This document shows positions 1 through 64,000 of a stretch of 64,000 bases of DNA, in pieces (within the stretch, counting starts at the first letter, position 1; every line of letters starts with the position of its first letter). Below the pieces are notes generated by a model. The model was not told the origin of the DNA. It saw only the letters and a list, made by a program, of their open reading frames with translations, and did no database searches. The position numbers and the translations under genes are program-made. Location of the stretch: positions 496,001 through 560,000 of the forward strand of contig NZ_JACJPL010000026.1 of the NCBI RefSeq assembly GCF_014696065.1. Reading direction: 5' to 3'. Source of the stretch: Leptolyngbya sp. FACHB-261. GTDB lineage: Bacteria; Cyanobacteriota; Cyanobacteriia; FACHB-261.

Positions 1-120
1 AGAAAGTTGGTGCGCGGCCAGAGCTTTTGTTGCGAGATAGCAGATGCTGAGCCGGGAATGCGAGGCAGAATTCATCGCGTTAATCTACTCAACTGGCTCT
101 GCACCCTACGCGACCCTTAG
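1..120 (+). CDS. Possible C-terminal end of a CDS cut by the window edge
   Basis: Frame 1 is open from the first base to a TAG at 118-120 (39 codons), while the other two plus frames close within about 50 bases. The peptide ends in ...GRIHRVNLLNWLCTLRDP, which has an ordinary amino-acid mix. I do not recognise a family and the start lies outside the window, so this may equally be a chance open stretch. The following 159 bases to the next gene show no recognisable element. Confidence 0.3.
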   Translation, partial: RKLVRGQSFCCEIADAEPGMRGRIHRVNLLNWLCTLRDP

Positions 121-279
121 GCTCGGCTCAGGGCAGATTGTTTAAACTTTTTCTGTCTTTAACTCAGGTCTTAATTCCAGGTTCTATCTAGAGAGCAGTG
201 TTTTTCTCTCACAAGCGAGATGCTTCAGGCTCAGCTTTAGCGCAGCATAAAAGACTATGCCTCCCGTAGGATTTGTCTT

Positions 280-3200
280 ATGCTTCTCCAGCTTCCGGTT
301 CTGGAACCCTCAGAAGCAGCCCTTACCTTCTCAGGCTCCCAGTTTTTGGTGAGTTTGATTGCAGGGCTGATTATGGCTTTTGCCTTTCAGTTATTGCTGA
401 CCAATTTTGGGGTTGCTGCAGGGATTACAGCTCTGGGTTTTCTGTCCCCGTCTAAAGCCTCCTCTACAACAGAAACCGCAGAGATTGTGGAAGATTTAGA
501 AGATGCAGATAGCAGCCTACCTAATATTGGTTTCTGGTTAGGATTTAGCACGCTACTGACGGTCAACACTGTACTATTTTTCGCCTGTTTTCTGGCGGTG
601 AAATTGAGTTTGGTGAGTAGTGCCAGCGTGGGAGCAATTCTAGCGATTGTGATCTGGTCCTCGTATTTCCTGATTCTAATTTGGGTGAGTTCTACAGTCA
701 TTGGCTCCTTTATTGGTGCAGTTGTGAACACGGCGATTTCAGGGTTTCAAGGACTGGTCAATACAGCTTCCAATGCCTTTGCTAAGCCAGTTGAACCCAA
801 AGCTACGGAGCAGCTCCCACTGAGTCAAGTTGAAACTGTGGCTGCACTTAGTCAGGGTTTCAGCGATGCTTTGAGTAACAGTGGCCTGCAAGAAACGCTG
901 CAAACCTATCTGCAACGCTTGCAGCCACCTCAACTCGATTTGCCTGCAATGCGCAACGAAATCAAGGAGCTATTGCAAGCAGAGCTAGAGCCTGTACGCG
1001 AAAGTCGATTAGCGAGCAAATTCGCCAGCAATTTGGAGCGTCAGGCTTTATTGGACTTAATCAAGAGCCGTCCTGATTTTTCCCAACAGGAGGCCGATCA
1101 GTTGGCTGACGAGCTAAAAGCTGCTTGGCAACAGGTTAGCCAAGACCCGCCTGATCCCCAAACTGAATTGCTCGATCTTCTACAATCAGCGGATCCAAAG
1201 TCTCTAGACGCCCAATCTCTTCAACAGCGGTTGCATGCCGCTGGCAAACAGCTCAGCTCCTTCGCATCTCAGAACCTCACTCAAAATCTTGATTTCAAGG
1301 CGCTGCTCAGAACTGTACTGCAACGAGTTGACCTCTCCGACTTAGATGTGGAGAAAATTCTGCCACAGGTGCAAGCCTTTTTGGGTTCTAACCCTAACGA
1401 AGTTGCTGAAAAATCGGCACAGCCTTTTAGTACAATTCGGGCTGATATTGAAAATTACTTACTCAACGCTTACCCCTGGGCACTGAGGCGCAAAACCGTT
1501 AAAACCGAGTTCAAAGATGTTCTCTATGATCCAGAGGCGGCGCCAGAAGCAATCCAAAAACAATTGGAAAAGCTTGATCGCAGTTACTTTGTTCAGGTGC
1601 TTCAGCAACGCCAAGATCTAACTCCTGACAAGCTAGAGAAAGTCGCTAACCGGCTAGAAGAAGTGCGGCTCGATGTCCTAGATAAAGTCCAAGTGGCTCA
1701 GACCCAAGAACAAGCACAGGATCTGCAAAACCGCTTGGGTCACTATCTCAGGTCACTCAAAAAATCCAAGTTTGGAACTAAAAGTTTTCAACGAGAGCTG
1801 AAAAGCCTATTAAGCTCAGAGGCAAATTTCAGTGGTCTGCGCCAACGCCTGAGCCCTTTAGATCGCCATAGCCTACGACACCTACTGAAGGAGCGAACTG
1901 ACCTTAGCCAGGCCGAATTGACCAAATTGCTCAATCAGCTTGAAAGCCTGCGAGATCAGGTTTTGGCCGAGGCCTCAGACCAACAAGAACGTGCTCAAAC
2001 TGAAGCCGAAGCTCAGTGGCAAAAGTTAGAGTCCTACTTGCGTGATACCAGCAAAAAGCTGAGTGTGAAGGGCCTTAAGCGTGAGCTGCAGGCGTTGTTC
2101 AAAGGGGCACAGTCAAACTTGCATGATGCTACTGTGCACTTCGATCGTGAGGGGCTGGCCCAGCTATTAAATGAGCGCAAGGACTTAACGACAGATCAGA
2201 TTGATGCAGCCCTGCACCAAATCGAAGCAGTGTGGCACAGTCGTTTCAAGTCCCCTCGCAAAGCAGTTGCTAAAGCCAAGGCTCGTCAAGAGCAAGTCTC
2301 TAAGGCCCTGAGCCAATATCTGCAAACCACGAGTCCTGACGCATTCGATCCCGATGCTTTGCAGCAGAATTTAGCCCAGTTAGTAGAAGATCCTAAGATA
2401 GGGGCTTTGGCCCTGCGACAAGGGCTGGCTCAGCTCGATTGGGCGAATCTGCTTCAAGTCCTACGTGGACGTCAAGACCTGAGTGAAGCGCAGATCGAGC
2501 AGTTGATTGAAGGCACAAAAGCTGTCATTCCTCGCCTAAGCAAAACACCCCGTCGTTTCGCTCTACGGGCTCAGACTCAACTGCAAGATTGGCAAACTCA
2601 ATTCGAAGACTACTTACGGCACACCGAAAAAGAAGAACTCAATCCTGAGGCGATCAAACACGACTTGCAATTGTTATTAGATGAACCGCAGGCTGGACTA
2701 GAACAAATTAGCCAGCGTCTCTCCAAATTTGACCGTTCTACTCTGGTCGCGCTGCTGAGCCAACGTGAAGATTTGACCGAAGCGGAAGCGCAACAAATCA
2801 TTGAGCAACTGGAGACAGTTCGCGATCAATGGCTTGACCGAGTACAAGCAGTTCAAACGAAGATTCAGTCTGTGACTGAGAGCAGTCTGTCTAGAATTCA
2901 GGACTATCTGAAGTCGCTAAATCGGCCTGAATTGGACTACGACCAGATTCAGCAGGAGGTGCGTCAGCTCCTCGGGGATCCGCAAGCAGGTTGGGATGCT
3001 TTGAAGCTGCGCCTGAGCCAATTTGACCGGGGCACATTAGCAGCGTTTTTGAGTTCTCGCCAAGATATTTCTGAAGCTGCCATCACTAAAGTCCTAGACC
3101 AGGTGGAGACTGTGCGAGGCGGCCTGCTGCAACAGGCAGACGCTCTACAACAGGCAGCTCAAGCGCAATTGGCCAGGTTACAACGTCAAGCTCAGCGTCA

Positions 3201-3348
3201 GGCAGAAGCCACTCGTAAAGCAGCCGCAACCGCTGCCTGGTGGCTGTTCGGTACGGCGCTCACTTCCCTGGCAACCTCAGCGATTGCTGGCATCTCTGGC
3301 GTTCTTGGCTTATCCGTTTGGTGGCAGTGGCTTAGCCGTTGGGTTTAA
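280..3348 (+). CDS. Large membrane-anchored protein with ~95-residue helical repeats
   Basis: A 1022-residue protein of no family I can name. Hydrophobic segments near residues 20-45, 85-107 and 113-140 and a fourth at about 995-1018 suggest it is anchored in the membrane at both ends. Between them about seven repeats of roughly 95 residues share a core pattern (L/F)DR-x3-L-x2-L-x2-R-x-DL, followed by an acidic/Gln-rich helix that ends in E-x-(V/L)-R or E-A-V-W. Examples lie near residues 250, 430, 528, 625, 722, 815 and 913. The long Gln/Leu-rich soluble part is predicted to be almost entirely alpha-helical. The ATG is preceded by a weak AGG. The 3' end overlaps the convergent peptidase gene by 17 bases. 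Similar repeat proteins are annotated as hypothetical in cyanobacteria; a scaffold or envelope-spacing role is only a guess. Confidence 0.8.
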   Translation: MLLQLPVLEPSEAALTFSGSQFLVSLIAGLIMAFAFQLLLTNFGVAAGITALGFLSPSKASSTTETAEIVEDLEDADSSLPNIGFWLGFSTLLTVNTVLFFACFLAVKLSLVSSASVGAILAIVIWSSYFLILIWVSSTVIGSFIGAVVNTAISGFQGLVNTASNAFAKPVEPKATEQLPLSQVETVAALSQGFSDALSNSGLQETLQTYLQRLQPPQLDLPAMRNEIKELLQAELEPVRESRLASKFASNLERQALLDLIKSRPDFSQQEADQLADELKAAWQQVSQDPPDPQTELLDLLQSADPKSLDAQSLQQRLHAAGKQLSSFASQNLTQNLDFKALLRTVLQRVDLSDLDVEKILPQVQAFLGSNPNEVAEKSAQPFSTIRADIENYLLNAYPWALRRKTVKTEFKDVLYDPEAAPEAIQKQLEKLDRSYFVQVLQQRQDLTPDKLEKVANRLEEVRLDVLDKVQVAQTQEQAQDLQNRLGHYLRSLKKSKFGTKSFQRELKSLLSSEANFSGLRQRLSPLDRHSLRHLLKERTDLSQAELTKLLNQLESLRDQVLAEASDQQERAQTEAEAQWQKLESYLRDTSKKLSVKGLKRELQALFKGAQSNLHDATVHFDREGLAQLLNERKDLTTDQIDAALHQIEAVWHSRFKSPRKAVAKAKARQEQVSKALSQYLQTTSPDAFDPDALQQNLAQLVEDPKIGALALRQGLAQLDWANLLQVLRGRQDLSEAQIEQLIEGTKAVIPRLSKTPRRFALRAQTQLQDWQTQFEDYLRHTEKEELNPEAIKHDLQLLLDEPQAGLEQISQRLSKFDRSTLVALLSQREDLTEAEAQQIIEQLETVRDQWLDRVQAVQTKIQSVTESSLSRIQDYLKSLNRPELDYDQIQQEVRQLLGDPQAGWDALKLRLSQFDRGTLAAFLSSRQDISEAAITKVLDQVETVRGGLLQQADALQQAAQAQLARLQRQAQRQAEATRKAAATAAWWLFGTALTSLATSAIAGISGVLGLSVWWQWLSRWV

Positions 3349-5131
3349 GATAACGGTCCAGGAACGCCACAACCTTGGGGTAGGCATCCAGTCGGTTCTC
3401 TAGCTTGGCCAGCCCGTGACCTTCATCGACATAGCAGAGATACTCAACTGGCACCTGTCGCGTCTTCAGGGCTGCCACGATCTGCTCCGCTTCTCCCACT
3501 GGCACCCGTGGATCATTAGCTCCGTGGATCACCATCAAGGGAGCTGTGATCCGCTCCACATGGGTCAAGGGCGAAATGCTGTGCAAGAAGTCGCGGTCAC
3601 GCTCCAGGTCGCCATACTCGGCTTCCCGTAGTTTGCGTCGATAAGCGCTGGTATTTTCGAGGAAAGTGACAAAGCTGGCAATGCCCACGACATCAACCCC
3701 AGCTGCCCAAAGTTCAGGATAGGTGGTCAGAGCGCTCAGGACCATGAAGCCGCCGTAGCTACCACCATAGACGGCAATCCGTTTGGGGTCAGCATTGCCC
3801 GCTTGCACCAGCCAGTCATAGGCCGCTTTGAGATCGGCCACACTGTCCATGCGTTTGTAGACATCATCCAGATGACTGTAGGCTTTGCCATAGCCAGTAG
3901 AGCCGCGCACATTGGGCAACAGAACCGCATAACCTTGGCTGACCAGGTATTGGCTAAAGGCTCTAAACAGCGGACGGCTCTGGCCCTCCGGTCCCCCATG
4001 AATATCGATCACTACTGGTAATGGACCACTCACGCCTGCGGGCTTGAGGTAAAAGGCGGGAATCGAGAGCCCATCAAAACTGGGATAGTGAACCAACTCA
4101 GTTTCTACTAAGGCTTGGGGCGGCACCGTGCCCAGACTGCTGGCAGTCCATTGGGTCACTTGCTTGGTTTCTGGCTCTATGGCCCAGACATTCGCTGCGG
4201 TTTTGGGACTGGTGGCGGTAATTAGGAAGGTCTGCCCATCGCGTCCTAGGCTGGGGCTGCCCAGCACTCCCTTGGGCAAGCCTCCGATGCGGGTTTGGCT
4301 CTGCTGCAGGCGGTCGTGGATTTCCAGCACGCCATAGCCGTCTTCGTTAGAAGCCACCGCTAACCAGCGGCCATCATCGGTCAGGGCTAAGCCTTCCTGG
4401 TCCCAGGCCTGCTCGCCCAGAAACTCTAGACTATCTCGGCTGAAATCGTAGAAGGCCAGGTTAGTGAAGTCGCGACCGGCATCGCTTAACAACAGCAAAC
4501 CGGAACCATCGGGCAAGGGGCGAACTGAGCCATAAAGAATGTCCCCCTCATGCGGCGTGAGGTGACGGCTTTGTCCAGTGGCCAACTCTAGGTAAAACAA
4601 ATCGCTGTTGGCGTTGCTGCCATAGCGGTTGATGATCACCGCTTGGTCATCTGGCAGCCAAGCAGCAACCGTGTTGTAACCAGGCAACTGAGCAATACAG
4701 CGAATCTCCCCGCTCTCTAGATCCAGGGTGTAAGGATAAAACTCGGCGGCGTGATCACGGGTGCCGGTAAAGGCAATCTGACGGCCCGAGTGACTCCAGC
4801 CCCCCCAAAGGTGTTTAGCGCTCTCTAATTGGGTGAGTGGCCGAACCTGGAGGCCTTCGTCATCCATCAAGAAGAACTGGTCCTGTTCGTTGCCGCCTTC
4901 ATCCATACCAAAGATCAGCTGATTGCTGACCGGGCTGTAGGACACGAAGGTGATGCGGTTGGAGTAGAAGGTCCGCTGCTCCGGCCACAGGCTAGGACCA
5001 TCCACTGTCCAGATCTGGGCTGTGCCTGTCGTGTTGTTGAGGAAGGCGAGGCGACACCCGTCGTGGCGGAGGCTACCGCCAGTCGAGGAACGGATGTTGA
5101 GGTAGCGAAGGAAATCGGAAGGGAGAGTCAT
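3332..5131 (-). CDS. S9 family prolyl oligopeptidase-type serine peptidase
   Basis: A 599-residue alpha/beta-hydrolase peptidase. The N-terminal ~330 residues form a beta-propeller-like region with repeated WS-x-SG/D-G-R-x-(L/I)-A strands, which in this family restricts access to short peptides. The C-terminal catalytic domain has an oxyanion-type HGGPEG, the nucleophile in GGSYGGF (Ser458), an acid in HGANDPR (Asp540) and the base in DEGHG (His572), so the triad is complete. There is no signal peptide, so it is probably cytoplasmic and likely clears oligopeptides or acylated peptides. The gene sits 68 bases downstream of the peptidoglycan-binding gene on the same strand and converges on the repeat protein, with a 17-base overlap at their ends. 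Confidence 0.92.
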   Translation of the reverse strand: MTLPSDFLRYLNIRSSTGGSLRHDGCRLAFLNNTTGTAQIWTVDGPSLWPEQRTFYSNRITFVSYSPVSNQLIFGMDEGGNEQDQFFLMDDEGLQVRPLTQLESAKHLWGGWSHSGRQIAFTGTRDHAAEFYPYTLDLESGEIRCIAQLPGYNTVAAWLPDDQAVIINRYGSNANSDLFYLELATGQSRHLTPHEGDILYGSVRPLPDGSGLLLLSDAGRDFTNLAFYDFSRDSLEFLGEQAWDQEGLALTDDGRWLAVASNEDGYGVLEIHDRLQQSQTRIGGLPKGVLGSPSLGRDGQTFLITATSPKTAANVWAIEPETKQVTQWTASSLGTVPPQALVETELVHYPSFDGLSIPAFYLKPAGVSGPLPVVIDIHGGPEGQSRPLFRAFSQYLVSQGYAVLLPNVRGSTGYGKAYSHLDDVYKRMDSVADLKAAYDWLVQAGNADPKRIAVYGGSYGGFMVLSALTTYPELWAAGVDVVGIASFVTFLENTSAYRRKLREAEYGDLERDRDFLHSISPLTHVERITAPLMVIHGANDPRVPVGEAEQIVAALKTRQVPVEYLCYVDEGHGLAKLENRLDAYPKVVAFLDRYLKPNG

Positions 5132-5199
5132 GAAGATACTGTAACTTGACTCTCCTTAGCGGTTAACGCCGCAAGTCTATGACACGAATTTGAGCCGCT

Positions 5200-6126
5200 T
5201 TAGAGCACAGAAATCGTTTCTGTACCCGCCACACCATCGACGTGCAGGCCATAGAAGCGCTGTGCCTCCAGAACTGCCCTTAGCGTCCCCGGTCCAAAGA
5301 TGCCATCGACATCGCCACGGTAGAAGTCTTGACGGCTGAGGCGCAACTGTAAGTTAGCCACTTCGGCCCCCTGGTCGTTCAGCGCCAACCTAGATGTGAT
5401 CGTGGCCGCAGGTGCAACCAACTGGCGTTGTCCCGCCTGAACGACTGAGGTTTGAGTGGCAACGGGCTGCAAGACTACGGGCTGGACAACTGGGTTTACG
5501 ACCACAGGCACCGGAGTAGCAGTCTGCGCGTTGAGGCGGGCAACAGCGTTGGCAATTTGGGCCTGAGTGGTTGGTCCCGCCGTACCACTGGCAGCAAGAT
5601 TGTTATCACGTTGAAAAGCAAACACAGCAGCCTCAGTGGCTGAGCCGTAGAGGCCGTCGATCGGGGCTAAGTAATAGCCCAATCGCCTGAGGTTGGTTTG
5701 CAGAGCGACAACCTCCGCTCTCGATTGCGCCGTCTGGTTTCCCGCTTGGGTAGGGACATCACGGGGAACCGCTCGGGCTGTACTGGTACTATTGCCCGTT
5801 CCCCGGCCACTGAGGAAACCCTGACAATTGCTCAAGAAGCTGAAGGGCGAACTAGGGCCACCGCCACCACTGCCACCACCACTATCAGTTCCCGACCCCG
5901 TCGAACGGTTAGCTTGAAGCGCCTGTGCGGCTCGACAGCTAGCGTCACTGGCACAGCGAGGGGCTGCGGTTTGAGCCTGAGCCGGTCCTGCCAACACCAG
6001 GCTTAAAGGCACCAAACTCAAGGCACGCCAAAGGCCAGAGCAATTGGCTGCTGCCTCAGCCACATCCGGGTTGGTCAGGCTGTTTTGATAGCTTTCTTCT
6101 GCGTGCAAATAACCCAGAATTTCCAT
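5200..6126 (-). CDS. Peptidoglycan-binding protein with two PG_binding_1 domains
   Basis: A 308-residue protein with a hydrophobic stretch near residues 33-51 ending in AQA, which fits a signal peptide behind an unusually long N-region. A Gly/Ser-rich linker follows (about residues 78-95). Two PG_binding_1 repeats are visible: LQTNLRRLGYY...DGLYG...AVFAFQ (about 145-195) and LQLRLSRQDFY...DGIFG...AVLEAQ (about 257-308). These three-helix modules bind the peptide stem of peptidoglycan. No catalytic domain is present, so the protein probably anchors to or senses the wall. The protein ends inside or immediately at the end of the second module. The true start could lie slightly downstream, closer to the hydrophobic segment. 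Confidence 0.85.
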   Translation of the reverse strand: MEILGYLHAEESYQNSLTNPDVAEAAANCSGLWRALSLVPLSLVLAGPAQAQTAAPRCASDASCRAAQALQANRSTGSGTDSGGGSGGGGPSSPFSFLSNCQGFLSGRGTGNSTSTARAVPRDVPTQAGNQTAQSRAEVVALQTNLRRLGYYLAPIDGLYGSATEAAVFAFQRDNNLAASGTAGPTTQAQIANAVARLNAQTATPVPVVVNPVVQPVVLQPVATQTSVVQAGQRQLVAPAATITSRLALNDQGAEVANLQLRLSRQDFYRGDVDGIFGPGTLRAVLEAQRFYGLHVDGVAGTETISVL

Positions 6127-6283
6127 GCCGCCTCACGCTCTTGTGCACAATGACGAAGGATTTCCTCTATATTGGCTGATTTTGAGTCGTTTGCAGTGTT
6201 CTTCTGTCACCTAAAGAACACATAGACCCTGAGACAGAGAGACCGGGTTGGGAAACCGAGGTTGAAGACCTCAGGCTCGGGCA

Positions 6284-7036
6284 TCAAGTCTGGGGCTGTT
6301 TGCTCAAGGTCTGCTGAATCTGCTGCTGAATCTCTGAGCGCACCCGGTTGTAGTGTTCGGTTTTACACCAAGGTCGCACACAAAGCGTTGTAGCTCCGAC
6401 TGCCAGCGATGAAACATGACACTCGGGGGCAGGCTGCTCAAGAACTAGTGGGTGAGCTGCCATCAAGTGTTGCAGGCACTCGATCGTCGCCTCAATGCTG
6501 CGCTGCTCGATATTGAGTTCTAGATCTACCCGCCGGGTGCCGAGGGCTGAGGTGTTTTTTAGTACCCCCCCAAACAGATTGTTATTGGGCACGATGATCT
6601 TGACATGGTCAGGGGTGATCAAGACGGTGCTAAAAATGCCAATGGCATCAACCATGCCACTCACGCCCGCGGCTTCGATGAAGTCTCCGACCTCGAAGGG
6701 GCGCAACAGAATCAACATCACGCCAGCCGCGAAGTGAGACAATGTGTTCTGCAAGGCCAGACCGATGGCTAGGCCGACTGTCCCCAAAACCGCTACTAGC
6801 GAGGTTGACTGCACCCCCAGTTGAGGTAACAGGGTTAGGATGCCAACTGCTAGAGTCAGCACCTCAGAGGCTTGGATCAGGAACTTTTTAAGCGTGGGCT
6901 CGACCCCAGCTCGGGTCAGGGCTCGTTCACAGATCGAATGGACAAAGCGAATGCTGACGCGGGTAGCAATCAAAATGCCCAGAGCAAGCAGCGATCTGCG
7001 GGCTAGCTCCCAGAGCACTTCTGCGTTCAAGGTCAT
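6284..7036 (-). CDS. Small-conductance mechanosensitive channel (MscS family)
   Basis: A 250-residue MscS-type channel. It has two to three N-terminal transmembrane helices, then the family's pore helix and beta domain: a Gly/Ala-rich GLAIGLALQ-x-T-x6-G segment followed by LLRPFEVGDFIE and the IVPNN-x-LFGG-x-L-x-N motif. Channels of this kind open under membrane tension and release solutes on hypo-osmotic shock. The start codon overlaps the stop of the upstream kinase-type gene by four bases (ATGA), indicating translational coupling. The short length, with no extra N-terminal domain, is typical of minimal MscS proteins. Confidence 0.92.
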   Translation of the reverse strand: MTLNAEVLWELARRSLLALGILIATRVSIRFVHSICERALTRAGVEPTLKKFLIQASEVLTLAVGILTLLPQLGVQSTSLVAVLGTVGLAIGLALQNTLSHFAAGVMLILLRPFEVGDFIEAAGVSGMVDAIGIFSTVLITPDHVKIIVPNNNLFGGVLKNTSALGTRRVDLELNIEQRSIEATIECLQHLMAAHPLVLEQPAPECHVSSLAVGATTLCVRPWCKTEHYNRVRSEIQQQIQQTLSKQPQT

Positions 7037-8571
7037 AAGCTATGGGCGAGGGTCTCATAATCTATTGGCACTTCGGTATTGAGGCTACGCACCCAAACTC
7101 GTTCGGCTGCCGTGAAGGGTTCAGCGGCAGCCTGCTGCTGGCCTAGCAAATCAGCCGTTGCGTCAGCAATATCGCCCTGACGCTGGTGTAGGCGTCGCTC
7201 TAATTCTGGTCGTGAAGCAGTGCAGTGCAGGATAGTGACTGGCAAGGAGCCAACTTTATCCAGGACAGCCTGCCGTAGCGCTTGACGGTCGTACTTGGCA
7301 TCCAAAATTACGGTGTAGCCCTGGTTAGCTAGTAGCAAACCCAAATCTCGCAACCGTTCATAGGTCTTCTGGGTCATCTCTGGCGTGTAGAGTTCGGGCC
7401 CACCCCGTTGCGTCAGGGCAATGCCGCCGAGATGTTTGCGCACTGCATCTGAACGGATGTGGATGGCTCCCAACTGGCGAGCAAGCTGGCGAGCGGTGGT
7501 GCTTTTGCCAGATCCAGACAGGCCAGACATCAAAATCAAGCGGCCCTGTTTCGCTTGGGTATATTGCCAAGCTAAGCGATAGTAGGCGGTGGCAGTCTGT
7601 TCTGCTTCCGCTTTGACCGTGGCTGGGATGGCAGGGTCATCCAGTAGAAATGAGGCCACTTTTGCCCGCACGTAAGCTTGCCGGTTTAGGTAAATGGGCA
7701 GCACTTGCAGCCCTTCCCAATCGCCCGTTTGCTCGAGATACGTGTTTAGGTAAGCATTGCCTAAATCCAAGCGCTGGCGAGCGTCACAATCCATGACGGC
7801 ATAGGCAAGGTCAAACATGACATCAACGAAGCGGAAATCCTCGTTGAATTCAATGCAATCGAACAGCAGGATTTCGTCCTGCCACAGACAAATGTTGCGC
7901 AAGTGCAAGTCGCCGTGACACTCACGAAGGCGGTCGTTTTGCACCCGTTGCACAAATAAATCTTGTTGTTCGGCAAAAAAGCGGTCTGTATAAGCTTTAG
8001 TTTGGTCGAACTGGTCTTGCGTTTGTGGACCGCCGATATATTTCTCAGACTGCTGATAATTCTCATCGAAGGCTTTGCGGATCTGCTCGACCTTGCCAAA
8101 GCTACGAATGTAATCGTTGGTCTGGGTTTGAGCATGAAACTTGGCAACAACTTCTGCCAAATTCATAAAATGTTGCTCGGTCAGCTCACCCCGTTCGAAT
8201 AAGTGACTTAACAGGCTTTCTTGAGGAAACCGGCGCATTTTGAGTGCGTATTCCACCGGTTGGCCAGGCCCGTCCAGATGAAATTGCTCACCGGTTTGCG
8301 TGAGCGGTAAAACCTTGAGATAAAGATTGGGAGCTGCTCGCCGGTTCAGCCGCAGCTCTTCTTCGCAAAAGTGCCGTCGCTGTTCGAGAGTCGTGAAGTC
8401 TAGAAAGCCAAAGTTCATTGGCTTTTTGACTTTATAGGCGTAGGGGCCAACCAGAAGAATATAGGAGATATGGGTCTGAATCAGTTCGACCGGCTCTGTC
8501 ACTTCGTGGTCATAGAACCCCGTCGCAAGCATCTGCCGAATCAACGGTGGCAACGCTTGATTCATAGTCAA
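7033..8571 (-). CDS. Fused aminoglycoside-phosphotransferase-like and P-loop kinase protein
   Basis: A 512-residue two-domain protein. The N-terminal half (about 1-330) looks like an APH/choline-kinase fold, with a catalytic-loop pattern CHGDLHLRNIC and a downstream metal-ligand-like LFDCIEFNEDFR. The C-terminal half is a P-loop kinase-like domain with GLSGSGKST (about residues 350-358), similar to gluconokinase/polynucleotide-kinase type ATPases. Such COG0645/COG2187 fusions are widespread and their substrate is not established, so I do not infer antibiotic resistance. It is translationally coupled to mscS through a 4-base overlap and sits 23 bases downstream of the L25 gene, which points to one transcript. 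Confidence 0.88.
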   Translation of the reverse strand: MTMNQALPPLIRQMLATGFYDHEVTEPVELIQTHISYILLVGPYAYKVKKPMNFGFLDFTTLEQRRHFCEEELRLNRRAAPNLYLKVLPLTQTGEQFHLDGPGQPVEYALKMRRFPQESLLSHLFERGELTEQHFMNLAEVVAKFHAQTQTNDYIRSFGKVEQIRKAFDENYQQSEKYIGGPQTQDQFDQTKAYTDRFFAEQQDLFVQRVQNDRLRECHGDLHLRNICLWQDEILLFDCIEFNEDFRFVDVMFDLAYAVMDCDARQRLDLGNAYLNTYLEQTGDWEGLQVLPIYLNRQAYVRAKVASFLLDDPAIPATVKAEAEQTATAYYRLAWQYTQAKQGRLILMSGLSGSGKSTTARQLARQLGAIHIRSDAVRKHLGGIALTQRGGPELYTPEMTQKTYERLRDLGLLLANQGYTVILDAKYDRQALRQAVLDKVGSLPVTILHCTASRPELERRLHQRQGDIADATADLLGQQQAAAEPFTAAERVWVRSLNTEVPIDYETLAHSL

Positions 8572-8594
8572 CCCCTACGTCTATTATTTGAGGT

Positions 8595-8885
8595 TTACTT
8601 TTGAGCGAAGAAGCTGAGGTGGTAGATCAGACCACGCCAGGGGTGGGTTTGCACCTCTTGCAGCACTACGGTACCGCTCCAACCGCCTTCAACTTTGACT
8701 TCGACTGGCGTTTTCTGAACTCTGGCCTCACGGACCAGACGCTCGGCGGTTTTGAGAGGCAGGGTCAGCAGAATTGATTCAGTGCCCTGGTGTCCGTACA
8801 GGTTAGCTGGAACCAGCCCTTCGCGACGGAGAGCCCGAGGCTTGCTGCCTTCAGGGCGGGGTTGGCATTCAATGGTGATGGTCAT
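8595..8885 (-). CDS. rplY: 50S ribosomal protein L25 (short form)
   Basis: A 96-residue protein matching the short L25 form that binds 5S rRNA: R-x-EGLVPA-x-LYGHQG near residues 20-35 and the C-terminal L-x-EVQTHPWRGLIYHLSFF. It lacks the CTC extension found in many other bacteria, which is usual for cyanobacterial L25. It lies 90 bases downstream of purA and 23 bases upstream of the kinase-type gene on the same strand, suggesting a purA-rplY-kinase-mscS transcript. Confidence 0.9.
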   Translation of the reverse strand: MTITIECQPRPEGSKPRALRREGLVPANLYGHQGTESILLTLPLKTAERLVREARVQKTPVEVKVEGGWSGTVVLQEVQTHPWRGLIYHLSFFAQK

Positions 8886-8975
8886 AGTACTTCTCGCAGT
8901 TCGTTCGCTTGCGGTGATTGGGTGAACACAGAATTGACCTGGGCAGACTTGACCTAAGTGCTGCGCCCGAGCCTG

Positions 8976-10319
8976 CTAGGATGCAGACCGGATCGCCTCA
9001 GTCAGGTCAGCGTGCAGCAGGCCACGCTTGGGGCCGTGGATGGGATCTTCCACGATAATCGTTTGCCCCCGGCTAGCGCCTAAGGAGACGATCGCGATCG
9101 GCACTTCCATCAGCTCGGCTAGGAACTGAAGGTAGTTGAGTGCCGCCTGAGGCAAGTCTTGCAAACTGCGGCAGTCGCCCGTGGGTTGCTTCCAGCCCGG
9201 CAGGGTTTTGTAGATGGGCTGACAGCGGGCAAAGGCACGGCCATTGCTGGGGAAGTCACGGACCTGAACCCCATCAATATCGTAGGCCACACAGACCTGG
9301 ATCTCTTCTAGCTCGTCTAGCACGTCCATCTTAGTGATTGCCAGACAATCTAAGCCATTAATGCGCACGGCATAACGTCCGATCACCGAGTCGAACCAGC
9401 CACAACGCCGTCGCCGTCCAGTGGTGGTGCCAAACTCAGCACCTCGCTGACACAGCACCTCCCCCATCTCTCCCTGCAACTCAGTGGGGAAAGGCCCTTC
9501 ACCTACCCGAGTGGTATAAGCTTTGGCGACGCCAATGACCCGGTCAATGATCGTAGGACCGACGCCAGCACCAACACAGGCTCCCCCCGCCACCGGGTTC
9601 GAGGACGTGACATAGGGATAGGTGCCGTGGTCGAGATCCAGCAGCGTGCCCTGGGCCCCCTCAAATAAGATGTTGCGACGGCGCTTAACCGCATCGTGAA
9701 TCTTGAGGGAGCAGTCGATCACGTGGGGCCGTAAACGGTCAGCGTAGGCCAAATATTGCGTGATCACCTCTTCAGCATCGAGCGGTGGCAGCCCGTAGAG
9801 GCGCTCCAGGATCGTGTTTTTCTGCGGCACAATCCGGTGCATCAGGTCGCGGAAGCCCTCTGCATCCATTAAATCCAGCACGCGCACGCCGATCCGTTCA
9901 GACTTGTCAGCGTAGGTTGGGCCAATGCCCCGTCCGGTCGTGCCAATTTTGTGGCTGCCCCGTTGATCCTCAGAGGCCCGGTCGATCAGCCGGTGGTAAG
10001 GCATGGTGACATGGGCAGTCTCAGAGATGTATAGATTGGCTGCGCTGATTCCCAGCTTTTCTAGCTGGTCTAACTCACCGATCAACACCTGAGGGTCAAT
10101 GACGGTGCCGCTGCCAATTAAACACTCGGTCTCAGGATAAAGAATGCCAGAGGGAATGAGATGCAGCTTAAAAGTGCGATCATTCACCACAACCGTGTGA
10201 CCGGCGTTGACCCCCCCCTGATAGCGCACCACCACGTCGGCGGAGCGGCTGAGCAGGTCGGTAATTTTGCCTTTCCCCTCGTCGCCCCATTGGGCTCCGA
10301 TCACAATAACGTTTGCCAA
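8976..10319 (-). CDS. purA: Adenylosuccinate synthetase
   Basis: A 447-residue PurA, slightly longer than the usual ~430. It joins IMP and aspartate using GTP in the first committed step to AMP. The start region contains WGDEGKGK, the GTP/IMP-binding P-loop, with the catalytic Asp of that loop and His in NAGHTVV. Further family landmarks are [24 protein letters not shown] and the Thr/Arg-rich [13 protein letters not shown] loop. It is upstream of rplY on the same strand. The 176 bases between it and the neighbouring ABC gene contain a short run of near-repeats (GTTGCATCAAG/GTGGCATCAAG, 10460-10500) of unknown meaning. Confidence 0.97.
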
Positions 10320-10495
10320 GACCCTGCCCAGTGCTCCAGATTTACACGATCCATCATTATTACAAACAATGTGCCTCAGTCGTCAAACGAGCCATTAAAT
10401 GAGTTGTCGAGTGAGCTATCAAATGCGCAGCAGCATTCTCGGAGTCCCTTGACTACTGGTTGACATCAAGTGGCATCAAGTTGCATAAAGTTGCA

Positions 10496-11632
10496 TCAAG
10501 CAGTGGCCGTAGCCGTTGGCAAACGGTCACCAGTAGCTGCATCAAACAGCATGATTTCTGAGGGGTCTGGTCGGATGGTCAGCTGTTCGCCGACTTGCTG
10601 ACGCTGCGTGGGGGGCACTCTGAGGTTCAAGGTTTGGCCACTGCTGAGAGCCAGCCGCAGCAGGGTCTCGCTGCCGAGAGGTTCTACTAGCCGCACGGTT
10701 GCCTGTAGGGTGTCCGAACTCCCCTCACTGGCACCAGAGACTAGGTGCAGGTGTTCTGGACGAATCCCTAACTCTAGTTTGCGGCCTTGGGCTGATTGGA
10801 GCGCTAAGCGCAGGTGCTCTGGGCAATCCAGGCTTTGCCCATCCTCAAACTGAAACTGTTCCCCGTCATACACGGCCTGCAGCAAGTTCATAGAGGGGCT
10901 GCCCAAAAAAGTGGCGATCATCCGATTAGCAGGACGAGCATAGACTTCCTGGGGTGGGCCAATTTGTTGCACGCGGCCCCGATTAAGCACCACGAGCTGA
11001 TCCGCTAAGGTCATGGCTTCGACCTGGTCGTGGGTCACATAAATCATGGTGATGCCCAAGTCGGCATGTAGCTGCTTAAGTTCAGCCCGAGTTTCTTCGC
11101 GCAGTTGGGCGTCCAAGTTAGATAGAGGCTCATCCAACAGAAAAGCCTGGGGCTGCCGCACAATCGCTCGGCCCAGGGCAACCCGCTGCTGCTGCCCACC
11201 TGAGAGCTGTGATGGTTTGCGCTCTAGCAGAGGTAACAGACTGAGGGACTTGGCCGCTGTGTGCACGCGCTCAGCAATGGTTTCGCTAGCGACCCGGCGC
11301 ATCTTCAAGCCAAAAGCCAGGTTCTCCGCTACGGTCATGTGGGGATAGAGCGCATAGTTTTGGAAGACCATAGCTACGTCCCGTTGACGGGCCGGAACCT
11401 GATTGACGCACTGGTTGCCAATGTAGATTTGGCCCTCGGTGGGTTGCTCTAGGCCTGCAATCATGCGTAGCACCGTTGATTTGCCGCAGCCTGAAGGCCC
11501 TACCAAGACCCAGAACTCGCCATCTGGAATTTCAAAATGGAGCCCCTCTACTGCCGCCACTGTGCGGTTAGAAGAACTGGCTGCTTTAGCCTCAAAACGC
11601 TTGGCGACCTGCTCTAGTGCCACTCTTGCCAT
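10496..11632 (-). CDS. Sugar-type ABC transporter ATPase (MalK/UgpC/MsiK-like), without permease partner
   Basis: A 378-residue ATPase with Walker A GPSGCGKST, the ABC signature LSGGQQQR, Walker B FLLDEPLSNLD, a switch His in YVTHDQ, and a C-terminal TOBE-type domain with the GIRPEHL motif typical of the CUT1 sugar-importer group. No permease or solute-binding gene is in the neighbourhood. In cyanobacteria (GgtA in Synechocystis) and actinobacteria (MsiK), one unlinked ATPase of this type serves one or several sugar/osmolyte importers. That role is likely but not shown here. It could power a transporter relevant to the glycosidase cluster at 17.9-25 kb. Confidence 0.9.
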   Translation of the reverse strand: MARVALEQVAKRFEAKAASSSNRTVAAVEGLHFEIPDGEFWVLVGPSGCGKSTVLRMIAGLEQPTEGQIYIGNQCVNQVPARQRDVAMVFQNYALYPHMTVAENLAFGLKMRRVASETIAERVHTAAKSLSLLPLLERKPSQLSGGQQQRVALGRAIVRQPQAFLLDEPLSNLDAQLREETRAELKQLHADLGITMIYVTHDQVEAMTLADQLVVLNRGRVQQIGPPQEVYARPANRMIATFLGSPSMNLLQAVYDGEQFQFEDGQSLDCPEHLRLALQSAQGRKLELGIRPEHLHLVSGASEGSSDTLQATVRLVEPLGSETLLRLALSSGQTLNLRVPPTQRQQVGEQLTIRPDPSEIMLFDAATGDRLPTATATA

Positions 11633-11947
11633 ACTGCACAGTTCAACCCTTAAACCAGTTCAGCGTAGACTCCATACGAAGTCCAAGTTCCCTCTGACTG
11701 TAAGACGCTGACAGAGTTGACGGCAAGCCCTTAAGCTTCATCTCACTGAAGTTGGATCTGGATTAGCGCTTACCTACTACTAAAGATAGGTTTATTGGCT
11801 TATCTCCGGACTAGTGACTATAGTGGTGCAGAAAGAGAGAAATACACAGCAGAGAGGGCAGAAAGTTTTAATTTTCTGGAACCCTGGGTCGATGCTTGCG
11901 TCTTTGAAAGTTATGAAGATTGGTTCATAAATTCTGAGGAGAAATAC

Positions 11948-13255
11948 ATGCGTAAACCGAATTCCGGTTTGGCGTGGTTAACCACTTTGGGTCTTACCAG
12001 CAGTCTATTTGCGACTACCGTAATTTCACCTGTTTTGTTGAGTCCAACCCCTGCGGTTGCTCAACAAGCTTCTAGCTTTTCTGATATTCAGGGACACTGG
12101 GCTCAGAGTTATATTCAGACCTTAGCGTCTCGGGGCATTATTAGTGGCTTCCCCAATGGCACCTTTGGCCCTTCCCAACCTGTAACGCGGGCGCAGTTTG
12201 CCGCAATTGTCACTAAAGCCTTCAATACGCCTTCGCAGCGCGCTGCATCGGGCTTTGGCGATGTTCCAGGCAGCTATTGGGCACGGACTGCAATCCAGCA
12301 AGCTTACTCAACTGGCTTTATGTCTGGTTATCCTAACGGCAGTTTCCAGCCTGAGCAAAACATTCCCCGTGTGCAGGTTTTAGTGTCGCTGGCTAATGGT
12401 TTGAATCTCACCCGTAATGCCAGCAGCACTAACCTATCGTCAGTTTATCAAGATGCTGGTCAAATTCCCGATTACGCGCGGGATGCCGTATCGGCTGCCA
12501 CGCAAAATCGCATTGTGGTGAATTATCCCAATGTAAATACGTTAAACCCTAACCAGTTTGCAACCCGTGCTGATGTGGCGGCTTTTGTTTATCAAGCCCT
12601 AGTCAGTAATGGTCAACTACAGCCCATTGCCTCGGCTTATGTTGTCAATGGCAATGCTCAAGCTTCTGGTAATACGGGCACCAATACAGGTAGCAATACG
12701 GGCAATAACCAAGGCAATAACCAGGGCAACGGTCAGTTTAACCTGGAAGCCTCTACGGTACAGTCTGGGGCTAAACTGCCTGTACGCTACACAGCGGCTC
12801 AGCGTATTTTGATCGCTCCCAACGAAACCGCACCCCTGACCTTAACGATTGCCGAAGACATTCGCGGGTTGGGCGGTCAAGTGTCAATTCCCCGTGGCTC
12901 TGAGGTCAGAGGTCAACTGCGTCCAGCCGAAGGTGGGTCTCAGTTTGTGGCAAGCGAGTTAGTGCTCCCCACCGGCCAGCGCTTCAGCCTCAATGCCCGT
13001 TCTGCAGTAGTTCAGGATGTCAAAGACCCTCGCGATACTTCCATTGGTGCCATCCTGGGCGATGCGGCCATTGGTAGTGCGGCGGCAGCGATTATTTCGG
13101 GAACCGTGGGCGACCGGCAGATCCGCGCTGAGCGAGTTCTGGGTGGTGCTGTGGCTGGTACGGTGATCGGCAATGTCACAGCTGATCGCGTTGTGGTCAT
13201 CAACCCCGAACAGGATCTAGACCTGACCCTGCAATCGGATCTCGTCCTGCGCTAG
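11948..13255 (+). CDS. S-layer homology domain protein, secreted
   Basis: A 435-residue protein when started at the ATG at 11948. This start has a good GAGGAG Shine-Dalgarno 7 bases upstream and gives a clean signal peptide ending PTPAVA-QQ. The upstream in-frame extension to 11795 lacks both. After the signal come SLH modules: DIQGHWAQSYIQTLASRG...GPSQPVTRAQFA (about 45-105), a second at about 110-165 (DVPGSYWARTAIQQA) and a degenerate third to about 220 (ATRADVAAFVYQA). A Asn/Gly/Thr-rich linker (N-T-G repeats) leads to a beta-rich C-terminal domain of unknown type with a glycine-zipper-like hydrophobic stretch near 365-410. SLH modules bind pyruvylated cell-wall polymer, so the protein is probably cell-surface attached. 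Confidence 0.88.
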   Translation: MRKPNSGLAWLTTLGLTSSLFATTVISPVLLSPTPAVAQQASSFSDIQGHWAQSYIQTLASRGIISGFPNGTFGPSQPVTRAQFAAIVTKAFNTPSQRAASGFGDVPGSYWARTAIQQAYSTGFMSGYPNGSFQPEQNIPRVQVLVSLANGLNLTRNASSTNLSSVYQDAGQIPDYARDAVSAATQNRIVVNYPNVNTLNPNQFATRADVAAFVYQALVSNGQLQPIASAYVVNGNAQASGNTGTNTGSNTGNNQGNNQGNGQFNLEASTVQSGAKLPVRYTAAQRILIAPNETAPLTLTIAEDIRGLGGQVSIPRGSEVRGQLRPAEGGSQFVASELVLPTGQRFSLNARSAVVQDVKDPRDTSIGAILGDAAIGSAAAAIISGTVGDRQIRAERVLGGAVAGTVIGNVTADRVVVINPEQDLDLTLQSDLVLR

Positions 13256-13287
13256 TTGCATAACGGCTCGAACAAGTCTGACAATTC

Positions 13288-13320
13288 ACCCGGCTGCTCA
13301 ATATGAGCAGCCGGGTTCCT
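13288..13320 (+). terminator. Stem-loop after the SLH gene
   Basis: ACCCGGCTGCTC and its exact reverse complement flank an AATAT loop, giving a 12-bp GC-rich stem 32 bases after the SLH stop codon. The following TTCCTATT is only weakly U-rich, so it is either a non-canonical terminator or an mRNA 3'-end stabiliser. The next gene on the same strand starts only 16 bases later. Confidence 0.6.
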
Positions 13321-13335
13321 ATTAGGCTATGAAGT

Positions 13336-13944
13336 GTGACGATCTATCTCCTGCGCCACGGCCAGACGCTTGAAACTGAGCTGGACTACGACCTGCCGGT
13401 ATCTCTAGATGAGTTCAACCGGTTGCTACGCGAAACCCGTGATATTCCTCTGCTAGAAGCAGGCAAAGCCCGAATCCGAGAGCAGGCTCGCTACCTACGC
13501 CAGTGCAAGATCCAGCGTATCTACGCCAGCCCATTCCGTCGCACCCGTGAGACTGCGGAGTTAGTTGCGGCAGAGCTGGGCTTGGAGGTCAGCCTGAACG
13601 ATGATCTGCGCGAGATTGTGCCGGACTCGCTAAGCTCTCGCGAGGGACGCACTTACACCTACCGCAACCTATTTATTCGCTCGTTTTTGACGCTCGTGCT
13701 GGCTCAACCGGGTGGCACCGAAACCATAGCCCGGTCGATGCAGCGCGTCGCTCGCCTGTGGGATAGCGTGAGTGCAATTGGACCAGATGAGAACATTCTG
13801 CTGGTGACTCATCAAGGCATCTCGCGCTTGTTGCTGCTCTACCTCACACCCCAGTTTCGTTGGGGCATCCAAAAAGTTGATTTGTCACCTGCCGGACTCA
13901 CGGTAATCCAGCCGCGACAATTGAACTTTATGGGAAGGAGATAG
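13336..13944 (+). CDS. Histidine phosphatase (phosphoglycerate mutase-like)
   Basis: A 202-residue protein with the catalytic RHGQT at residues 7-11, a second-site YASPFRRTRETAE (about 63-75), an acidic E-I-V-P-D region and the C-terminal catalytic VTHQG. This is the branch-1 histidine phosphatase layout. The substrate cannot be read from sequence. GTG at 13336 is the best start because it puts the RHG motif at the usual distance from the N-terminus. Confidence 0.88.
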   Translation: MTIYLLRHGQTLETELDYDLPVSLDEFNRLLRETRDIPLLEAGKARIREQARYLRQCKIQRIYASPFRRTRETAELVAAELGLEVSLNDDLREIVPDSLSSREGRTYTYRNLFIRSFLTLVLAQPGGTETIARSMQRVARLWDSVSAIGPDENILLVTHQGISRLLLLYLTPQFRWGIQKVDLSPAGLTVIQPRQLNFMGRR

Positions 13945-13961
13945 GGTTGCAGCTCAGAGGC

Positions 13962-14402
13962 TCAAGCTTTCTTTTGAAATAGACTTCGCACTTTCTGAGC
14001 CACCTTCTGAAAGATGCCGGGCACGCCGGGTATCGGGCGAACTGCGACTTGAATGGGCTCGTCAGGGAACTGTTTTAGGCGGTAGCCATACTCCAGGCTG
14101 TCCTGCTTTTTGCGCAGCGCGGGGAATAACCGGAAAGCTCCTTTGCGCAGTTCTTCTTCGTTCTCAAAAATGGCTTGGTCGATGGCACTCGATCGGCTCA
14201 CTGCCATCGAACCTGCTGGGAACCAATTTTCGCCCTGGTCCTGAATTCGCATGTAGATGTTGAACTCGGGCAGACCATCAGTTTTGAGCTTGTCGTACTG
14301 TGTAGCAGCAGCTTTGCGACGCTCTTGATTTTTAGGGGCGCTGGGCTTGCGAGGTGGATTGACGGGCTTACCGAAGCCCGAGCTGCGAGGTTGGGTCGTC
14401 AC
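13962..14402 (-). CDS. HHL1-like protein
   Basis: A 146-residue protein with a basic, Pro-rich N-terminus and a compact domain from about residue 45 (P-E-F-N-I-Y-M-R...WFPAG...AIDQAIFENE-x-LRKGAFRLFP). This pattern resembles the cyanobacterial relatives of plant HHL1, a thylakoid protein that helps protect or repair photosystem II under high light. The cyanobacterial version has no obvious membrane segment. It starts 36 bases after the GTPase gene on the same strand, so the two are probably co-transcribed. The family assignment is from memory of the motif and not from a search. Confidence 0.7.
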   Translation of the reverse strand: MTTQPRSSGFGKPVNPPRKPSAPKNQERRKAAATQYDKLKTDGLPEFNIYMRIQDQGENWFPAGSMAVSRSSAIDQAIFENEEELRKGAFRLFPALRKKQDSLEYGYRLKQFPDEPIQVAVRPIPGVPGIFQKVAQKVRSLFQKKA

Positions 14403-14438
14403 AGGGCATCCTCAGGAAATTCACAAAACTTTGTCGAA

Positions 14439-15728
14439 CTATGCTTCAGTATCGCCTACTTTGGCCAGTGGCGGCTTAGGCAGTGGTGTGCTGTCTAGCA
14501 GATAAGTTTGAGTAGCGCGACCGGTCAGATAAGCGGTGTAGCCTGCCACTGCGCCTTGAACCACAGCCGCGCTCAACCAGGCTCCCACTCCCGCACCACC
14601 ATCCCCATTGCTGCCTAGACCTAGCAGCAGTCCACCGCCCAACTCACTGAGGGTTAGGCCACCAGCACTGAGGGCTAGGGTCTTGAGTAATTTTTGTGCC
14701 CCCTGAGGAGTAGGCGAAATTGTGTAGGTGCGCGACAGTAGCAAAACCAGGGCTAAATCTACCCCTAAGCCTGCTAGCAAATCTAAGCCTGGAACGGGGT
14801 TAAGCGCGACCAGCGCAGACTTGAGACTCGCCAGTCGCCAAAGCAGTTGCTCAGCTTGTTCTTGGCGCAATTGCAGTTTTTTACGGTTAAGGCGGTGGTA
14901 GAGATCTTGGGCCGTGGCGAGGGCGTTACGCGCTAGCAAGCTTGGGCCTTGACGATTGAGCAACGCGAGAATTTTCTGCTTTAACTCACTTACCTGCGGC
15001 GGTGGGGCTTCCCACTCCCAGGTCACGCGTCCATCCGGCCATTGCACTCGCACTCTGAGCGGTGCAGGCTCAGCTGCGGCCATAACGATATCGTCGGGTG
15101 AGAGCAAGTGTTGCAGCCGTTGCTCGGTTAAGTGAGCGTAGAGCGACTGGCGGTCGGTGTTGGGATAGAGATCGATTTTGTTAAATACCAGCAGTATGGG
15201 TTTACGCGCTGCATGTAGCTCCCGGAGGGCCTGCAATTCAACCCGAGTAAAGTCGCCTGCGATCACAAACAGGATCAGATCCGCCTGTCGGGCAACCTCA
15301 CGGGCAATCGTGGCGCGGGTTTCTCCATCGATTTCATCGAGCCCTGGAGTGTCAATTAGTTCAATCTGTACCTTGGCACTAGGATTGCTGGCATTAGCAC
15401 GGCTCACACCCTGCTCATCCGGGGGAGACCAAGCCACGGTCTGAGCAGTCTGAGTCACGCCATGCAAAGGCCCTGTCTTGAGGAGTCGGCGCCCAAGCAA
15501 GGCATTGAGAACGGCAGACTTGCCCCGACTGACCAAGCCAAAAGCAGCGATGCGAATCACTCGTCGCTCTAACTTGTCAAGCAGGGCTTCTAGTTCTACT
15601 AATTCGGGACGAAGCTGCGCCCGTTCAGAGTCCGACAGAAGACGTTCGCCCTGCCGTAACGCGCTGAGTGACTGACGCAGGCTGGTACGAGCTTGAACGA
15701 GCGGGTGATCAGCAGCAGGAGGCGACAA
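14439..15728 (-). CDS. Era/dynamin-like GTPase with C-terminal membrane domain (DUF697-like)
   Basis: A 429-residue GTP-binding protein. G1 is GLVSRGKSAVLNAL (about residues 62-75), G3 is DTPGLDE and G4 is FNKIDLYP, all close to the YcjX/Era-like membrane GTPases of cyanobacteria. The C-terminal third contains glycine-rich hydrophobic helices (LDLLAGLGVDLALVLLLS, and a later Gly/Ala-rich pair) that would insert in a membrane, as in DUF697 proteins. It is the upstream member of a likely two-gene unit with the HHL1-like gene, which raises the possibility of a thylakoid-membrane role (inference). Confidence 0.85.
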   Translation of the reverse strand: MSPPAADHPLVQARTSLRQSLSALRQGERLLSDSERAQLRPELVELEALLDKLERRVIRIAAFGLVSRGKSAVLNALLGRRLLKTGPLHGVTQTAQTVAWSPPDEQGVSRANASNPSAKVQIELIDTPGLDEIDGETRATIAREVARQADLILFVIAGDFTRVELQALRELHAARKPILLVFNKIDLYPNTDRQSLYAHLTEQRLQHLLSPDDIVMAAAEPAPLRVRVQWPDGRVTWEWEAPPPQVSELKQKILALLNRQGPSLLARNALATAQDLYHRLNRKKLQLRQEQAEQLLWRLASLKSALVALNPVPGLDLLAGLGVDLALVLLLSRTYTISPTPQGAQKLLKTLALSAGGLTLSELGGGLLLGLGSNGDGGAGVGAWLSAAVVQGAVAGYTAYLTGRATQTYLLDSTPLPKPPLAKVGDTEA

Positions 15729-15853
15729 GGGTTAGTGCAAATCAACGAAAGGTGTTCTTATTTTCGCTCACCACTCCTCTGGTTGCCTCTTCCCTGCGTT
15801 AAGAGGGCGATTAGGAGTTGCGAGAAAGCTATGAGGCACGCGGGCTGTAGACG

Positions 15854-16891
15854 CTAGGGTGCTGGATTCGGATAGCGCCTGTGGACGGCATCGAGTTCTG
15901 CCAGAATCTTTGTGTCCAGGACAATCCCCAGGCTGTCCAAGTTTTCCTGTAGCTGGTCCAAGCTGGTCGCGCCGATGATTGTGCTGGTCACGAACCAACG
16001 GCTGCGCACAAAGGCTAGAGCTAGTGCTGAGGGCTTAAGGTTGTGCGCCTTGGCGATTTCAGCGTAGGTAGCGACAGCTTCCATCACATTGGGCTTGCGA
16101 TAGCGACTACCAAATTCCTTAAACAGAGTCAGACGGGCGTTGTCTGGCCAAGACTGCCCATATTTGCCTGACAACAAACCGAAGCCCAAAGGACTGTAGG
16201 CTAGTAAACCAACATTCTCCAACCAACAAGTTTCTGCTAACCCAGTCTCGAATACGCGGTTGATCAGGTTGTAGGCGTTCTGAATACTAACGACCCTGGG
16301 TAAACCTAACTGCTTAGCAGCATGGCTGAATTCAGACACTCCCCAAGGCGTTTCGTTGCTCAAACCTAGATAGCGAATCTTACCGGCTTGGAGCAAATCA
16401 GCAAAAGCCGCTAATTGTTCTGCAATTGGCACAGTTTCGCGCTGCAAAGCCGGATCATAAACTGTTTGTCCAAACAGCGGCACATAGCGGTCGGGCCAGT
16501 GAATTTGGTATAGATCAATGTAATCGGTTTGTAACCGTTTCAAGCTGGCATCTACTGCCCGCTGAATATTGCTGTGATTGATTGCTCTAGGGCCTTCGCG
16601 TAGCCACTTCAGACCCCGACCAGGACCAGCAATTTTAGTCGCAATGATCAGTTGCTCTCGGCGTTGTTTTGCCAGCCATTCACCAATGTAAGTTTCGTTT
16701 AGCCCCTGGGTCTCGACCCGAGCTGGCACCGGATACATTTCAGCGGCATCAATGAAATTAACGCCTTGAGCGACAGCATAATCAAGTTGCGTATGGGCTT
16801 CTGCTTGGGTGTTTTGCTGTCCATAGGTCATCGTTCCTAAGCAGATTTCAGAAACGTGGAGGTCACTGGTACCAAGTTGCTTATACTGCAT
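15854..16891 (-). CDS. Aldo/keto reductase (Tas-like)
   Basis: A 345-residue NADPH-dependent aldo/keto reductase. Catalytic landmarks are FIDAAEMYP (Asp/Tyr), ATKIAG (Lys) and YIDLYQIHWPD (His), and cofactor binding is suggested by the C-terminal STIIGATSLDQLQENL. The MYPVP-x(5)-TQG-x-(N/T) feature is typical of the Tas subgroup. It starts 38 bases after the nitroreductase gene, so the two probably form an operon of reductases. The physiological carbonyl substrate is unknown. Confidence 0.92.
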   Translation of the reverse strand: MQYKQLGTSDLHVSEICLGTMTYGQQNTQAEAHTQLDYAVAQGVNFIDAAEMYPVPARVETQGLNETYIGEWLAKQRREQLIIATKIAGPGRGLKWLREGPRAINHSNIQRAVDASLKRLQTDYIDLYQIHWPDRYVPLFGQTVYDPALQRETVPIAEQLAAFADLLQAGKIRYLGLSNETPWGVSEFSHAAKQLGLPRVVSIQNAYNLINRVFETGLAETCWLENVGLLAYSPLGFGLLSGKYGQSWPDNARLTLFKEFGSRYRKPNVMEAVATYAEIAKAHNLKPSALALAFVRSRWFVTSTIIGATSLDQLQENLDSLGIVLDTKILAELDAVHRRYPNPAP

Positions 16892-16929
16892 AAGAATTAG
16901 ATTAGATAGACATAATCAGTGAGCTAGCT

Positions 16930-17754
16930 TTAGCGAAGTTCAAAACCAAGGTTTTTTAGGACCTGATGCAAGCGATCCCGTCCGGAGAGAGAATCAGGTC
17001 CTGCAACCCGTTTTGCTGAATGCTGCGCCCAATTGCCTGGAACCTCCATCTGCTGTTGCTGATAAAAGTCGGTCATCACTTGGTTGTACTGGTTGAGTGC
17101 CTGATCTTGAGCCTCCAGAGGTGCATAGCGCTCACGATGCAACACTGCCGCTTGAGGCAAACGAGGTTTGACTGCTGCAGGCCGTTCTGGATTGGGATAG
17201 CCAATGCATAGGCCGAAGGTGGCAAAGACACCTAGCGGCAATCCTAACTCGGTGGCAACGGCTTCTGGCTGGTTGCGCATGCCGCCAATGTAAACCGTTC
17301 CCAGTCCCAGTGATTCAGCTGCAACCACAGCGTTCTGAGCAGCTAGGGCCGCATCAACCACAGCTGTTACAAACATCTCTAGGTAATTCAGGCCGTCGTG
17401 AGTCAAGCCACGGCTTTGGGCGACATGCCTGATGCGGGCAAGATCTGCCAGCCAGACCAAGAAGAGCGGACACTGGCGGATGTGAGCCTGCCCGCCTGCA
17501 AACTGCGATAGCCGTTCCTTGCGTCCAGCATCTTCGACAGCCACCACGCTCCAGGTTTGTAGGTTAGACGATGTCGCAGCAGACTGGGCTGCCGCAATCA
17601 GGGTTTCTAGGGTGCCTTTAGGTAGGGGCTGTGGTAGATAAGCCCGAATTGAACGGTGAGATAGCAATGTTTCCAAGCAGCTATTTAACTCACCATCAAT
17701 TTGGAAGTTAGGGATTCCATAGCGAGCCTGCAATAGCTCAGGTTTATGAGTCAT
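16930..17754 (-). CDS. NADPH-dependent nitroreductase/FMN oxidoreductase (NfsA/FRP-like)
   Basis: A 274-residue flavoprotein of the nitroreductase superfamily from the ATG at 17754. The frame remains open to a TTG at 17808, which would add 18 residues and has an AGGAG only inside the coding sequence. Recognisable parts are HRSIRAYLPQPLPKGTLETLIAAAQSAATSSNLQ (FMN-binding N-terminal arm), QNAVVAAESLGLGTVYIGGMRN (dimer/flavin core) and GLCIGYP near residue 175. These match NfsA/Frp-type NADPH oxidoreductases. It is followed after 38 bases by an aldo/keto reductase. Confidence 0.88.
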   Translation of the reverse strand: MTHKPELLQARYGIPNFQIDGELNSCLETLLSHRSIRAYLPQPLPKGTLETLIAAAQSAATSSNLQTWSVVAVEDAGRKERLSQFAGGQAHIRQCPLFLVWLADLARIRHVAQSRGLTHDGLNYLEMFVTAVVDAALAAQNAVVAAESLGLGTVYIGGMRNQPEAVATELGLPLGVFATFGLCIGYPNPERPAAVKPRLPQAAVLHRERYAPLEAQDQALNQYNQVMTDFYQQQQMEVPGNWAQHSAKRVAGPDSLSGRDRLHQVLKNLGFELR

Positions 17755-17937
17755 CTTTATAGAAATTCCAAGGAAACTGACAAGTTTAGAGCAGTCAATC
17801 TCCTGCAAGGCTAACCCACTTCACCTCTGTGGAACCGCAAGTTCAGACTCGACTAAGCTCTAATAGAGCTGCATATTCCGACTCAGGATTATGTGAAGTC
17901 CAATACTGCTATAGAAGTTAGACTTAAGCTAGATAAA

Positions 17938-19500
17938 CTATTTCAACTGATCTAGTAAATGGTCTCCTACTCGCAATGCGTTCGCAATGATCGTTAAGGT
18001 GGGATTCACTGCTGCACTGGATGGGAAAAAGCTGCCATCCACAACATAAAGATTATCAACTTCATGAGCGCGGCAGTTCAGATCTAGAACCGACATTTTG
18101 GGATCTTCGCCAAAGCGACAAGTCCCGCACTGATGGCCCACAGACTGAATGGGCATCATATTGCGGGGATAAATGCTAAAGGGAATCGTATGCTCTGCTC
18201 GGTCAACTTGCTTAAGGACACTTGTCCAGCGTTTAATCAAACGGCTACTGGCCTCAGTATTGTTAGGCTTATAGTCCAGGTATAGATGCTCGCCCTCTAC
18301 GCGCACACGATTATCAGCATCGGGTAGATCCTCAGTCTGTAACCACCAACCCACTGTATGGTCTGCAACTGTTTTCAGCTCAGCACCCGGTCGAAGTTTG
18401 AGCAATGGAGCTAGCAATGCGGGGGCTTCAGCAGGCAACATATCGGCCAGCACATTACCTGTGTTCTGCACTAATCCCATTGGGTAGGGAAAACCAGGTT
18501 CACCCCAATAGAAGTCGCTAACACAAATCGTTTTTTGATAGACAGCAGGATTGAATTTGAGGCTCAATTGCACCATTGCCGTGCAGTTGTGCTTCATCAG
18601 GTTACGCCCAACCTGATCGGAACCATTGGCTAGTCCATTAGGATGTTGGTCATTTTGCGATCGCAGCAATAGGACAGCTGAATTAATCGCACCACAAGCA
18701 ACGATGACAAGATCGCCTTTAAAAAGTTGAAGTTTGTCAGCAACCTCTGCTTCTACGCCTGTGATTTCCCGGCCGGAATTACTGGTCTGTAAGCGAGTGA
18801 CTTTGGCTTCTGTCAGCAGAGTTACATTGGCGTTTTTGCGAAGCCGTTGAATGCAGTTCACTTCTGCATCGGCCTTGCCATGGGTTAAGCAAGGAAAGCC
18901 ATCACAAGTATTGCAGCGAATACAACTTCCCAGGCTTTTGTCGACCTCATTCAACTTCAACCCTAGGGGAAGGTTGAATGGATGCAAGCCGATCTGGGTA
19001 AGCTCATTGGCCAGTTCCTGCATTCGCGGTTCGTGGTGAACCGCAGGATAAGGATAGGGTAGACTCCTTGAGGGTTCTGTTGGATCAGTGCCAGACTGTC
19101 CATGAACGTCGTACAGCTTTTCTGCTTGTGTGTAGTAGGCTTCAAAGTCACGATATTGCAGTGGCCAGGCTGGCGAGATGCCATCTTTGTGTTGGACCTG
19201 TTCGAAATCTCGCTCTCGCAAGCGCAGCAGAGCTGCCCCGTAAACTTTGGTGTTTCCCCCGACCCAATAATTAACTGCCGGACGGAAGGGTTTGTTGTTA
19301 ACGTCGTACCAATGCTCTTGAGTGTGATATCGCTCTTGCTGATAAACCTCCCGAGCACTCCAGTTCTCTTTTTCTTGAGGTAGAAATTTGCCTCGCTCTA
19401 GAATCAAAATTCTTTTGCCACTTGAGGCAAGATGGTAGGCCAAAGTGCCACCCCCTGCTCCCGTGCCGATGATAATCACGTCGTAGTGCTGTGCGCTCAT
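17938..19500 (-). CDS. GMC-family FAD oxidoreductase
   Basis: A 520-residue flavoenzyme. The FAD Rossmann motif GTGAGGGTLAYHLA is at residues 12-25. The C-terminal GMC_oxred_C region carries HQCGTCRFGEDP and ends in VDGSFFPSSAAVNPTLTIIANALR, the usual active-site His/Asn segment. A Cys-rich insertion CIRCNTCDGFPCLTHGKAD near residues 197-215 is found in one bacterial GMC subgroup. The electron acceptor and substrate (a sugar, polyol or alcohol) are unknown. It is the last gene of a run that includes a glycosidase and an aquaporin; 25 bases separate it from the aquaporin gene. Confidence 0.9.
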   Translation of the reverse strand: MSAQHYDVIIIGTGAGGGTLAYHLASSGKRILILERGKFLPQEKENWSAREVYQQERYHTQEHWYDVNNKPFRPAVNYWVGGNTKVYGAALLRLRERDFEQVQHKDGISPAWPLQYRDFEAYYTQAEKLYDVHGQSGTDPTEPSRSLPYPYPAVHHEPRMQELANELTQIGLHPFNLPLGLKLNEVDKSLGSCIRCNTCDGFPCLTHGKADAEVNCIQRLRKNANVTLLTEAKVTRLQTSNSGREITGVEAEVADKLQLFKGDLVIVACGAINSAVLLLRSQNDQHPNGLANGSDQVGRNLMKHNCTAMVQLSLKFNPAVYQKTICVSDFYWGEPGFPYPMGLVQNTGNVLADMLPAEAPALLAPLLKLRPGAELKTVADHTVGWWLQTEDLPDADNRVRVEGEHLYLDYKPNNTEASSRLIKRWTSVLKQVDRAEHTIPFSIYPRNMMPIQSVGHQCGTCRFGEDPKMSVLDLNCRAHEVDNLYVVDGSFFPSSAAVNPTLTIIANALRVGDHLLDQLK

Positions 19501-19525
19501 GCAGAATTCCTTTAGAGATCAAATA

Positions 19526-20344
19526 TCAGGACTTCAACAGGCGATCGCTCAAATTAAGTTTCCTGCCCCGGTCGTAATCGCAGTGAAAGATGCAGCGTTT
19601 GTGATTGTCGTGATGCAGCTTTGCGCACTTAACAGCTCGATGTCCAAATATGTATCGATACACGACTGATGCTAAGCCCATACTGGCTGGCGGCACGATT
19701 ACATAGAGCCAGAATGCGGTCCAAATTTGAGCGGGTAGCGCGGAGGCAAAGCTGCGAGCCGGGTTCATGCCAAAACCAGAAAGGGGTGCCTCTAAAAAGA
19801 CGTAGAGCATCACTAAACCTCCTGCAAAGAGGCCTGTAAAGCGACTGAATTTTGGGTTATTGCTCGTCAGTAAAACCGTCGTCATCATCACGAACGCAAT
19901 CACCAACTCACCTAATAGTGCCGGAATCCAACCCAGCGTTCCTGGCACTGTGACTATATAGCTGATGGGAGTTTGAGTAAATGCCTTACCCAGCAATAGC
20001 ACCGCGAGATAGACACCGGCCAATCCACCCAAGCACTGAAACACAATGTAGAAGATGGCATCCTGCCGCTTGACCTTACCCAAGCGGTAAAACGTTAGGG
20101 TAATGGCCGGGTTCATATGGGCACCCGACTGTTTGCCCCAGGGAGAATAGACAAGGGCGATCGAGGTTGTTCCCATTGCAATCCCGATCAATAGCCGACG
20201 GATATTGCTATCTGAAATCGCCTGGTGGATTGGAGAATTAGGATGCTCAAATAGAACTGTAAACAGACCCGCAGAGATCATGAATATGCCAAGCTCTGCG
20301 GCTTCCATCAAGTATTCGGGCAGATGCTTCCTAAATGTCTCCAT
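19526..20344 (-). CDS. Aquaporin / glycerol facilitator family channel
   Basis: A 272-residue MIP-family channel with six predicted transmembrane helices and both half-helix motifs intact: HMNPAITL (about 98) and GMNPARSF (about 201). An Arg follows the second NPA, as in the selectivity filter. The overall form is nearer to plant/bacterial water-type aquaporins than to classic GlpF, but permeant solutes cannot be told by eye. An unusual His/Cys-rich C-terminal tail ([18 protein letters not shown]) could bind metal. The first 14 bases overlap the end of the glycosidase gene, so translation is likely coupled to it. Confidence 0.9.
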
Positions 20345-23006
20345 GCTGATCTTCCTTTGCCCGATGTTCGACGTTTTGTAGGATCAGGGCAGCTATCAGC
20401 CCCGTCCATCCGGTTTGATGGCTGGCGCCTAAACCAGCTCCGTTATCGCCGTGAAAATATTCGTGAAACAGAATCCAGTTACGCCAGTTTGGATTGGACT
20501 GAAAAACCTCCAAGTTGCCGTATACGGGCCGCCTTCCTGACTCACCCTGCGAGAAGATGGCAACCAGGCGATGAGAGAGCATGATTGCCACTTCTCGCAG
20601 GGTCATGTTTTGGCCAGAACCCGTCGGGCACTCTACCTTAAAGCTGTCGCCCAAATATTCATGGAATCTCCAGAGTGCTTCGATGATCAGATAGTTCACC
20701 GGGAACCAGATCGGACCCCGCCAGTTAGAGTTACCTCCAAATAAGCCGGTGGTAGACTCTGCTGGTTCATAACGCACGCAGTAGTCATGCTCACCCTGAT
20801 GCAATATGTAGGGATGCTCCTGGTGAACCTTAGACAAAGCTCGAATGCCGTGGGGGCTGAGGAATTCGCTTTCATCTAGCATTCTTTGCAAAAGTTGTCT
20901 CAACTTTGTCCCATAGACAATTGCCAGTAAGCGTCTAGCTCCAACCCCTGGAGTTTCCATACAGGCAACATTGTTTTTCAATTCCGGCCGATTGCAAATG
21001 AACCAGGCCATCCGCTTTTTGAAGCCGGGAAATCGTTCCAGGGTTGCTGGCTCGATGACTGTGACCGCAAATAAAGGGATCAGACCTACCATCGAACGCA
21101 GTTTGAGTGGAAACTGATGGCCATCCGGCATTCTCAGGGCGTCGTAATAGAAGCCGTCCTCTTGGTTCCACAAGGCAATCTCGGCATCGCCAATACCATC
21201 GATCGCGTCTGCAATGTAGAGAAAGTGCTCAAAGAACTTACTGGCAATGTCCTCGTAAGTATCGTCTTTTTCGGCGAGTTCCAGGGCGATTGCCAACATA
21301 TTTAGGCAATACATTCCCATCCAGCTGGTGCCATCGGCCTGGTTGAGATAGCCGCCGGTCGGAAGCTCTTTGCTACGGTCAAATACACCAATATTATCTA
21401 ACCCTAGAAAACCACCCTGGAAGACATTTTTGCCTCCTATATCTTTGCGATTTACCCACCAGGTAAAGTTAAGCAGTAGCTTGTGAAAGACCCGTTCTAG
21501 AAATTTGCGATCGGTTCGTCCGTAAAACTTCTGCTCTATCTGATAAATGCGTAAGGCTGCCCACGCCTGCACCGGTGGATTGACATCACCAAAAGCCCAT
21601 TCATAAGCAGGTAATTGACCATTGGGTTGCATGTACCATTCGCGGGTGAGACGATCGAGTTGCAGCTTGGCGAAATCTGGATCAATCACTGCAAGGGGGA
21701 TCAAATGAAAGGCTAGATCCCAGGCGGCAAACCAGGGATACTCCCATTTATCGGGCATCGAGAGGATATCTTCGCTGAATAGATTCGTCCACTCGTGGTT
21801 CCGTCCTTCCTTGCGCCCTGATGGTGGTGGCGGCTGCGCCGGATCGCCATTCAGCCAATCATGCACGACATAGTTGTAATACTGCTTGCTCCACAGCAGT
21901 CCAGCAAATGCCTGCCGCTGGATGTTGCGCTCATCTTCGGACATGGGGTGGGGGCAGATGCGCTGATAAAATTCTTCGGCTTCGGAAGTCCGGGTTTGAA
22001 AAATCTGGTCAAAGTTAGGACCTAACGGTTCTACAAGGGTCTGTTGATCGCTCAGGCGCAAGCGGATAGTCTTTGTTTCTCCAGATGCCAAAGACAGTTG
22101 GTAACGAGCCGCAAGCTTGGTGCCTATGCGATCGGGATTAACCGCATCCTGTTGCCCATTCACCACATAATTGTTGATACCATCTTTGACATAAGTCGAT
22201 TCGTTTCTGACGCCAAACAGTCGCTGGTAGTTGGTTTCGTTGTCGGTAAAAAGTAGTTCTGGGTTGCCTTCACAGTACAACCAGCGCGTCTGTAATGTAG
22301 GATGATCTGCCTCGACCACGCTCAACTGCTTGTCAGACTGTGCAACTTTAATAAAAGGTTTTTCAATCTCAAGATTCCAATCCCAGATGTTGCGGAACCA
22401 GAGAGTTGGTAATAGATGAAGGCTATGAGCTTCTGGCCCTCGGTTGGTAATCGTTACTTGAATCAAAATGTCTTCAGGTTCTGCTTTGGCATACTCCACA
22501 AAAACATCGAAATACTTATTTTCAGCAAAGACACCTGTGTCGAGTAACTCAAACTCTGGGTCAAGTCTACTTCTGTGCCGATTTTCTTCGACCAATCGAG
22601 TGTAAGGAAATGCCTGCTGCGGGTATTTGTACAGGCATTTCATATAGGCATGGGTCGGAGTATTGTCTAAATAAAAGTAATATTCCTTGACGTCCTCGCC
22701 GTGATTGCCCTCAGTTCCCGTCACTCCAAATAATCGCTCTTTCAAAATCGGATCATTGCCGTTCCAAAGCGCGATCGCGAAGCACAATCGCTGGCGGCTA
22801 TCTGAAATGCCAGCGATACCATCCTCGCCCCAACGGTAAGCCCGCGATCTTGCCTGGTCATGGGGGAAGTAATCCCAAGCTGAACCATCAGGGCTGTAAT
22901 CTTCACGTACCGTGCCCCACTGTCGCTCACTCAAATACGGCCCCCAGCGTTTCCAGTAGGCGGTGCGTTCCTGATCCTGTTGCAATCTCACTTCTTCTGG
23001 AGTCAT
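20331..23006 (-). CDS. GH63 / MGH1-like glycoside hydrolase
   Basis: An 891-residue glucosidase-type protein. An N-terminal ~380-residue part is followed by an (alpha/alpha)6-barrel with the family's [22 protein letters not shown] (about residues 430-450, catalytic Asp candidate) and a C-terminal [20 protein letters not shown] segment (about 770-790). Clustered aromatic residues fit a sugar-binding barrel. Relatives include mannosylglycerate/glucosylglycerate hydrolases and uncharacterised cyanobacterial glucosidases. There is no signal peptide, so it acts inside the cell. It sits between an old yellow enzyme gene (72 bases upstream) and the aquaporin gene (14-base overlap). Confidence 0.87.
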
Positions 23007-23078
23007 AGCAATTCTGGATCCGGATTAAATTAATGTTTACCAACAGCAATTCGCAGTCGTGTAGATTGTCTTGCCTGC

Positions 23079-24185
23079 TTAGGCAACCTGCGTTTCCAGG
23101 AAAGGATAATCGGTGTAGCCTAGCTCTGCCTGATTAGCTCCGGTACCGTAAAATGTCCGAGGGTTGGGGGTGTTTAAGGGCGCATTCGTAGCCAATCGTT
23201 CTGGCAAATCAGGATTGGCAATAAATGATTTCCCGAACGAGACGAGATCGGCATTTCCAGAGGCTAGAGCAGCGTTACCTGTTTCTTTGGTATAGCCGCC
23301 ATTCGTGATCAGCGTCCCCTTATAGATAGAACGAAAGAGGGGTGCTACTGGATTCAGCACCTTACGAGTTGCAAGATCCTGCTCATTGGGCTCCATCAAG
23401 TGGACATATGCTAAGTTGTAGCGATTTAACGCATTCAACACATAGCTGAATGTCGCTTGGGGATCAGAATCAGCTATGCCGTAAAATGTGTTACTAGGAG
23501 AGAGCTTGATCCCAACTCGATTAGCTCCCCAAACTTCTGCGACGGCTTCTACAACCTCAAGCAAGAATCGAGCACGGTTCTCAATTGACCCTCCATATTG
23601 ATCGGTTCGCTGGTTTGAGCCATCCTGCAAAAACTGATCGATGAGATAACCAAAGGCACCATGTAACTCGACGCCATCGAAGCCCGCAGTGAGCGCATTC
23701 TTTGCACCTTGACGGAACTCGGCGATAATGCCGGCAATCTCATCTGTCTCCAGGGCGCGAGGGGCAATCATAGCTTGTTTCCCGTCAGGGGTATGCAGTT
23801 CCCCGGTCCCTGCGATGGCGCTTGGCGCAACCGGTAAAGCTCCATTAAGCAGTGAAGGATGAGAGATTCGGCCGGAGTGCCAGAGCTGTAAGAAGACGTG
23901 CCCATTCTGCTCATGAACGGCCTTAGTCACGAGCTGCCAACCTGCTACTTGCTCATCCGAATAGATGCCAGGGCAGTTCATGTAGCCTAAGCTCTGAGGC
24001 GACACCATTGAACATTCAGTGACGATCAACCCAGCAGAGGCTCGTTGAGCATAATAGGTCGCGTTAATTGGAATGGGAACTCCTTCGCTCCCCGCTCGCA
24101 AACGGGTCATGGGAGCCATCACGATGCGGTTTGGGAGATTGTAGGGTCCAAGTTGAACGGGCGAAAAGAGATTGGTTTCACTCAT
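23079..24185 (-). CDS. Old yellow enzyme / alkene reductase (NemA-like)
   Basis: A 368-residue FMN oxidoreductase with NRIVMAPMTR at residues 18-27, a substrate-binding FDGVELHGAFGYLIDQFLQDGSN-type region near 173-195 (split here by GY instead of the common HGY), and the GGSIENRARFLLE loop near 203. These are the diagnostic motifs of NAD(P)H-dependent ene-reductases, which reduce activated C=C bonds and nitrate esters. It is spaced 69 bases from the SDR gene and 72 from the glycosidase gene, all on the same strand. Confidence 0.95.
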   Translation of the reverse strand: MSETNLFSPVQLGPYNLPNRIVMAPMTRLRAGSEGVPIPINATYYAQRASAGLIVTECSMVSPQSLGYMNCPGIYSDEQVAGWQLVTKAVHEQNGHVFLQLWHSGRISHPSLLNGALPVAPSAIAGTGELHTPDGKQAMIAPRALETDEIAGIIAEFRQGAKNALTAGFDGVELHGAFGYLIDQFLQDGSNQRTDQYGGSIENRARFLLEVVEAVAEVWGANRVGIKLSPSNTFYGIADSDPQATFSYVLNALNRYNLAYVHLMEPNEQDLATRKVLNPVAPLFRSIYKGTLITNGGYTKETGNAALASGNADLVSFGKSFIANPDLPERLATNAPLNTPNPRTFYGTGANQAELGYTDYPFLETQVA

Positions 24186-24254
24186 GATCTAAACAACTCC
24201 TTTAGGGCTAATGGTTTCTAACAAATGCCAGAGACTTACCGTGCTGTTAAGAGA

Positions 24255-25037
24255 CTATTGCTCCTGGTAATTCCAGAGCAGGCCACCATCGACAAAAGAG
24301 GTTGTGCCTGTTATGTAGTCCGCGTCAGCAGATGCCAAAAATGCGACAATTGACGCCACATCTCTCGGTTTACCCAAGCGGCCTAGAGGAATGTTTTTCA
24401 GGAGTGCGCCCAACTTCTCTGGATCATTCAAGAGCTTTGTATTGATTGGAGTCTCGATTGCTCCGGGAGCTACATTGTTAATTGTGATTCCCGAAGGGGC
24501 TAACTCAACTGCTAGGTTGCGAGTCAGCATTTTTAAGCCCCCTTTGCTGGCGCAATAAGCTGCAAAGTGAGGAAAGGGCAATTCCTCATGCACTGAACTG
24601 ATATTGATAATCTTACCGGGCTGCTGGGTGGCCAACAGGTGTTTCACAAAAGCCTGTGTAGCGAAGAAAACACCCTTCAGGTTCACGTTCATTACCGCAT
24701 CGTAATCGGCTTCTGTGACATCCCAAAAGTCGGCATTCTTTTCAATGCCAGCGTTATTCACTAAAATATCTAGCTTGCCAAAGTGGGAGATACTGTCTGC
24801 AATCATGCGCTGCACATTGGCAACGGTTCCGGTGTCTGCCTGCACGGTAAAACCATCTACCATATGGCACTGACCCCCTGCTGCTTTCACCTTGGACAGG
24901 GTCTCTTCTGCGCCTTCTGGGTGGGAGCGGTAGTTAATGACAATGCTGGCCCCTTCCTCCGCCAAACGAATGGCAATCGCTTGGCCAATGCCCTGGCTAC
25001 TGCCCGTAACTAGCGCCACCTTACCTTCCAGTCTCAT
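24255..25037 (-). CDS. SDR oxidoreductase, glucose 1-dehydrogenase-like
   Basis: A 260-residue classical short-chain dehydrogenase: TGSSQGIGQAIA cofactor loop (about 11-22), NNAG (about 92), catalytic Ser in INISSVHEELP, YCASK (Tyr/Lys) and the NNVAPGAIETPIN and ITGTTSFVDGGLLW C-terminal motifs. The sequence is closest in feel to bacterial glucose 1-dehydrogenases. That assignment suits the neighbourhood (glycosidase releasing a sugar) but needs biochemical proof. It is the first gene of the five-gene minus-strand run. Confidence 0.92.
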   Translation of the reverse strand: MRLEGKVALVTGSSQGIGQAIAIRLAEEGASIVINYRSHPEGAEETLSKVKAAGGQCHMVDGFTVQADTGTVANVQRMIADSISHFGKLDILVNNAGIEKNADFWDVTEADYDAVMNVNLKGVFFATQAFVKHLLATQQPGKIINISSVHEELPFPHFAAYCASKGGLKMLTRNLAVELAPSGITINNVAPGAIETPINTKLLNDPEKLGALLKNIPLGRLGKPRDVASIVAFLASADADYITGTTSFVDGGLLWNYQEQ

Positions 25038-25349
25038 ATAGGCTCCATTTGTGTTGAGGTTTACTGAACTGGACAGAGTAGTGTTTTGACGACTTTGATT
25101 TGGCTACTTTTGGCGTATCGCAGCCCAGTCGTTAGCTTGAACTAAAGCTTGAACTAAACAGTTCAGGGTGAGCAGAGTAGCTCAACGCTGGTTGCAACAG
25201 AATTGGGTGACTGGGTGTCAAGGGCGCGTTCACAGTAGGAAATGGCAGGATGATATGGTCAAGCACAAGTATGGAGCTAGAACCCCACGACAGGCGATGA
25301 CTGAAATCTATTAGAGTTGCCAATTTGATTAGACAACCAGCTCACCAAC

Positions 25350-25394
25350 AGAGCTGCAAGTGACAGAGCTGCAAGTGATAGAGCTGCAAAATAA
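25350..25394. repeat. Three tandem 15-bp units
   Basis: Three head-to-tail 15-mers starting AGAGCTGCAA, the first two differing at one base and the third diverged at its end. They lie in the 473-base gap between the SDR gene and the helicase gene. Apart from this and the following stem-loop I see no gene in that gap. Confidence 0.7.
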
Positions 25395-25420
25395 CCAGCT
25401 AACAGACATGCAAACGCAAG

Positions 25421-25449
25421 TCATGCCCCTACATTGAGCAGGGGCATGA
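25421..25449. terminator. Perfect stem-loop in the gap downstream of the helicase gene
   Basis: TCATGCCCCT and its exact reverse complement flank a 9-base loop. It lies about 60 bases after the helicase stop on the minus strand. No U-tract follows on either strand, so it may be a processing or stability element rather than a textbook terminator. Confidence 0.5.
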
Positions 25450-25510
25450 CAGAGTAGATATTTGCTCAGGCTAATCTAGCTGACAATCGCAAACCGCAGT
25501 TGTCAACTGT

Positions 25511-26833
25511 CTAAGCAGTACGTAGCGGTTTTGGAGCCCGAGGTTTTGCTGAAGCTGCCTTTTGGCTTTGGGCTCTACTGCGAGTGGGTGCAGATTGGGC
25601 CTGGGATTTCGCCCGGTTACCCCGACCCTGACCTTGGCTAGAGCGCTTGCGGTTCGTTGGCTCTGTTCCAGTCTGAATTGGAGCAGTTGGCTCGTAGCCT
25701 GCAATCACATCTTTGGCAAGGGTCTGATTGAGCAAGCGTTCGATGTTCTTCAGGAGCGGATACTCATCGCCACAAACCAGGGAAACAGCGCGTCCTTCAT
25801 TACCAGCCCGACCTGTACGACCAATGCGGTGCACGTAGTCTTCGGGTACATCGGGTAACTCAAAATTGACCACGTGAGGCAGCTGGTCGATATCTAGACC
25901 CCGAGAGGCCACATCGGTAGCCACTAAGACTCGAACCTTCCCCTGCTTAAAGTCATTGAGGGCACGGGTGCGGGCTGCCTGCGTTTTGTTGCCATGAATT
26001 GCTGAGGTTTTCAGCCCGTCTTTAGCCAACTGCTCAGCTAGACGGTTGGCCCCATGCTTAGTCCGTGTAAAGACCAGCACCTGCTGCCAATTGTGGAAAC
26101 CAATCATGTAAGAAAGCAGTTCTCGCTTACGCTCGCGATCGACAGGATGCACCACCTGTTGCACTTGTTCAGCGGCGGTATTGCGGGGGGCAACTTCGAT
26201 CAGGATTGGCGACTCTAGCAGGGTGTTGGCCAACTGCTGGATGGCCTTGGAGAAGGTGGCCGAAAACATCAGCGTTTGCCTTGACGCTGGTAGCTTCGCC
26301 AAAATCTTGCGGATATCGTTGATGAAACCCATGTCTAGCATGCGGTCGCATTCGTCCAGCACCAAGATCTCAACCTGCGACAGATCTAGAGTTTTTTGCC
26401 CTAGATGGTCGAGTAGGCGACCGGGAGTGGCAACTAGAATATCAACCCCCCGGCGCAGCATTTGGATTTGCGGCTCGATGCCAACACCGCCATAGACCAC
26501 AGCGGAGCGCAGAGGCAGGTACTTGCCATAGGTTTTGACACTATCGCTAACCTGAGCTGCAAGTTCGCGGGTGGGCGTGAGCACGAGGGCCCGAGGTGTG
26601 CGCTGTACCTTGTTAGGTTTGGTAGAGCTGAATCTAGCGGTGCTGAGGCGTTGCAGTAGAGGCAGGGTAAAACCCGCCGTCTTGCCTGTGCCAGTTTGGG
26701 CGCTGGCTAGGACGTCTTGCCCTTGCAAAATCGCAGGAATTGCCTGCTGCTGAATAGGGGTGGCTTCGGTGTAGCCCTGCTCAGCAACAGCACGAAGCAG
26801 GTCGGTCGAGAGACCGAGGTTATCAAATGTCAT
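25511..26833 (-). CDS. DEAD-box ATP-dependent RNA helicase (RhlE-like)
   Basis: A 440-residue helicase: Q-motif (T-x2-QQQAIPAIL), motif I AQTGTGKT, Ia PTRELA, Ib TPGRLL, motif II VLDECD (DECD rather than DEAD), III SAT, IV and V in [11 protein letters not shown], and [10 protein letters not shown]. The ~60-residue C-terminal tail is basic and rich in Ser, Gln, Arg and Pro ([14 protein letters not shown]...PRAPKP), as in RNA-annealing cold-response helicases of cyanobacteria. It unwinds or remodels RNA in translation or decay. The gene faces away from the TIGR03643 gene across a 350-base divergent gap that must hold both promoters. Confidence 0.93.
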
Positions 26834-27183
26834 GAATGCAATTGCTCCTAGTGGTGCCCCTACCCCAAATCAAATGCCTGGGCCCAGTCTAAGAGCAGGA
26901 AATGTGTAGTTCAGTTGGATGCCTCTAAATAAGCAACTTCCAATGTGCCAGTAGCAGACCGGAATGTACTGGCAGGCTTCTATCCTAACAGTACTTGTTA
27001 CGAACCTTTGGGGGATGCAGGAATTGCCAGGCTGAGACCAGGTCTGCTGTCACAAGGAGCTTTCTAATTTTGCAGCTCTATTAGGAGCCGCTGTCCTCAT
27101 AAACGCTTTACAATACTTATAAATGGACACTAATGGCTTTTGAGCCAAAAGTGCCATAAGCGCCATTACTGAGAGCTGCTGTT
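26834..27183. other. Divergent intergenic region, no gene seen
   Basis: 350 bases between the divergently transcribed helicase and TIGR03643 genes. I see no ORF, no strong stem-loop with a U-tract, and no clear -35/-10 pair. An A/T-rich stretch TTTACAATACTTATAAA at 27109-27125 is the likeliest core promoter for the plus-strand gene. A nearby imperfect inverted pattern (AATGGCTTTTG...CCATAAGCGCCATT, 27131-27166) could be an operator. Confidence 0.4.
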
Positions 27184-27441
27184 ATGAATTTACCTGACTT
27201 AGATACTGAGAGCATCAATCGTGTTCTTGAAATGGCCTGGGAAGACCGCACCCCGTTTGAAGCCATTGCTCTCCAATTTGGGCTTCAGGAGAAACAAGTG
27301 ATTGCCCTCATGCGGCGGGAGATGAAGACCTCTAGTTTCAGGATGTGGCGTCGGCGGGTGAGCGGACGTAAAACCAAGCATCTCAAAGAGCGCGACTTTT
27401 TAGCCGGACGTTTCCGCTCGCAGAATCAAAAGGGCTCTTAA
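27184..27441 (+). CDS. TIGR03643 / DUF2805 family small protein
   Basis: An 85-residue basic protein. The conserved core INRVLEMAWEDRTPFEAIALQFGL-x-EKQVI-x-LMR-x-EMK-x-SSFRMWR-x-RV matches the TIGR03643 family, which is common in cyanobacteria and marine bacteria and has no proven function. The sequence looks like a small helix-turn-helix (IALQFGLQEKQVIALMR) followed by a basic arm (SGRKTKH), suggesting nucleic-acid binding. Confidence 0.88.
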   Translation: MNLPDLDTESINRVLEMAWEDRTPFEAIALQFGLQEKQVIALMRREMKTSSFRMWRRRVSGRKTKHLKERDFLAGRFRSQNQKGS

Positions 27442-27528
27442 AGCTGGCTTTCGCCGTTCAGAGGCACCCTCTAGAGAAAGCTACTACGCTCCCACTGAAC
27501 GGCTTTGAGAACTGCGCTTGTTAGCCTA

Positions 27529-27600
27529 AGCCCTTGATGGGGATTGAACCCATGACCTCCCCCTTACCAAGGGGGTGCTCTACCACTGAGCCACAAGGGC
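27529..27600 (-). tRNA. tRNA-Thr (GGU)
   Basis: On the minus strand the sequence folds as a complete cloverleaf. The acceptor stem GCCCTTG pairs with CAAGGGC. The D arm is GCTC/GAGC. The anticodon stem CCCCC/GGGGG encloses TTGGTAA with anticodon GGT, and the T arm ATGGG-TTCAATC-CCCAT follows. The body is 71 bases plus a T discriminator at 27529. CCA is not encoded. No intron is present. Confidence 0.97.
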
Positions 27601-27611
27601 AACGGAGAATC

Positions 27612-27617
27612 ATCATA
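27612..27617 (-). promoter_or_regulatory. Probable extended -10 element for tRNA-Thr
   Basis: On the minus strand TGC-TATGAT lies 11 bases upstream of the tRNA 5' end, matching an extended -10 (TGn-TATAAT-like). No convincing -35 box is visible at 17-18 bases. Confidence 0.4.
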
Positions 27618-27709
27618 GCACCCCAATTGGTAAGAGGCTAGGTCTAGCCCAAAAAGTTTAGCGAACCAAAAAATCTAGCAGGCCCGAAAGCTTTAGTAGC
27701 TTTAGCAAG

Positions 27710-29290
27710 CTAGCGGGCTAGGACCGTCAGGGTATTGGGTTGGCTTGGGTCACCCTGGAGCACCACTGACCGCTCGTTGGCTGCCAAATGTCGCAGAATT
27801 TTGTAAATGGTTTCGACTTGCTCGGGCTTGCCTAGTTTCTGCGCCAGATCGCTCAGGGAGAGCGGTTGCCTGGATAGGGCGTTGACGACTTGGCGCTGTA
27901 GGTCCAGGACGGTGGCGGCGGCTTTCTTGCCTGCCTCGACGCCAGGCTGGTGATAGGCATTGATGTTGACGAGGGAGCCGTAGAAGCTGACAGCCCGCTC
28001 GTAAAGTGCGATTAAGGCACCAACGTTTTTAGGGGTGACTTCAGGAATGGTGACGGTGACCGAGTCCCGACCATTGTCGTAGAGGGCAGCGCGGGTACCT
28101 AGCAGAAAGCCACTCAGATAGTCACCGGCAGTTGCACCTGCTTCAACCTCCGAGGAAGTACCGTTACGGTCTTTGAGCACTTCGATGAAGGTCGCGAAGA
28201 AGTTGTGTACGCCTTCTCGCAGCTGTTGCACATAGGCGTGCTGGTCTGTGGAGCCTTTATTGCCGTAGACAGCAATGCCTTGATGAACAACGTTACCGTC
28301 CAAGTCTTTTTCTTTGCCCAGCGACTCCATCACCAGTTGTTGCAGGTAACGGGAGAACAGAAGCAAACGGTCTTTGTAGGGTAGAACGACCATGTCCTTC
28401 TCGCCCTTGCCGTTGCCTGCGAAGTACCAACACATGGCGAGCAGAGCTGAGGGATTGGTGCGCAGATTGGTAACGCGGGTTGCTTCGTCCATTTCTTTGG
28501 CCCCGGCTAGCATTGCCCGAATATCAATGCCTTGGAGAGCAGCAGGCAGCAGACCGACCGCCGAAAGTTCGGAGGTGCGTCCGCCCACCCAGTCTTCCAT
28601 GGGGAAGCGTTCGATCCAGCCTTCAGAATCGGCTAGCTGGTCGAGACCGCTGCCCGGTCCGGTGACAGCAACCGCATGATCAGCAAATTTGAGTCCTGCG
28701 GCTTGATAGGCTTTCTGAACCTCAACCATGCCGTTGCGGGTGTCGGGTGTGCCGCCGGACTTGGAGGTTGTGCTTACCAGAGTGCTAGACAGACGGCCTT
28801 GGAGTTGAGCCAGCACGCGGTCGATCCCGTCAGGATCAGTATTGTCAATGAAGTGAATCTGTAGCGGCGGAACGTCAGGGGCTAAGGCCTCTGCTACAAA
28901 TTGGGGTCCCAATGCGGAGCCGCCAATGCCAATCGAGAGCAAGTCTGTAAACTTGGACGCACCAGGCGGCTTGATCGCGCCGCTGTGGATTTTCTGGGCG
29001 AAGGCTTCGATTTTGTCTACGGTGCTAGAGATCTCCTGCTGAAGTTGCCGGTTTGGGGCTAGTTCTGGAGCCCGCAGCCAATAGTGACCCACCATGCGAT
29101 GCTCGTCGGGGTTCGAGATGGCACCCCTTTCCAGCAATTTCATGTCAGCAAAAGCTCGTTCGAACCGAGGCTGTATCTGCTCCACAAACTCAGGTGAGAA
29201 ACGCATCCGGCTGATATCTAGATAGAAGCCCAGGCCGGGGTGATAGTACAGCCATTCCTGATAGCGTTGCCACAGTGCTGTAGGGTCCAT
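27710..29290 (-). CDS. pgi: Glucose-6-phosphate isomerase
   Basis: A 526-residue PGI that interconverts glucose-6-phosphate and fructose-6-phosphate. Visible motifs are [13 protein letters not shown] (phosphate/sugar site), [15 protein letters not shown] (sugar-phosphate loop), [15 protein letters not shown], the catalytic Glu region around [11 protein letters not shown] and the His region [14 protein letters not shown]. This is the ~525-residue form found in cyanobacteria. A C-terminal ~60-residue winged-helix-like extension ([28 protein letters not shown]) is also present, as in related cyanobacterial and archaeal-like PGIs. It is a single gene downstream of no obvious partner. Confidence 0.97.
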
Positions 29291-29470
29291 AGCCTTCCTC
29301 GTTCAGGTTTCCATTCACTCCACTCTGAAGCAATCTATCTTGAATGCCATCCGCTTTTAGCTTCAATGCAGATTGCAAAACTTGTCTCAGGCGTGAGCAG
29401 AGCCTCAACCACTGATGCTGCGGGCTTTGAGGCTCAGGGCTAGGAGTGATGGTTAGCACCGGGGACCCGA

Positions 29471-30184
29471 CTAGGTATCACCCTTAACATTCTGGGTTTG
29501 TTCTGGGTTTGATACAGCTGGGGTTTGATGCGGCTGGGGTTTGATGCGATAAGCACAGCGACGGGAGTTGTTGAGCAAGTGCTCGGTGCGCTCAATTTGG
29601 GTCTCTGGACCGAGAATGGCCTGAAACACTTCTAGTTCAGAACCACAAAGCCCCTGACAGGTTTGGGCTGCGGCACAGATTGGGCAGTGGTTTTCGATCA
29701 GCAGCCAGGAGCCGTCACTTTGCGAAACAACCTCTGCCATATATCCCTCACGGCTGCGCAGGGTCACCAGCCCTTGGATGCGCTCGTTTAGGGCGGTTGC
29801 CGTGATTTGACTGCTATAGGAGAGAATTTGCTGCTGGGTTCGCTCTGCCAGAATTTGCGCCAGACCCGCCTCTCCAAACACAGAGCGCATTGCTTCTAGC
29901 AAGCCAAGCGTGAGGTCGGCATGGTTGTCAGGAAAGCGGTGTGTTGACGCTGGGGTGAGTTGCCAGAGCTTGACTGGGCGGCCCAATGGGCGGCGTTGCT
30001 CGGTGTAGCTCACCAATCCCTGACTTCGCAGCGTTTGCAAATGCTGCCGGATTGCCATTGGAGTTATCTCAAGCTGTTGAGCTAGGGCTACCGCTTCCTG
30101 GGCTCCTCCTGTTTTCAGAAAGTGCAGAATCCGGTCCTTGGCGCGTTGGCCGAGGCTAGGGTCTAAGTTGGATTTAGCAGTCAT
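29471..30184 (-). CDS. SufR-like winged-helix regulator with Cys cluster
   Basis: A 237-residue protein from the ATG at 30184. A TTG 15 bases upstream overlaps the lipase stop and is less likely. The N-terminal winged helix (AVALAQQLEITPMAIRQHLQTLRSQGLVSYTEQRRPLGRP, about 30-70) is of the COG2345 type. The C-terminal half has a cysteine set CPICAAAQTCQGLCGSELEVF...RRCAYRI, resembling but not identical to the Fe-S ligands of the cyanobacterial suf-operon repressor SufR. No suf genes are nearby, so this may be a SufR paralogue sensing Fe-S or redox state. It starts 11 bases after the lipase gene. Confidence 0.8.
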   Translation of the reverse strand: MTAKSNLDPSLGQRAKDRILHFLKTGGAQEAVALAQQLEITPMAIRQHLQTLRSQGLVSYTEQRRPLGRPVKLWQLTPASTHRFPDNHADLTLGLLEAMRSVFGEAGLAQILAERTQQQILSYSSQITATALNERIQGLVTLRSREGYMAEVVSQSDGSWLLIENHCPICAAAQTCQGLCGSELEVFQAILGPETQIERTEHLLNNSRRCAYRIKPQPHQTPAVSNPEQTQNVKGDT

Positions 30185-30195
30185 GATTCCGATTA

Positions 30196-30789
30196 TCAAG
30201 CCTTAACTAAAGGCGCGCTCAGGCTTTCAGTGAGGATTTGAAAGCTGCGGGGGTGATTAATCATCCAAGCATGGGTGAGGATGGGAACTTGTAGGTTCCG
30301 ACCGACCGGCAACTCGGAGCTGTTGGCTGGCACAATCATCAAATCGTAAGGGGTCCAGAGTGAGGTGAACTGGACTTTTTCTAGGGTCGCTACGTCCCGG
30401 TTCAGCTCACGCAGAAAAGGGCTGTTGGGGCGCATTTGTGCCGCGCCGAGGTTGTTGCGGGCGAAGCCCATCCAGGTCCCGTGGTGAGGCGAGGCGATGG
30501 TGATGAAGCGCTCTACCCGCTCCAGTCCACCCAGACGTTGAACATAGTAGCGGCTGACAATGCCACCCATACTGAACCCAACTAGGTCAAAGCGTTCGCT
30601 AGGTGCAAACAATTGATCGGCCCGATCGCGCACCTGCGCAGCCAATTTGTCCAGGCCAACATCGCCATTGTTGGGTCTAAGGTTGAGCGTGTGTACGGTC
30701 CAACCCTGTTCTTCTAAATGGGCGCGTAGGGGTGTAAAAATCAATTCGGTGTCGTCGATGCCGTGAACCAGCAAAACAGGATTGAGCAT
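30196..30789 (-). CDS. Triacylglycerol lipase-like alpha/beta hydrolase
   Basis: A 197-residue hydrolase. HGIDDTELIF near the start holds the oxyanion region and the nucleophile elbow is GFSMGGIVSRYYVQ (Ser about 73). An ASPHHGTWMGFARNN segment matches the EstA/LipA-type lipases (DUF676/PGAP1-like). The C-terminal His is probably in LTHAWMINHP. It is compact compared with usual lipases (~220-300). It is co-directional with the regulator gene just downstream, which may control it or merely share the transcript. Confidence 0.85.
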   Translation of the reverse strand: MLNPVLLVHGIDDTELIFTPLRAHLEEQGWTVHTLNLRPNNGDVGLDKLAAQVRDRADQLFAPSERFDLVGFSMGGIVSRYYVQRLGGLERVERFITIASPHHGTWMGFARNNLGAAQMRPNSPFLRELNRDVATLEKVQFTSLWTPYDLMIVPANSSELPVGRNLQVPILTHAWMINHPRSFQILTESLSAPLVKA

Positions 30790-31045
30790 AGCAGGGTCGT
30801 AGGAGAGTCAATCTAACCCCAGCCTAGGCATTGGTCCTAAGCTCCAGATGTGGTTCTGTGCCAGCAGCAGGACCGGCTTAGAATGCTCACGAGCTTCATC
30901 AGAACCGTGCGGCTATCAAAGCCTTGAATACGCCTTGAATACTAAGCCTTATAAACCTATAGGAAGGATCAAACCGTTGAGCAGATTTCCTGGATGACTT
31001 GAAGAATTCAGGACAGATTTAAACAGATTTTAAGATACGCGAAAA

Positions 31046-31210
31046 TCACCTGCGGTTCACCGTCTTGCTGTTCGTACTTACCCAGCCTTTACGAAGGATT
31101 TCAGGCGGCAGATGTTGAATGAGGTTGTTTTTTAGAACAAGCCTTGTGAGATTGGTGAGTTGTGCGATTGCCTCTCGAATCACTCTAATTGGGTTGAGAG
31201 AGGTCAATCG
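31046..31210 (-). pseudogene. Remnant 3' end of a leucine-rich-repeat gene
   Basis: On the minus strand the stretch from 31210 to a TGA at 31046-31048 encodes a leucine-rich-repeat end: a partial repeat, then AIAQLTNLTRLVLKNNLI and QHLPPEILRKGW. The L-x2-L-x-L-x2-N-x-L spacing and the PPEI ending are those of bacterial LRR proteins. A stop codon interrupts the frame immediately upstream and there is no start or N-terminal part, so this is a decayed relic. It lies in the otherwise gene-free 505-base gap downstream of the NB-ARC/WD40 gene. Confidence 0.7.
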
Positions 31211-31294
31211 CTATCTGGGGGTGTTCGAAATTAAGCACAATAATCCCTGGCTCGTCAGGTAACCATATCCGTTACTACTCAATCCTCTTTCTCT

Positions 31295-34200
31295 TTAAAA
31301 TGCCATCGCGCCTAATGCACTCAGCGTGGCTTGCTGTGCGGCTGTTAATCCTTGAGCACCTCTAATATTCATACCCTCGTATAGGCGATCGACTCTTAGC
31401 GTTTTGAGGCAATCTCCTGTTATAGGATTCCATAACTTAATAGTTTCATCCTGACTACCACTGACCAAAAGCGGATTTGCACTGTATGGGAGGCTAACGT
31501 CAACCGGACTAAACTGAACTGAACAGACCCGACTAGCGTGCCCTTGCAGGACTTTCTGGCAGGTGCCATCTTGGACATCCCAGAGCCGAATCGTTTGATC
31601 GTCACTACCACTGGCTAGGAGACGACCATTGGGGCTGAAGGCAACGGAGCGAACGCCATTAGTATGACCGTGTAACGTTGCCAAGCATGTTCCGTCTTGT
31701 ACATTCCAAAAGCGAACTGAGCAGTCCAGGCTACTCGTCGCTAGAGTTTGACCATCGGGGCTGAAGGCAGTAGACAAAACCCAACCCGTGTGCCCTTGTA
31801 GGGTTCTGAGACAGGTACCATTGCGCACATCCCATAGCCGCACAGTTTGATCATTGCTGCCACTCGCAAGCAGTTGACCATCAGGGCTAAACGCAACTGC
31901 CCAAACCCAACCCGTATGCCCTTGTAGGGTTCTGAGACAGGTGCCATTGCGCACATCCCATAGCCGCACAGTTTGATCGTTGCTGCCACTTGCAAGGGTG
32001 TGTCCATCGGGACTAAATGCTACGGAGAAAACCCAACCCGTATGTCCTTGTAGGGTTCTGAGGCAGATACCATTTCGCACATCCCATAGACGCACAGTTT
32101 GATCGTTGCTGCCACTCGCAAGCAGTTGACCATTCGGACTAAATGCTACTGTCCAGATCCAATTGGTGTGTCCTGGCAGATTATTGGAGCAAGTTCCTTG
32201 CGCCACATCCCATAACCGCACCAGGGCATCATAACTGCCACTGGCTAGCATGGAGCCATTCGCACTAAAGCTGACTGAAGTAATCCCACTGGTTTGCCCC
32301 TGAAACGTCTTGAGGCAGGTGCCGTCCTGGACATCCCACAATCGAGCTGACAGGTCTGCACTGCCACTCGCGAGGTTTTGACCATTGGGATTAAAGGCAA
32401 CCTCCCAAACACAACGGCTGTGACCTTGTAGCAATTTGAAGCAGGTTCCATCCTGCACACTCCACAACCGAATGGAGGCATCCTCACTACTACTAGCAAG
32501 GGTTTGACCATTAGGACTGAAGCTGAGTGAGGTGACCCAACCTGTATGCCCTTGCAGTGTTTTGCGGCAGGTGCCTGTCTTGACCTCCCACAGTCGAATG
32601 GTGCAATCGTCACTACTGCTGGCGAGGGTTTGACCATCCGGGCTGAAGGCAACTGCCCTCACCCAACGGGTATGTCCTTGCAAGGTTTGGAGGCAGGTTC
32701 CGCGATCAACACTCCACAATCGAATTGAAGAGTCTTCGCTGGCACTTGCCAGAAGCTGCCCATTGGGACTAAAGCGAATTGACGTAACTCCACCTGTGTG
32801 ACCCTGCAAAACTGTTAGGCAGGTTCCGTCATGTGCATCCCAGAGCCGAATCGTTTGGTCATCACTACCACTCGCCAACAGTTGACCAAGGCCTGACGGT
32901 AAGCTAACGCTAACGGGGCTGAACGCGATCGCCCAAACCCGGTTGAGATGACCCCGCAGTGTTTTGAGACAGGTTCCTGGGAGGCGGTTGGAAGCACTCG
33001 CTTCAGCCAAGTTTGCAGGATTGGGTTGCTCAAAATCGATGTTTTGCATATCCCACAACCGAATCAACGAGTCATGACTGCAACTGGCTAGGGTTTTTCC
33101 GTCGGGACTGAAGGTGACTGCCCAGATCCAACCCGTGTGTCCTTGCAATGTCAAAACCTGTTGACCATCCACTACTCGCCAAAGGCAAATCTTACCGTCC
33201 AAATCACCAGTTGCCAGCAAACTGCCATCTGGGTTAAAGCTGACTGACATAACGCTACTTAAGGTCTCTGCAAACACAGATGTAGCTAAATCAGCGTTGC
33301 GAAAATTGACCCCTGTCAAGTTGACCTGCCGTAAATCGGCTTGCCATACGGTTAGTTCCGAAAAGTCACAGCCTCGCAAATTGCTTTGCAGATGCACAAG
33401 CAGGTTGAGAAGATTACCAGCAAGATAGTTGGGCTGAGGTGCTTGTTGTTGCTGCTCCAATATGGTTTTTAATTGCTGTTCAATGGCTTGTGAATTGCCA
33501 AACTGGAGCAGCAATTGCTCAGAGATTGGCTCAACAATCAACCGCTTCTGCATCTCTCGAACATAGTCTTTTGCCTGGGCTTTGATTAGGGCATGAGTTC
33601 TGAGGCGCTCTGGTGTTTGGCTGGCAATTTCCTCACAGATACACTGCACGAGCTGATCGGTCGCATACTCCAGCACTACAGGCTGAAGAAAGAACTGCTC
33701 ACCCTCCTTTTCAATCAGCGCTCGCCGCAACAATGACTGAATCGCATCCGGCAATCTCCGCTTGGAAGCCTTAGTTGCAAGATCCCTACTCAACTCGAAA
33801 AGCGAGACGGGTTCCCGATTAATTGCTAACCAAAAGAGCATTTCCTGCTCAACTTCTGACAAGCGATCGAACTGGTGCTGGAGTAAGTCTCGAATATCAT
33901 CAAAGACCGCTAACCCCTGCTGCACATAGTTCAATATTTCAGCAATGCTGCCACTAAAGAGGTCTTGGGTTGTGGCTGCAAGCATCTTCAGCGCCAAGGG
34001 GTTGCCACTGTAATGGGTCACTAATCTCTCCCATTCTGAATCTGTCCCCACAAATGCCCCTTTATAGAGAAATAGTTCTCGCCCTGCTTCTGAGTTCAGT
34101 CCTTTTAGCAGGAAGGTTCTGACTGATTGCTGCTGACCTTCTAGTGGCACAATCTCTCCAGGCTTTTCGCGGCTGGTGAGCAGCAAGCAACTCCGATGGG

Positions 34201-34981
34201 GTACTCTCCCAATTTCTTTGAATAGCTGACCATATGCCTCATAGCCTGGTCGATACTGTGCAGGCTGCCCGGCATTCAGGATCGTCTCGACATTGTCCAG
34301 AATCAGCAAACAGCGCTTTTGCCGCAACCCCTCCATAAGCTTCAGCAGTTTCCTGTCCAGCCCACTCGGTACAGCGATATCCTCTCCCTGTGCCCGCAAT
34401 AGAATTGGCAACACTGTCTCTAACCACTCCTCAAAGGGTGGGGTATTTTGTAGCGATCGCCACACCACCACCTCAAACTCGGTTTGAATCTGCTGCACCA
34501 ATCTGGCAGCCAGGGTACTTTTGCCAATCCCACCGATGCCCAATAGTAGGATGAGGCGGCATTGTTCTCCCAACACCCACTGCTTGAGGCACATCAGTTC
34601 TTCACTGCGTCCGCAGAAGGCAGCCGTATCAATGGCGCTCCCCCAATCTGGTGGCTGCGAGCGGGCAGTCGGTTGCTCAATTGCTAGAGTCTGGGTTTGG
34701 GTCGCACCAATCAGCGACTGACGCCACTGATGTTCTAACGCCCCCCGAAAGTTAGTTTTACTGACGGGTTCCCCGAAGGCTTGCTCCAGCAAGTTCCAGA
34801 GTTTGGGACCGACGTTGCGCTTGATATAGCTGAGCGAGTAGCCAGACACCTCAGCAATTTGCTCGTAGGTCTGCTCTTGCAAGGCTCCCAGTAGAATGGC
34901 GGCTTCTACTTCATTGAGCCGTCTACCCACTTTGGCAAAGACTACGGAATTAGCAACGTGCAGCGCTTGCTCTAAATCCAT
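31295..34981 (-). CDS. NB-ARC STAND NTPase with HTH N-terminus and 14 WD40 blades
   Basis: A 1228-residue NLR-like protein. Residues 1-90 form a helix-turn-helix-like domain ([19 protein letters not shown]-x-SYIKRNVG) of the kind seen at the N-terminus of many cyanobacterial NB-ARC and vWA-MoxR-associated proteins. The NB-ARC NTPase domain follows, with Walker [12 protein letters not shown] (Lys154), Walker [11 protein letters not shown] and an RNBS-B-like LLTSREKPG. Helical and winged-helix parts lead to a short pentapeptide-like stretch ([23 protein letters not shown], about 540-565). Fourteen WD40 repeats then suggest two seven-bladed propellers. Blades 9-11 are nearly identical. STAND proteins oligomerise after ligand sensing, and several are anti-phage or regulated-death factors. 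No separate effector domain is visible here. Confidence 0.92.
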
Positions 34982-35028
34982 TGTCTTTTACTCCATTTAC
35001 GGTAGTGACCTGATTTTACCTGAGGCAA

Positions 35029-35124
35029 GGTGAACTTTTTGTTTCCAGCATGACCAGGCTGAAACTGGCGCAAGCAAGCGGATTCAGCCAATTCAAGCCA
35101 AAATTGATGACCAAAAAGTTCACC
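35029..35124. repeat. Nested inverted repeat upstream of the NB-ARC/WD40 gene
   Basis: GGTGAACTTTTTG at 35029-35041 is matched exactly by its reverse complement at 35112-35124. Inside, GGCTGAA (35057-35063) pairs with TTCAGCC (35083-35089). The element starts 48 bases upstream of the NB-ARC start codon. A third partial copy, GTGAACTT, is at about 35167. It could be an operator set, an attenuating hairpin or a small mobile-element relic. The rest of the 414-base gap up to the next gene shows no ORF. Confidence 0.75.
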
Positions 35125-35395
35125 TACTCTGAAGTATTTAGATTCATCATATTGACCTCAAAGTAGTGAACTTATAGGTAACGACAAACCTAAAAAACTT
35201 CCCTAATGTAATGACATCAGGTTCAAAGGCGCAAGGGAAAGGAATTAGCAAACTAATAGCCCCCAACCGCTTAACAACCTGTACAATTTCCGATTTCTAG
35301 CAGTAATCCAGTCTTAAGACCCCAACCCGGTTGACCGGCTAAGTTTCTGCTGCAACGGATTGACTCAAAACAACAAACAGAATAGGAGCTTCGGT

Positions 35396-36151
35396 ATGAA
35401 GATTGTAGTTATTGGTGGCAGCGGGCTGATCGGAAAAAAGCTCGTGAATAACCTTCGTCAGCTTGGTCATGAGGTCGTGGCGGCATCACCCAGATCAGGC
35501 GTCAACGCCATCACGGGTGAGGGACTGGCGGCAGCGCTGGCGGGCGCTCAGGTTGTTGTCGATGTGGCGAACTCGCCTTCGTTTGAGGACAAGGCAGTTT
35601 TGGAGTTCTTCGAGACATCAGGTCGTAACCTGCTTGCCGCAGAAGCAACCGCTGGTGTGGGACATCACGTGGCGCTGTCGGTGGTCAATGCCGATCGCTT
35701 GCCCGACAGCGGCTACATGCGGGCAAAGGTTGCTCAGGAGAAGCTAATCAAGGATTCCAAGATTCCCTATACGATCCTCCGCGCAACACAATTCTTCGAG
35801 TTCCTCAGTGGCATCGCCCAATCGAACACCGACGGGCAAACGGTTCACTTGTCACCTGCCCTTGTGCAGGCGATCGCGTCAGATGATGTGGTTGCCGCAC
35901 TGACTGATCTCACAGTCGGGGCACCCCTGAACGGCACGATCGAGGTGGCTGGTCCCGAAAAATTCCGTCTCGACGAACTCGTCCGACGCTTCTTGATCGC
36001 AAACAACGACACACGCAAGGTAATCACAGACATCCACGCCCGCTACTTTGGCATAGAGCTGAACGATCACTCCCTCACCGCCAGCGACAATCCGCGCGTC
36101 GGCTCGACGAACTTTGATCAGTGGCTCGATCGCCAAGATAAAGCAGCCTAG
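35396..36151 (+). CDS. NAD(P)-binding NmrA/SDR-like oxidoreductase
   Basis: A 251-residue protein from the ATG at 35396, chosen because AGGAG lies 7 bases upstream and the Rossmann strand starts at once (MKIVVIGGSGLIGKKLV). An in-frame upstream start at 35360 adds 12 residues without an RBS. The pattern GGSGLIG, DVANSPSF, LSVVNADRLPDSGYMRAK-x-AQE-x-LI and the late PYTILRATQFFEF are those of atypical SDRs related to NmrA and NAD(P)H-binding quinone reductases. The substrate is unknown. It is transcribed away from the NB-ARC gene. Confidence 0.88.
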   Translation: MKIVVIGGSGLIGKKLVNNLRQLGHEVVAASPRSGVNAITGEGLAAALAGAQVVVDVANSPSFEDKAVLEFFETSGRNLLAAEATAGVGHHVALSVVNADRLPDSGYMRAKVAQEKLIKDSKIPYTILRATQFFEFLSGIAQSNTDGQTVHLSPALVQAIASDDVVAALTDLTVGAPLNGTIEVAGPEKFRLDELVRRFLIANNDTRKVITDIHARYFGIELNDHSLTASDNPRVGSTNFDQWLDRQDKAA

Positions 36152-36209
36152 CCAGCACATGTTTCTTCAGGCATTTGCTTCCTGCCCGTCGCCACGAGGC
36201 AATGGGCGG

Positions 36210-36246
36210 GAGACGTCTTCAGAGCCTTGGTCGGCGTCTCTATTTT
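36210..36246 (+). terminator. Stem-loop after the NmrA-like gene
   Basis: GAGACG at 36210-36215 pairs with CGTCTC at 36235-36240, followed by TATTTT. An upstream overlapping stem-loop (GCCCGTC...AATGGGC) precedes it. It lies about 60 bases after the stop codon. Confidence 0.45.
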
Positions 36247-36504
36247 GGTGATGACAACCGGAACCCGGACATAACTGGAACCCGGACATGGATGCTCCCG
36301 GTTATGTCACTGAACCTGTAGGGCATGGCTTTAAGCGAAAGCCACATGCTATTGAGGACATCAAGGCCTAGGTGTGAGACCTGGCTTTTTGGCTGATCCC
36401 CTCTTGCCTAGAGGCCGGTATGTATGCCGCGCTGACCGCCGACCTGTCCGTGCTTACAACCTGGTCGGACGGAACCTTAACTCAACACTGCAAGGTAATA
36501 AATC

Positions 36505-36963
36505 ATGAAAACAACTGCAAGTGCTCGAACCATTTTGGTCGTGGGATTCATCCTAATAGCGTTCAACGGACTATTCCTGTTTGGAAACGGACTGTTTATG
36601 CTTGTCGCTCCAATGGCGTGGTACAACACCGTTCCTGGCGTGACTGACACTGGTTCCTTTAATCAGCACTTCATCCGCGATATTGGGATTATTCAGATGT
36701 TCCTCGGTGCTGCTTTCGCGATCGGGATGATCCAACCAGCGCACCGCTTTAATCTGTGGGCTGCTGCAACGTCATGGCTGATCGCACATGCCGGTTTCCA
36801 TTTGTGGGAAGTTGCAGTCGGCATTTCTTCTCTATCAACCATTCCGCGCGACTTTCCCGCTGTCACTCTCCCGGCTTTGATCGGTGTTGTGCTTACGGCG
36901 TGGGCTTGGCGCACCAGTCCACGCTTGGCATCTCCTGATCTGGTTACCGGAAATTCTTTGTGA
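36505..36963 (+). CDS. Four-helix integral membrane protein of unknown function
   Basis: A 152-residue, strongly hydrophobic protein with four predicted transmembrane helices (about 8-36, 56-77, 82-103 and 118-140). Motif-like pieces are LFMLVAPMAWYNTVPGV and FIRDIGIIQMFLGAAFAIG. I do not recognise a characterised family; it has the general size of small DoxX/DUF4345-like membrane proteins. The ATG has a modest AAGG upstream. It lies between the NmrA-like gene and the ligand-gated channel gene. The 353 bases before it contain only the terminator at 36210 and a possible coding relic near 36255-36371. Confidence 0.75.
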   Translation: MKTTASARTILVVGFILIAFNGLFLFGNGLFMLVAPMAWYNTVPGVTDTGSFNQHFIRDIGIIQMFLGAAFAIGMIQPAHRFNLWAAATSWLIAHAGFHLWEVAVGISSLSTIPRDFPAVTLPALIGVVLTAWAWRTSPRLASPDLVTGNSL

Positions 36964-37099
36964 AAGCTGAGCAATCTAGAAATGCACTGGCGGGGAGTTA
37001 TGCCATTGTGTCCCCTTGCCGGATCTCGCTGGATAGCGATGTCAGAGTCCCAGATAGTGCAGACCAAGCATGACGTGAACGATGGGGAGTTTTTATCGC

Positions 37100-37165
37100 T
37101 GCCCCTAATGTTTTCAGAGTGGCTTTTTGAGCAACTGTCGACCCGGTTGCTCCTTGAATATTCAT
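37100..37165 (-). pseudogene. Relic of the C-terminal tail of a second WD40/NB-ARC-type gene
   Basis: On the minus strand this stretch encodes MNIQGATGSTVAQKATLKTL and GA. The intact NB-ARC/WD40 protein at 31295-34981 ends in [20 protein letters not shown] and GAMAF. The two tails align over 22 residues without gaps, and this MNI-x-G-x2-GLT-x-AQ-x-ATL-x-LGA ending is a hallmark of that cyanobacterial protein class. Here no propeller precedes it, so it is the remaining 3' scrap of a deleted paralogue. The small ORFs that can be drawn over it on either strand are not convincing genes. Confidence 0.7.
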
Positions 37166-37226
37166 GCGTGTCCTGGAATCGGCAGGAGGGGGTTGAGGAC
37201 CAATTGATGGTGCTTGCCGGTGATTT

Positions 37227-38570
37227 GTGGAACTATCACCTGAGGTTGGCAAGGTAAATCGATCTGAACTAATGCGATTTGGAACCCTCTCAGCAATTTT
37301 CTGCGATTTCGCGACTTCCCTATTGAAGAGCTTTACAGGGAGAAGTAACCCGCTGAGGTGGCGAGTCTGGTTACTTCTCTTCGCGCTGACGCTTCTTTTA
37401 ATTTGTTGGCCGGTTAGTTATTGGCCAGTAGGAGCGCAACAAGTAGGAACGCAACAAGCAGGAGCGCAAACGGTGCCTCAAGGAGTACCTCAATCAATAG
37501 CTCAAGCAATCCCTAAAATGCCGATTCCTATTTTGGAACAAGCTCAAGTTTCTAAGCAAGCCGAGCAGCCAGCCGGGTCTGCCGAGACTCCGACGGCAAC
37601 TCGCCAGGGCTCTCTGAGTAGCCCTCCCAATGCTAATCAGCCCACGCAAGTTGCTTTGGGCTTTCATCTACTCAACTTGGGCCGGATCAACCAGACCGAA
37701 GAAACATTCAATGTGACTGGCTTTCTGTATGCGTTCTGGCAAGACCCACGTTTGCGGTTCGATCCTCAGCAAGTGGGAGACCAAGTGGTGCGCTATACAC
37801 CTGAGCAAATTTGGGAACCAACGCTGACTATTTTTAATTCTCAAGATCTACAGAAAAAAGGCCCGGTTCAGCTTTCGGCCAAGCCAGATGGCACAGTGAG
37901 CTATCTGGAATTGATCAATGTCACGGTGTCGTCAAGCTTGGATTTGCGCAAGTTTCCCTTCGATACCCAAACTGCTCGCATTATTTGGGAGCCTTTGTCC
38001 TCGGATGTTAAGGGTGTCAGTTTGGTAGAGAACCCAATCGCCACTGGCTACAGCAGGGAGCCGTACCTTTCGCTGTCTGAGTGGCAAACTTTGGGGATTG
38101 AAACCTCGGTTGGCTCGAAGAAAGGTGAGAAGGAGGACAAAAATTATGCTCGCTACACCTACGAAATCAAAATTCAACGCCGCTCTGGCTTTTATCTATT
38201 CAAGATTGTGCTGCCGTTGATGTTGATTACGCTGGTATCTTGGACAGCCTTTTGGATTAACCCAATTACCAGTTTCGTGCCGCAAATGAACGTTGGCATT
38301 ACCAGCATCTTAACAGCGATCACCTTCAATTTCACAGTCGCTAACTCATTGCCCAGGGTGCCTTATGTAACCCTCATGGATAGTTACATTTTCATTTGCT
38401 ATATTTTCTTCTTTAGCTCGATTATTTCTACAGTGTTAATCCATTTTTTGTTGAATAATCGAGCGAAACCTGAGCCCGGGCTACGGCTAATTCGGCAATC
38501 TCGTTGGCTCTTTCCTTTAGCCTTTGTTGGTGCTCAGGCCTTGCTGTTTGCCACCTTTCTCGCGAGCTGA
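37227..38570 (+). CDS. Pentameric ligand-gated ion channel (Cys-loop receptor superfamily)
   Basis: A 447-residue channel subunit from GTG 37227, or 432 from ATG 37272. A hydrophobic N-terminal segment (about 48-66) and a Gln/Pro/Ala-rich linker precede the extracellular ligand-binding domain (about 120-310), which contains the conserved FPFDTQ-x-A-x-I-x-WE loop without the Cys pair, as is usual in prokaryotic members. Then come M1 (FYLFKIVLPLMLITLVSWTAFWI), a pore-lining M2 (NVGITSILTAITFNFTVANSLP), M3 (LMDSYIFICYIFFFSSIISTVL), a very short M3-M4 loop and M4 (LFPLAFVGAQALLFATFLA). The ~70-residue low-complexity linker is unusual. The ligand and ion selectivity are unknown. Confidence 0.9.
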   Translation: MELSPEVGKVNRSELMRFGTLSAIFCDFATSLLKSFTGRSNPLRWRVWLLLFALTLLLICWPVSYWPVGAQQVGTQQAGAQTVPQGVPQSIAQAIPKMPIPILEQAQVSKQAEQPAGSAETPTATRQGSLSSPPNANQPTQVALGFHLLNLGRINQTEETFNVTGFLYAFWQDPRLRFDPQQVGDQVVRYTPEQIWEPTLTIFNSQDLQKKGPVQLSAKPDGTVSYLELINVTVSSSLDLRKFPFDTQTARIIWEPLSSDVKGVSLVENPIATGYSREPYLSLSEWQTLGIETSVGSKKGEKEDKNYARYTYEIKIQRRSGFYLFKIVLPLMLITLVSWTAFWINPITSFVPQMNVGITSILTAITFNFTVANSLPRVPYVTLMDSYIFICYIFFFSSIISTVLIHFLLNNRAKPEPGLRLIRQSRWLFPLAFVGAQALLFATFLAS

Positions 38571-38698
38571 ATCATGAGCTGAGTCAAGTCTAGATTGAGG
38601 GTCGTTGCCAATACTCATCTAAAACTCTGGCCTTGGTTAAGCGTTCTTTTAAGTCGTTTGGCCTATGATCACAATGTTTTGGTAATGGGAGAGCGCTT

Positions 38699-39679
38699 AT
38701 GCCACTGGGGATGCTGGTTGAAGGCCAATGGCTAAATCAAGAGAAGGATCGGGATGCTGCGGGGAAGTTTAACCGTACGCCGACCCAGTTCCACAATCGC
38801 ATTACGGCGGATGGTTCCAGTGGCTTTCCTGCTGAGGCAGGGCGATATCATCTCTATGTCTCCTGGGCTTGTCCTTGGGCGCACCGCACGGCTATTCTGC
38901 GGCAGTTGAAGGGACTGGACGATGTCATTGGCCTATCCGCAGTTGCTGCTGTGATTGAGGAGGATGGCTGGGAGTTTTCTGAGGAGCCTGGTAGCATCCC
39001 GGATAGCGTCAATGGCGCTCGTTATCTGCGCGAGATCTACACAAAAGCAGTAGCAGACTATACGGGTAAGGTCACGGTGCCAGTGCTTTGGGACAAGCAG
39101 ACCGGGACCATTGTCAATAATGAATCCCGTGAAATTATCCGCATGCTCGATACTGAGTTCGGGGATTTTGCCAAGGCAGATATTAATTTCTATCCAGAAG
39201 ATTTGGCTGAGAGCATTGACCAAACAATCGATGCAATCTACCAACCGATTAATAATGGCGTGTACCGTTCAGGCTTTGCCACGACGCAAGAAGCCTACGA
39301 AGAAGCGGTGACCGAACTGTTTGAGGCGCTCGATCATTGGAATGACGTGTTGGGCCAACAACGCTATCTTTGCGGCAATCGCATCACTGAGGCTGATTGG
39401 TGTATGTTCACAACCCTGCTTCGCTTTGATGCGGTCTATTACGGCCATTTCAAGTGCAATCTGCGCCGCATTGTTGACTACAACAACCTCTGGGGCTATC
39501 TGCGCGACCTCTATCAGCAACCCGGGGTGCGCGATACTTGCAACCTAGACCACATCAAGCGGCACTACTACAGAAGTCACACCAACATCAACCCAACTCG
39601 CATCGTGCCCAAAGGTCCTATCCTCGATTTCGACACGGTACATCACCGGGACCGAGGCCGAGATAGGAAATTTGACTGA
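38699..39679 (+). CDS. Glutathionyl-hydroquinone reductase (YqjG/ECM4 type GST)
   Basis: A 326-residue glutathione S-transferase-like enzyme. SWACPWAHRT carries the catalytic Cys58. The thioredoxin-fold VPVLWDKQTGTIVNNES and the helical domain with NRITEADWCMFTTLLRFD fit the Xi class, which reduces glutathionyl-hydroquinones and so recycles quinone conjugates. A GGGAGAG Shine-Dalgarno supports the ATG at 38699. It ends 84 bases before the CRISPR array. Confidence 0.95.
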   Translation: MPLGMLVEGQWLNQEKDRDAAGKFNRTPTQFHNRITADGSSGFPAEAGRYHLYVSWACPWAHRTAILRQLKGLDDVIGLSAVAAVIEEDGWEFSEEPGSIPDSVNGARYLREIYTKAVADYTGKVTVPVLWDKQTGTIVNNESREIIRMLDTEFGDFAKADINFYPEDLAESIDQTIDAIYQPINNGVYRSGFATTQEAYEEAVTELFEALDHWNDVLGQQRYLCGNRITEADWCMFTTLLRFDAVYYGHFKCNLRRIVDYNNLWGYLRDLYQQPGVRDTCNLDHIKRHYYRSHTNINPTRIVPKGPILDFDTVHHRDRGRDRKFD

Positions 39680-39763
39680 TTTGCTCGCTGTAGAGGAAGG
39701 GGTCTAAGTTGACTAGCTAGACCTCACCTCTACTCGCAATAAAGGCTGGTGATATCGCGGCTT

Positions 39764-42107
39764 GTTTCAACCCCTCAAAGGGATTTAGGTTCTTCGCGAC
39801 GTCCGGGCTGCAACGAAGCTAATTGCCACCGCCTAAGTTTCAATCCCTCAAAGGGATTTAGGTTCTTCGCGATCGGGCTTCATCGTGGTTGGCGACCGCG
39901 CAATGGAGTTTCAATCCCTCAAAGGGATTTAGGTTCTTCGCGACGCCCAATTGCCATAGAGAAAACCGGGTGTTTGCATGTTTCAATCCCTCAAAGGGAT
40001 TTAGCTTCTTCGCGACTATCTGAGGACTCTGTGATCCATAGCCCACCCACCCGTTTCAATCCCTCAAAGGGATTTAGGTTCTTCGCGACTGGGAACTGTG
40101 CGGTCGGCGCTCAGGCCGAACACGTGGTTTCAATCCCTCAAAGGGATTTAGGTTCTTCGCGACATTTACCACCCTCAGTAAAGGCACCATTAGTTATGTT
40201 TCAATCCCTCAAAGGGATTTAGGTTCTTCGCGACCTGGCCGAAATAAGCTAGCCGCTCAAAGGGATTTAGGTTCTTCGCGACTGCCTACGCTGACCTGCT
40301 CTACAAAGAATTGCTAGGCGTTTCAATCCCTCAAAGGGATTTAGGTTCTTCGCGACTCTAAATCGCTAAGGCTGATATCCTCAGTTAAATGCTCTGTTTC
40401 AATCCCTCAAAGGGATTTAGGTTCTTCGCGACAACCTATGATTTGCTGGTCACCACTCGCCGCAAAGTGGTTTCAATCCCTCAAAGGGATTTAGGTTCTT
40501 CGCGACACTTCAACCTCGATATGGGTGGCCTCTGGGGCAGCATGTTTCAATCCCTCAAAGGGATTTAGGTTCTTCGCGACTCTGGAGGTTGTACGACTCC
40601 GGACTACGTTATCGGTTTCAATCCCTCAAAGGGATTTAGGTTCTTCGCGACGTCCATTCTCATTAACGGGATAATGTGTAGTACAAGTTTCAATCCCTCA
40701 AAGGGATTTAGGTTCTTCGCGACGCTTGGATCCATGCGGTAGCCCCCAGGGGCGACGCTTTGTTTCAATCCCTCAAAGGGATTTAGGTTCTTCGCGACCT
40801 AGGGTGTTCCATCCGGGTATCTGCAAAAACCCAGTTTCAATCCCTCAAAGGGATTTAGGTTCTTCGCGACCTGTTCAGCTACTCGGGCGATAATCTCACC
40901 ACACTTGTTTCAATCCCTCAAAGGGATTTAGGTTCTTCGCGACCGCTGCCAGTGGATGTGCCGCTTGAGTAAGGGTGGGGTTTCAATCCCTCAAAGGGAT
41001 TTAGGTTCTTCGCGACTGCGGCGGCGGCGTCGTCTGGAGAGCGTAGCCCGGTGTTTCAATCCCTCAAAGGGATTTAGGTTCTTCGCGACATAGCCCCCTT
41101 GCGGCTCATCCGGGTAGGGGAACGTTTCAATCCCTCAAAGGGATTTAGGTTCTTCGCGACCAGCAGCAGCAGCAAATAGCAGACCAGGTACTGGCGTTTC
41201 AATCCCTCAAAGGGATTTAGGTTCTTCGCGACGATACTAGTACAAACGTTCTTAATCCGGTTAGAGCGGTTTCAATCCCTCAAAGGGATTTAGGTTCTTC
41301 GCGACTAGCATCGATGCGATATACGAACGGGTAAGAGCGAGAGTTTCAATCCCTCAAAGGGATTTAGGTTCTTCGCGACTGTTGCTCTGCGCGGTGTAAG
41401 CGTCTTGAGCATCTGTTTCAATCCCTCAAAGGGATTTAGTTAGGTTCTTCGCGACTTCCGCTTGCTGAAAAGCTGCTGCAATTGGGCTTCGTTTCAATCC
41501 CTCAAAGGGATTTAGGTTCTTCGCGACATTCGATACGCAGACGCTATTGAGCTATTGTCTCGTTTCAATCCCTTTGAGGGATTTAGGTTCTTCGCGACGC
41601 TCACTAGGCGATCCTCCATGCGCTGGCATCGCAGTTTCAATTCCTCAAAGGGATTTAGGTTCTTCGCGATAATCCGATTGCCTGCCCAGAAGCTCACTAC
41701 CCCCGAGTTTCAATTCCTCAAAGGGATTTAGGTTCTTCGCGATCTGTGGCGAGAGCAGCAATGCCAGACCAGAAGAGGTTTCAATCCCTCAAAGGGATTT
41801 AGGTTCTTCGCGACGACTTCAGTTTTGGCGCCGTCTACAGCGAAAACGTGTTTCAATCCCTCAAAGGGATTTAGGTTCTTCGCGACGTGTGTTTGTATTG
41901 TGTTTGTACTTTCATCAGTTCAGTTTCAATCCCTCAAAGGGATTTAGGTTCTTCGCGACCAGAATGCAGCCAATTCCCACTCTGCAAATGATGGGTTTCA
42001 ATCCCTCAAAGGGATTTAGGTTCTTCGCGACGGCTCAGCTAGTTAGCTTATAGGCTTCAATATGTCTGGTGTTTCAATCCCTCAAAGGGATTTAGGTTCT
42101 TCGCGAC
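39764..42107 (-). CRISPR. Orphan CRISPR array: 33 repeat units, 32 spacers
   Basis: 37-base repeats read on the plus strand as GTTTCAATCCC-TCAAA-GGGATTTAGG-TTCTTCGCGAC, with spacers of mostly 34-39 bases. Repeat starts run from 39764 to 42071. On the minus strand each repeat ends in ATTGAAAC, the typical 8-base 5' handle of class 1 crRNAs, and the central ATCCC-TTTGA-GGGAT forms the hairpin. That points to minus-strand transcription with the leader at the right (above 42107). Degeneracy is mainly at the left, the expected old end: the first unit has a C for T, 39837 ends in T, 39980 has a C for G, and 40256 is truncated. Other odd units are at 41415, 41562, 41634 and 41707. No cas gene is in the window. 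Confidence 0.98.
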
Positions 42108-42429
42108 TGCGGGCGGCTGGAGGGCTTGGTGTATTTGGTTTTCAAGGTCTAGGCGCGGGACAAGGAGAGTATAGCGTTTGCGGCTTTGGAAGTCATTAGG
42201 GAGAGAAGAGATAGCAAGGCTCAAACCCAGACCTGCCAAGCCCTTCACCGCTTGCGCGAATCGCGATTGGGCTACACCAGCCGCAAACCCTTGTGGCATG
42301 GGACTTGTAGGCACTTTCGGACAAAACTCTTGCCAAAACACCTACCCATTCGCGCTTAGTGACCTTTGACCGATACCTTCCGACTTGCCGGTCCCGCAAT
42401 TGTAGCCAGACCCCCAAGGCCAGAAACAC
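42108..42429 (-). pseudogene. Decayed reading frame abutting the array (leader side)
   Basis: On the minus strand two partial frames suggest one frameshifted gene. Frame A (42429 to about 42300) reads LALGVWLQLRDRQVGRYRSK and VTKREWVGVLARVL. Frame B continues as PMPQGFAAGVAQSRFAQ, GLGLSLAISSLPNDFQSRK and LVPRLDLENQIHQALQ, then runs straight into the first CRISPR repeat. The composition is protein-like in both, but I recognise no family. If the array's leader is here it is GC-rich and lacks the usual A/T-rich look. Confidence 0.4.
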
Positions 42430-42458
42430 AAGGGGGTCTGGGCATTCAAGGCGCTAAG

Positions 42459-42671
42459 TTATGACCTGACCTCCTCAACCGAAGCTACAGTTTCTCGTGG
42501 GCAAGTGCAGGTTTGCACTCGCGTACCGTTATAGATTTGCCAGCCCTCATGATCCGATTCGCCATCCCACATAAAGCGACCGGGTGTGTTGATGCCGCCA
42601 CTGCTTAGCTTCATCGCCACATGACCGGCAAAGTAAAACCGCTCCCCTTTTGCAAGGTCTTTATCGGTCAT
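42459..42671 (-). CDS. Small hypothetical protein beside the CRISPR array
   Basis: A 70-residue protein from the ATG at 42671, preceded by AGGG. It reads MTDKDLAKGERFYFAGHVAMKL, then GRFMWDGESDHEGWQIYNG and a C-terminal Cys pair TCTCPR. The balanced composition and aromatic residues look like a real small domain, but I recognise no family. A longer frame extends upstream to 42830. However, its N-terminal part is made from the second copy of a 38-bp duplication read in another frame, so the short version is preferred. Confidence 0.45.
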   Translation of the reverse strand: MTDKDLAKGERFYFAGHVAMKLSSGGINTPGRFMWDGESDHEGWQIYNGTRVQTCTCPRETVASVEEVRS

Positions 42672-42728
42672 CGACCCTAGCGAGTCATCGCATGACCGGC
42701 AAAGTAAAACCGCTCCCCTTTTGCAAGG
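42620..42728. repeat. 38-bp direct duplication
   Basis: The 38 bases at 42620-42657 (starting CATGACCGGCAAAGTAAAAC) recur without change at 42691-42728. The first copy lies inside the small minus-strand gene, and the second lies just upstream of its start. The 33-base spacer between them contains the start codon. Exact identity means the duplication is recent. Confidence 0.9.
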
Positions 42729-42914
42729 GTGCCAAACGTTGTCCACATAGGGGTAAATCCTTTGGATATTGGGTTTGACGGGATAGCGAGTTTGGACCCC
42801 GCTAGCCCTAGCCCACCGCGCACCTTGCACCTTTCGCCAAAGAGAATGAGGGAGTTATAGCAGTGTTAAACTGCCCACTAGCCTCCGGGCTGGCCTAATC
42901 AGTTTGGGGGTTAG

Positions 42915-42947
42915 CCTAGTAGGAGTGGTAGTTACACTTCTACTAGG
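42915..42947. repeat. Stem-loop in non-coding region
   Basis: CCTAGTAGGAGTG and CACTTCTACTAGG form a 13-bp stem with one mismatch around a 7-base loop. It lies in the ~820-base gene-free stretch between the small gene at 42459-42671 and the LuxR-type gene. No U-tract follows. Confidence 0.6.
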
Positions 42948-43084
42948 TGCTGACCGGATAGGTTAGCAAAGAGATTACAGAACTTGGCTGAGTTTAGCAA
43001 GTAGGTTTCTGTACTTTTTGCTGAATCTATCGCGCAGGCATCCCTGCCCAAACCTGCAAGCAGCCGCCCAGGGGTAAAGCCCTA

Positions 43085-43316
43085 AGCATGAATTTTCTGG
43101 GACTCAGCATAAGATTTCTGAGGCTCAGCAAGGTTCCTGTTAAAGGTCAGCGACAATGCTGCTAACCTGAGCGCGATTCCTGGCAAGCTAAGCGCGGTTG
43201 CCGCCAAGCTAAGCGTACTTTCCGTTAACCTAAGCGTGGTTCCCGGCAAGCTGAGCGCGGTTGCCGCCAAGCCGAGCGAGGTTGCCGACAAGCCGAGCGC
43301 GGTTGCCGACAAACTG
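43085..43316. repeat. 21-bp tandem repeat tract (11 units)
   Basis: Eleven consecutive units, ten of 21 bases and one of 22 (at 43127), each starting AGC. The last eight, from 43149, are in one plus-strand frame and would encode heptads of the type S-A-V-A-A-K-L. Minus-strand heptads such as S-L-A-A-T-A-L are also open over 76 codons. No start codon with an RBS is in place on the plus strand. Whether either strand is translated is uncertain. A second tract with the same 21-base period is at 59522-59707. Confidence 0.85.
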
Positions 43317-43490
43317 CATCCTCCCAGCTCACCCCTGACAACACCCGCCGCTCCCCTATTGTTCCCAAAGCCTTGAGAGAACGAAATAAAGATTTGGCCA
43401 ACGCTGCGTAATTTCCCGGACAGGGCTTGAGATCTGATCAGAGGCTACAAGCTGCTTCTGGAAAATCTAGTCCAGCCCGTGAGGATGCAC

Positions 43491-44102
43491 ATGGCCACCA
43501 ACCTATTAGAGCGGCCCGACGCGCAAACCAGACCTGTTGATAGCACCCTACTTCAGGGAGTTGTTGAAGGCTTTATTGACGGTATTTTGATCTTGAGCGA
43601 GCAAGGCGAATGGATTCGCGCTAACGAATGCGCCCGTCGGATCTGCCATCAGTTGGCTCCAAGCCAATTAACTCAAAGCCAATTAATTCAAAGTAGAGCA
43701 TCAGCCCTAAACGTTCCTAAAGCAATCTGGCGCGTTTGCCAAACGCTGATCGACAGCCGGGATCTATATCCTAATCAGCCTGTAATTGTTGAAGACGATA
43801 TCGTTGCAAGTCGGCTAAGCACAATTCGAGTTCGGGCACGTTGGTTTCGCTCCGAAGCAATTCGGCAACCTTGCCTTCTCGTCACCTTAGAAGATCGCTA
43901 TCAGACCCTACAAAACATGGCGCTTGCCGAAGCCCATGAATACAGTTTGACGCCTCGTGAAGCTGAAATTTGGTTGCTCTACCGAGCTAATTACAAGCGT
44001 CAGGAAATTGCAGACAAACTTTACATCACCCTCAACACAGTCAAGAAGCATCTAAAGAACATCCAGGCCAAGCGTCAGGCCACTCTGGATGAAGAAGAGT
44101 GA
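43491..44102 (+). CDS. LuxR-type transcriptional regulator with PAS-like sensor
   Basis: A 203-residue protein from the ATG at 43491, which has GAGG 6 bases upstream. In-frame GTG 43479 and ATG 43485 are alternatives. Residues ~20-130 look PAS-like (VVEGFIDGILILSEQGEWIRAN-x-CARRI...VRARWFRSEA...LVTLEDR). The C-terminal LuxR helix-turn-helix is YSLTPREAEIWLLYRANYKRQEIADKLYITLNTVKKHLKNI. It has no receiver domain. The gene precedes the surface module at 44.2-50.6 kb on the same strand and might control it, but the 148-base gap means this is only positional. Confidence 0.85.
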   Translation: MATNLLERPDAQTRPVDSTLLQGVVEGFIDGILILSEQGEWIRANECARRICHQLAPSQLTQSQLIQSRASALNVPKAIWRVCQTLIDSRDLYPNQPVIVEDDIVASRLSTIRVRARWFRSEAIRQPCLLVTLEDRYQTLQNMALAEAHEYSLTPREAEIWLLYRANYKRQEIADKLYITLNTVKKHLKNIQAKRQATLDEEE

Positions 44103-44250
44103 TCAAATTTCCGTCGTTGAAAAACCTAGCGTAAGATCAATGCAACCCCCTGTGTGTGTAAGCCCTAGAGCCGAGACTTCTAGGCTAATATCCCTGCTAA
44201 CTAGCAGAGCTTAATCCACCTAAATACTGTTACGGCTTGTATTACCACTT

Positions 44251-44946
44251 GTGAACTGCGAGGGTACCCGGAAGGGTACTTGGCAAACGCTTTCCTGCTC
44301 CTGGAATATTAATGCCAACAGCCTTTTGTTTCCCAGAGACATTCCCAGATACAGAGGCGTAGGCCAACCATTTTTTAGCCGTTTTGTAACAGAAACCGAA
44401 GCTCAGGAGATCAGTTTAGTGGCACTCGTTAGGTTTACCAGCTTTACCTGCAACAACTGCTCAACCGAGAGTTTGATAGAACTCTATTTTCTGGGCAAAA
44501 GAGTTTGGGGTCCAGAGGCAATGCCTTGCTCTGGTGTTCTAACCTTTCCATCCGAGCCACAGTACACTTGCACCCTTGAGGCAGTAGCCAGTGTTTATCT
44601 TTATGAGAACGTTGATGGTGTCTTGACGTATGTAGCTTCCAGTAACAAAGACATCAGAGCCATCGACATTGGTGATAGTAGTGAGGTTAGGCTTAACTAT
44701 GAGGGTGGAAGTTGTCAGCTTAGCTTTGCCGTTCAAAGCAATCTTGGAGAGCTGATTGTCACTTACCTCAGAGAGATCGTAATAACAACTCTTCTCTTCA
44801 TCAGAAGTTTCGTGCTGTTGCTCTTTAGACCCGTGTTGCGCCTATTTGGCCCTAGGAGAGTAGAACAACCAAAACCTCCCCAGGTTGAGCGACCAGACCC
44901 TGAACCTTCTCAAACGAAACAACTAGATCGTGAAGTCAAAAAGTAG
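44251..44946 (+). CDS. Unknown protein with a C-terminal membrane segment
   Basis: A 231-residue protein starting at GTG 44251. The N-terminal ~165 residues are beta-rich with seven or more cysteines (for example CNNCSTESLI, MPCSGVLTFP, QYTCTLEAV, GGSCQLSF). A hydrophobic segment near 178-203 (IVITTLLFIRSFVLLLFRPVLRLF) is followed by a charged, Pro-rich tail. No clear signal peptide is seen, so orientation is open. I recognise no family. It ends 21 bases before the FHA gene, suggesting co-transcription with the exoprotein and CHAT genes and perhaps a role at the same membrane. Confidence 0.6.
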   Translation: MNCEGTRKGTWQTLSCSWNINANSLLFPRDIPRYRGVGQPFFSRFVTETEAQEISLVALVRFTSFTCNNCSTESLIELYFLGKRVWGPEAMPCSGVLTFPSEPQYTCTLEAVASVYLYENVDGVLTYVASSNKDIRAIDIGDSSEVRLNYEGGSCQLSFAVQSNLGELIVTYLREIVITTLLFIRSFVLLLFRPVLRLFGPRRVEQPKPPQVERPDPEPSQTKQLDREVKK

Positions 44947-44967
44947 CTTTCATTCTCAGCTTGCCCT

Positions 44968-47900
44968 ATGAAGGAGGATAGTCCTTTCTGGATCGTTGGC
45001 AGGGTTTCACTCGTCATCTTAGTGGTCTCTAACCCCGCTCAAGCCCAGGTCGTTCCCGACACAGCTCCGGAGACGAATCTGGGCACACAGGTTAGGGTCA
45101 ATGGTTCAACCTTCGAGATTCGAGGCGGGACCAGAGCGGGCAATGCCAGCACTGCCAACTTGTTCCACAGTTTCAGCAGCTTCAGCATCCCAAGTGGCAA
45201 AATCGCCAGTTTTCTCGACACCCAAAAAATCAACAATATCTTGGTGCGGGTAACCAGCGGTAGCCCTTCCAATATCCAAGGCATCATTCGAGCGAACCAG
45301 GGAACTCCTAATCTGTTTTTGATCAATCCCAGTGGAATCATCTTTGGGCCACGGGCTCGCTTGGATGTGGCAGGCTCATTTGTGGCCACCACTGCAAGCG
45401 GCATTCAGTTTCCAGGCGGTAGTGAATTCTCTTTGACCTCAGGCATAGAACCTCAGAATCCACTGTTGACTGTCAATCCATCTGCCTTTCTCTTTAATCA
45501 AATTGCTACTGCACCAAACCTTATAGATCCTAAGATTACTGTTGAAAATGGAGCTGCTCTCTCGGTACGAACAGGGCGCAGTTTGTTGCTGATAGGTGGT
45601 GATGTAGCCCTAGACCGTGGCACCTTAAGAGCACCCGCAGGGCGTGTGGAACTAGCCGGAGTATCGGCAGGGGGCACGGTCGGCTTGGCCGTTGAGGGCA
45701 ATGATTTGAGCTTGCGTGTGCCTTCTATCAAGGGACGGGCAGATGTCTCTTTGACGAATGACGCCAGAATTGATACCAGCTCCACTATTGGTGGCAGAGT
45801 TGCCATCTACGCAAACAACTTATTGGCGACTGACAGCACGATTGTCAGCACTAGTTTAGGGACACAAGCTGGGGTAAACGCTCCTCTCAATACCCGCGCA
45901 CTCTCCCCGGATAACCCTGGAAGTATTATTCTCGACGCTAACTCGCTCTCTTTCAATAACGCTTCGGTCTCGACCACGACTCTTAGCTCAGGCCAGGGGG
46001 GAGACATTGCTCTCAAGGCTAGATCGGTTGCGCTCGACCAGTCTACTTTAGTGTCTAGTACATCAAGCTCAGGCAATGCCGGACGGATATCTATCCAAGC
46101 CCAAGGCTCTGTCTCTCTCAATCGCAGCAGTCTCTCCAGCGCTGCTGAATCAGCAGTGGGTCCGGTTGGTGATAGCGGTGACATCCAGATTGAAGCTAGA
46201 ACCCTCTCTTTAGTAGATCGTGCTGAGATTCTGGCTTTAACAGCCGGCCGAACGATCAAGGATGGACGCGGGGGTAACGTTACGATCAAGGTTCAAGATA
46301 ATGTCTCGTTAGCAGCGAACAGTCGCATTTCTACCGAGACCTTTGGCGAGGGACAGGGTGGAAACATCGAGATTAATGCTAATTCTTTGTTCCTCACTGA
46401 CAGTGCTCTACGGACCGCGTCTTCTGGCACAGGCAATGCCGGTAACCTTTTAATTAATGTAGATAATATTGTCAGCGTTAACAGAGTTAAACCTAGCAAT
46501 ACCTTTCCCTTCCCCATTGGTTTTTCAACCAGTACCAATGGCTCAATGATTGATGCTGGGGATGCCGGACAATTGACGATTGAGACTGAGCACCTAACGA
46601 TTCGAGGAGGAGCGCGGGCGGCTGCATCGACAGCCAAGCAGGGCCAAGGCGGGAGACTCACCGTTCATGCCGCTACGGTCGAGTTAATTGGCACCTCAGA
46701 TAGCAGTTCTCCCAAGGGTCAGGAGCCCAGTGGCTTATTCACAGAAACGCTAGGAGCCGGTGACGCAGGCCAATTGACCATTGACGCGCAACGCCTGGAC
46801 ATCCGAGATGGAGCCCGCGCCTCTGCCTCAACTTCAGGGGTTGGGCAAGGTGGCACCTTGAAGGTGAATGCCAACTCGATTCGCTTGAATGGCACCTCTG
46901 CTGATGGCAGGCTTGCGAGCAGTTTGTTGACCGAATCTCTAGGTAGGGGTGCTGCTGGCGGTGTGGAGATTACCGCAGACCGTCTAGACATCCGCAATGG
47001 AGCCCGCGCCTCTGCTTCCACTGCTGGACAGGGGCAAGGTGGCACTCTAAACGCTGCCGCTGCCGCTATCAACCTAGAGGGTACAGCCAATGGTAGACCC
47101 AGTGGCTTATTTGCAGAAACACGGGGAGCCAGAGCGGGCGGCGATATTGAGGTTAAAACCGATCACCTGAACGTGCAGGACGGGGCTCAAGTTTCGGTCA
47201 GTGGCTCAGGCTCCGGTCGGGCCGGGGACATCAGGATTGAGGCGAACAGCCTGGAGCTAGATCGTCAGGCGGCGCTCAGTGCCAAAACTCGCTCCAGTGA
47301 TGGCGGCAATATCGCGGTAAACCTGGAAGGTATACTAACCCTGCGTCATAACAGCCAAATCACCACGACCGCAGGCACAGCTCAAGCTGGCGGCAACGGC
47401 GGCAACATCGACCTCAATGCCCAGTTCGTGCTTGCAGTTCCCACAGAAAACAGCGACATCACAGCCAATGCCTTTCTGGGCAATGGTGGCAATGTTCGCA
47501 TCAGGGCGCAAGACATCCTGGGGGTCCAGTTCCGGCGCACAACCACTGAGGCCAGCGACATCACCGCCAGTTCTGACTTCGGTACAGAAGGCGTCGTGGC
47601 CGTCGATCGGCTGGCTGCTGACCCTAGTCGAGGTTTGACTGATCTGCCAGAGACGCTGGTCGATGTTACCGCCTTAATTGCTCAACGCTGTCCTGTTGGC
47701 AACGCTCAAACGGCAAGCCAATTTGTAGTCACTGGGCGCGGTGGTCTGCCGCCCAATCCCCAGGAAGCGATCAGAAGTCCAGCTCTTCTGGCAGACTTGG
47801 GCAGACCACACCCTGCTGTTGCCAATCCGCCTGACACAGCTCAACCTGCCCAGGCCAAAGCTATTCCAGTCGAACCCACTCGCATTATCGAAGCACAAGG

Positions 47901-48000
47901 TTGGATCGTTGCAGCCAACGGCGACGTACTATTAACTGCTCAAGTCCCAACTGCTCCTCAGTCAGGTGGGCAGAGAGTAATGAGTTGCAGTGGGGCTTAA
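44968..48000 (+). CDS. TPS exoprotein with filamentous-haemagglutinin N-terminal domain
   Basis: A 1010-residue secreted protein. The signal peptide ends near residue 27 (NPAQAQV). The TPS/FHA domain follows with LFHSFSSFSIPSG, VTSGSPSNIQGIIRANQG, LFLINPSGIIFGPRARLDVAGSFVATTA, the N-P-x-G-I-x-F-G hallmark recognised by TpsB pores. Most of the rest is a right-handed beta-helix with repeats such as GAR-A-SASTAGQGQGGTL and AGDAGQLTI. The C-terminal ~150 residues hold Cys-containing VTALIAQRCPV and end in a short P-rich tail common to cyanobacterial FHA proteins. A lone AAGGAGG lies just inside the coding sequence, and none lies upstream of the ATG. No TpsB transporter gene is in the window. 24 bases separate it from the CHAT gene. 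Confidence 0.92.
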   Translation: MKEDSPFWIVGRVSLVILVVSNPAQAQVVPDTAPETNLGTQVRVNGSTFEIRGGTRAGNASTANLFHSFSSFSIPSGKIASFLDTQKINNILVRVTSGSPSNIQGIIRANQGTPNLFLINPSGIIFGPRARLDVAGSFVATTASGIQFPGGSEFSLTSGIEPQNPLLTVNPSAFLFNQIATAPNLIDPKITVENGAALSVRTGRSLLLIGGDVALDRGTLRAPAGRVELAGVSAGGTVGLAVEGNDLSLRVPSIKGRADVSLTNDARIDTSSTIGGRVAIYANNLLATDSTIVSTSLGTQAGVNAPLNTRALSPDNPGSIILDANSLSFNNASVSTTTLSSGQGGDIALKARSVALDQSTLVSSTSSSGNAGRISIQAQGSVSLNRSSLSSAAESAVGPVGDSGDIQIEARTLSLVDRAEILALTAGRTIKDGRGGNVTIKVQDNVSLAANSRISTETFGEGQGGNIEINANSLFLTDSALRTASSGTGNAGNLLINVDNIVSVNRVKPSNTFPFPIGFSTSTNGSMIDAGDAGQLTIETEHLTIRGGARAAASTAKQGQGGRLTVHAATVELIGTSDSSSPKGQEPSGLFTETLGAGDAGQLTIDAQRLDIRDGARASASTSGVGQGGTLKVNANSIRLNGTSADGRLASSLLTESLGRGAAGGVEITADRLDIRNGARASASTAGQGQGGTLNAAAAAINLEGTANGRPSGLFAETRGARAGGDIEVKTDHLNVQDGAQVSVSGSGSGRAGDIRIEANSLELDRQAALSAKTRSSDGGNIAVNLEGILTLRHNSQITTTAGTAQAGGNGGNIDLNAQFVLAVPTENSDITANAFLGNGGNVRIRAQDILGVQFRRTTTEASDITASSDFGTEGVVAVDRLAADPSRGLTDLPETLVDVTALIAQRCPVGNAQTASQFVVTGRGGLPPNPQEAIRSPALLADLGRPHPAVANPPDTAQPAQAKAIPVEPTRIIEAQGWIVAANGDVLLTAQVPTAPQSGGQRVMSCSGA

Positions 48001-48024
48001 TGAGGGGGCGAAAGCCTAACGAAC

Positions 48025-50625
48025 ATGGCAAGAAGGCGCTTTGTATTTTTTCCTAATCTGCAACCCGTTTTAGGCTGGCTCGGTTGGTGTTGCCTGGGGT
48101 TGCTTTTGGCTCTGTTACTTGCCGCTCCAGGCACGAAAAGTCTTGCCCAGACCCATGCAGATCCCTCGCAATTGATTCAGCAAGGACGAGAACGCTATGA
48201 AGCCGGGCGCTATGCAGAAGCAGCCGCTCTTTGGCATAGGGCCGCTCAGGTTTTCGGGGCGCAAGATGACCACCTGAATCAAGCGATGAGCTTGAGCAAT
48301 TTCTCGCTGGCCGAACAGCAATTGGGACAGTGGCCTGAGGCCACGCAGGCCATTAGCGAGAGCTTGCAATTGCTGGAAGCACGAGCAGGAACTCAAGCTT
48401 CCAACGAACGCTTAAAAGTTTTGGCTCAAGCACTCAATACTCAGGCCAGTTTGCAACTGGCTTTGGGACAAGCTGAGACAGCCTTGGGCACCTGGCAGCA
48501 GGCCACCACTGCTTATCAACAAGCAGGCGATGGCCCAGGCAAAATTCGCAGCTTAATCAATCAAGCGCAAGCCCTGCAATCCTTAGGTCTCTATCGTCGC
48601 GCTTTAGCTACCCTGGAGCAGGCGAATCAAGACCTTAAGCAAACAGCTGATTCCTCGCTCAAGGCATCGAGTTTGCTGAGTTTAGGTCATGCTTTGCGCG
48701 TCGTGGGCGATTTGAACCAGGCCAGACAAAGTTTGCAGCAAAGTTTAGGTGTGGCGCAGCGTTTGTCGGACCGCCAAGCAATTGCTCAAGCCCTGTTTAG
48801 TTTAGGCAATGTTGTTCGGGCGCAACAGGAACCCGAAGCCGCTCTCCGTTTTTATGCCCAGGCGGCAAGCGAGTCGCAAGATTCCGCTACTCAACTTCAG
48901 GCTCAACTCAATCAATTGAGCTTATTGGTTGAAGGCCGTCGATGGAGCGAAGCCCAGGCCTTGTGGCCTCGCCTGCAAGCGCAAGTAGCTAGCTGGCCCT
49001 TGAGCCGTACTGCCGTTTATGCCCGTATTGACCTAGCCCAAAGCCTCAGCGCCCTTAAGCAAGCCCAGGTCGCGAATGGACCGGCCTGGCTGGACATTGC
49101 CCGCTTACTGGCAACTGCCGTTGAACAGGCCAAAACCTTGGGGGATACGCGTAGTGAAGCTTACGCCCTGGGTAATTTGGGCAATTTATATGAGCAGACA
49201 CAGCAGTGGGCAGAGGCTCAAAAGCTCACGGAAAAGGCTTTGCTGCTAGCCCAAACCATCAATGCGTCAGATATTGCTTATCAGTGGCAATGGCAACTGG
49301 GCCGTTTGCTCAAGACCCAGGGCAAAACATCGGCAGCAGTTGCCGCTTATAGCGAAGCGGTTGATACCTTGCGCGCTTTGCGTAACGATTTGGTGGCGGT
49401 CAATCCAGAGGTTCAATTTTCATTTCGCGATCAAGTTGAGCCCATCTATCGACAGCTAGTTGATCTACTGTTGCAAACAGAAGGCAATGCCCAACCTGAA
49501 CCTGCTCGGTTGGCCCAGGCTCGAACTGTGATTGAGTCGTTACAACTGGCAGAACTCGACAATTTCTTTCGAGTTGCTTGTTTAGAAGCCAAACCTGTAT
49601 TGGTCGATCAGGTTGTTGAACGGGAAGATCCGACTGCTGCAGTCTTTTACCCGATTATTCTGCCGGATCGCTTAGAGGTCATTCTCAAACTGCCTCATCA
49701 AGCGTTGCGTCACTATAAAACTCAAATTTCTCAAACAGAGGTTGAGAAAACTGTTGACGATCTGCGGCGGCAATTGACCAAGCCCTACACGCTCCGGGAG
49801 GTGCAAACTTTATCCGCAAAAGTGTATGACTGGCTGCTGCGACCGGCTGCGACTGAATTAGCCCGGAGCCAGGTTAAAACGCTGGTCTTTGTGCTCGATG
49901 GCTCCCTACGCAATATTCCAATGGCAACGCTCTATGACGGGCAGCAATACCTCGTGCAAAACTATGGCGTTGCCCTAGCTCCTAGCTTGCAATTGCTAGA
50001 TCCCAAACCGCTAGAACAGCGCAGCTTGAAAGCGCTGATTGCCGGATTGAGCGAGGCTCGGCATGGCTTTTCCCAGTTGGATTATGTGAGGCAAGAGCTG
50101 GCTGCAATTCAATCTGAAGTGCCTGCCCAGGTCTTTCTCAATCGGGACTTCACCGAAACCGCTCTGCAAACCCAGATTCAGGCGTCTCCGTTTCCGATTG
50201 TGCATCTAGCAACTCACGGGCAATTTAGTTCCAAGGCAGAGGAAACTTTTATTCTGGCTTGGGATAAAGCGATCGAAGTGAATGAACTGGATAGCTTTCT
50301 GCGCAACCGGGGCCAAAGCCGACCCAACGCGATTGAACTTTTGGTCCTCAGCGCTTGCCAAACTGCAACTGGCGATCGCCGTGCGGCTCTAGGACTAGCG
50401 GGCATGGCCGTACGAGCGGGAGCCCGCAGCACCCTGGCCTCGCTGTGGTATCTGGATGATGAGTCGAGCGCTCTGCTTATGGGCCAGTTCTACCAGCAAC
50501 TATCCCAAAGTCGCCAAACCAAAGCCGCGGCTCTGCGCCAAGCTCAACTCACACTGCTACAAATTCCTCGCTACCAACACCCTCGCTACTGGGCGCCCTA
50601 CGTTCTGGTCGGCAATTGGCTGTAG
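48025..50625 (+). CDS. Secreted TPR-CHAT caspase-like protein
   Basis: An 866-residue protein. The N-terminus carries a signal peptide (LGWLGWCCLGLLLALLLAAPG...AQT, about 13-42). Roughly ten TPR-like helical pairs occupy residues 45-460 (for example ALATLEQANQDL, ALRFYAQAAS, AYALGNLGNLYEQ). The C-terminal CHAT domain has the catalytic dyad: His731 in HLATHGQF and Cys778 in LVLSACQTATGD. CHAT proteases are caspase-like, and some are activated by protein binding to the TPRs. The export signal implies work in the periplasm, a trait seen in cyanobacterial FHA-linked CHAT proteins. The gene is directly downstream of the exoprotein gene. Confidence 0.92.
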   Translation: MARRRFVFFPNLQPVLGWLGWCCLGLLLALLLAAPGTKSLAQTHADPSQLIQQGRERYEAGRYAEAAALWHRAAQVFGAQDDHLNQAMSLSNFSLAEQQLGQWPEATQAISESLQLLEARAGTQASNERLKVLAQALNTQASLQLALGQAETALGTWQQATTAYQQAGDGPGKIRSLINQAQALQSLGLYRRALATLEQANQDLKQTADSSLKASSLLSLGHALRVVGDLNQARQSLQQSLGVAQRLSDRQAIAQALFSLGNVVRAQQEPEAALRFYAQAASESQDSATQLQAQLNQLSLLVEGRRWSEAQALWPRLQAQVASWPLSRTAVYARIDLAQSLSALKQAQVANGPAWLDIARLLATAVEQAKTLGDTRSEAYALGNLGNLYEQTQQWAEAQKLTEKALLLAQTINASDIAYQWQWQLGRLLKTQGKTSAAVAAYSEAVDTLRALRNDLVAVNPEVQFSFRDQVEPIYRQLVDLLLQTEGNAQPEPARLAQARTVIESLQLAELDNFFRVACLEAKPVLVDQVVEREDPTAAVFYPIILPDRLEVILKLPHQALRHYKTQISQTEVEKTVDDLRRQLTKPYTLREVQTLSAKVYDWLLRPAATELARSQVKTLVFVLDGSLRNIPMATLYDGQQYLVQNYGVALAPSLQLLDPKPLEQRSLKALIAGLSEARHGFSQLDYVRQELAAIQSEVPAQVFLNRDFTETALQTQIQASPFPIVHLATHGQFSSKAEETFILAWDKAIEVNELDSFLRNRGQSRPNAIELLVLSACQTATGDRRAALGLAGMAVRAGARSTLASLWYLDDESSALLMGQFYQQLSQSRQTKAAALRQAQLTLLQIPRYQHPRYWAPYVLVGNWL

Positions 50626-50706
50626 CCTAAGAGCTTTAGGAAACTGGCCTTGGGAGACCCACAGTAAAAAGGTGAATTGTAAAAGAGTGAATTTCGGAAG
50701 TGCCTG

Positions 50707-51345
50707 ATGTCTCGTGCTGGCAGAAACCCACGAATGCTTGCCCTACAACGGCGGCTCAAAGCGTTCTATGCCTTTGGCGGAGCTATTGTCTTCGCAGGTG
50801 CCCCCTTCTATCTGGCCTCGCTCCATCTGGTTGCCATCTCCAGTGCTCTCTATTGGGGCGGCTTTGCCTTGGCGGGACTATGCGTTTTAACCGGTCTCAA
50901 CCTTTGGCAAAAAGCCGACCGTGCTGACCAGGGAGCCAGGGGAGAAGAAGCAGTTGCACTGGTGCTTGACACTCTTCGGACCAAAGGCTGGACAGTAGAG
51001 TATGGCCTGCGGGTCAAAGGCGTGGGCGATGTCGATGCTTTTCTCCAGTCCCCCCGAGGCAATGCCTATGTAGTCGAAGTGAAATCCCACGGTGGCCAGG
51101 TGCTCTCCGATGGACAAAGCCTGTACCGCCGCTTGCGCTCAGGGCACCAGCCCTTTGAAAAAGACTTTCTCAATCAGGCGATGCAGCAGGCACTGACCCT
51201 CAAGCGCGAGAAGCAATTGCGCTTTGTTACCCCTCTGGTTGTTTTCTCAAGAGCTACAGTCTCCGCCCCTCACAAACTACGGGGTGTCCATGTGCTCGGC
51301 AAAGCTGAGGTGGTGAAATATTTGCAACGGCTTGATGCGCAGTGA
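50707..51345 (+). CDS. NERD-domain protein with N-terminal membrane segments
   Basis: A 212-residue protein. Two hydrophobic helices (about 17-42 and 45-68) anchor it, and a NERD (nuclease-related) domain follows at about 78-210. The catalytic-type acidic residues are in VGDVDAFL, and Glu/Lys are in AYVVEVKSHGG, the D-x(n)-E-x-K pattern of the restriction-endonuclease-like fold. Other motifs are FEKDFLNQAMQQA and TPLVVFSRA. It lies 81 bases after the CHAT gene on the same strand. A nuclease role is plausible from the fold but unproven. Confidence 0.85.
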   Translation: MSRAGRNPRMLALQRRLKAFYAFGGAIVFAGAPFYLASLHLVAISSALYWGGFALAGLCVLTGLNLWQKADRADQGARGEEAVALVLDTLRTKGWTVEYGLRVKGVGDVDAFLQSPRGNAYVVEVKSHGGQVLSDGQSLYRRLRSGHQPFEKDFLNQAMQQALTLKREKQLRFVTPLVVFSRATVSAPHKLRGVHVLGKAEVVKYLQRLDAQ

Positions 51346-51470
51346 CCCAAGTTGACGCGCTCTGCACTCTGCTGCTAGAGCAGTTGCCCGATTGCCGTAT
51401 CGCACATCACCGTATCTGCTACGTGCTCTGGCGGCTGTGTTGGCAAGAATACAAGTTTCCGATACTCACC

Positions 51471-51726
51471 TCTACCTATAGGTAGAAGTCTGTATACACT
51501 TCTGATTATCTAATGGAGATGGAATTATCCATTCCACCAGTTGATTAGTCCCTGCCTTACCCGGGCGGGGATTTTTCTGTCGGGTTGCTGTATCCCAGAG
51601 GTTTCAGCAAAAGACCCTCAGCCGGAGGGTCAGCAGTTAACGGGTTCAGCCTTCGTACGCCCTCTGAAATGGTGCCTTTTCTGGTACGCGAGTACCAGAG
51701 GATCAAATACCTGGAACTCCAGGTAT
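51471..51726. ncRNA. Candidate structured RNA: chain of six stem-loops
   Basis: In the 706-base gap before the unknown gene at 52052, six stem-loops follow each other. They are: a 16-bp perfect palindrome TCTACCTATAGGTAGA (51471-51486); CCCTGCC...GGCGGGG with a T-tract (51550-51576); TTGCTG...CAGCAA (51585-51610); GACCCTC-AGCCG-GAGGGTC (51613-51631); CTGGTAC-GCGA-GTACCAG with a GNRA-type tetraloop (51681-51698); and ATACCTGG-AACT-CCAGGTAT (51707-51726). No known RNA family is recognised. A 61-codon ORF (51585-51770, plus) overlaps it and cannot be excluded as a small protein gene. Confidence 0.45.
51550..51576 (+). terminator. Rho-independent-like terminator
   Basis: CCCTGCC pairs with GGCGGGG (one G-U pair) around a 7-base loop and is followed by ATTTTT. 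It lies 204 bases after the NERD gene stop and within the hairpin chain, so it could end either the NERD transcript or a short RNA starting near 51471. Confidence 0.6.
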
Positions 51727-52051
51727 CTGCTACTCAACAGCACCAGCTTGATGGCTTCGGATACGTGTAGGTGCAGCCTCTCCCGGCCACGCCCTACTGA
51801 CAGCCAAAGTAAAAGCAGCCCCCGACCAGGTAGAGCTGCTTAACGTTGGACCTCGATCAGTTGGTATGCCTATAGAGTGCCGGTAGAACATAAATTGCAC
51901 CAGCTCAAAAAGTGCTCAATTTTTGTTCACAATCTGAAGGGGTAAACTGCTCACACTTCTTAACAGTTATAAATACAAATTGACTGAATCACGTTCAGCT
52001 AACTTACATACACTGGAAGGTAGAGAAAGGCATACATCAACGGGGATAGCT

Positions 52052-52594
52052 ATGAAGCTAGCTGGCACAGTGCTGGAAGTACTAGATTTTTCTGAGTATG
52101 AATACTCATTCATCGAAGATCACTGCAATGGTCTTGACCGGGTTGAATGCCTGGAACTAACGATGAAGGAGATTGACTTCGTAGAGAAAGTCAAGGTGAT
52201 AGCTAGCGAATGCCTGGACTGGCAGCATTTAAGCAAAGGCGACTTTATCCCAGAGCTAACCATTGAGCGCATCGCTGGGCAGAACTTAAGCCAGCAGCAG
52301 CGTGACCTGGCTTGCCTCTGCATCAAGAACCTGATCATGGACAGGACGGGGCTAGCTGCTGTGATTCAGCAAGATGGGCTCTTGCTGCTCGACGATAGCC
52401 AAACCGCCGCTAACGATTCGTTCTGGCAGAGTGTCCGTCTGCTCAAGGTCAGAGAGCGGCACGAATTCCTCCAAAAGCTTGACCCTAACTGCCTCACTGG
52501 TGCCCAACAGCAGAATCACGCTGAACTAATGGCTTTGACAGAGGCTTTTATGCGAGTGACCACAGAACTCTCGATTTTGAGAGCGATAGAGTAG
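52052..52594 (+). CDS. Unknown acidic protein downstream of the structured region
   Basis: A 180-residue soluble protein from the ATG at 52052 (GGGGATAG upstream). An in-frame extension to 51980 is open but lacks an RBS. It is acidic and mostly helical, with a segment LTMKEIDFVEKVKVIASECLDW, a middle part FIPELTIERIAGQNLSQQQRDLACLCIKNLI and a C-terminal LTGAQQQNHAELMALTEAFMRV. I recognise no family and no catalytic motif. It is a single gene ending at a strong terminator, preceded by the hairpin chain at 51.5 kb. Confidence 0.7.
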   Translation: MKLAGTVLEVLDFSEYEYSFIEDHCNGLDRVECLELTMKEIDFVEKVKVIASECLDWQHLSKGDFIPELTIERIAGQNLSQQQRDLACLCIKNLIMDRTGLAAVIQQDGLLLLDDSQTAANDSFWQSVRLLKVRERHEFLQKLDPNCLTGAQQQNHAELMALTEAFMRVTTELSILRAIE

Positions 52595-52675
52595 AGGTCG
52601 AATAACACTTCAATGCCCCGTTGAGTGATTGCCGTCCTAATTGCCATCGAATGATTTCATAGAAGATTTCATCGC

Positions 52676-52706
52676 AAAAGAGCAGGCCTTAGGCCTGCTC
52701 TTTTTT
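52676..52706. terminator. Strong bidirectional terminator
   Basis: AAAAGAGCAGGCCT and its exact reverse complement flank a single T, giving a 14-base arm each side with T-runs in both directions. It serves the plus-strand unknown gene and the convergent minus-strand R3H ATPase gene, which ends 47 bases away. Confidence 0.9.
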
Positions 52707-52752
52707 CATTTATGCTCTTCTCTCAGCTATGCAGAAATGAGTTCTGCATCAG

Positions 52753-54132
52753 TTAGGCCGGATAGATGCGCAAGTGCCGGTGGGGTTCAGAACCGAGACT
52801 ATCGGAGTGCAACTGATAGTGCTCCACCAGTTCGTGTTGCATCTTTCGCACTTCTGCAGAACGGGGTAGCAAATCGACTGGCTGTCCTTTAGGAAGCACA
52901 ATCCGCTCTACGGCAAGCCGCGCTTCTTCTAAGGCTTCGATTTCGTCTCGACGGGAGGGCCAACTCCGATTCTGCGCTTTTGCTTTAGGTAGAGCTTTAG
53001 GCAAAGAGAGAACCGGTCCATCACTGTGCCAACCGTTGGACTTCAACGTTGACCTTGATGAGGATGTTGACTTAGACGAGTAAAACGGCGAATAAGACAA
53101 CTCAGAAGCAGGAAGCAGTCCTTTTGGAGGAGTTGCTACTTTGTGGCTGATGCTGACTTGACCATCGGCATTGGTGGTTCTGACTTGCGGATTGGGCTGG
53201 CGTCCTCTCAACAGATGATCCACTGTGTCAGCAACGCTTTCATGCACCACCCAGCGCTCACGCTCTAGCATTTCTACAGCAATGTCGAAGGTCGGCGGGG
53301 CCTTGCGCTCCAGAACGCTCTTTTGGCTGCCACGCCGTCTAGCTTCTTCATCTCCCAAGGTTACAGATTGAATGCCACCCACCAGATCAGACAGGGTTGG
53401 GTTTTTGATCAAGTTCTCAATCTCAGTGCCGTGCGCAGTTCCCACTAATTGCACACCTCGCTCGGCAATGGTGCGGGCCGCCATTGCTTCGAGTTCAGTG
53501 CCGATCTCGTCAATGATAATGACCTCAGGCATATGGTTTTCCACAGCCTCGATCATCACTTGGTGCTGGAGTGCTGGCTGGGTTACTTGCATCCGTCGCG
53601 CCCGACCAATCGCTGGGTGAGGAACGTCGCCATCCCCAGCAATTTCGTTTGAGGTATCGATAATGACGACGCGCTTGTTGAGGTCGTCTGCCAATACCCG
53701 AGCAATCTCGCGCAGGGCCGTGGTTTTGCCCACACCTGGACGGCCTAGCATCAAAATCGACTGCCCGGTTTCCACAAGGTCGCGAATCATGCCAATCGTG
53801 CCGTAGATCGCCCGCCCAACCCGACAGGTTAAACCAATGATCTCCCCGCTACGGTTGCGGATTGCGCTAATCCGATGCAGGGTCCGCTCGATGCCCGCTC
53901 GGTTATCTCCCCCAAAGCAACCCACTCGCTCAATGCAGTAGCTCAGCTGGGCAGGGGTGACCCCATCTTCACTGAGATACTCAGCTCGATTGAGGAAGCG
54001 AGCTTCTGGACGACGACCTAAATCCAGGACTACTTCAATCAAGTGGTCCCGTTGCGGGTGATGTTCTAGAGTCTGTTGGGTTTCTAGCGGTAGGATGTCC
54101 AGTAACTTCTGGAGATCATCAGTAATCAACAT
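52753..54132 (-). CDS. Ycf45/SpoIIIAA-like AAA ATPase with R3H-type C-terminus
   Basis: A 459-residue ATPase. An N-terminal domain (about 1-100) precedes the AAA core with Walker [11 protein letters not shown] (Lys136), Walker [14 protein letters not shown] and a sensor-like GTAHG. The family is the COG3854/SpoIIIAA group, whose plastid form is Ycf45. The middle region is Ser/Lys-rich, and the last ~65 residues ([30 protein letters not shown]...[11 protein letters not shown]) fit an R3H single-strand nucleic-acid-binding domain, including the late R-x2-H-x-R-like step. The role is unknown, but nucleic-acid remodelling is likely. Confidence 0.9.
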
Positions 54133-54332
54133 GATTTTGAGGTAGTGCTTTTAACAACAGTGGAACGAAAAACAACTATCATTTACAGGGCATTCCCAGG
54201 GCTGGAATATCGGTTGGAACGTCCGGCTCAAACCTCTGCAAAGCAAGGCTTAATCAAAGATTAATACCTACCATTATTAAGCGATGATTGCCTGTAGATT
54301 AAAACTGGGTGGCATTGCTAAATCTCTACCCC

Positions 54333-54354
54333 GTCAGATCGCTAGCGATCTGAC
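54333..54354. promoter_or_regulatory. 22-bp perfect palindrome
   Basis: GTCAGATCGCT is followed at once by its exact reverse complement. It lies 200 bases upstream of the R3H ATPase start (minus strand) and 270 bases before the methyltransferase relic. It has the form of a dimeric-regulator operator, or of a cruciform site. Nothing else is recognised in 54133-54600. Confidence 0.5.
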
Positions 54355-54599
54355 TAGTGACCTTGGCTCTGACTGTTAATGTAATGAAACTTTAGTGTAA
54401 CAAGCTACATTTGGTAACTCTGTGGGCAGAACCGAACCATTGCGGGAGGATAGCACTACTTCTGGCTCCACCGTTCTGGTTCTACGGTTTATCTTAGCGA
54501 TAATCCTTGGCGGAAACATCCGGCCTGATCAACGTTTTGCAAAACTGGCAAGAGATTGGAGAAGCGACCTTGTCATTGCAACGCTGAGGCCTGCCCACT

Positions 54600-55180
54600 C
54601 ACATCACGATTCAGAAGAATTGGGACCAGTTTTTGCTCTCCCAGATGCTAAGCGGTCAAGACCGACAGGCTGAAGTTCTAAACCTTGGTTGTGGAGATTG
54701 CTGCACGCTGAGGTTTTTAGCCTCGCTTGGCTTCAAAAATCTACATGGCATTGATTTCAATTGACCTCAAGCTCAAATATCAAGATGCTCATAATCTCCA
54801 CAAGCTGTATGAGTGGGATATGACCAAGACATTCCTTCCTAGCCAGTTTTTGATGTTGCAGTCAGCCTCTCTGTGATCGAGCATGGTGTAGATTTAGCTA
54901 CCTTTTTGCAAGAAGCTCACTAATTGCTGAAACTTGGACGCTTGCTTTTTTTGACCATAGATTATTGGCAAGAAAAGCTGCAAGTTGATGAGCGTATTGA
55001 GCCCTTCGATTTAACCTGAAGAATTTTCTCTCGGGTTCAGGAAGAACTAGCTGCCGTAGCAAACCAGCATGGGTTTGTCTTAGATTTGTCCTAGAGCAGA
55101 GCGTGATATTCCTGGCTGTGCCGACACGACTGTGTTCTGGTACGACCAAAATTACACGTTCATTGCTTTAGCTTTTAGAA
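54600..55180 (+). pseudogene. Decayed class I SAM-dependent methyltransferase
   Basis: The plus strand carries a methyltransferase broken by stops and frameshifts. Motif I is VLNLGCGDCCTLRFLASLG and FKNLHGIDFN (54675 onward), ended by TGA. A shifted frame continues with FDVAVSLSVIEHGVDLATFLQEAH, a TAA, and then LLKLGRLLFLTIDYWQEKL (motifs III/post-III). After another TGA comes IFSRVQEELAAVANQHGFVLDLS and a TAG. At least three in-frame stops and two frameshifts are needed to join the pieces. The substrate is unknown. The neighbouring 55181-55435 shows no gene. Confidence 0.85.
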
Positions 55181-55435
55181 GAGACCCTTCTTTGGAACCA
55201 GCAATTCTTCGCTGTGGAGGTTGCTTTTCGCTGTAAAACTAGTTTCTCTTTGGCTCCCTAACTAATTTCTTGAATTAATTCTCCGGTTGACTGAAGAACA
55301 CAGCCGATGGTGATGGAAATTACACTTGCAGTGCAATTTGCGACACAAGTTTGGATATACGCGGGTTAGCTCCTAGGGGGGCTTAACCTAGAGCACTAGG
55401 ATAGTTCACATTTTTTAGTAAAGGTTTTTAAACAA

Positions 55436-55465
55436 TTGACTTATCTCTGCCTAAAGCAGTATATT
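55436..55465 (+). promoter_or_regulatory. Sigma70-type promoter before the CHRD gene
   Basis: TTGACT and TATATT are separated by 18 bases, and the CHRD gene start lies about 145 bases downstream. The match (four of six or better in each box) is good for this A/T-richer gap, though a long 5' leader would follow. Confidence 0.5.
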
Positions 55466-55608
55466 CTCCAAATACCTATTAGCCTTGCCTAGTCAAATTG
55501 CTCTCTTCCTAGCCCTCTTTAAGGGCTGCTATTTGCATGGGAGCAGTTTGAGGCCGATGTCTCGCCGTCCCGGTTCTCAACACTTCGATATTGGGAGATA
55601 AGGTTTTG

Positions 55609-56301
55609 ATGACAAGGTATTCTTCAGTGTTGGGTGCTACCTGTATTGGAGCACTTGGGCTACTGGCTGCGATGGAACCTGCCAGTGGTGCCACTTTGTT
55701 CAGGGCTACTTTGACCGTCGATCAGGAAGTCCTTAGCAACCCAGCAGCGCCTTTCCCGACTAGCTCTAACGCAACGGGTTTGGCTGAATTCAGCCTCAAT
55801 GATGCGGGAACTGCCCTCAGCTACACGATCACATTGACGGGTTTAGACGTGGGCTCCCTGATCGGTAGCCCGCAGACTCTGGATACGGGCGATGATGTGG
55901 CGAAAATCCATCTTCATCTGGGCGGTGTTGGCATCGCTGGCCCCAGAGTCTTCGATATTCAGGATGCGGTGCTCACACCAATGGGTCCTGAATTTATGAC
56001 CGATGACGCAGATGATCGTCAAATTGATGCACCTGCTGGCATTGTCGGTGGCACGATTACGGGGATTTGGGAGCAGTCGGATGGGCCGGGCGGCTCGATT
56101 TCAACTACGCTGTCTGCTCAAATTGGCAACCTGAAGTCTAATCAGCTCTATGCCAATATCCACCCCAATCGTTTTTTTGCGAATGGGGAACTACGAGGAC
56201 AGATTCGGCCAGTGCCCGAAACTACTTCTGTGCTGAGTACGCTGGCGTTGGGTGCGATAGGGGCCTGCTCGTTGTTGAGACGTAGACAGCCCAGCATCTA
56301 G
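55609..56301 (+). CDS. CHRD-domain protein with PEP-CTERM sorting signal
   Basis: A 230-residue exported protein from the ATG at 55609, which has AAGG 6 bases upstream. A TTG at 55591 would add six residues. Residues 1-27 form a signal peptide (GATCIGALGLLAAMEPASGA). The CHRD domain follows with LNDAGTALSYTITLTGL, IHLHLGGVGIAGP and LYANIHPNRFFANGELRGQIRPV, the diagnostic end. The C-terminus (VPETTSVLSTLALGAIGACSLLRRRQ) is a PEP-CTERM-type anchor: motif, hydrophobic helix, Arg cluster. It should be delivered to the envelope or matrix by an exosortase system that is not in this window. Confidence 0.92.
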   Translation: MTRYSSVLGATCIGALGLLAAMEPASGATLFRATLTVDQEVLSNPAAPFPTSSNATGLAEFSLNDAGTALSYTITLTGLDVGSLIGSPQTLDTGDDVAKIHLHLGGVGIAGPRVFDIQDAVLTPMGPEFMTDDADDRQIDAPAGIVGGTITGIWEQSDGPGGSISTTLSAQIGNLKSNQLYANIHPNRFFANGELRGQIRPVPETTSVLSTLALGAIGACSLLRRRQPSI

Positions 56302-56320
56302 GTTGCAAGGTCGAGCCTTG

Positions 56321-56360
56321 GCGAGTGCCTTCATCTCAGTTGTGAAGGCACTCGCTACAT
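56321..56360 (+). terminator. Terminator of the CHRD gene
   Basis: GCGAGTGCCTTCA pairs exactly with TGAAGGCACTCGC around a 9-base loop, starting 20 bases after the stop codon and followed by TACATTTC. A second weaker stem-loop (CCTCCAG...CTGGGAGG, 56473-56500) lies further on. The remaining bases to 56621 show no gene. Confidence 0.75.
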
Positions 56361-56621
56361 TTCTCGTGGCTTGCCTGTTTATTAATCTTTTTTAAGAGAT
56401 GAACGCATCAGAGAGAAAGGCAGAGAAATTTGCTCCTCGTTCATCGGTTTGGCAACAGAAGATACCATCCAGCCTCCAGTTTTCTAGTAGCGCTGGGAGG
56501 TTTATAGCTCTTTATTGAAAGCTATTACTGCAACTTTGGGAAGATGATAGGGTAACTGTTTTTTGAGATTATTCCCCTCATATATTCAACAGTCTCTTTC
56601 GTTTGGTTCGAGCAGATTTTT

Positions 56622-57887
56622 ATGAAATCAGCCCATGACTTTCAATACTTTCAAGGAAGTTCTCTTTCTGATCTGTTTACTCAAGACACCACGGATGCAC
56701 GCTATGCATTTGTGTTGAATTATCCTGCAACTGCGAGTTGGGCCGCTTACCCCAACACGCAACGATACTTTCTTCAAGATGGTAGTGGCGAAGCAACCAA
56801 AACATCCTTTGATAAGATTTGCCAGAAGGAACCCTGGAAAAATTTGGCTGTCCTAGGTGATGCCTTGCCGGGTGTTGTGATTAGTTCAGTGCAAAAATTG
56901 CTGGTTGATTACTGGCGGGAGCATTTTGGTTTCAGCTATGACAATCTGGAGAGAATAGACTGCGCAACCTATCTAGATGAGCTTAGCCGAGGGGATCGCT
57001 TTGACAAGGTGATCACGCTGTTTCCTTTCGACCATTTGAAACCTGGAAAACATGCGGTATCGCCGGATGTCCATTATCACCTGCTGAGCAAAGCGACCCT
57101 AGCTGATTTGGGCGTGCAATGCCCGCGATACGAGACCTACCATTTGCACGAAACTAGGCTTGAAGAAATTGCGCTGCCAGAGCGATTTCCCTATTTGATC
57201 AAAACATCGCACGGGCTTTCAGGCGAAGGCACTTACATCATCAGAAGTGCCAGCGATTTGAATTACTGCCTTGAAGAGTTGAGAAAATATCTTGAGATCA
57301 AGCTCCTGGACACCATTATTGTCTCGGAATTCATCAAGGATACTGTGCAAAACTACTGTGTGCAGTTCTATGTCAACAAGGCAGGAGAAATTACTCTGGT
57401 AGGCACGACTCGTCAAATGGTCACTGCCGAAGGTAACTATTTGGGGGGGCTGATTCACTACGGCGACACGGACATGAATCGGTTTGCTGGCATGATTGCT
57501 GCCATTGGCCACTATGCTCATCAGCAGGGCTATTTCGGCTTTATTGGTTTTGATGTTTTAGAAGACCAGGAGGGGCGACTTTACGCTATTGATGCCAATT
57601 TCCGAGTCAATGGTTCGACCCCCATGTGCTTGCAGCGCCACACCCTGCTGGGCCTGGGCAAAGAGGTTGCTAAGTATTCCAGCGACTACCGGATGGATGG
57701 CACTTTGGATGCCATTCTCACAACTCTCAAACCAGAGCTGGCCCGCAAAGATTTCATGATTTTGTCAGCGCTAGAGAAGGTTAAATACGGCAGAATCTAC
57801 ACCGAAATCTACGGCATCGTCGCTGGAGAAACGGTCGAGGACTTGCAGCATATCGAGAAGAACTTACAAAGTAAAGGCCTGCAATAG
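56622..57887 (+). CDS. Stand-alone ATP-grasp ligase of unknown substrate
   Basis: A 421-residue protein with an ATP-grasp fold from about residue 165. Lys in YLIKTSHGLSGEGTYII is the glycine-rich nucleotide loop, IIVSEFIKDTVQNYCVQFYV follows, and the metal-binding FIGFDVLEDQEGRLYAIDANFRVNGS (about 302-330) carries the D-x-N pattern. ATP-grasp enzymes join a carboxylate to an amine or thiol through an acyl phosphate. The N-terminal ~160 residues have no recognised domain. There is no RBS, carrier-protein or precursor-peptide gene nearby. The gene converges on an isoaspartyl peptidase gene across a shared hairpin. Confidence 0.85.
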   Translation: MKSAHDFQYFQGSSLSDLFTQDTTDARYAFVLNYPATASWAAYPNTQRYFLQDGSGEATKTSFDKICQKEPWKNLAVLGDALPGVVISSVQKLLVDYWREHFGFSYDNLERIDCATYLDELSRGDRFDKVITLFPFDHLKPGKHAVSPDVHYHLLSKATLADLGVQCPRYETYHLHETRLEEIALPERFPYLIKTSHGLSGEGTYIIRSASDLNYCLEELRKYLEIKLLDTIIVSEFIKDTVQNYCVQFYVNKAGEITLVGTTRQMVTAEGNYLGGLIHYGDTDMNRFAGMIAAIGHYAHQQGYFGFIGFDVLEDQEGRLYAIDANFRVNGSTPMCLQRHTLLGLGKEVAKYSSDYRMDGTLDAILTTLKPELARKDFMILSALEKVKYGRIYTEIYGIVAGETVEDLQHIEKNLQSKGLQ

Positions 57888-57897
57888 ATTGCAGGCC
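57876..57897. terminator. Hairpin at the end of the ATP-grasp gene
   Basis: GGCCTGCAAT and its exact reverse complement surround AG and span the stop codon of the ATP-grasp gene. The convergent peptidase gene ends 43 bases further on, so it may serve both. Confidence 0.6.
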
Positions 57898-57940
57898 CCG
57901 AGTGTATCAAGTTGGTAGAAGAAGAGTTAGTAAGTCTGGG

Positions 57941-58855
57941 CTAGACAGATTGGAGCTGCTCTTCTTTCTTCTGTTCTTCTTCCTTCTTGATGAATGTAAC
58001 TGGTTGATCCATCTCGGCAGTCATATAACCGACTACCATGTCTGACGAGTTATATGCCCAGCCGACTCGTCCTTGGGGGTCCAGAACGATGCAGCCAGCT
58101 TCGCCTTCGACCCGTTCAACTAGTGAGTTAATCGCCATCCGGGCGGCATCGTCCGGGTGCGTATCTCCCTTGAGAAAGTCAATCGCTGTTTTGGCAAGCA
58201 CGACGGGGATGATAGATTCTCCATCGCCGGTAGTTGAGCAAGCGCCCAGGTGATTGTCGGCGTATAAGCCACAGCCAACTAGGGCCGTGTCGCCAACGCG
58301 GCCTTGTGGTTGGCCCGTGGTGCCGCCGGTTGAGGTTCCAGCAACTAGGATTCCCTTAGCATCGAGAGCCACACAACCAACTGTGTTGGGCCGATCGACA
58401 ACTTCCTTCTCCTCTTCCCACTCCTGTTGCTGCTCCTCACTGATCAGATCTTCCTTGGCACACATCTCAATCCCGTGGTCGGCAGCAAAGCGCTCGGCAC
58501 TTTGAGCCACTAGCAGTCGGGGCTTATCATCCATGAGCTTGCGGGCGGCTGAAATTGGATGAAGCACGCCCTGAACTGCGGCCACTGCCCCCCAACTGAG
58601 TTTCTCGCCTTCCATCATGGCTGCATCGACTTCGACTCCTCCTTCACTGTTGAGAGTGGAGCCGAATCCGGCATTGAATGTCTGATCAGATTCAAGGACA
58701 CGGATGGCCGCTTCTACGGCTTCGCCAGCGCTGCCCCCAGCCCGCAACACGGTCCAACCCGCCTCAACTGCGGCAAGGCAACCGGCATGATTGGCTTCAA
58801 CTTTCTCGCCGGGAACGGTTTTCGCTCCCCCATGCACGATGATGGCTAAAGTCAC
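57941..58855 (-). CDS. Isoaspartyl peptidase / L-asparaginase (Ntn-hydrolase)
   Basis: A 304-residue plant-type asparaginase precursor. It is made as one chain and cleaves itself before Thr158 in RPNTVGCVALD; the new N-terminal Thr is the nucleophile. HGGAKT at the start, GAVAAVQGVLHPISAARKLMD and GTSTGGTTGQPQGRVGDTALVGCGLYA are family signatures. It hydrolyses isoaspartyl dipeptides and asparagine. In cyanobacteria isoaspartyl dipeptidases also finish cyanophycin breakdown (beta-Asp-Arg). A Glu/Lys-rich tail (KEEEQKKEEQ) extends the C-terminus. A Glu-rich insert EEQQQEWEEEKE lies just before the cleavage site. Confidence 0.93.
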   Translation of the reverse strand: MTLAIIVHGGAKTVPGEKVEANHAGCLAAVEAGWTVLRAGGSAGEAVEAAIRVLESDQTFNAGFGSTLNSEGGVEVDAAMMEGEKLSWGAVAAVQGVLHPISAARKLMDDKPRLLVAQSAERFAADHGIEMCAKEDLISEEQQQEWEEEKEVVDRPNTVGCVALDAKGILVAGTSTGGTTGQPQGRVGDTALVGCGLYADNHLGACSTTGDGESIIPVVLAKTAIDFLKGDTHPDDAARMAINSLVERVEGEAGCIVLDPQGRVGWAYNSSDMVVGYMTAEMDQPVTFIKKEEEQKKEEQLQSV

Positions 58856-59012
58856 AGGCTACTCCTACTGTTGATTCAAAAACTGCTTTTATGAGTGCAT
58901 TCATCTTCTGTATTTCTGCCTACTGTGTAATCTCCCCCCAGTTGCAGTAAAGGACGCTACCGAACTACGCCTTCTCCAAAGATTTATGCCGCAAGTTGGA
59001 GCAAGCTGCCCT

Positions 59013-59399
59013 TCAAGACAGCACCATGCGGCGAGCAAGGAGCGCAGCAACGACCAGCCATAGGCCAGTGATTGGCATAAATAGGGCTGCACTCCCAGGT
59101 GCAAAAGATAATAGGACCGGGAATCCCACCAACCCCAGCAGCACCAGACCGCTGAGAAACCAGGCAGTCCGTCCCGCCTGAGATTGAGCGCAAAGTCGTA
59201 AGAGGAGCCAGCAGCCCAAGACTGCGCCTAGCCAGATGCCGATGGCTCCTCCCAAGGTAGGTGGCACAAGGCCTTCTAGTTCGGCATTGGGCATGAAACG
59301 CATGGCGTACTGGCGTCCCAGTTCTATACCGAGTAAGCAAAGGAGGAACGCGCCTCCTAGGCTGCCAATAGCTGCCAGGATGTAGCTAGTGCGGTGCAT
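59013..59399 (-). CDS. Small membrane protein of unknown function
   Basis: A 128-residue protein from the ATG at 59399; an in-frame start at 59474 would add a hydrophilic 25 residues. Four hydrophobic helices are predicted (about 4-25, 45-67, 75-93, 97-120). The segment after the first holds R and E residues (GRQYAMRFMPNAELEGLVPP) typical of a loop. I recognise no family. It is a lone gene on the minus strand with no clear RBS. Confidence 0.5.
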   Translation of the reverse strand: MHRTSYILAAIGSLGGAFLLCLLGIELGRQYAMRFMPNAELEGLVPPTLGGAIGIWLGAVLGCWLLLRLCAQSQAGRTAWFLSGLVLLGLVGFPVLLSFAPGSAALFMPITGLWLVVAALLARRMVLS

Positions 59400-59521
59400 A
59401 GCAAGATGTAGTCTGTCGTTTTCAATCAGCTGAATACTCCCTGGTCGGTCGAGCCGTGCCAGGATTTTGGGCAATGGAATCTAACCATGAGCCAGAAAAC
59501 AATGAGCTAGCAAAATCCCCC

Positions 59522-59707
59522 AGTGCTTCCGTAGAATGCCTCAACACTCCAACGAAATCAAGCAACGCTTCAGTGAAATGCTTCACCTTAGGAGTGAAAT
59601 CAAAGAACGCTTCAGTGAAATCGAGCAACGCTCATGCGAAATGCTTCAACGTTCGAGCGAAATCAAGAAATGCTCAAGCAAAACCAAGTAACACTTATAA
59701 ATAACGC
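59522..59707. repeat. 21-bp tandem repeat tract (9 units)
   Basis: Nine units, eight of 21 bases and one of 18 (59543-59560), many ending GTGAAAT or GCGAAAT and starting AGCAACGCT or TTCA. A plus-strand frame (ATG at about 59474 to 59704) reads through them as heptads of the type S-N-A-S-V-K-C/S, and a minus-strand frame is also open. Neither is a convincing gene, but the retained 21-base period keeps both frames. Period and S..K spacing parallel the tract at 43085-43316. Confidence 0.8.
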
Positions 59708-60058
59708 TTATAGCGAATTGGGGGACGCTCCATCAAAGCCTATCTCTGCTAGGGTTTAACGGTTGCTTACCCTAACTCTGGCCCAATTTCGCTTGCGCAA
59801 CGCCCATTGCTCTGCTAATCTTGGCTGCATTGCAAAAACTGGAGCTTTTGCCTATCGCCAATCATCAATAAACCGCTAAAAAATTTAGCGCTGCCGAGAA
59901 GCTATAAGTCAACTTCTGGGCAGCTAACCCCCCCACTGGAAAGACCCCAGTCAGGCGGCTAACGGGTGATTTTAACACCCTCCTAGCCACCCCGACTTTT
60001 CATGGTCAACTTTAAAACCAAAAGCAGGGTGGCTAATCATTGGGCGGTATTTCGGTAA

Positions 60059-60157
60059 GGGCGAGGCAACCTCGCCCCTACCCACAACCGCAAAATTCTA
60101 AACCCGTCGATTGCAACATGAATTCCGTAGGGGCAGGGTTTCCCTGCCCAGTGCAAC
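60059..60157. repeat. REP-like palindromic module, copy 1
   Basis: A 99-base unit starting with GGGCGAGGCAACCTCGCCC (stem GGGCGAGG/CCTCGCCC) and ending with a second stem GGGCAGG...CCTGCCC. It matches copy 2 over almost its whole length. The 59708-60058 stretch before it contains no gene. Confidence 0.85.
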
Positions 60158-60230
60158 ATTGCCGCAACCAAATTTCAAACCCCCTCGATTTCAATCATGA
60201 ATCTTGTAAGGGCCAAATAAGGGCCAAAAA

Positions 60231-60330
60231 GGGCGAGGCAACCTCGCCCCTACCCACGACTGCGAAATTCTAAACCTGTCAATTTCAATCATGAATCCTG
60301 TAGGGGCAGGGTCTCCCTGCCCGGTGCAAC
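60231..60330. repeat. REP-like palindromic module, copy 2
   Basis: A 100-base unit closely related to copy 1, with the same two palindromes and a diverged middle. Its right end overlaps the start of the small gene at 60291, so the module supplies that gene's start codon and first ~13 codons. Confidence 0.85.
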
Positions 60331-60578
60331 GAGGTGGGCAATTCGTCAGTTACCGCAACCTCGTTCACTGGCTCGAAGCCTGCGTGCAAACTATTCGCAC
60401 CTGCGAAACCCACCAAGCTCTACAAGAAATCGGTCAACTACTCAAAACCGAAATTGAGCGGTTTACCTATGCGCCTGATGCCATTGCTTACTTGCGTCGC
60501 TTGTGGCAACAACGCAAAGCTCAATTGGATCTAGACCTCAACCTCCGCAGTTTCTATACCCCCTCACTTAATTCCTAA
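60291..60578 (+). CDS. Small hypothetical protein, start inside a REP-like module
   Basis: A 95-residue protein if begun at ATG 60291, or 84 from GTG 60324. The first ~13 residues (MNPVGAGSPCPVQ) come from the REP-like repeat; a similar peptide would be read from copy 1. From about residue 20 on, a helical body with VSYRNLVHWLEACVQTIRTC, LQEIGQLLKTEIERFTY and IAYLRRLWQQRKAQLDLDL looks genuine. It ends one base into the next gene's ATG (TAATG), so translation is coupled. I know no family for it. A start that was displaced by the repeat insertion is likely. Confidence 0.6.
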   Translation: MNPVGAGSPCPVQRGGQFVSYRNLVHWLEACVQTIRTCETHQALQEIGQLLKTEIERFTYAPDAIAYLRRLWQQRKAQLDLDLNLRSFYTPSLNS

Positions 60579-60916
60579 TGATTTCCTCTCATCCATCCCC
60601 TTCCCAAAAGCGCTTGCAACTCTGGGACTATATCAGCCGCGAACTCAAACTGATGCCCTCACTCAAGCTGATTTTGTTGGTGCTGGCGAACTACACCAAT
60701 CCTCACAGCTACAAAGCCAACATCCCCGCATCTCTGATCATTCGAGACTCTGGCCTGCGCGATGAGGAAATCAAGCGTTTGTTAGCGAGTTTAGAAGCAG
60801 CCCATTGGGTTGAGAGCGTTCGCGTTCTGGATGATGCTGGACGCTCAGTTCTGCTCTACAATCTCTCCGCTCAATTGGTTCAGCGGGTTCTCAATCCAAT
60901 CACTCAATCGTTATAA
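60578..60916 (+). CDS. Small helix-turn-helix protein
   Basis: A 112-residue protein that looks like a winged-helix or HTH_36 domain: LKLILLVLANYTNP...ANIPASLIIRDSGLRDEEIKRLLASLEAAHWVESVRVLDDAGRS. The LP-x-SLI...L-x-DEEIKRLL part is the recognition helix. Helix-turn-helix proteins of this type occur in plasmid/phage replication and in small regulators. Its ATG overlaps the upstream stop (TAATG). Function unknown. Confidence 0.7.
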   Translation: MISSHPSPSQKRLQLWDYISRELKLMPSLKLILLVLANYTNPHSYKANIPASLIIRDSGLRDEEIKRLLASLEAAHWVESVRVLDDAGRSVLLYNLSAQLVQRVLNPITQSL

Positions 60917-60958
60917 AAATCCTTGAAAATTTTAGATTTTGGACTTTAGACTTGGACC

Positions 60959-61843
60959 TTAAACAGAGCGATTGATCAAACTCAGGAATTGATGCGCAAT
61001 GGGCGATGTTTGCCCTTTGTGCCAAACTACGGCAATCTCAACTTGGGGCGTGGCAAGAGGGGTGGAAGTTGCTAGTGGACGATAAACCACACCAAGATTA
61101 TGCCGAGTTCCAGCGCCTGCTGCTACCAGCGTAATTCCCATGCCGGATTCAACCAAACCAAGCAACACTTCCGGCGGACTCGCCTCTTGCACGATACGAG
61201 GCCGAAAGCCAGCTTGGTCACAAAGCTGCATAATCTGCGCATACAACTCGGGTTTGACCGGCTGAGGACAAAGGACAAACGACTCGTCTGCCAGCAAATG
61301 CAAATCAATTTGTGTCTGCTCAACCAAGGCATGATCGGCAGGTAAAGCCACTACTACTGGCTCACTTAGCAGAGTCAAGCTGTGAAGATCTGAATGAGCT
61401 ACCGGACCATGCACAAAACCAAAATCAATTGTGTTGTTCAATAGAGCTTGAATCTGTGCCTCTGCCGACATTTCTGTGAGGGTGACAACCACTTCAGGAA
61501 ATCGTTGACGAAACACCTGAATCAGTTCAGGCAACACCCGATTGAAAGCACAAATCGAAAAACCAATCGTCAACTTCTTGGCTTGGACGGCTTGTTGCGC
61601 TGCTTTCGCCGCTCGTTCAGCCTGAGCCAGCGTCAATCTAGCCTCATCTAGTAGGGCGTTCCCCGCTTCAGTGAGCGTAACGCCACGCTTACTGCGATAA
61701 AACAGCTCGACGCCAAGCTCGTCTTCAAGCTGGCGAATCTGACGGCTGAGGGGCGGCTGTTCCATGTAAAGACGTTCAGCAGCCCGTCGAAAATTGAGTT
61801 CTTCTGCCACCGTGACAAAGTACTTGAGTTGCCGCAGTTCCAT
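60959..61843 (-). CDS. LysR family transcriptional regulator
   Basis: A 294-residue LysR regulator. The N-terminal winged HTH is MELRQLKYFVTVAEELNFRRAAERLYMEQPPLSRQIRQLEDELGVELFYRS, and the effector-binding domain covers about 90-290 (IGFSICAFNRVLPELI...VHGPVAHSDL). It is divergent from the reductase gene at 61962, the classic arrangement for a LysR protein controlling its neighbour. The 118-base gap contains a T-N11-A palindrome. Confidence 0.93.
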   Translation of the reverse strand: MELRQLKYFVTVAEELNFRRAAERLYMEQPPLSRQIRQLEDELGVELFYRSKRGVTLTEAGNALLDEARLTLAQAERAAKAAQQAVQAKKLTIGFSICAFNRVLPELIQVFRQRFPEVVVTLTEMSAEAQIQALLNNTIDFGFVHGPVAHSDLHSLTLLSEPVVVALPADHALVEQTQIDLHLLADESFVLCPQPVKPELYAQIMQLCDQAGFRPRIVQEASPPEVLLGLVESGMGITLVAAGAGTRHNLGVVYRPLATSTPLATPQVEIAVVWHKGQTSPIAHQFLSLINRSV

Positions 61844-61869
61844 AACAGATAGCTCAACGCTTTTGCCAT

Positions 61870-61886
61870 GATACCTTTTGGGTATC
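61870..61886. promoter_or_regulatory. Probable LysR operator (T-N11-A)
   Basis: GATACC-TTTTG-GGTATC is a perfect 6-bp inverted repeat around 5 bases, with T72 and A84 giving the T-N11-A signature. It sits between the divergent LysR and reductase genes. Confidence 0.75.
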
Positions 61887-61961
61887 AGTCTGAGTCAAAA
61901 TAGATCTTGGACAAACTGATTGAAGCGGTTGCAGGATGTTCTTAAAGCACTCAGGCAACCC

Positions 61962-62978
61962 ATGAAAACTATTGAGCTTCACGATACTTTCGGTATCAAT
62001 GGCCTTCAGTTAACAGAACAACCGCAACCCAGGCCAAGCCAAGCAGAAGTACTGGTCAAATTAGAGGCAGTCTCCCTCAATTATGTGGATCTGCTTGTTG
62101 TCAAAGGCTTACTCAATTCAAACTTACCCCTGCCTTACATTCCAGTAAGTGATGGAGCAGGTGTCGTTGAACAAGTGGGTGAAGGTGTCACAGCTTTTAA
62201 GCCTGGGGATCGGGTCGTGACGACTTTTATTCCTGACTGGTTGAATGGCAAACCAACGCCGCAAGAAACTGATTACGCCACACGGCAGGGCCTAGGCCAA
62301 GTACCAGGCCAACTTTCAGAATACAAGAGCTTTCAGTCGAATCAATTGATTCATAGCCCAGCCAATCTTTCTACCCTTGAAGCCTCAACTTTACCGATTG
62401 CTGGGCTCACTGCCTGGAATGCTTTAGGGTATGGCAATTTGCAAGCTGGGGAAACTGTTTTGCTGCACGGGACTGGCGGCGTGTCTATCTTTGCATTGCA
62501 ATTCGCCAAAGCGCGAGGGGCACGAGTGATCATCACCTCTAGTAGTGATGCCAAGCTCAAGCAAGCCCAAGCCTTGGGAGCCGACTACCTAATCAACTAC
62601 AAAAACACGCCAGACTGGGAAGGGCTGGTGCACCAGTTCACTGAAGGCGAGGGAGCTGATGTCATTGTTGAAACCGTCGGCGGTCAAAATTTGCAGCGCT
62701 CGCTTAATGTAGTTCGCATGGGCGGTTGCATCCCCATTGTCGGCTTGCTAGATGGTTTTAATACCAACATCAACACCTTAACGCTGTTGCACCAACAAGC
62801 GACCATTCGAGGCATGGAAGTTGGTAGCACCCAAGACTTCGAGACGATGAATCAGGCGATTGAAGTCCATGACATTCATCCAGTGATCGACAAAGTTTTC
62901 CCAATTGAGCAAACGCAACAAGCCTTTGAATATCTCGACCAGGGTTTGCACTTCGGCAAAGTTGTGATCACGTTCTGA
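61962..62978 (+). CDS. MDR-family NADPH alcohol/quinone oxidoreductase
   Basis: A 338-residue medium-chain dehydrogenase from the ATG at 61962. A TTG 42 bases upstream is open but unlikely. Its cofactor site is LLHGTGGVSIFALQFAKARGARVIITSSS (about 167-190). The N-terminal GroES-like part has no zinc-ligand cysteine at the GHE position (VSDGAGVVEQVGEGV, PGDRV), so it belongs to the quinone oxidoreductase-like, zinc-free branch. It is likely under control of the divergent LysR protein. Confidence 0.92.
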   Translation: MKTIELHDTFGINGLQLTEQPQPRPSQAEVLVKLEAVSLNYVDLLVVKGLLNSNLPLPYIPVSDGAGVVEQVGEGVTAFKPGDRVVTTFIPDWLNGKPTPQETDYATRQGLGQVPGQLSEYKSFQSNQLIHSPANLSTLEASTLPIAGLTAWNALGYGNLQAGETVLLHGTGGVSIFALQFAKARGARVIITSSSDAKLKQAQALGADYLINYKNTPDWEGLVHQFTEGEGADVIVETVGGQNLQRSLNVVRMGGCIPIVGLLDGFNTNINTLTLLHQQATIRGMEVGSTQDFETMNQAIEVHDIHPVIDKVFPIEQTQQAFEYLDQGLHFGKVVITF

Positions 62979-63102
62979 GTGTCGCTAGATTTTGATCCTT
63001 AAATGGCCACTCCATCCTCAGACCCAAGCCTAGTTAAACTCAGTTCTTGCGAACCATGTTCTCTAGCTAACCTTGTGAAAATTGGAGTAACTCTTCTGCT
63101 AG

Positions 63103-63558
63103 TCATGCTTTCGGCTGATAGAGTTCGATCAAAATGCCGTTGTTGTCTTTGAAGAAAGCAAATCGCTCCCCATCAGAATCAGGCACTTCACCGATTTCAG
63201 TGACAAATTCAACTCCCCGATCTTTCAGAGCAGCGACTGCCTGCTCTACATCGTCAACTGCAAATGCAATATGCTTCAGACCTCGCACGGCTAAATCAGT
63301 TGCAAGTTCGGAGTGATAATCTGGCATTACTGATGAGTTTGCCAACTCGAAAACCTCAATGCGAAAGTCGTTCAAAGTCATGAAAGCAACTCTTGCATTC
63401 ATAGCTGGCATCTCGTATCTAAAGCCAGGCGTGAAACCTAGCTTTTCAGCGTACCAATTCATTGTTTCCTCTAAGCCAGTGACTGAGATAGCAAAGTGAT
63501 GAAGATGTAGGTTTAGAGATAAAGGCTGATGAATTTTGAGATCGGTAGTCTGTGTCAT
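63103..63558 (-). CDS. VOC family (glyoxalase-fold) protein
   Basis: A 151-residue vicinal-oxygen-chelate protein: HLHHFAISVTGLEETMNWY starts the first beta-alpha-beta unit and GLKHIAFAVDDVEQAVAALKDRGV the second, with metal-ligand candidates His, His and Glu (GILIELYQP). Members include lactoylglutathione lyase-like enzymes, dioxygenases and epimerases; the activity is not readable. It lies between the reductase and SDR genes. Confidence 0.9.
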   Translation of the reverse strand: MTQTTDLKIHQPLSLNLHLHHFAISVTGLEETMNWYAEKLGFTPGFRYEMPAMNARVAFMTLNDFRIEVFELANSSVMPDYHSELATDLAVRGLKHIAFAVDDVEQAVAALKDRGVEFVTEIGEVPDSDGERFAFFKDNNGILIELYQPKA

Positions 63559-63648
63559 TGCAGTAACCTCTTTCTGTCTACTCGTTCTCGTGATGCATCA
63601 CTTCTTGAATAGCTTCAAAAAATTGAGCTGGCGAATCTTCTGAACGTC

Positions 63649-64000
63649 TTAGAGCGTGACAATGCTACCGCCATCAATTCGAATGTTGGTTCCATTGATG
63701 TAACCAGCTAAAGGGCTGCTCAAAAACGTCACTAAATTGGCAATATCTTCAGGTTGAGCCAAGCGACCTGTTGGATTATCTAACTCTGTCGTCAATACAT
63801 GCCGCTCAATCTCTTCCCATTCGGTACTGCGGCCTTCTCTGGCGGCAGCTTCGGTCATGCGCTGGCGGATTTGTTCAGTAACAATGATGCCAGGGCTAAC
63901 CACATTCACAGTGACCCCGGTACGGTCAAATCGCTTCGATAAACTTTTGGTCAGATTGAGCACGGCGCACTTAGCGGCTGCGTAATCTGGCATCATGGCA
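63649..64000 (-). CDS. SDR oxidoreductase, N-terminus beyond the window
   Basis: Partial short-chain dehydrogenase. Only the C-terminal half is present: the YxxxK-type DYAAAKCAVLNLTKSL, VNVVSPGIIVTEQIRQ and the GTNIRIDGGSIV ending. The Rossmann loop and catalytic Ser must lie past 64000. The Met near 63996 is not the real start. Confidence 0.9.
   Translation of the reverse strand, partial: AMMPDYAAAKCAVLNLTKSLSKRFDRTGVTVNVVSPGIIVTEQIRQRMTEAAAREGRSTEWEEIERHVLTTELDNPTGRLAQPEDIANLVTFLSSPLAGYINGTNIRIDGGSIVTL

What the first reader, a model, noticed from the sequence alone, without database searches (positions are those of the whole stretch)
51471..51726. Chain of six stem-loops before an unknown gene: candidate undescribed structured RNA
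Directly visible: six inverted repeats in 256 bases, four of them perfect with 7-8-bp arms or a 16-bp palindrome. One is closed by a GCGA (GNRA) tetraloop and another is a terminator-like hairpin with a T-tract. Such density is far above what ordinary intergenic DNA shows. The following gene (52052-52594) is of no known family and is a lone unit with its own terminator, so an RNA-plus-protein or cis-regulatory module is possible. Repeat-element origin is the main alternative.
Basis: partly seen in the sequence, partly recalled or inferred. Interest (0 to 1): 0.62.

Follow-up and report, generated by a model that had tools for sequence, protein, structure and literature searches.

The report
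Hairpin-rich spacer between two genes
A stretch of about 275 bases between two genes of a cyanobacterium is packed with real DNA palindromes, including two transcription-stop-like hairpins that face each other, but it exists in one copy with no recognisable relatives, so nothing yet shows that it is a functional RNA or that it belongs to the unknown gene that follows.

Summary
Window 51471-51726 carries seven perfect hairpins with arms >=6 bp against 0.69 expected; 0 of 2000 shuffles match. MFE z is -5.7 on + and -5.15 on -. The block has no Rfam match and is single copy in its genome, so it is not a dispersed repeat.

No accepted relative was found in 388 cyanobacterial genomes, phages or plasmids. 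The one strong covariance-model match (L054, 38 bits) is largely built of that lineage's own repeats and shows no more 'compensatory' pairs than matches inside long open frames. Covariation is therefore untestable.

The link to gene 52052, an ORFan, is weak: a conserved operator-like direct repeat lies between hairpins and gene.

Best reading: a lineage-specific, palindrome-rich spacer where two transcription ends face each other, + terminator 51547-51577 and - terminator-like hairpin 51631-51609. A small RNA on either strand remains possible. The neatest sub-element is a 76-nt closed two-hairpin fold, 51670-51745. Transcription was not measured.

The parts
51471..51486 (.). perfect 16-bp palindrome TCTACCTATAGGTAGA; as RNA a 6-bp hairpin with UAUA loop, as DNA a possible binding site of a dimeric protein
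51502..51548 (+). imperfect long hairpin (GATTATCTAATGG...GTTGATTAGTC)
51547..51577 (+). intrinsic terminator with T-tract; probable end of the NERD transcription unit or of a small + RNA starting near 51471
51609..51631 (-). terminator-like hairpin GACCCTC-CGGCT-GAGGGTC followed by TTTT on the minus strand, facing the + terminator
51670..51745 (.). 76-nt closed element: TGGTGC/GCACCA stem enclosing two perfect hairpins (51680-51699 with GCGA loop on +, 51707-51726)
   Evidence: (z -5.83 on +, -4.79 on -)
51669..51770 (+). doubtful 33-aa ORF over the closed element; gene-like codon score but no homologue
50707..51345 (+). upstream NERD-domain gene (neighbour)
51898..51930 (+). conserved operator-like direct repeat between the hairpins and the ORFan (neighbour)
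52052..52594 (+). downstream ORFan gene of 180 aa (neighbour); gene-like codon usage, no relatives found

Best explanation
The block is a lineage-specific, palindrome-rich noncoding spacer in which transcription ends from both sides. On the + strand, RNA that comes from the NERD gene (or starts just before 51471) passes two hairpins and stops at the intrinsic terminator 51547-51577. On the minus strand, RNA coming from the right passes the closed two-hairpin element 51745-51670 and stops at the terminator-like hairpin 51631-51609, about 32 bases away, tail to tail. The stems would act as transcription stops and as protection of RNA 3' ends; a short stable RNA (about 105 nt on +, about 135 nt on -) may be left over and may or may not have a job of its own. 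It is not the leader of gene 52052. Shown: the palindromes, both terminator-like signals, single copy, no known family. Inferred: transcription, termination, and any small RNA.
For: Two terminator-like signals on opposite strands facing each other (the region as a whole holds 3 where shuffles average 1.5, so the count alone is weak). The + terminator lies 200 bases after the stop of the NERD gene with no other + gene between. Stability about equal on both strands, as expected for DNA with signals on both. No copies, no Rfam family, no homologues. A conserved operator-like motif and a TATAAA lie downstream of the hairpins, which suggests the 52052 transcript starts after them.
Against: No transcription data. 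No annotated minus-strand gene feeds the minus-strand terminator, and no good promoter was found on either strand. Terminators alone do not account for the palindrome 51471-51486 or for the closed 76-nt element, so something more may be selected for.
Confidence: 0.45

Rival explanations
1. A new, lineage-restricted structured or small RNA gene: either about 51470-51577 on + (two hairpins plus terminator behind a weak promoter) or 51745-51609 on - (closed two-hairpin domain plus terminator), acting in trans or by binding a protein.
For: Strong folding (z -4.12 for 51470-51578 +, -5.83 for 51666-51750 +, -2.88 for the 136-nt minus RNA). Each half ends in a terminator-like hairpin. Weak promoter-like TTGGCA-15-GATACT at 51440-51466 just before the first palindrome.
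Against: No homologue, so no covariation. Both strands fold about equally well. The promoter match is below the stricter scan's criteria.
Confidence: 0.25
2. A DNA-level palindromic element: protein-binding sites or the decayed remnant of a small mobile or single-strand-transposed element.
For: Palindromes symmetric on both strands, one without a loop; a compact 76-bp element with closing inverted repeat.
Against: Single copy in its genome; no target-site duplication seen; no match in phages or plasmids.
Confidence: 0.17
3. A tiny gene of 33 codons (51669-51770, +) whose codons happen to form the two perfect hairpins.
For: Codon score 0.266 bits per codon, like true genes of that length (0.255 +- 0.129; false frames -0.138 +- 0.186).
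Against: No homologue in 388 genomes; no ribosome-binding site seen upstream; one of several frames looked at.
Confidence: 0.06
4. Leader RNA or cis-regulatory module of gene 52052.
For: The gene follows on the same strand.
Against: 325 bases between them; operator-like motif and TATAAA in between; a + terminator inside the chain.
Confidence: 0.05

Closest known systems
Intrinsic (Rho-independent) terminators and 3'-UTR hairpins
   Same: G+C-rich stems followed by T-runs, on + at 51547-51577 and on - at 51631-51609
   Different: Accompanied by further palindromes that a terminator does not need (51471-51486, 51670-51745)
Cyanobacterial intergenic small RNAs such as Yfr2a (PMC2662882; transcribed from its own start 94 nt downstream of trxA, about 80 nt long)
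   Same: Intergenic, downstream of a gene on the same strand, short, structured
   Different: The Yfr2 family is conserved across cyanobacteria and shown to be expressed; this block has no homologue and no Rfam match, and expression is unknown
REP/REPIN and other dispersed palindromic repeats (PMC3116915)
   Same: Dense short palindromes in intergenic DNA, equal on both strands
   Different: Defined by many copies; this block has one

Membership tests
Intrinsic terminator pair (convergent) | G+C-rich hairpin followed by a T-run, on both strands, facing each other | tested here: met
   + 51547-51573 with T-tract, - 51631-51613 with TTTT
Intrinsic terminator pair (convergent) | RNA 3' ends at these places | not testable with these tools
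   no transcript data
Known RNA family (Rfam 15) | match at the gathering score | tested here: not met
   no match in the block; only a sub-threshold Xoo2 match outside it, 51871-51807
Conserved structured RNA (new) | stems kept by compensatory changes in homologues | tested here: inconclusive
   no accepted homologue; the pair count for L054 is matched by hits inside long open frames
Dispersed palindromic repeat (REP/REPIN/MITE) | several copies in the genome | tested here: not met
   one copy
CRISPR-associated RNA (tracr-like) | stretch complementary to the array's repeat (array at about 39764-42100) | tested here: not met
   best local score 9 (reverse complement) and 8 (direct); mean elsewhere 8.9 and 8.6
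Leader RNA of gene 52052 | located in the transcript's 5' end | not testable with these tools
   transcript start unknown; motif and TATAAA between them argue against

The most novel reading that the evidence does not exclude
The closed two-hairpin element with the facing terminator (51745-51609, minus strand) is a new small RNA restricted to this deep cyanobacterial lineage, possibly bound by a lineage-specific protein.
Probability: 0.13. Interest if true: 0.4.

Novelty: new member of a known kind. Interest (0 to 1): 0.18.

Why it matters
If transcribed, it would be one more lineage-specific small RNA, in an order with a single representative among the genomes held here. As it stands, it mainly shows that hairpin density alone, even when highly significant, does not identify a functional RNA when no relatives are available, and that paired changes counted on covariance-model matches must be compared with matches known to be false.

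Tried and rejected
Homologue L054 (38.3 bits, E 3.2e-6 for one genome) was not accepted. Its 5' half is a dispersed repeat of that lineage and its 3' half resembles another repeat there. Its strongest helix (CCCUUGCCCC/GGGGCAAGGG) is offset from the model's pairs. Its plain sequence similarity is no better than arbitrary window segments. Its kept and changed pairs are like those of matches inside long open frames. Its congeners have no credible match (G044 and G092 none, G080 one of 19.9 bits inside a 599-aa frame), and neither the 5' half (R2) nor the gene context is shared. The oddity of 38 bits against a runner-up of 21 remains, so homology is not fully excluded. Also rejected or empty: dispersed repeat; tracr-like RNA; phage or plasmid origin; coding frames other than the 33-aa one. 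ORFan 52052: no homologue and a structure model too poor to search with (mean pLDDT 46). NERD protein searches made for synteny gave no similar spacer. Counting G-U pairs gave no strand preference.

Full report
What is there. The window lies in a 6.95-Mb cyanobacterial genome that is the only held member of its family and order. The hairpins sit in a 706-bp spacer between a NERD-domain gene (50707-51345) and an ORFan gene (52052-52594), both on the + strand. Counting perfect hairpins with arms of at least 6 bp gives 7 in 256 bases against 0.69 expected, and 0 of 2000 shuffles reach it. The folding energy is 5.7 (plus) and 5.15 (minus) standard deviations better than shuffles. Within the window's intergenic DNA this is the densest stretch, although duplicated hairpins near 60 kb give a z-score of the same size.

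What it is made of. From left to right: a loopless palindrome (51471-51486), an imperfect hairpin (51502-51548), an intrinsic terminator for the + strand (51547-51577), a terminator-like hairpin for the minus strand (51631-51609), and a 76-nt closed element of two perfect hairpins inside a TGGTGC/GCACCA stem (51670-51745; z -5.83 on + and -4.79 on -). The stated end should be moved to 51745. The strands are about equally stable, so folding does not tell which, if either, is transcribed.

Is it known or repeated? There is no Rfam match in the block and no second copy in the genome. Phage and plasmid records hold nothing similar.

Are there relatives? BLAST against 59 relatives gave only short matches, none of them in the hairpin block itself apart from its own palindrome. 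Covariance models made from the single sequence (R1 for 51573-51742, R2 for 51460-51578) were run over 388 cyanobacterial genomes. R2 found nothing of note (best foreign match 24.6 bits, E 0.006 for one genome). R1 found one match of 38.3 bits in genome G069. I examined it at length and did not accept it. Its first half is a repeat common in that genome's relatives and its second half resembles another hairpin repeat there. Its strongest helix is offset from the model's pairs. Plain alignment does not set it apart from arbitrary sequence. The pair count looks impressive taken alone (13 pairs changed on both sides, reached by none of 500 shuffles), but three matches that lie inside long open frames (L057, L059, L060) show 10 to 11 such pairs. 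The search itself selects for them, so the count is not evidence.

Link to the following gene. The ORFan has gene-like codon usage (0.189 bits per codon; true genes 0.26, false frames -0.14) and no relative in Pfam, PHROGs, NCBIfam, PDB, plasmids, viral contigs or the searched genomes. Between the hairpins and this gene lies ACCAGCTCAAAAAGTGCTCAATTTTTGTTCAC (about 51898-51930). It is one of a set of sites with an 11-bp direct repeat of TGCTCA found at five places in this genome and in eight other cyanobacteria, with none for the control pattern. It looks like an operator. Followed by TATAAA at about 51968, it suggests that the ORFan's transcript starts downstream of the hairpins. This is inference from sequence.

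How it most likely works. Two transcription ends face each other, with stems that stop polymerase and protect RNA 3' ends. The + terminator would close the NERD unit. The minus side implies a transcript that no annotated gene explains, and this is the best argument that a small RNA could be present. I give the convergent-end reading 0.45, a lineage-specific small RNA 0.25 (the two overlap in part), a DNA-level palindromic element 0.17, a tiny gene 0.06 and a leader of 52052 0.05. Nothing here measures transcription.

Comparison with what is known. It works like an ordinary terminator region. Small RNAs placed downstream of a gene with their own start are known in cyanobacteria (Yfr2a, PMC2662882), but that family is conserved and expressed, whereas neither can be shown here. 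Genus-restricted motifs without covariation support, and a multi-stem motif ending in a terminator that may be a 3'-UTR element, have been listed as weak candidates by others (PMC8632094); this block would rank below those, because it has a single representative.

Verdict. The interpretation as an undescribed structured RNA remains open, and the module with 52052 is disfavoured. Interest is low because nothing sets it apart functionally.

Noticed in passing
window 51898-51930; loci L003, L007, L040-L052: A conserved site with consensus TTCCAGACCAAAAASTGCTCATTTTYTGCTCATTTTT (11-bp direct repeat of TGCTCA) occurs five times in this genome and in eight other cyanobacteria, control pattern 0. In several it lies just past the 3' end of a large gene with no Pfam match (L003, L040, L042, L043, L048; for L003). 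Probably the operator of an unnamed regulator; no match in viral contigs for the tighter pattern.
   Followed up: partly
window 59876-60322: A second hairpin-rich intergenic stretch (z -5.9): GGGCGAGGCAACCTCGCCC and GGGCAGGG-CCCTGCCC hairpins alternate and the pair is duplicated about 172 bases apart.
   Followed up: no
window 39764-42100: CRISPR array with 37-nt repeat GTTTCAATCCCTCAAAGGGATTTAGGTTCTTCGCGAC and more than 30 repeats; no obvious cas gene among the long ORFs of the window (not searched with profiles).
   Followed up: no
window 36984-37060: CyVA-1 RNA (RF02965), 51.7 bits, on the + strand.
   Followed up: no
L091 490-561, L092 506-582, L093 456-502, L054 1588-1666: A dispersed hairpin repeat in genomes of one cyanobacterial genus (AAACTGTCAAA...GATAGCAA...TTGCTATC), which helped to make one distant model match look like a homologue.
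   Followed up: partly
window 51807-51843: A further minus-strand terminator-like hairpin (AAGCAGC...GCTGCTTTTACTTT), the part of the spacer that gives the sub-threshold Xoo2 match.
   Followed up: no
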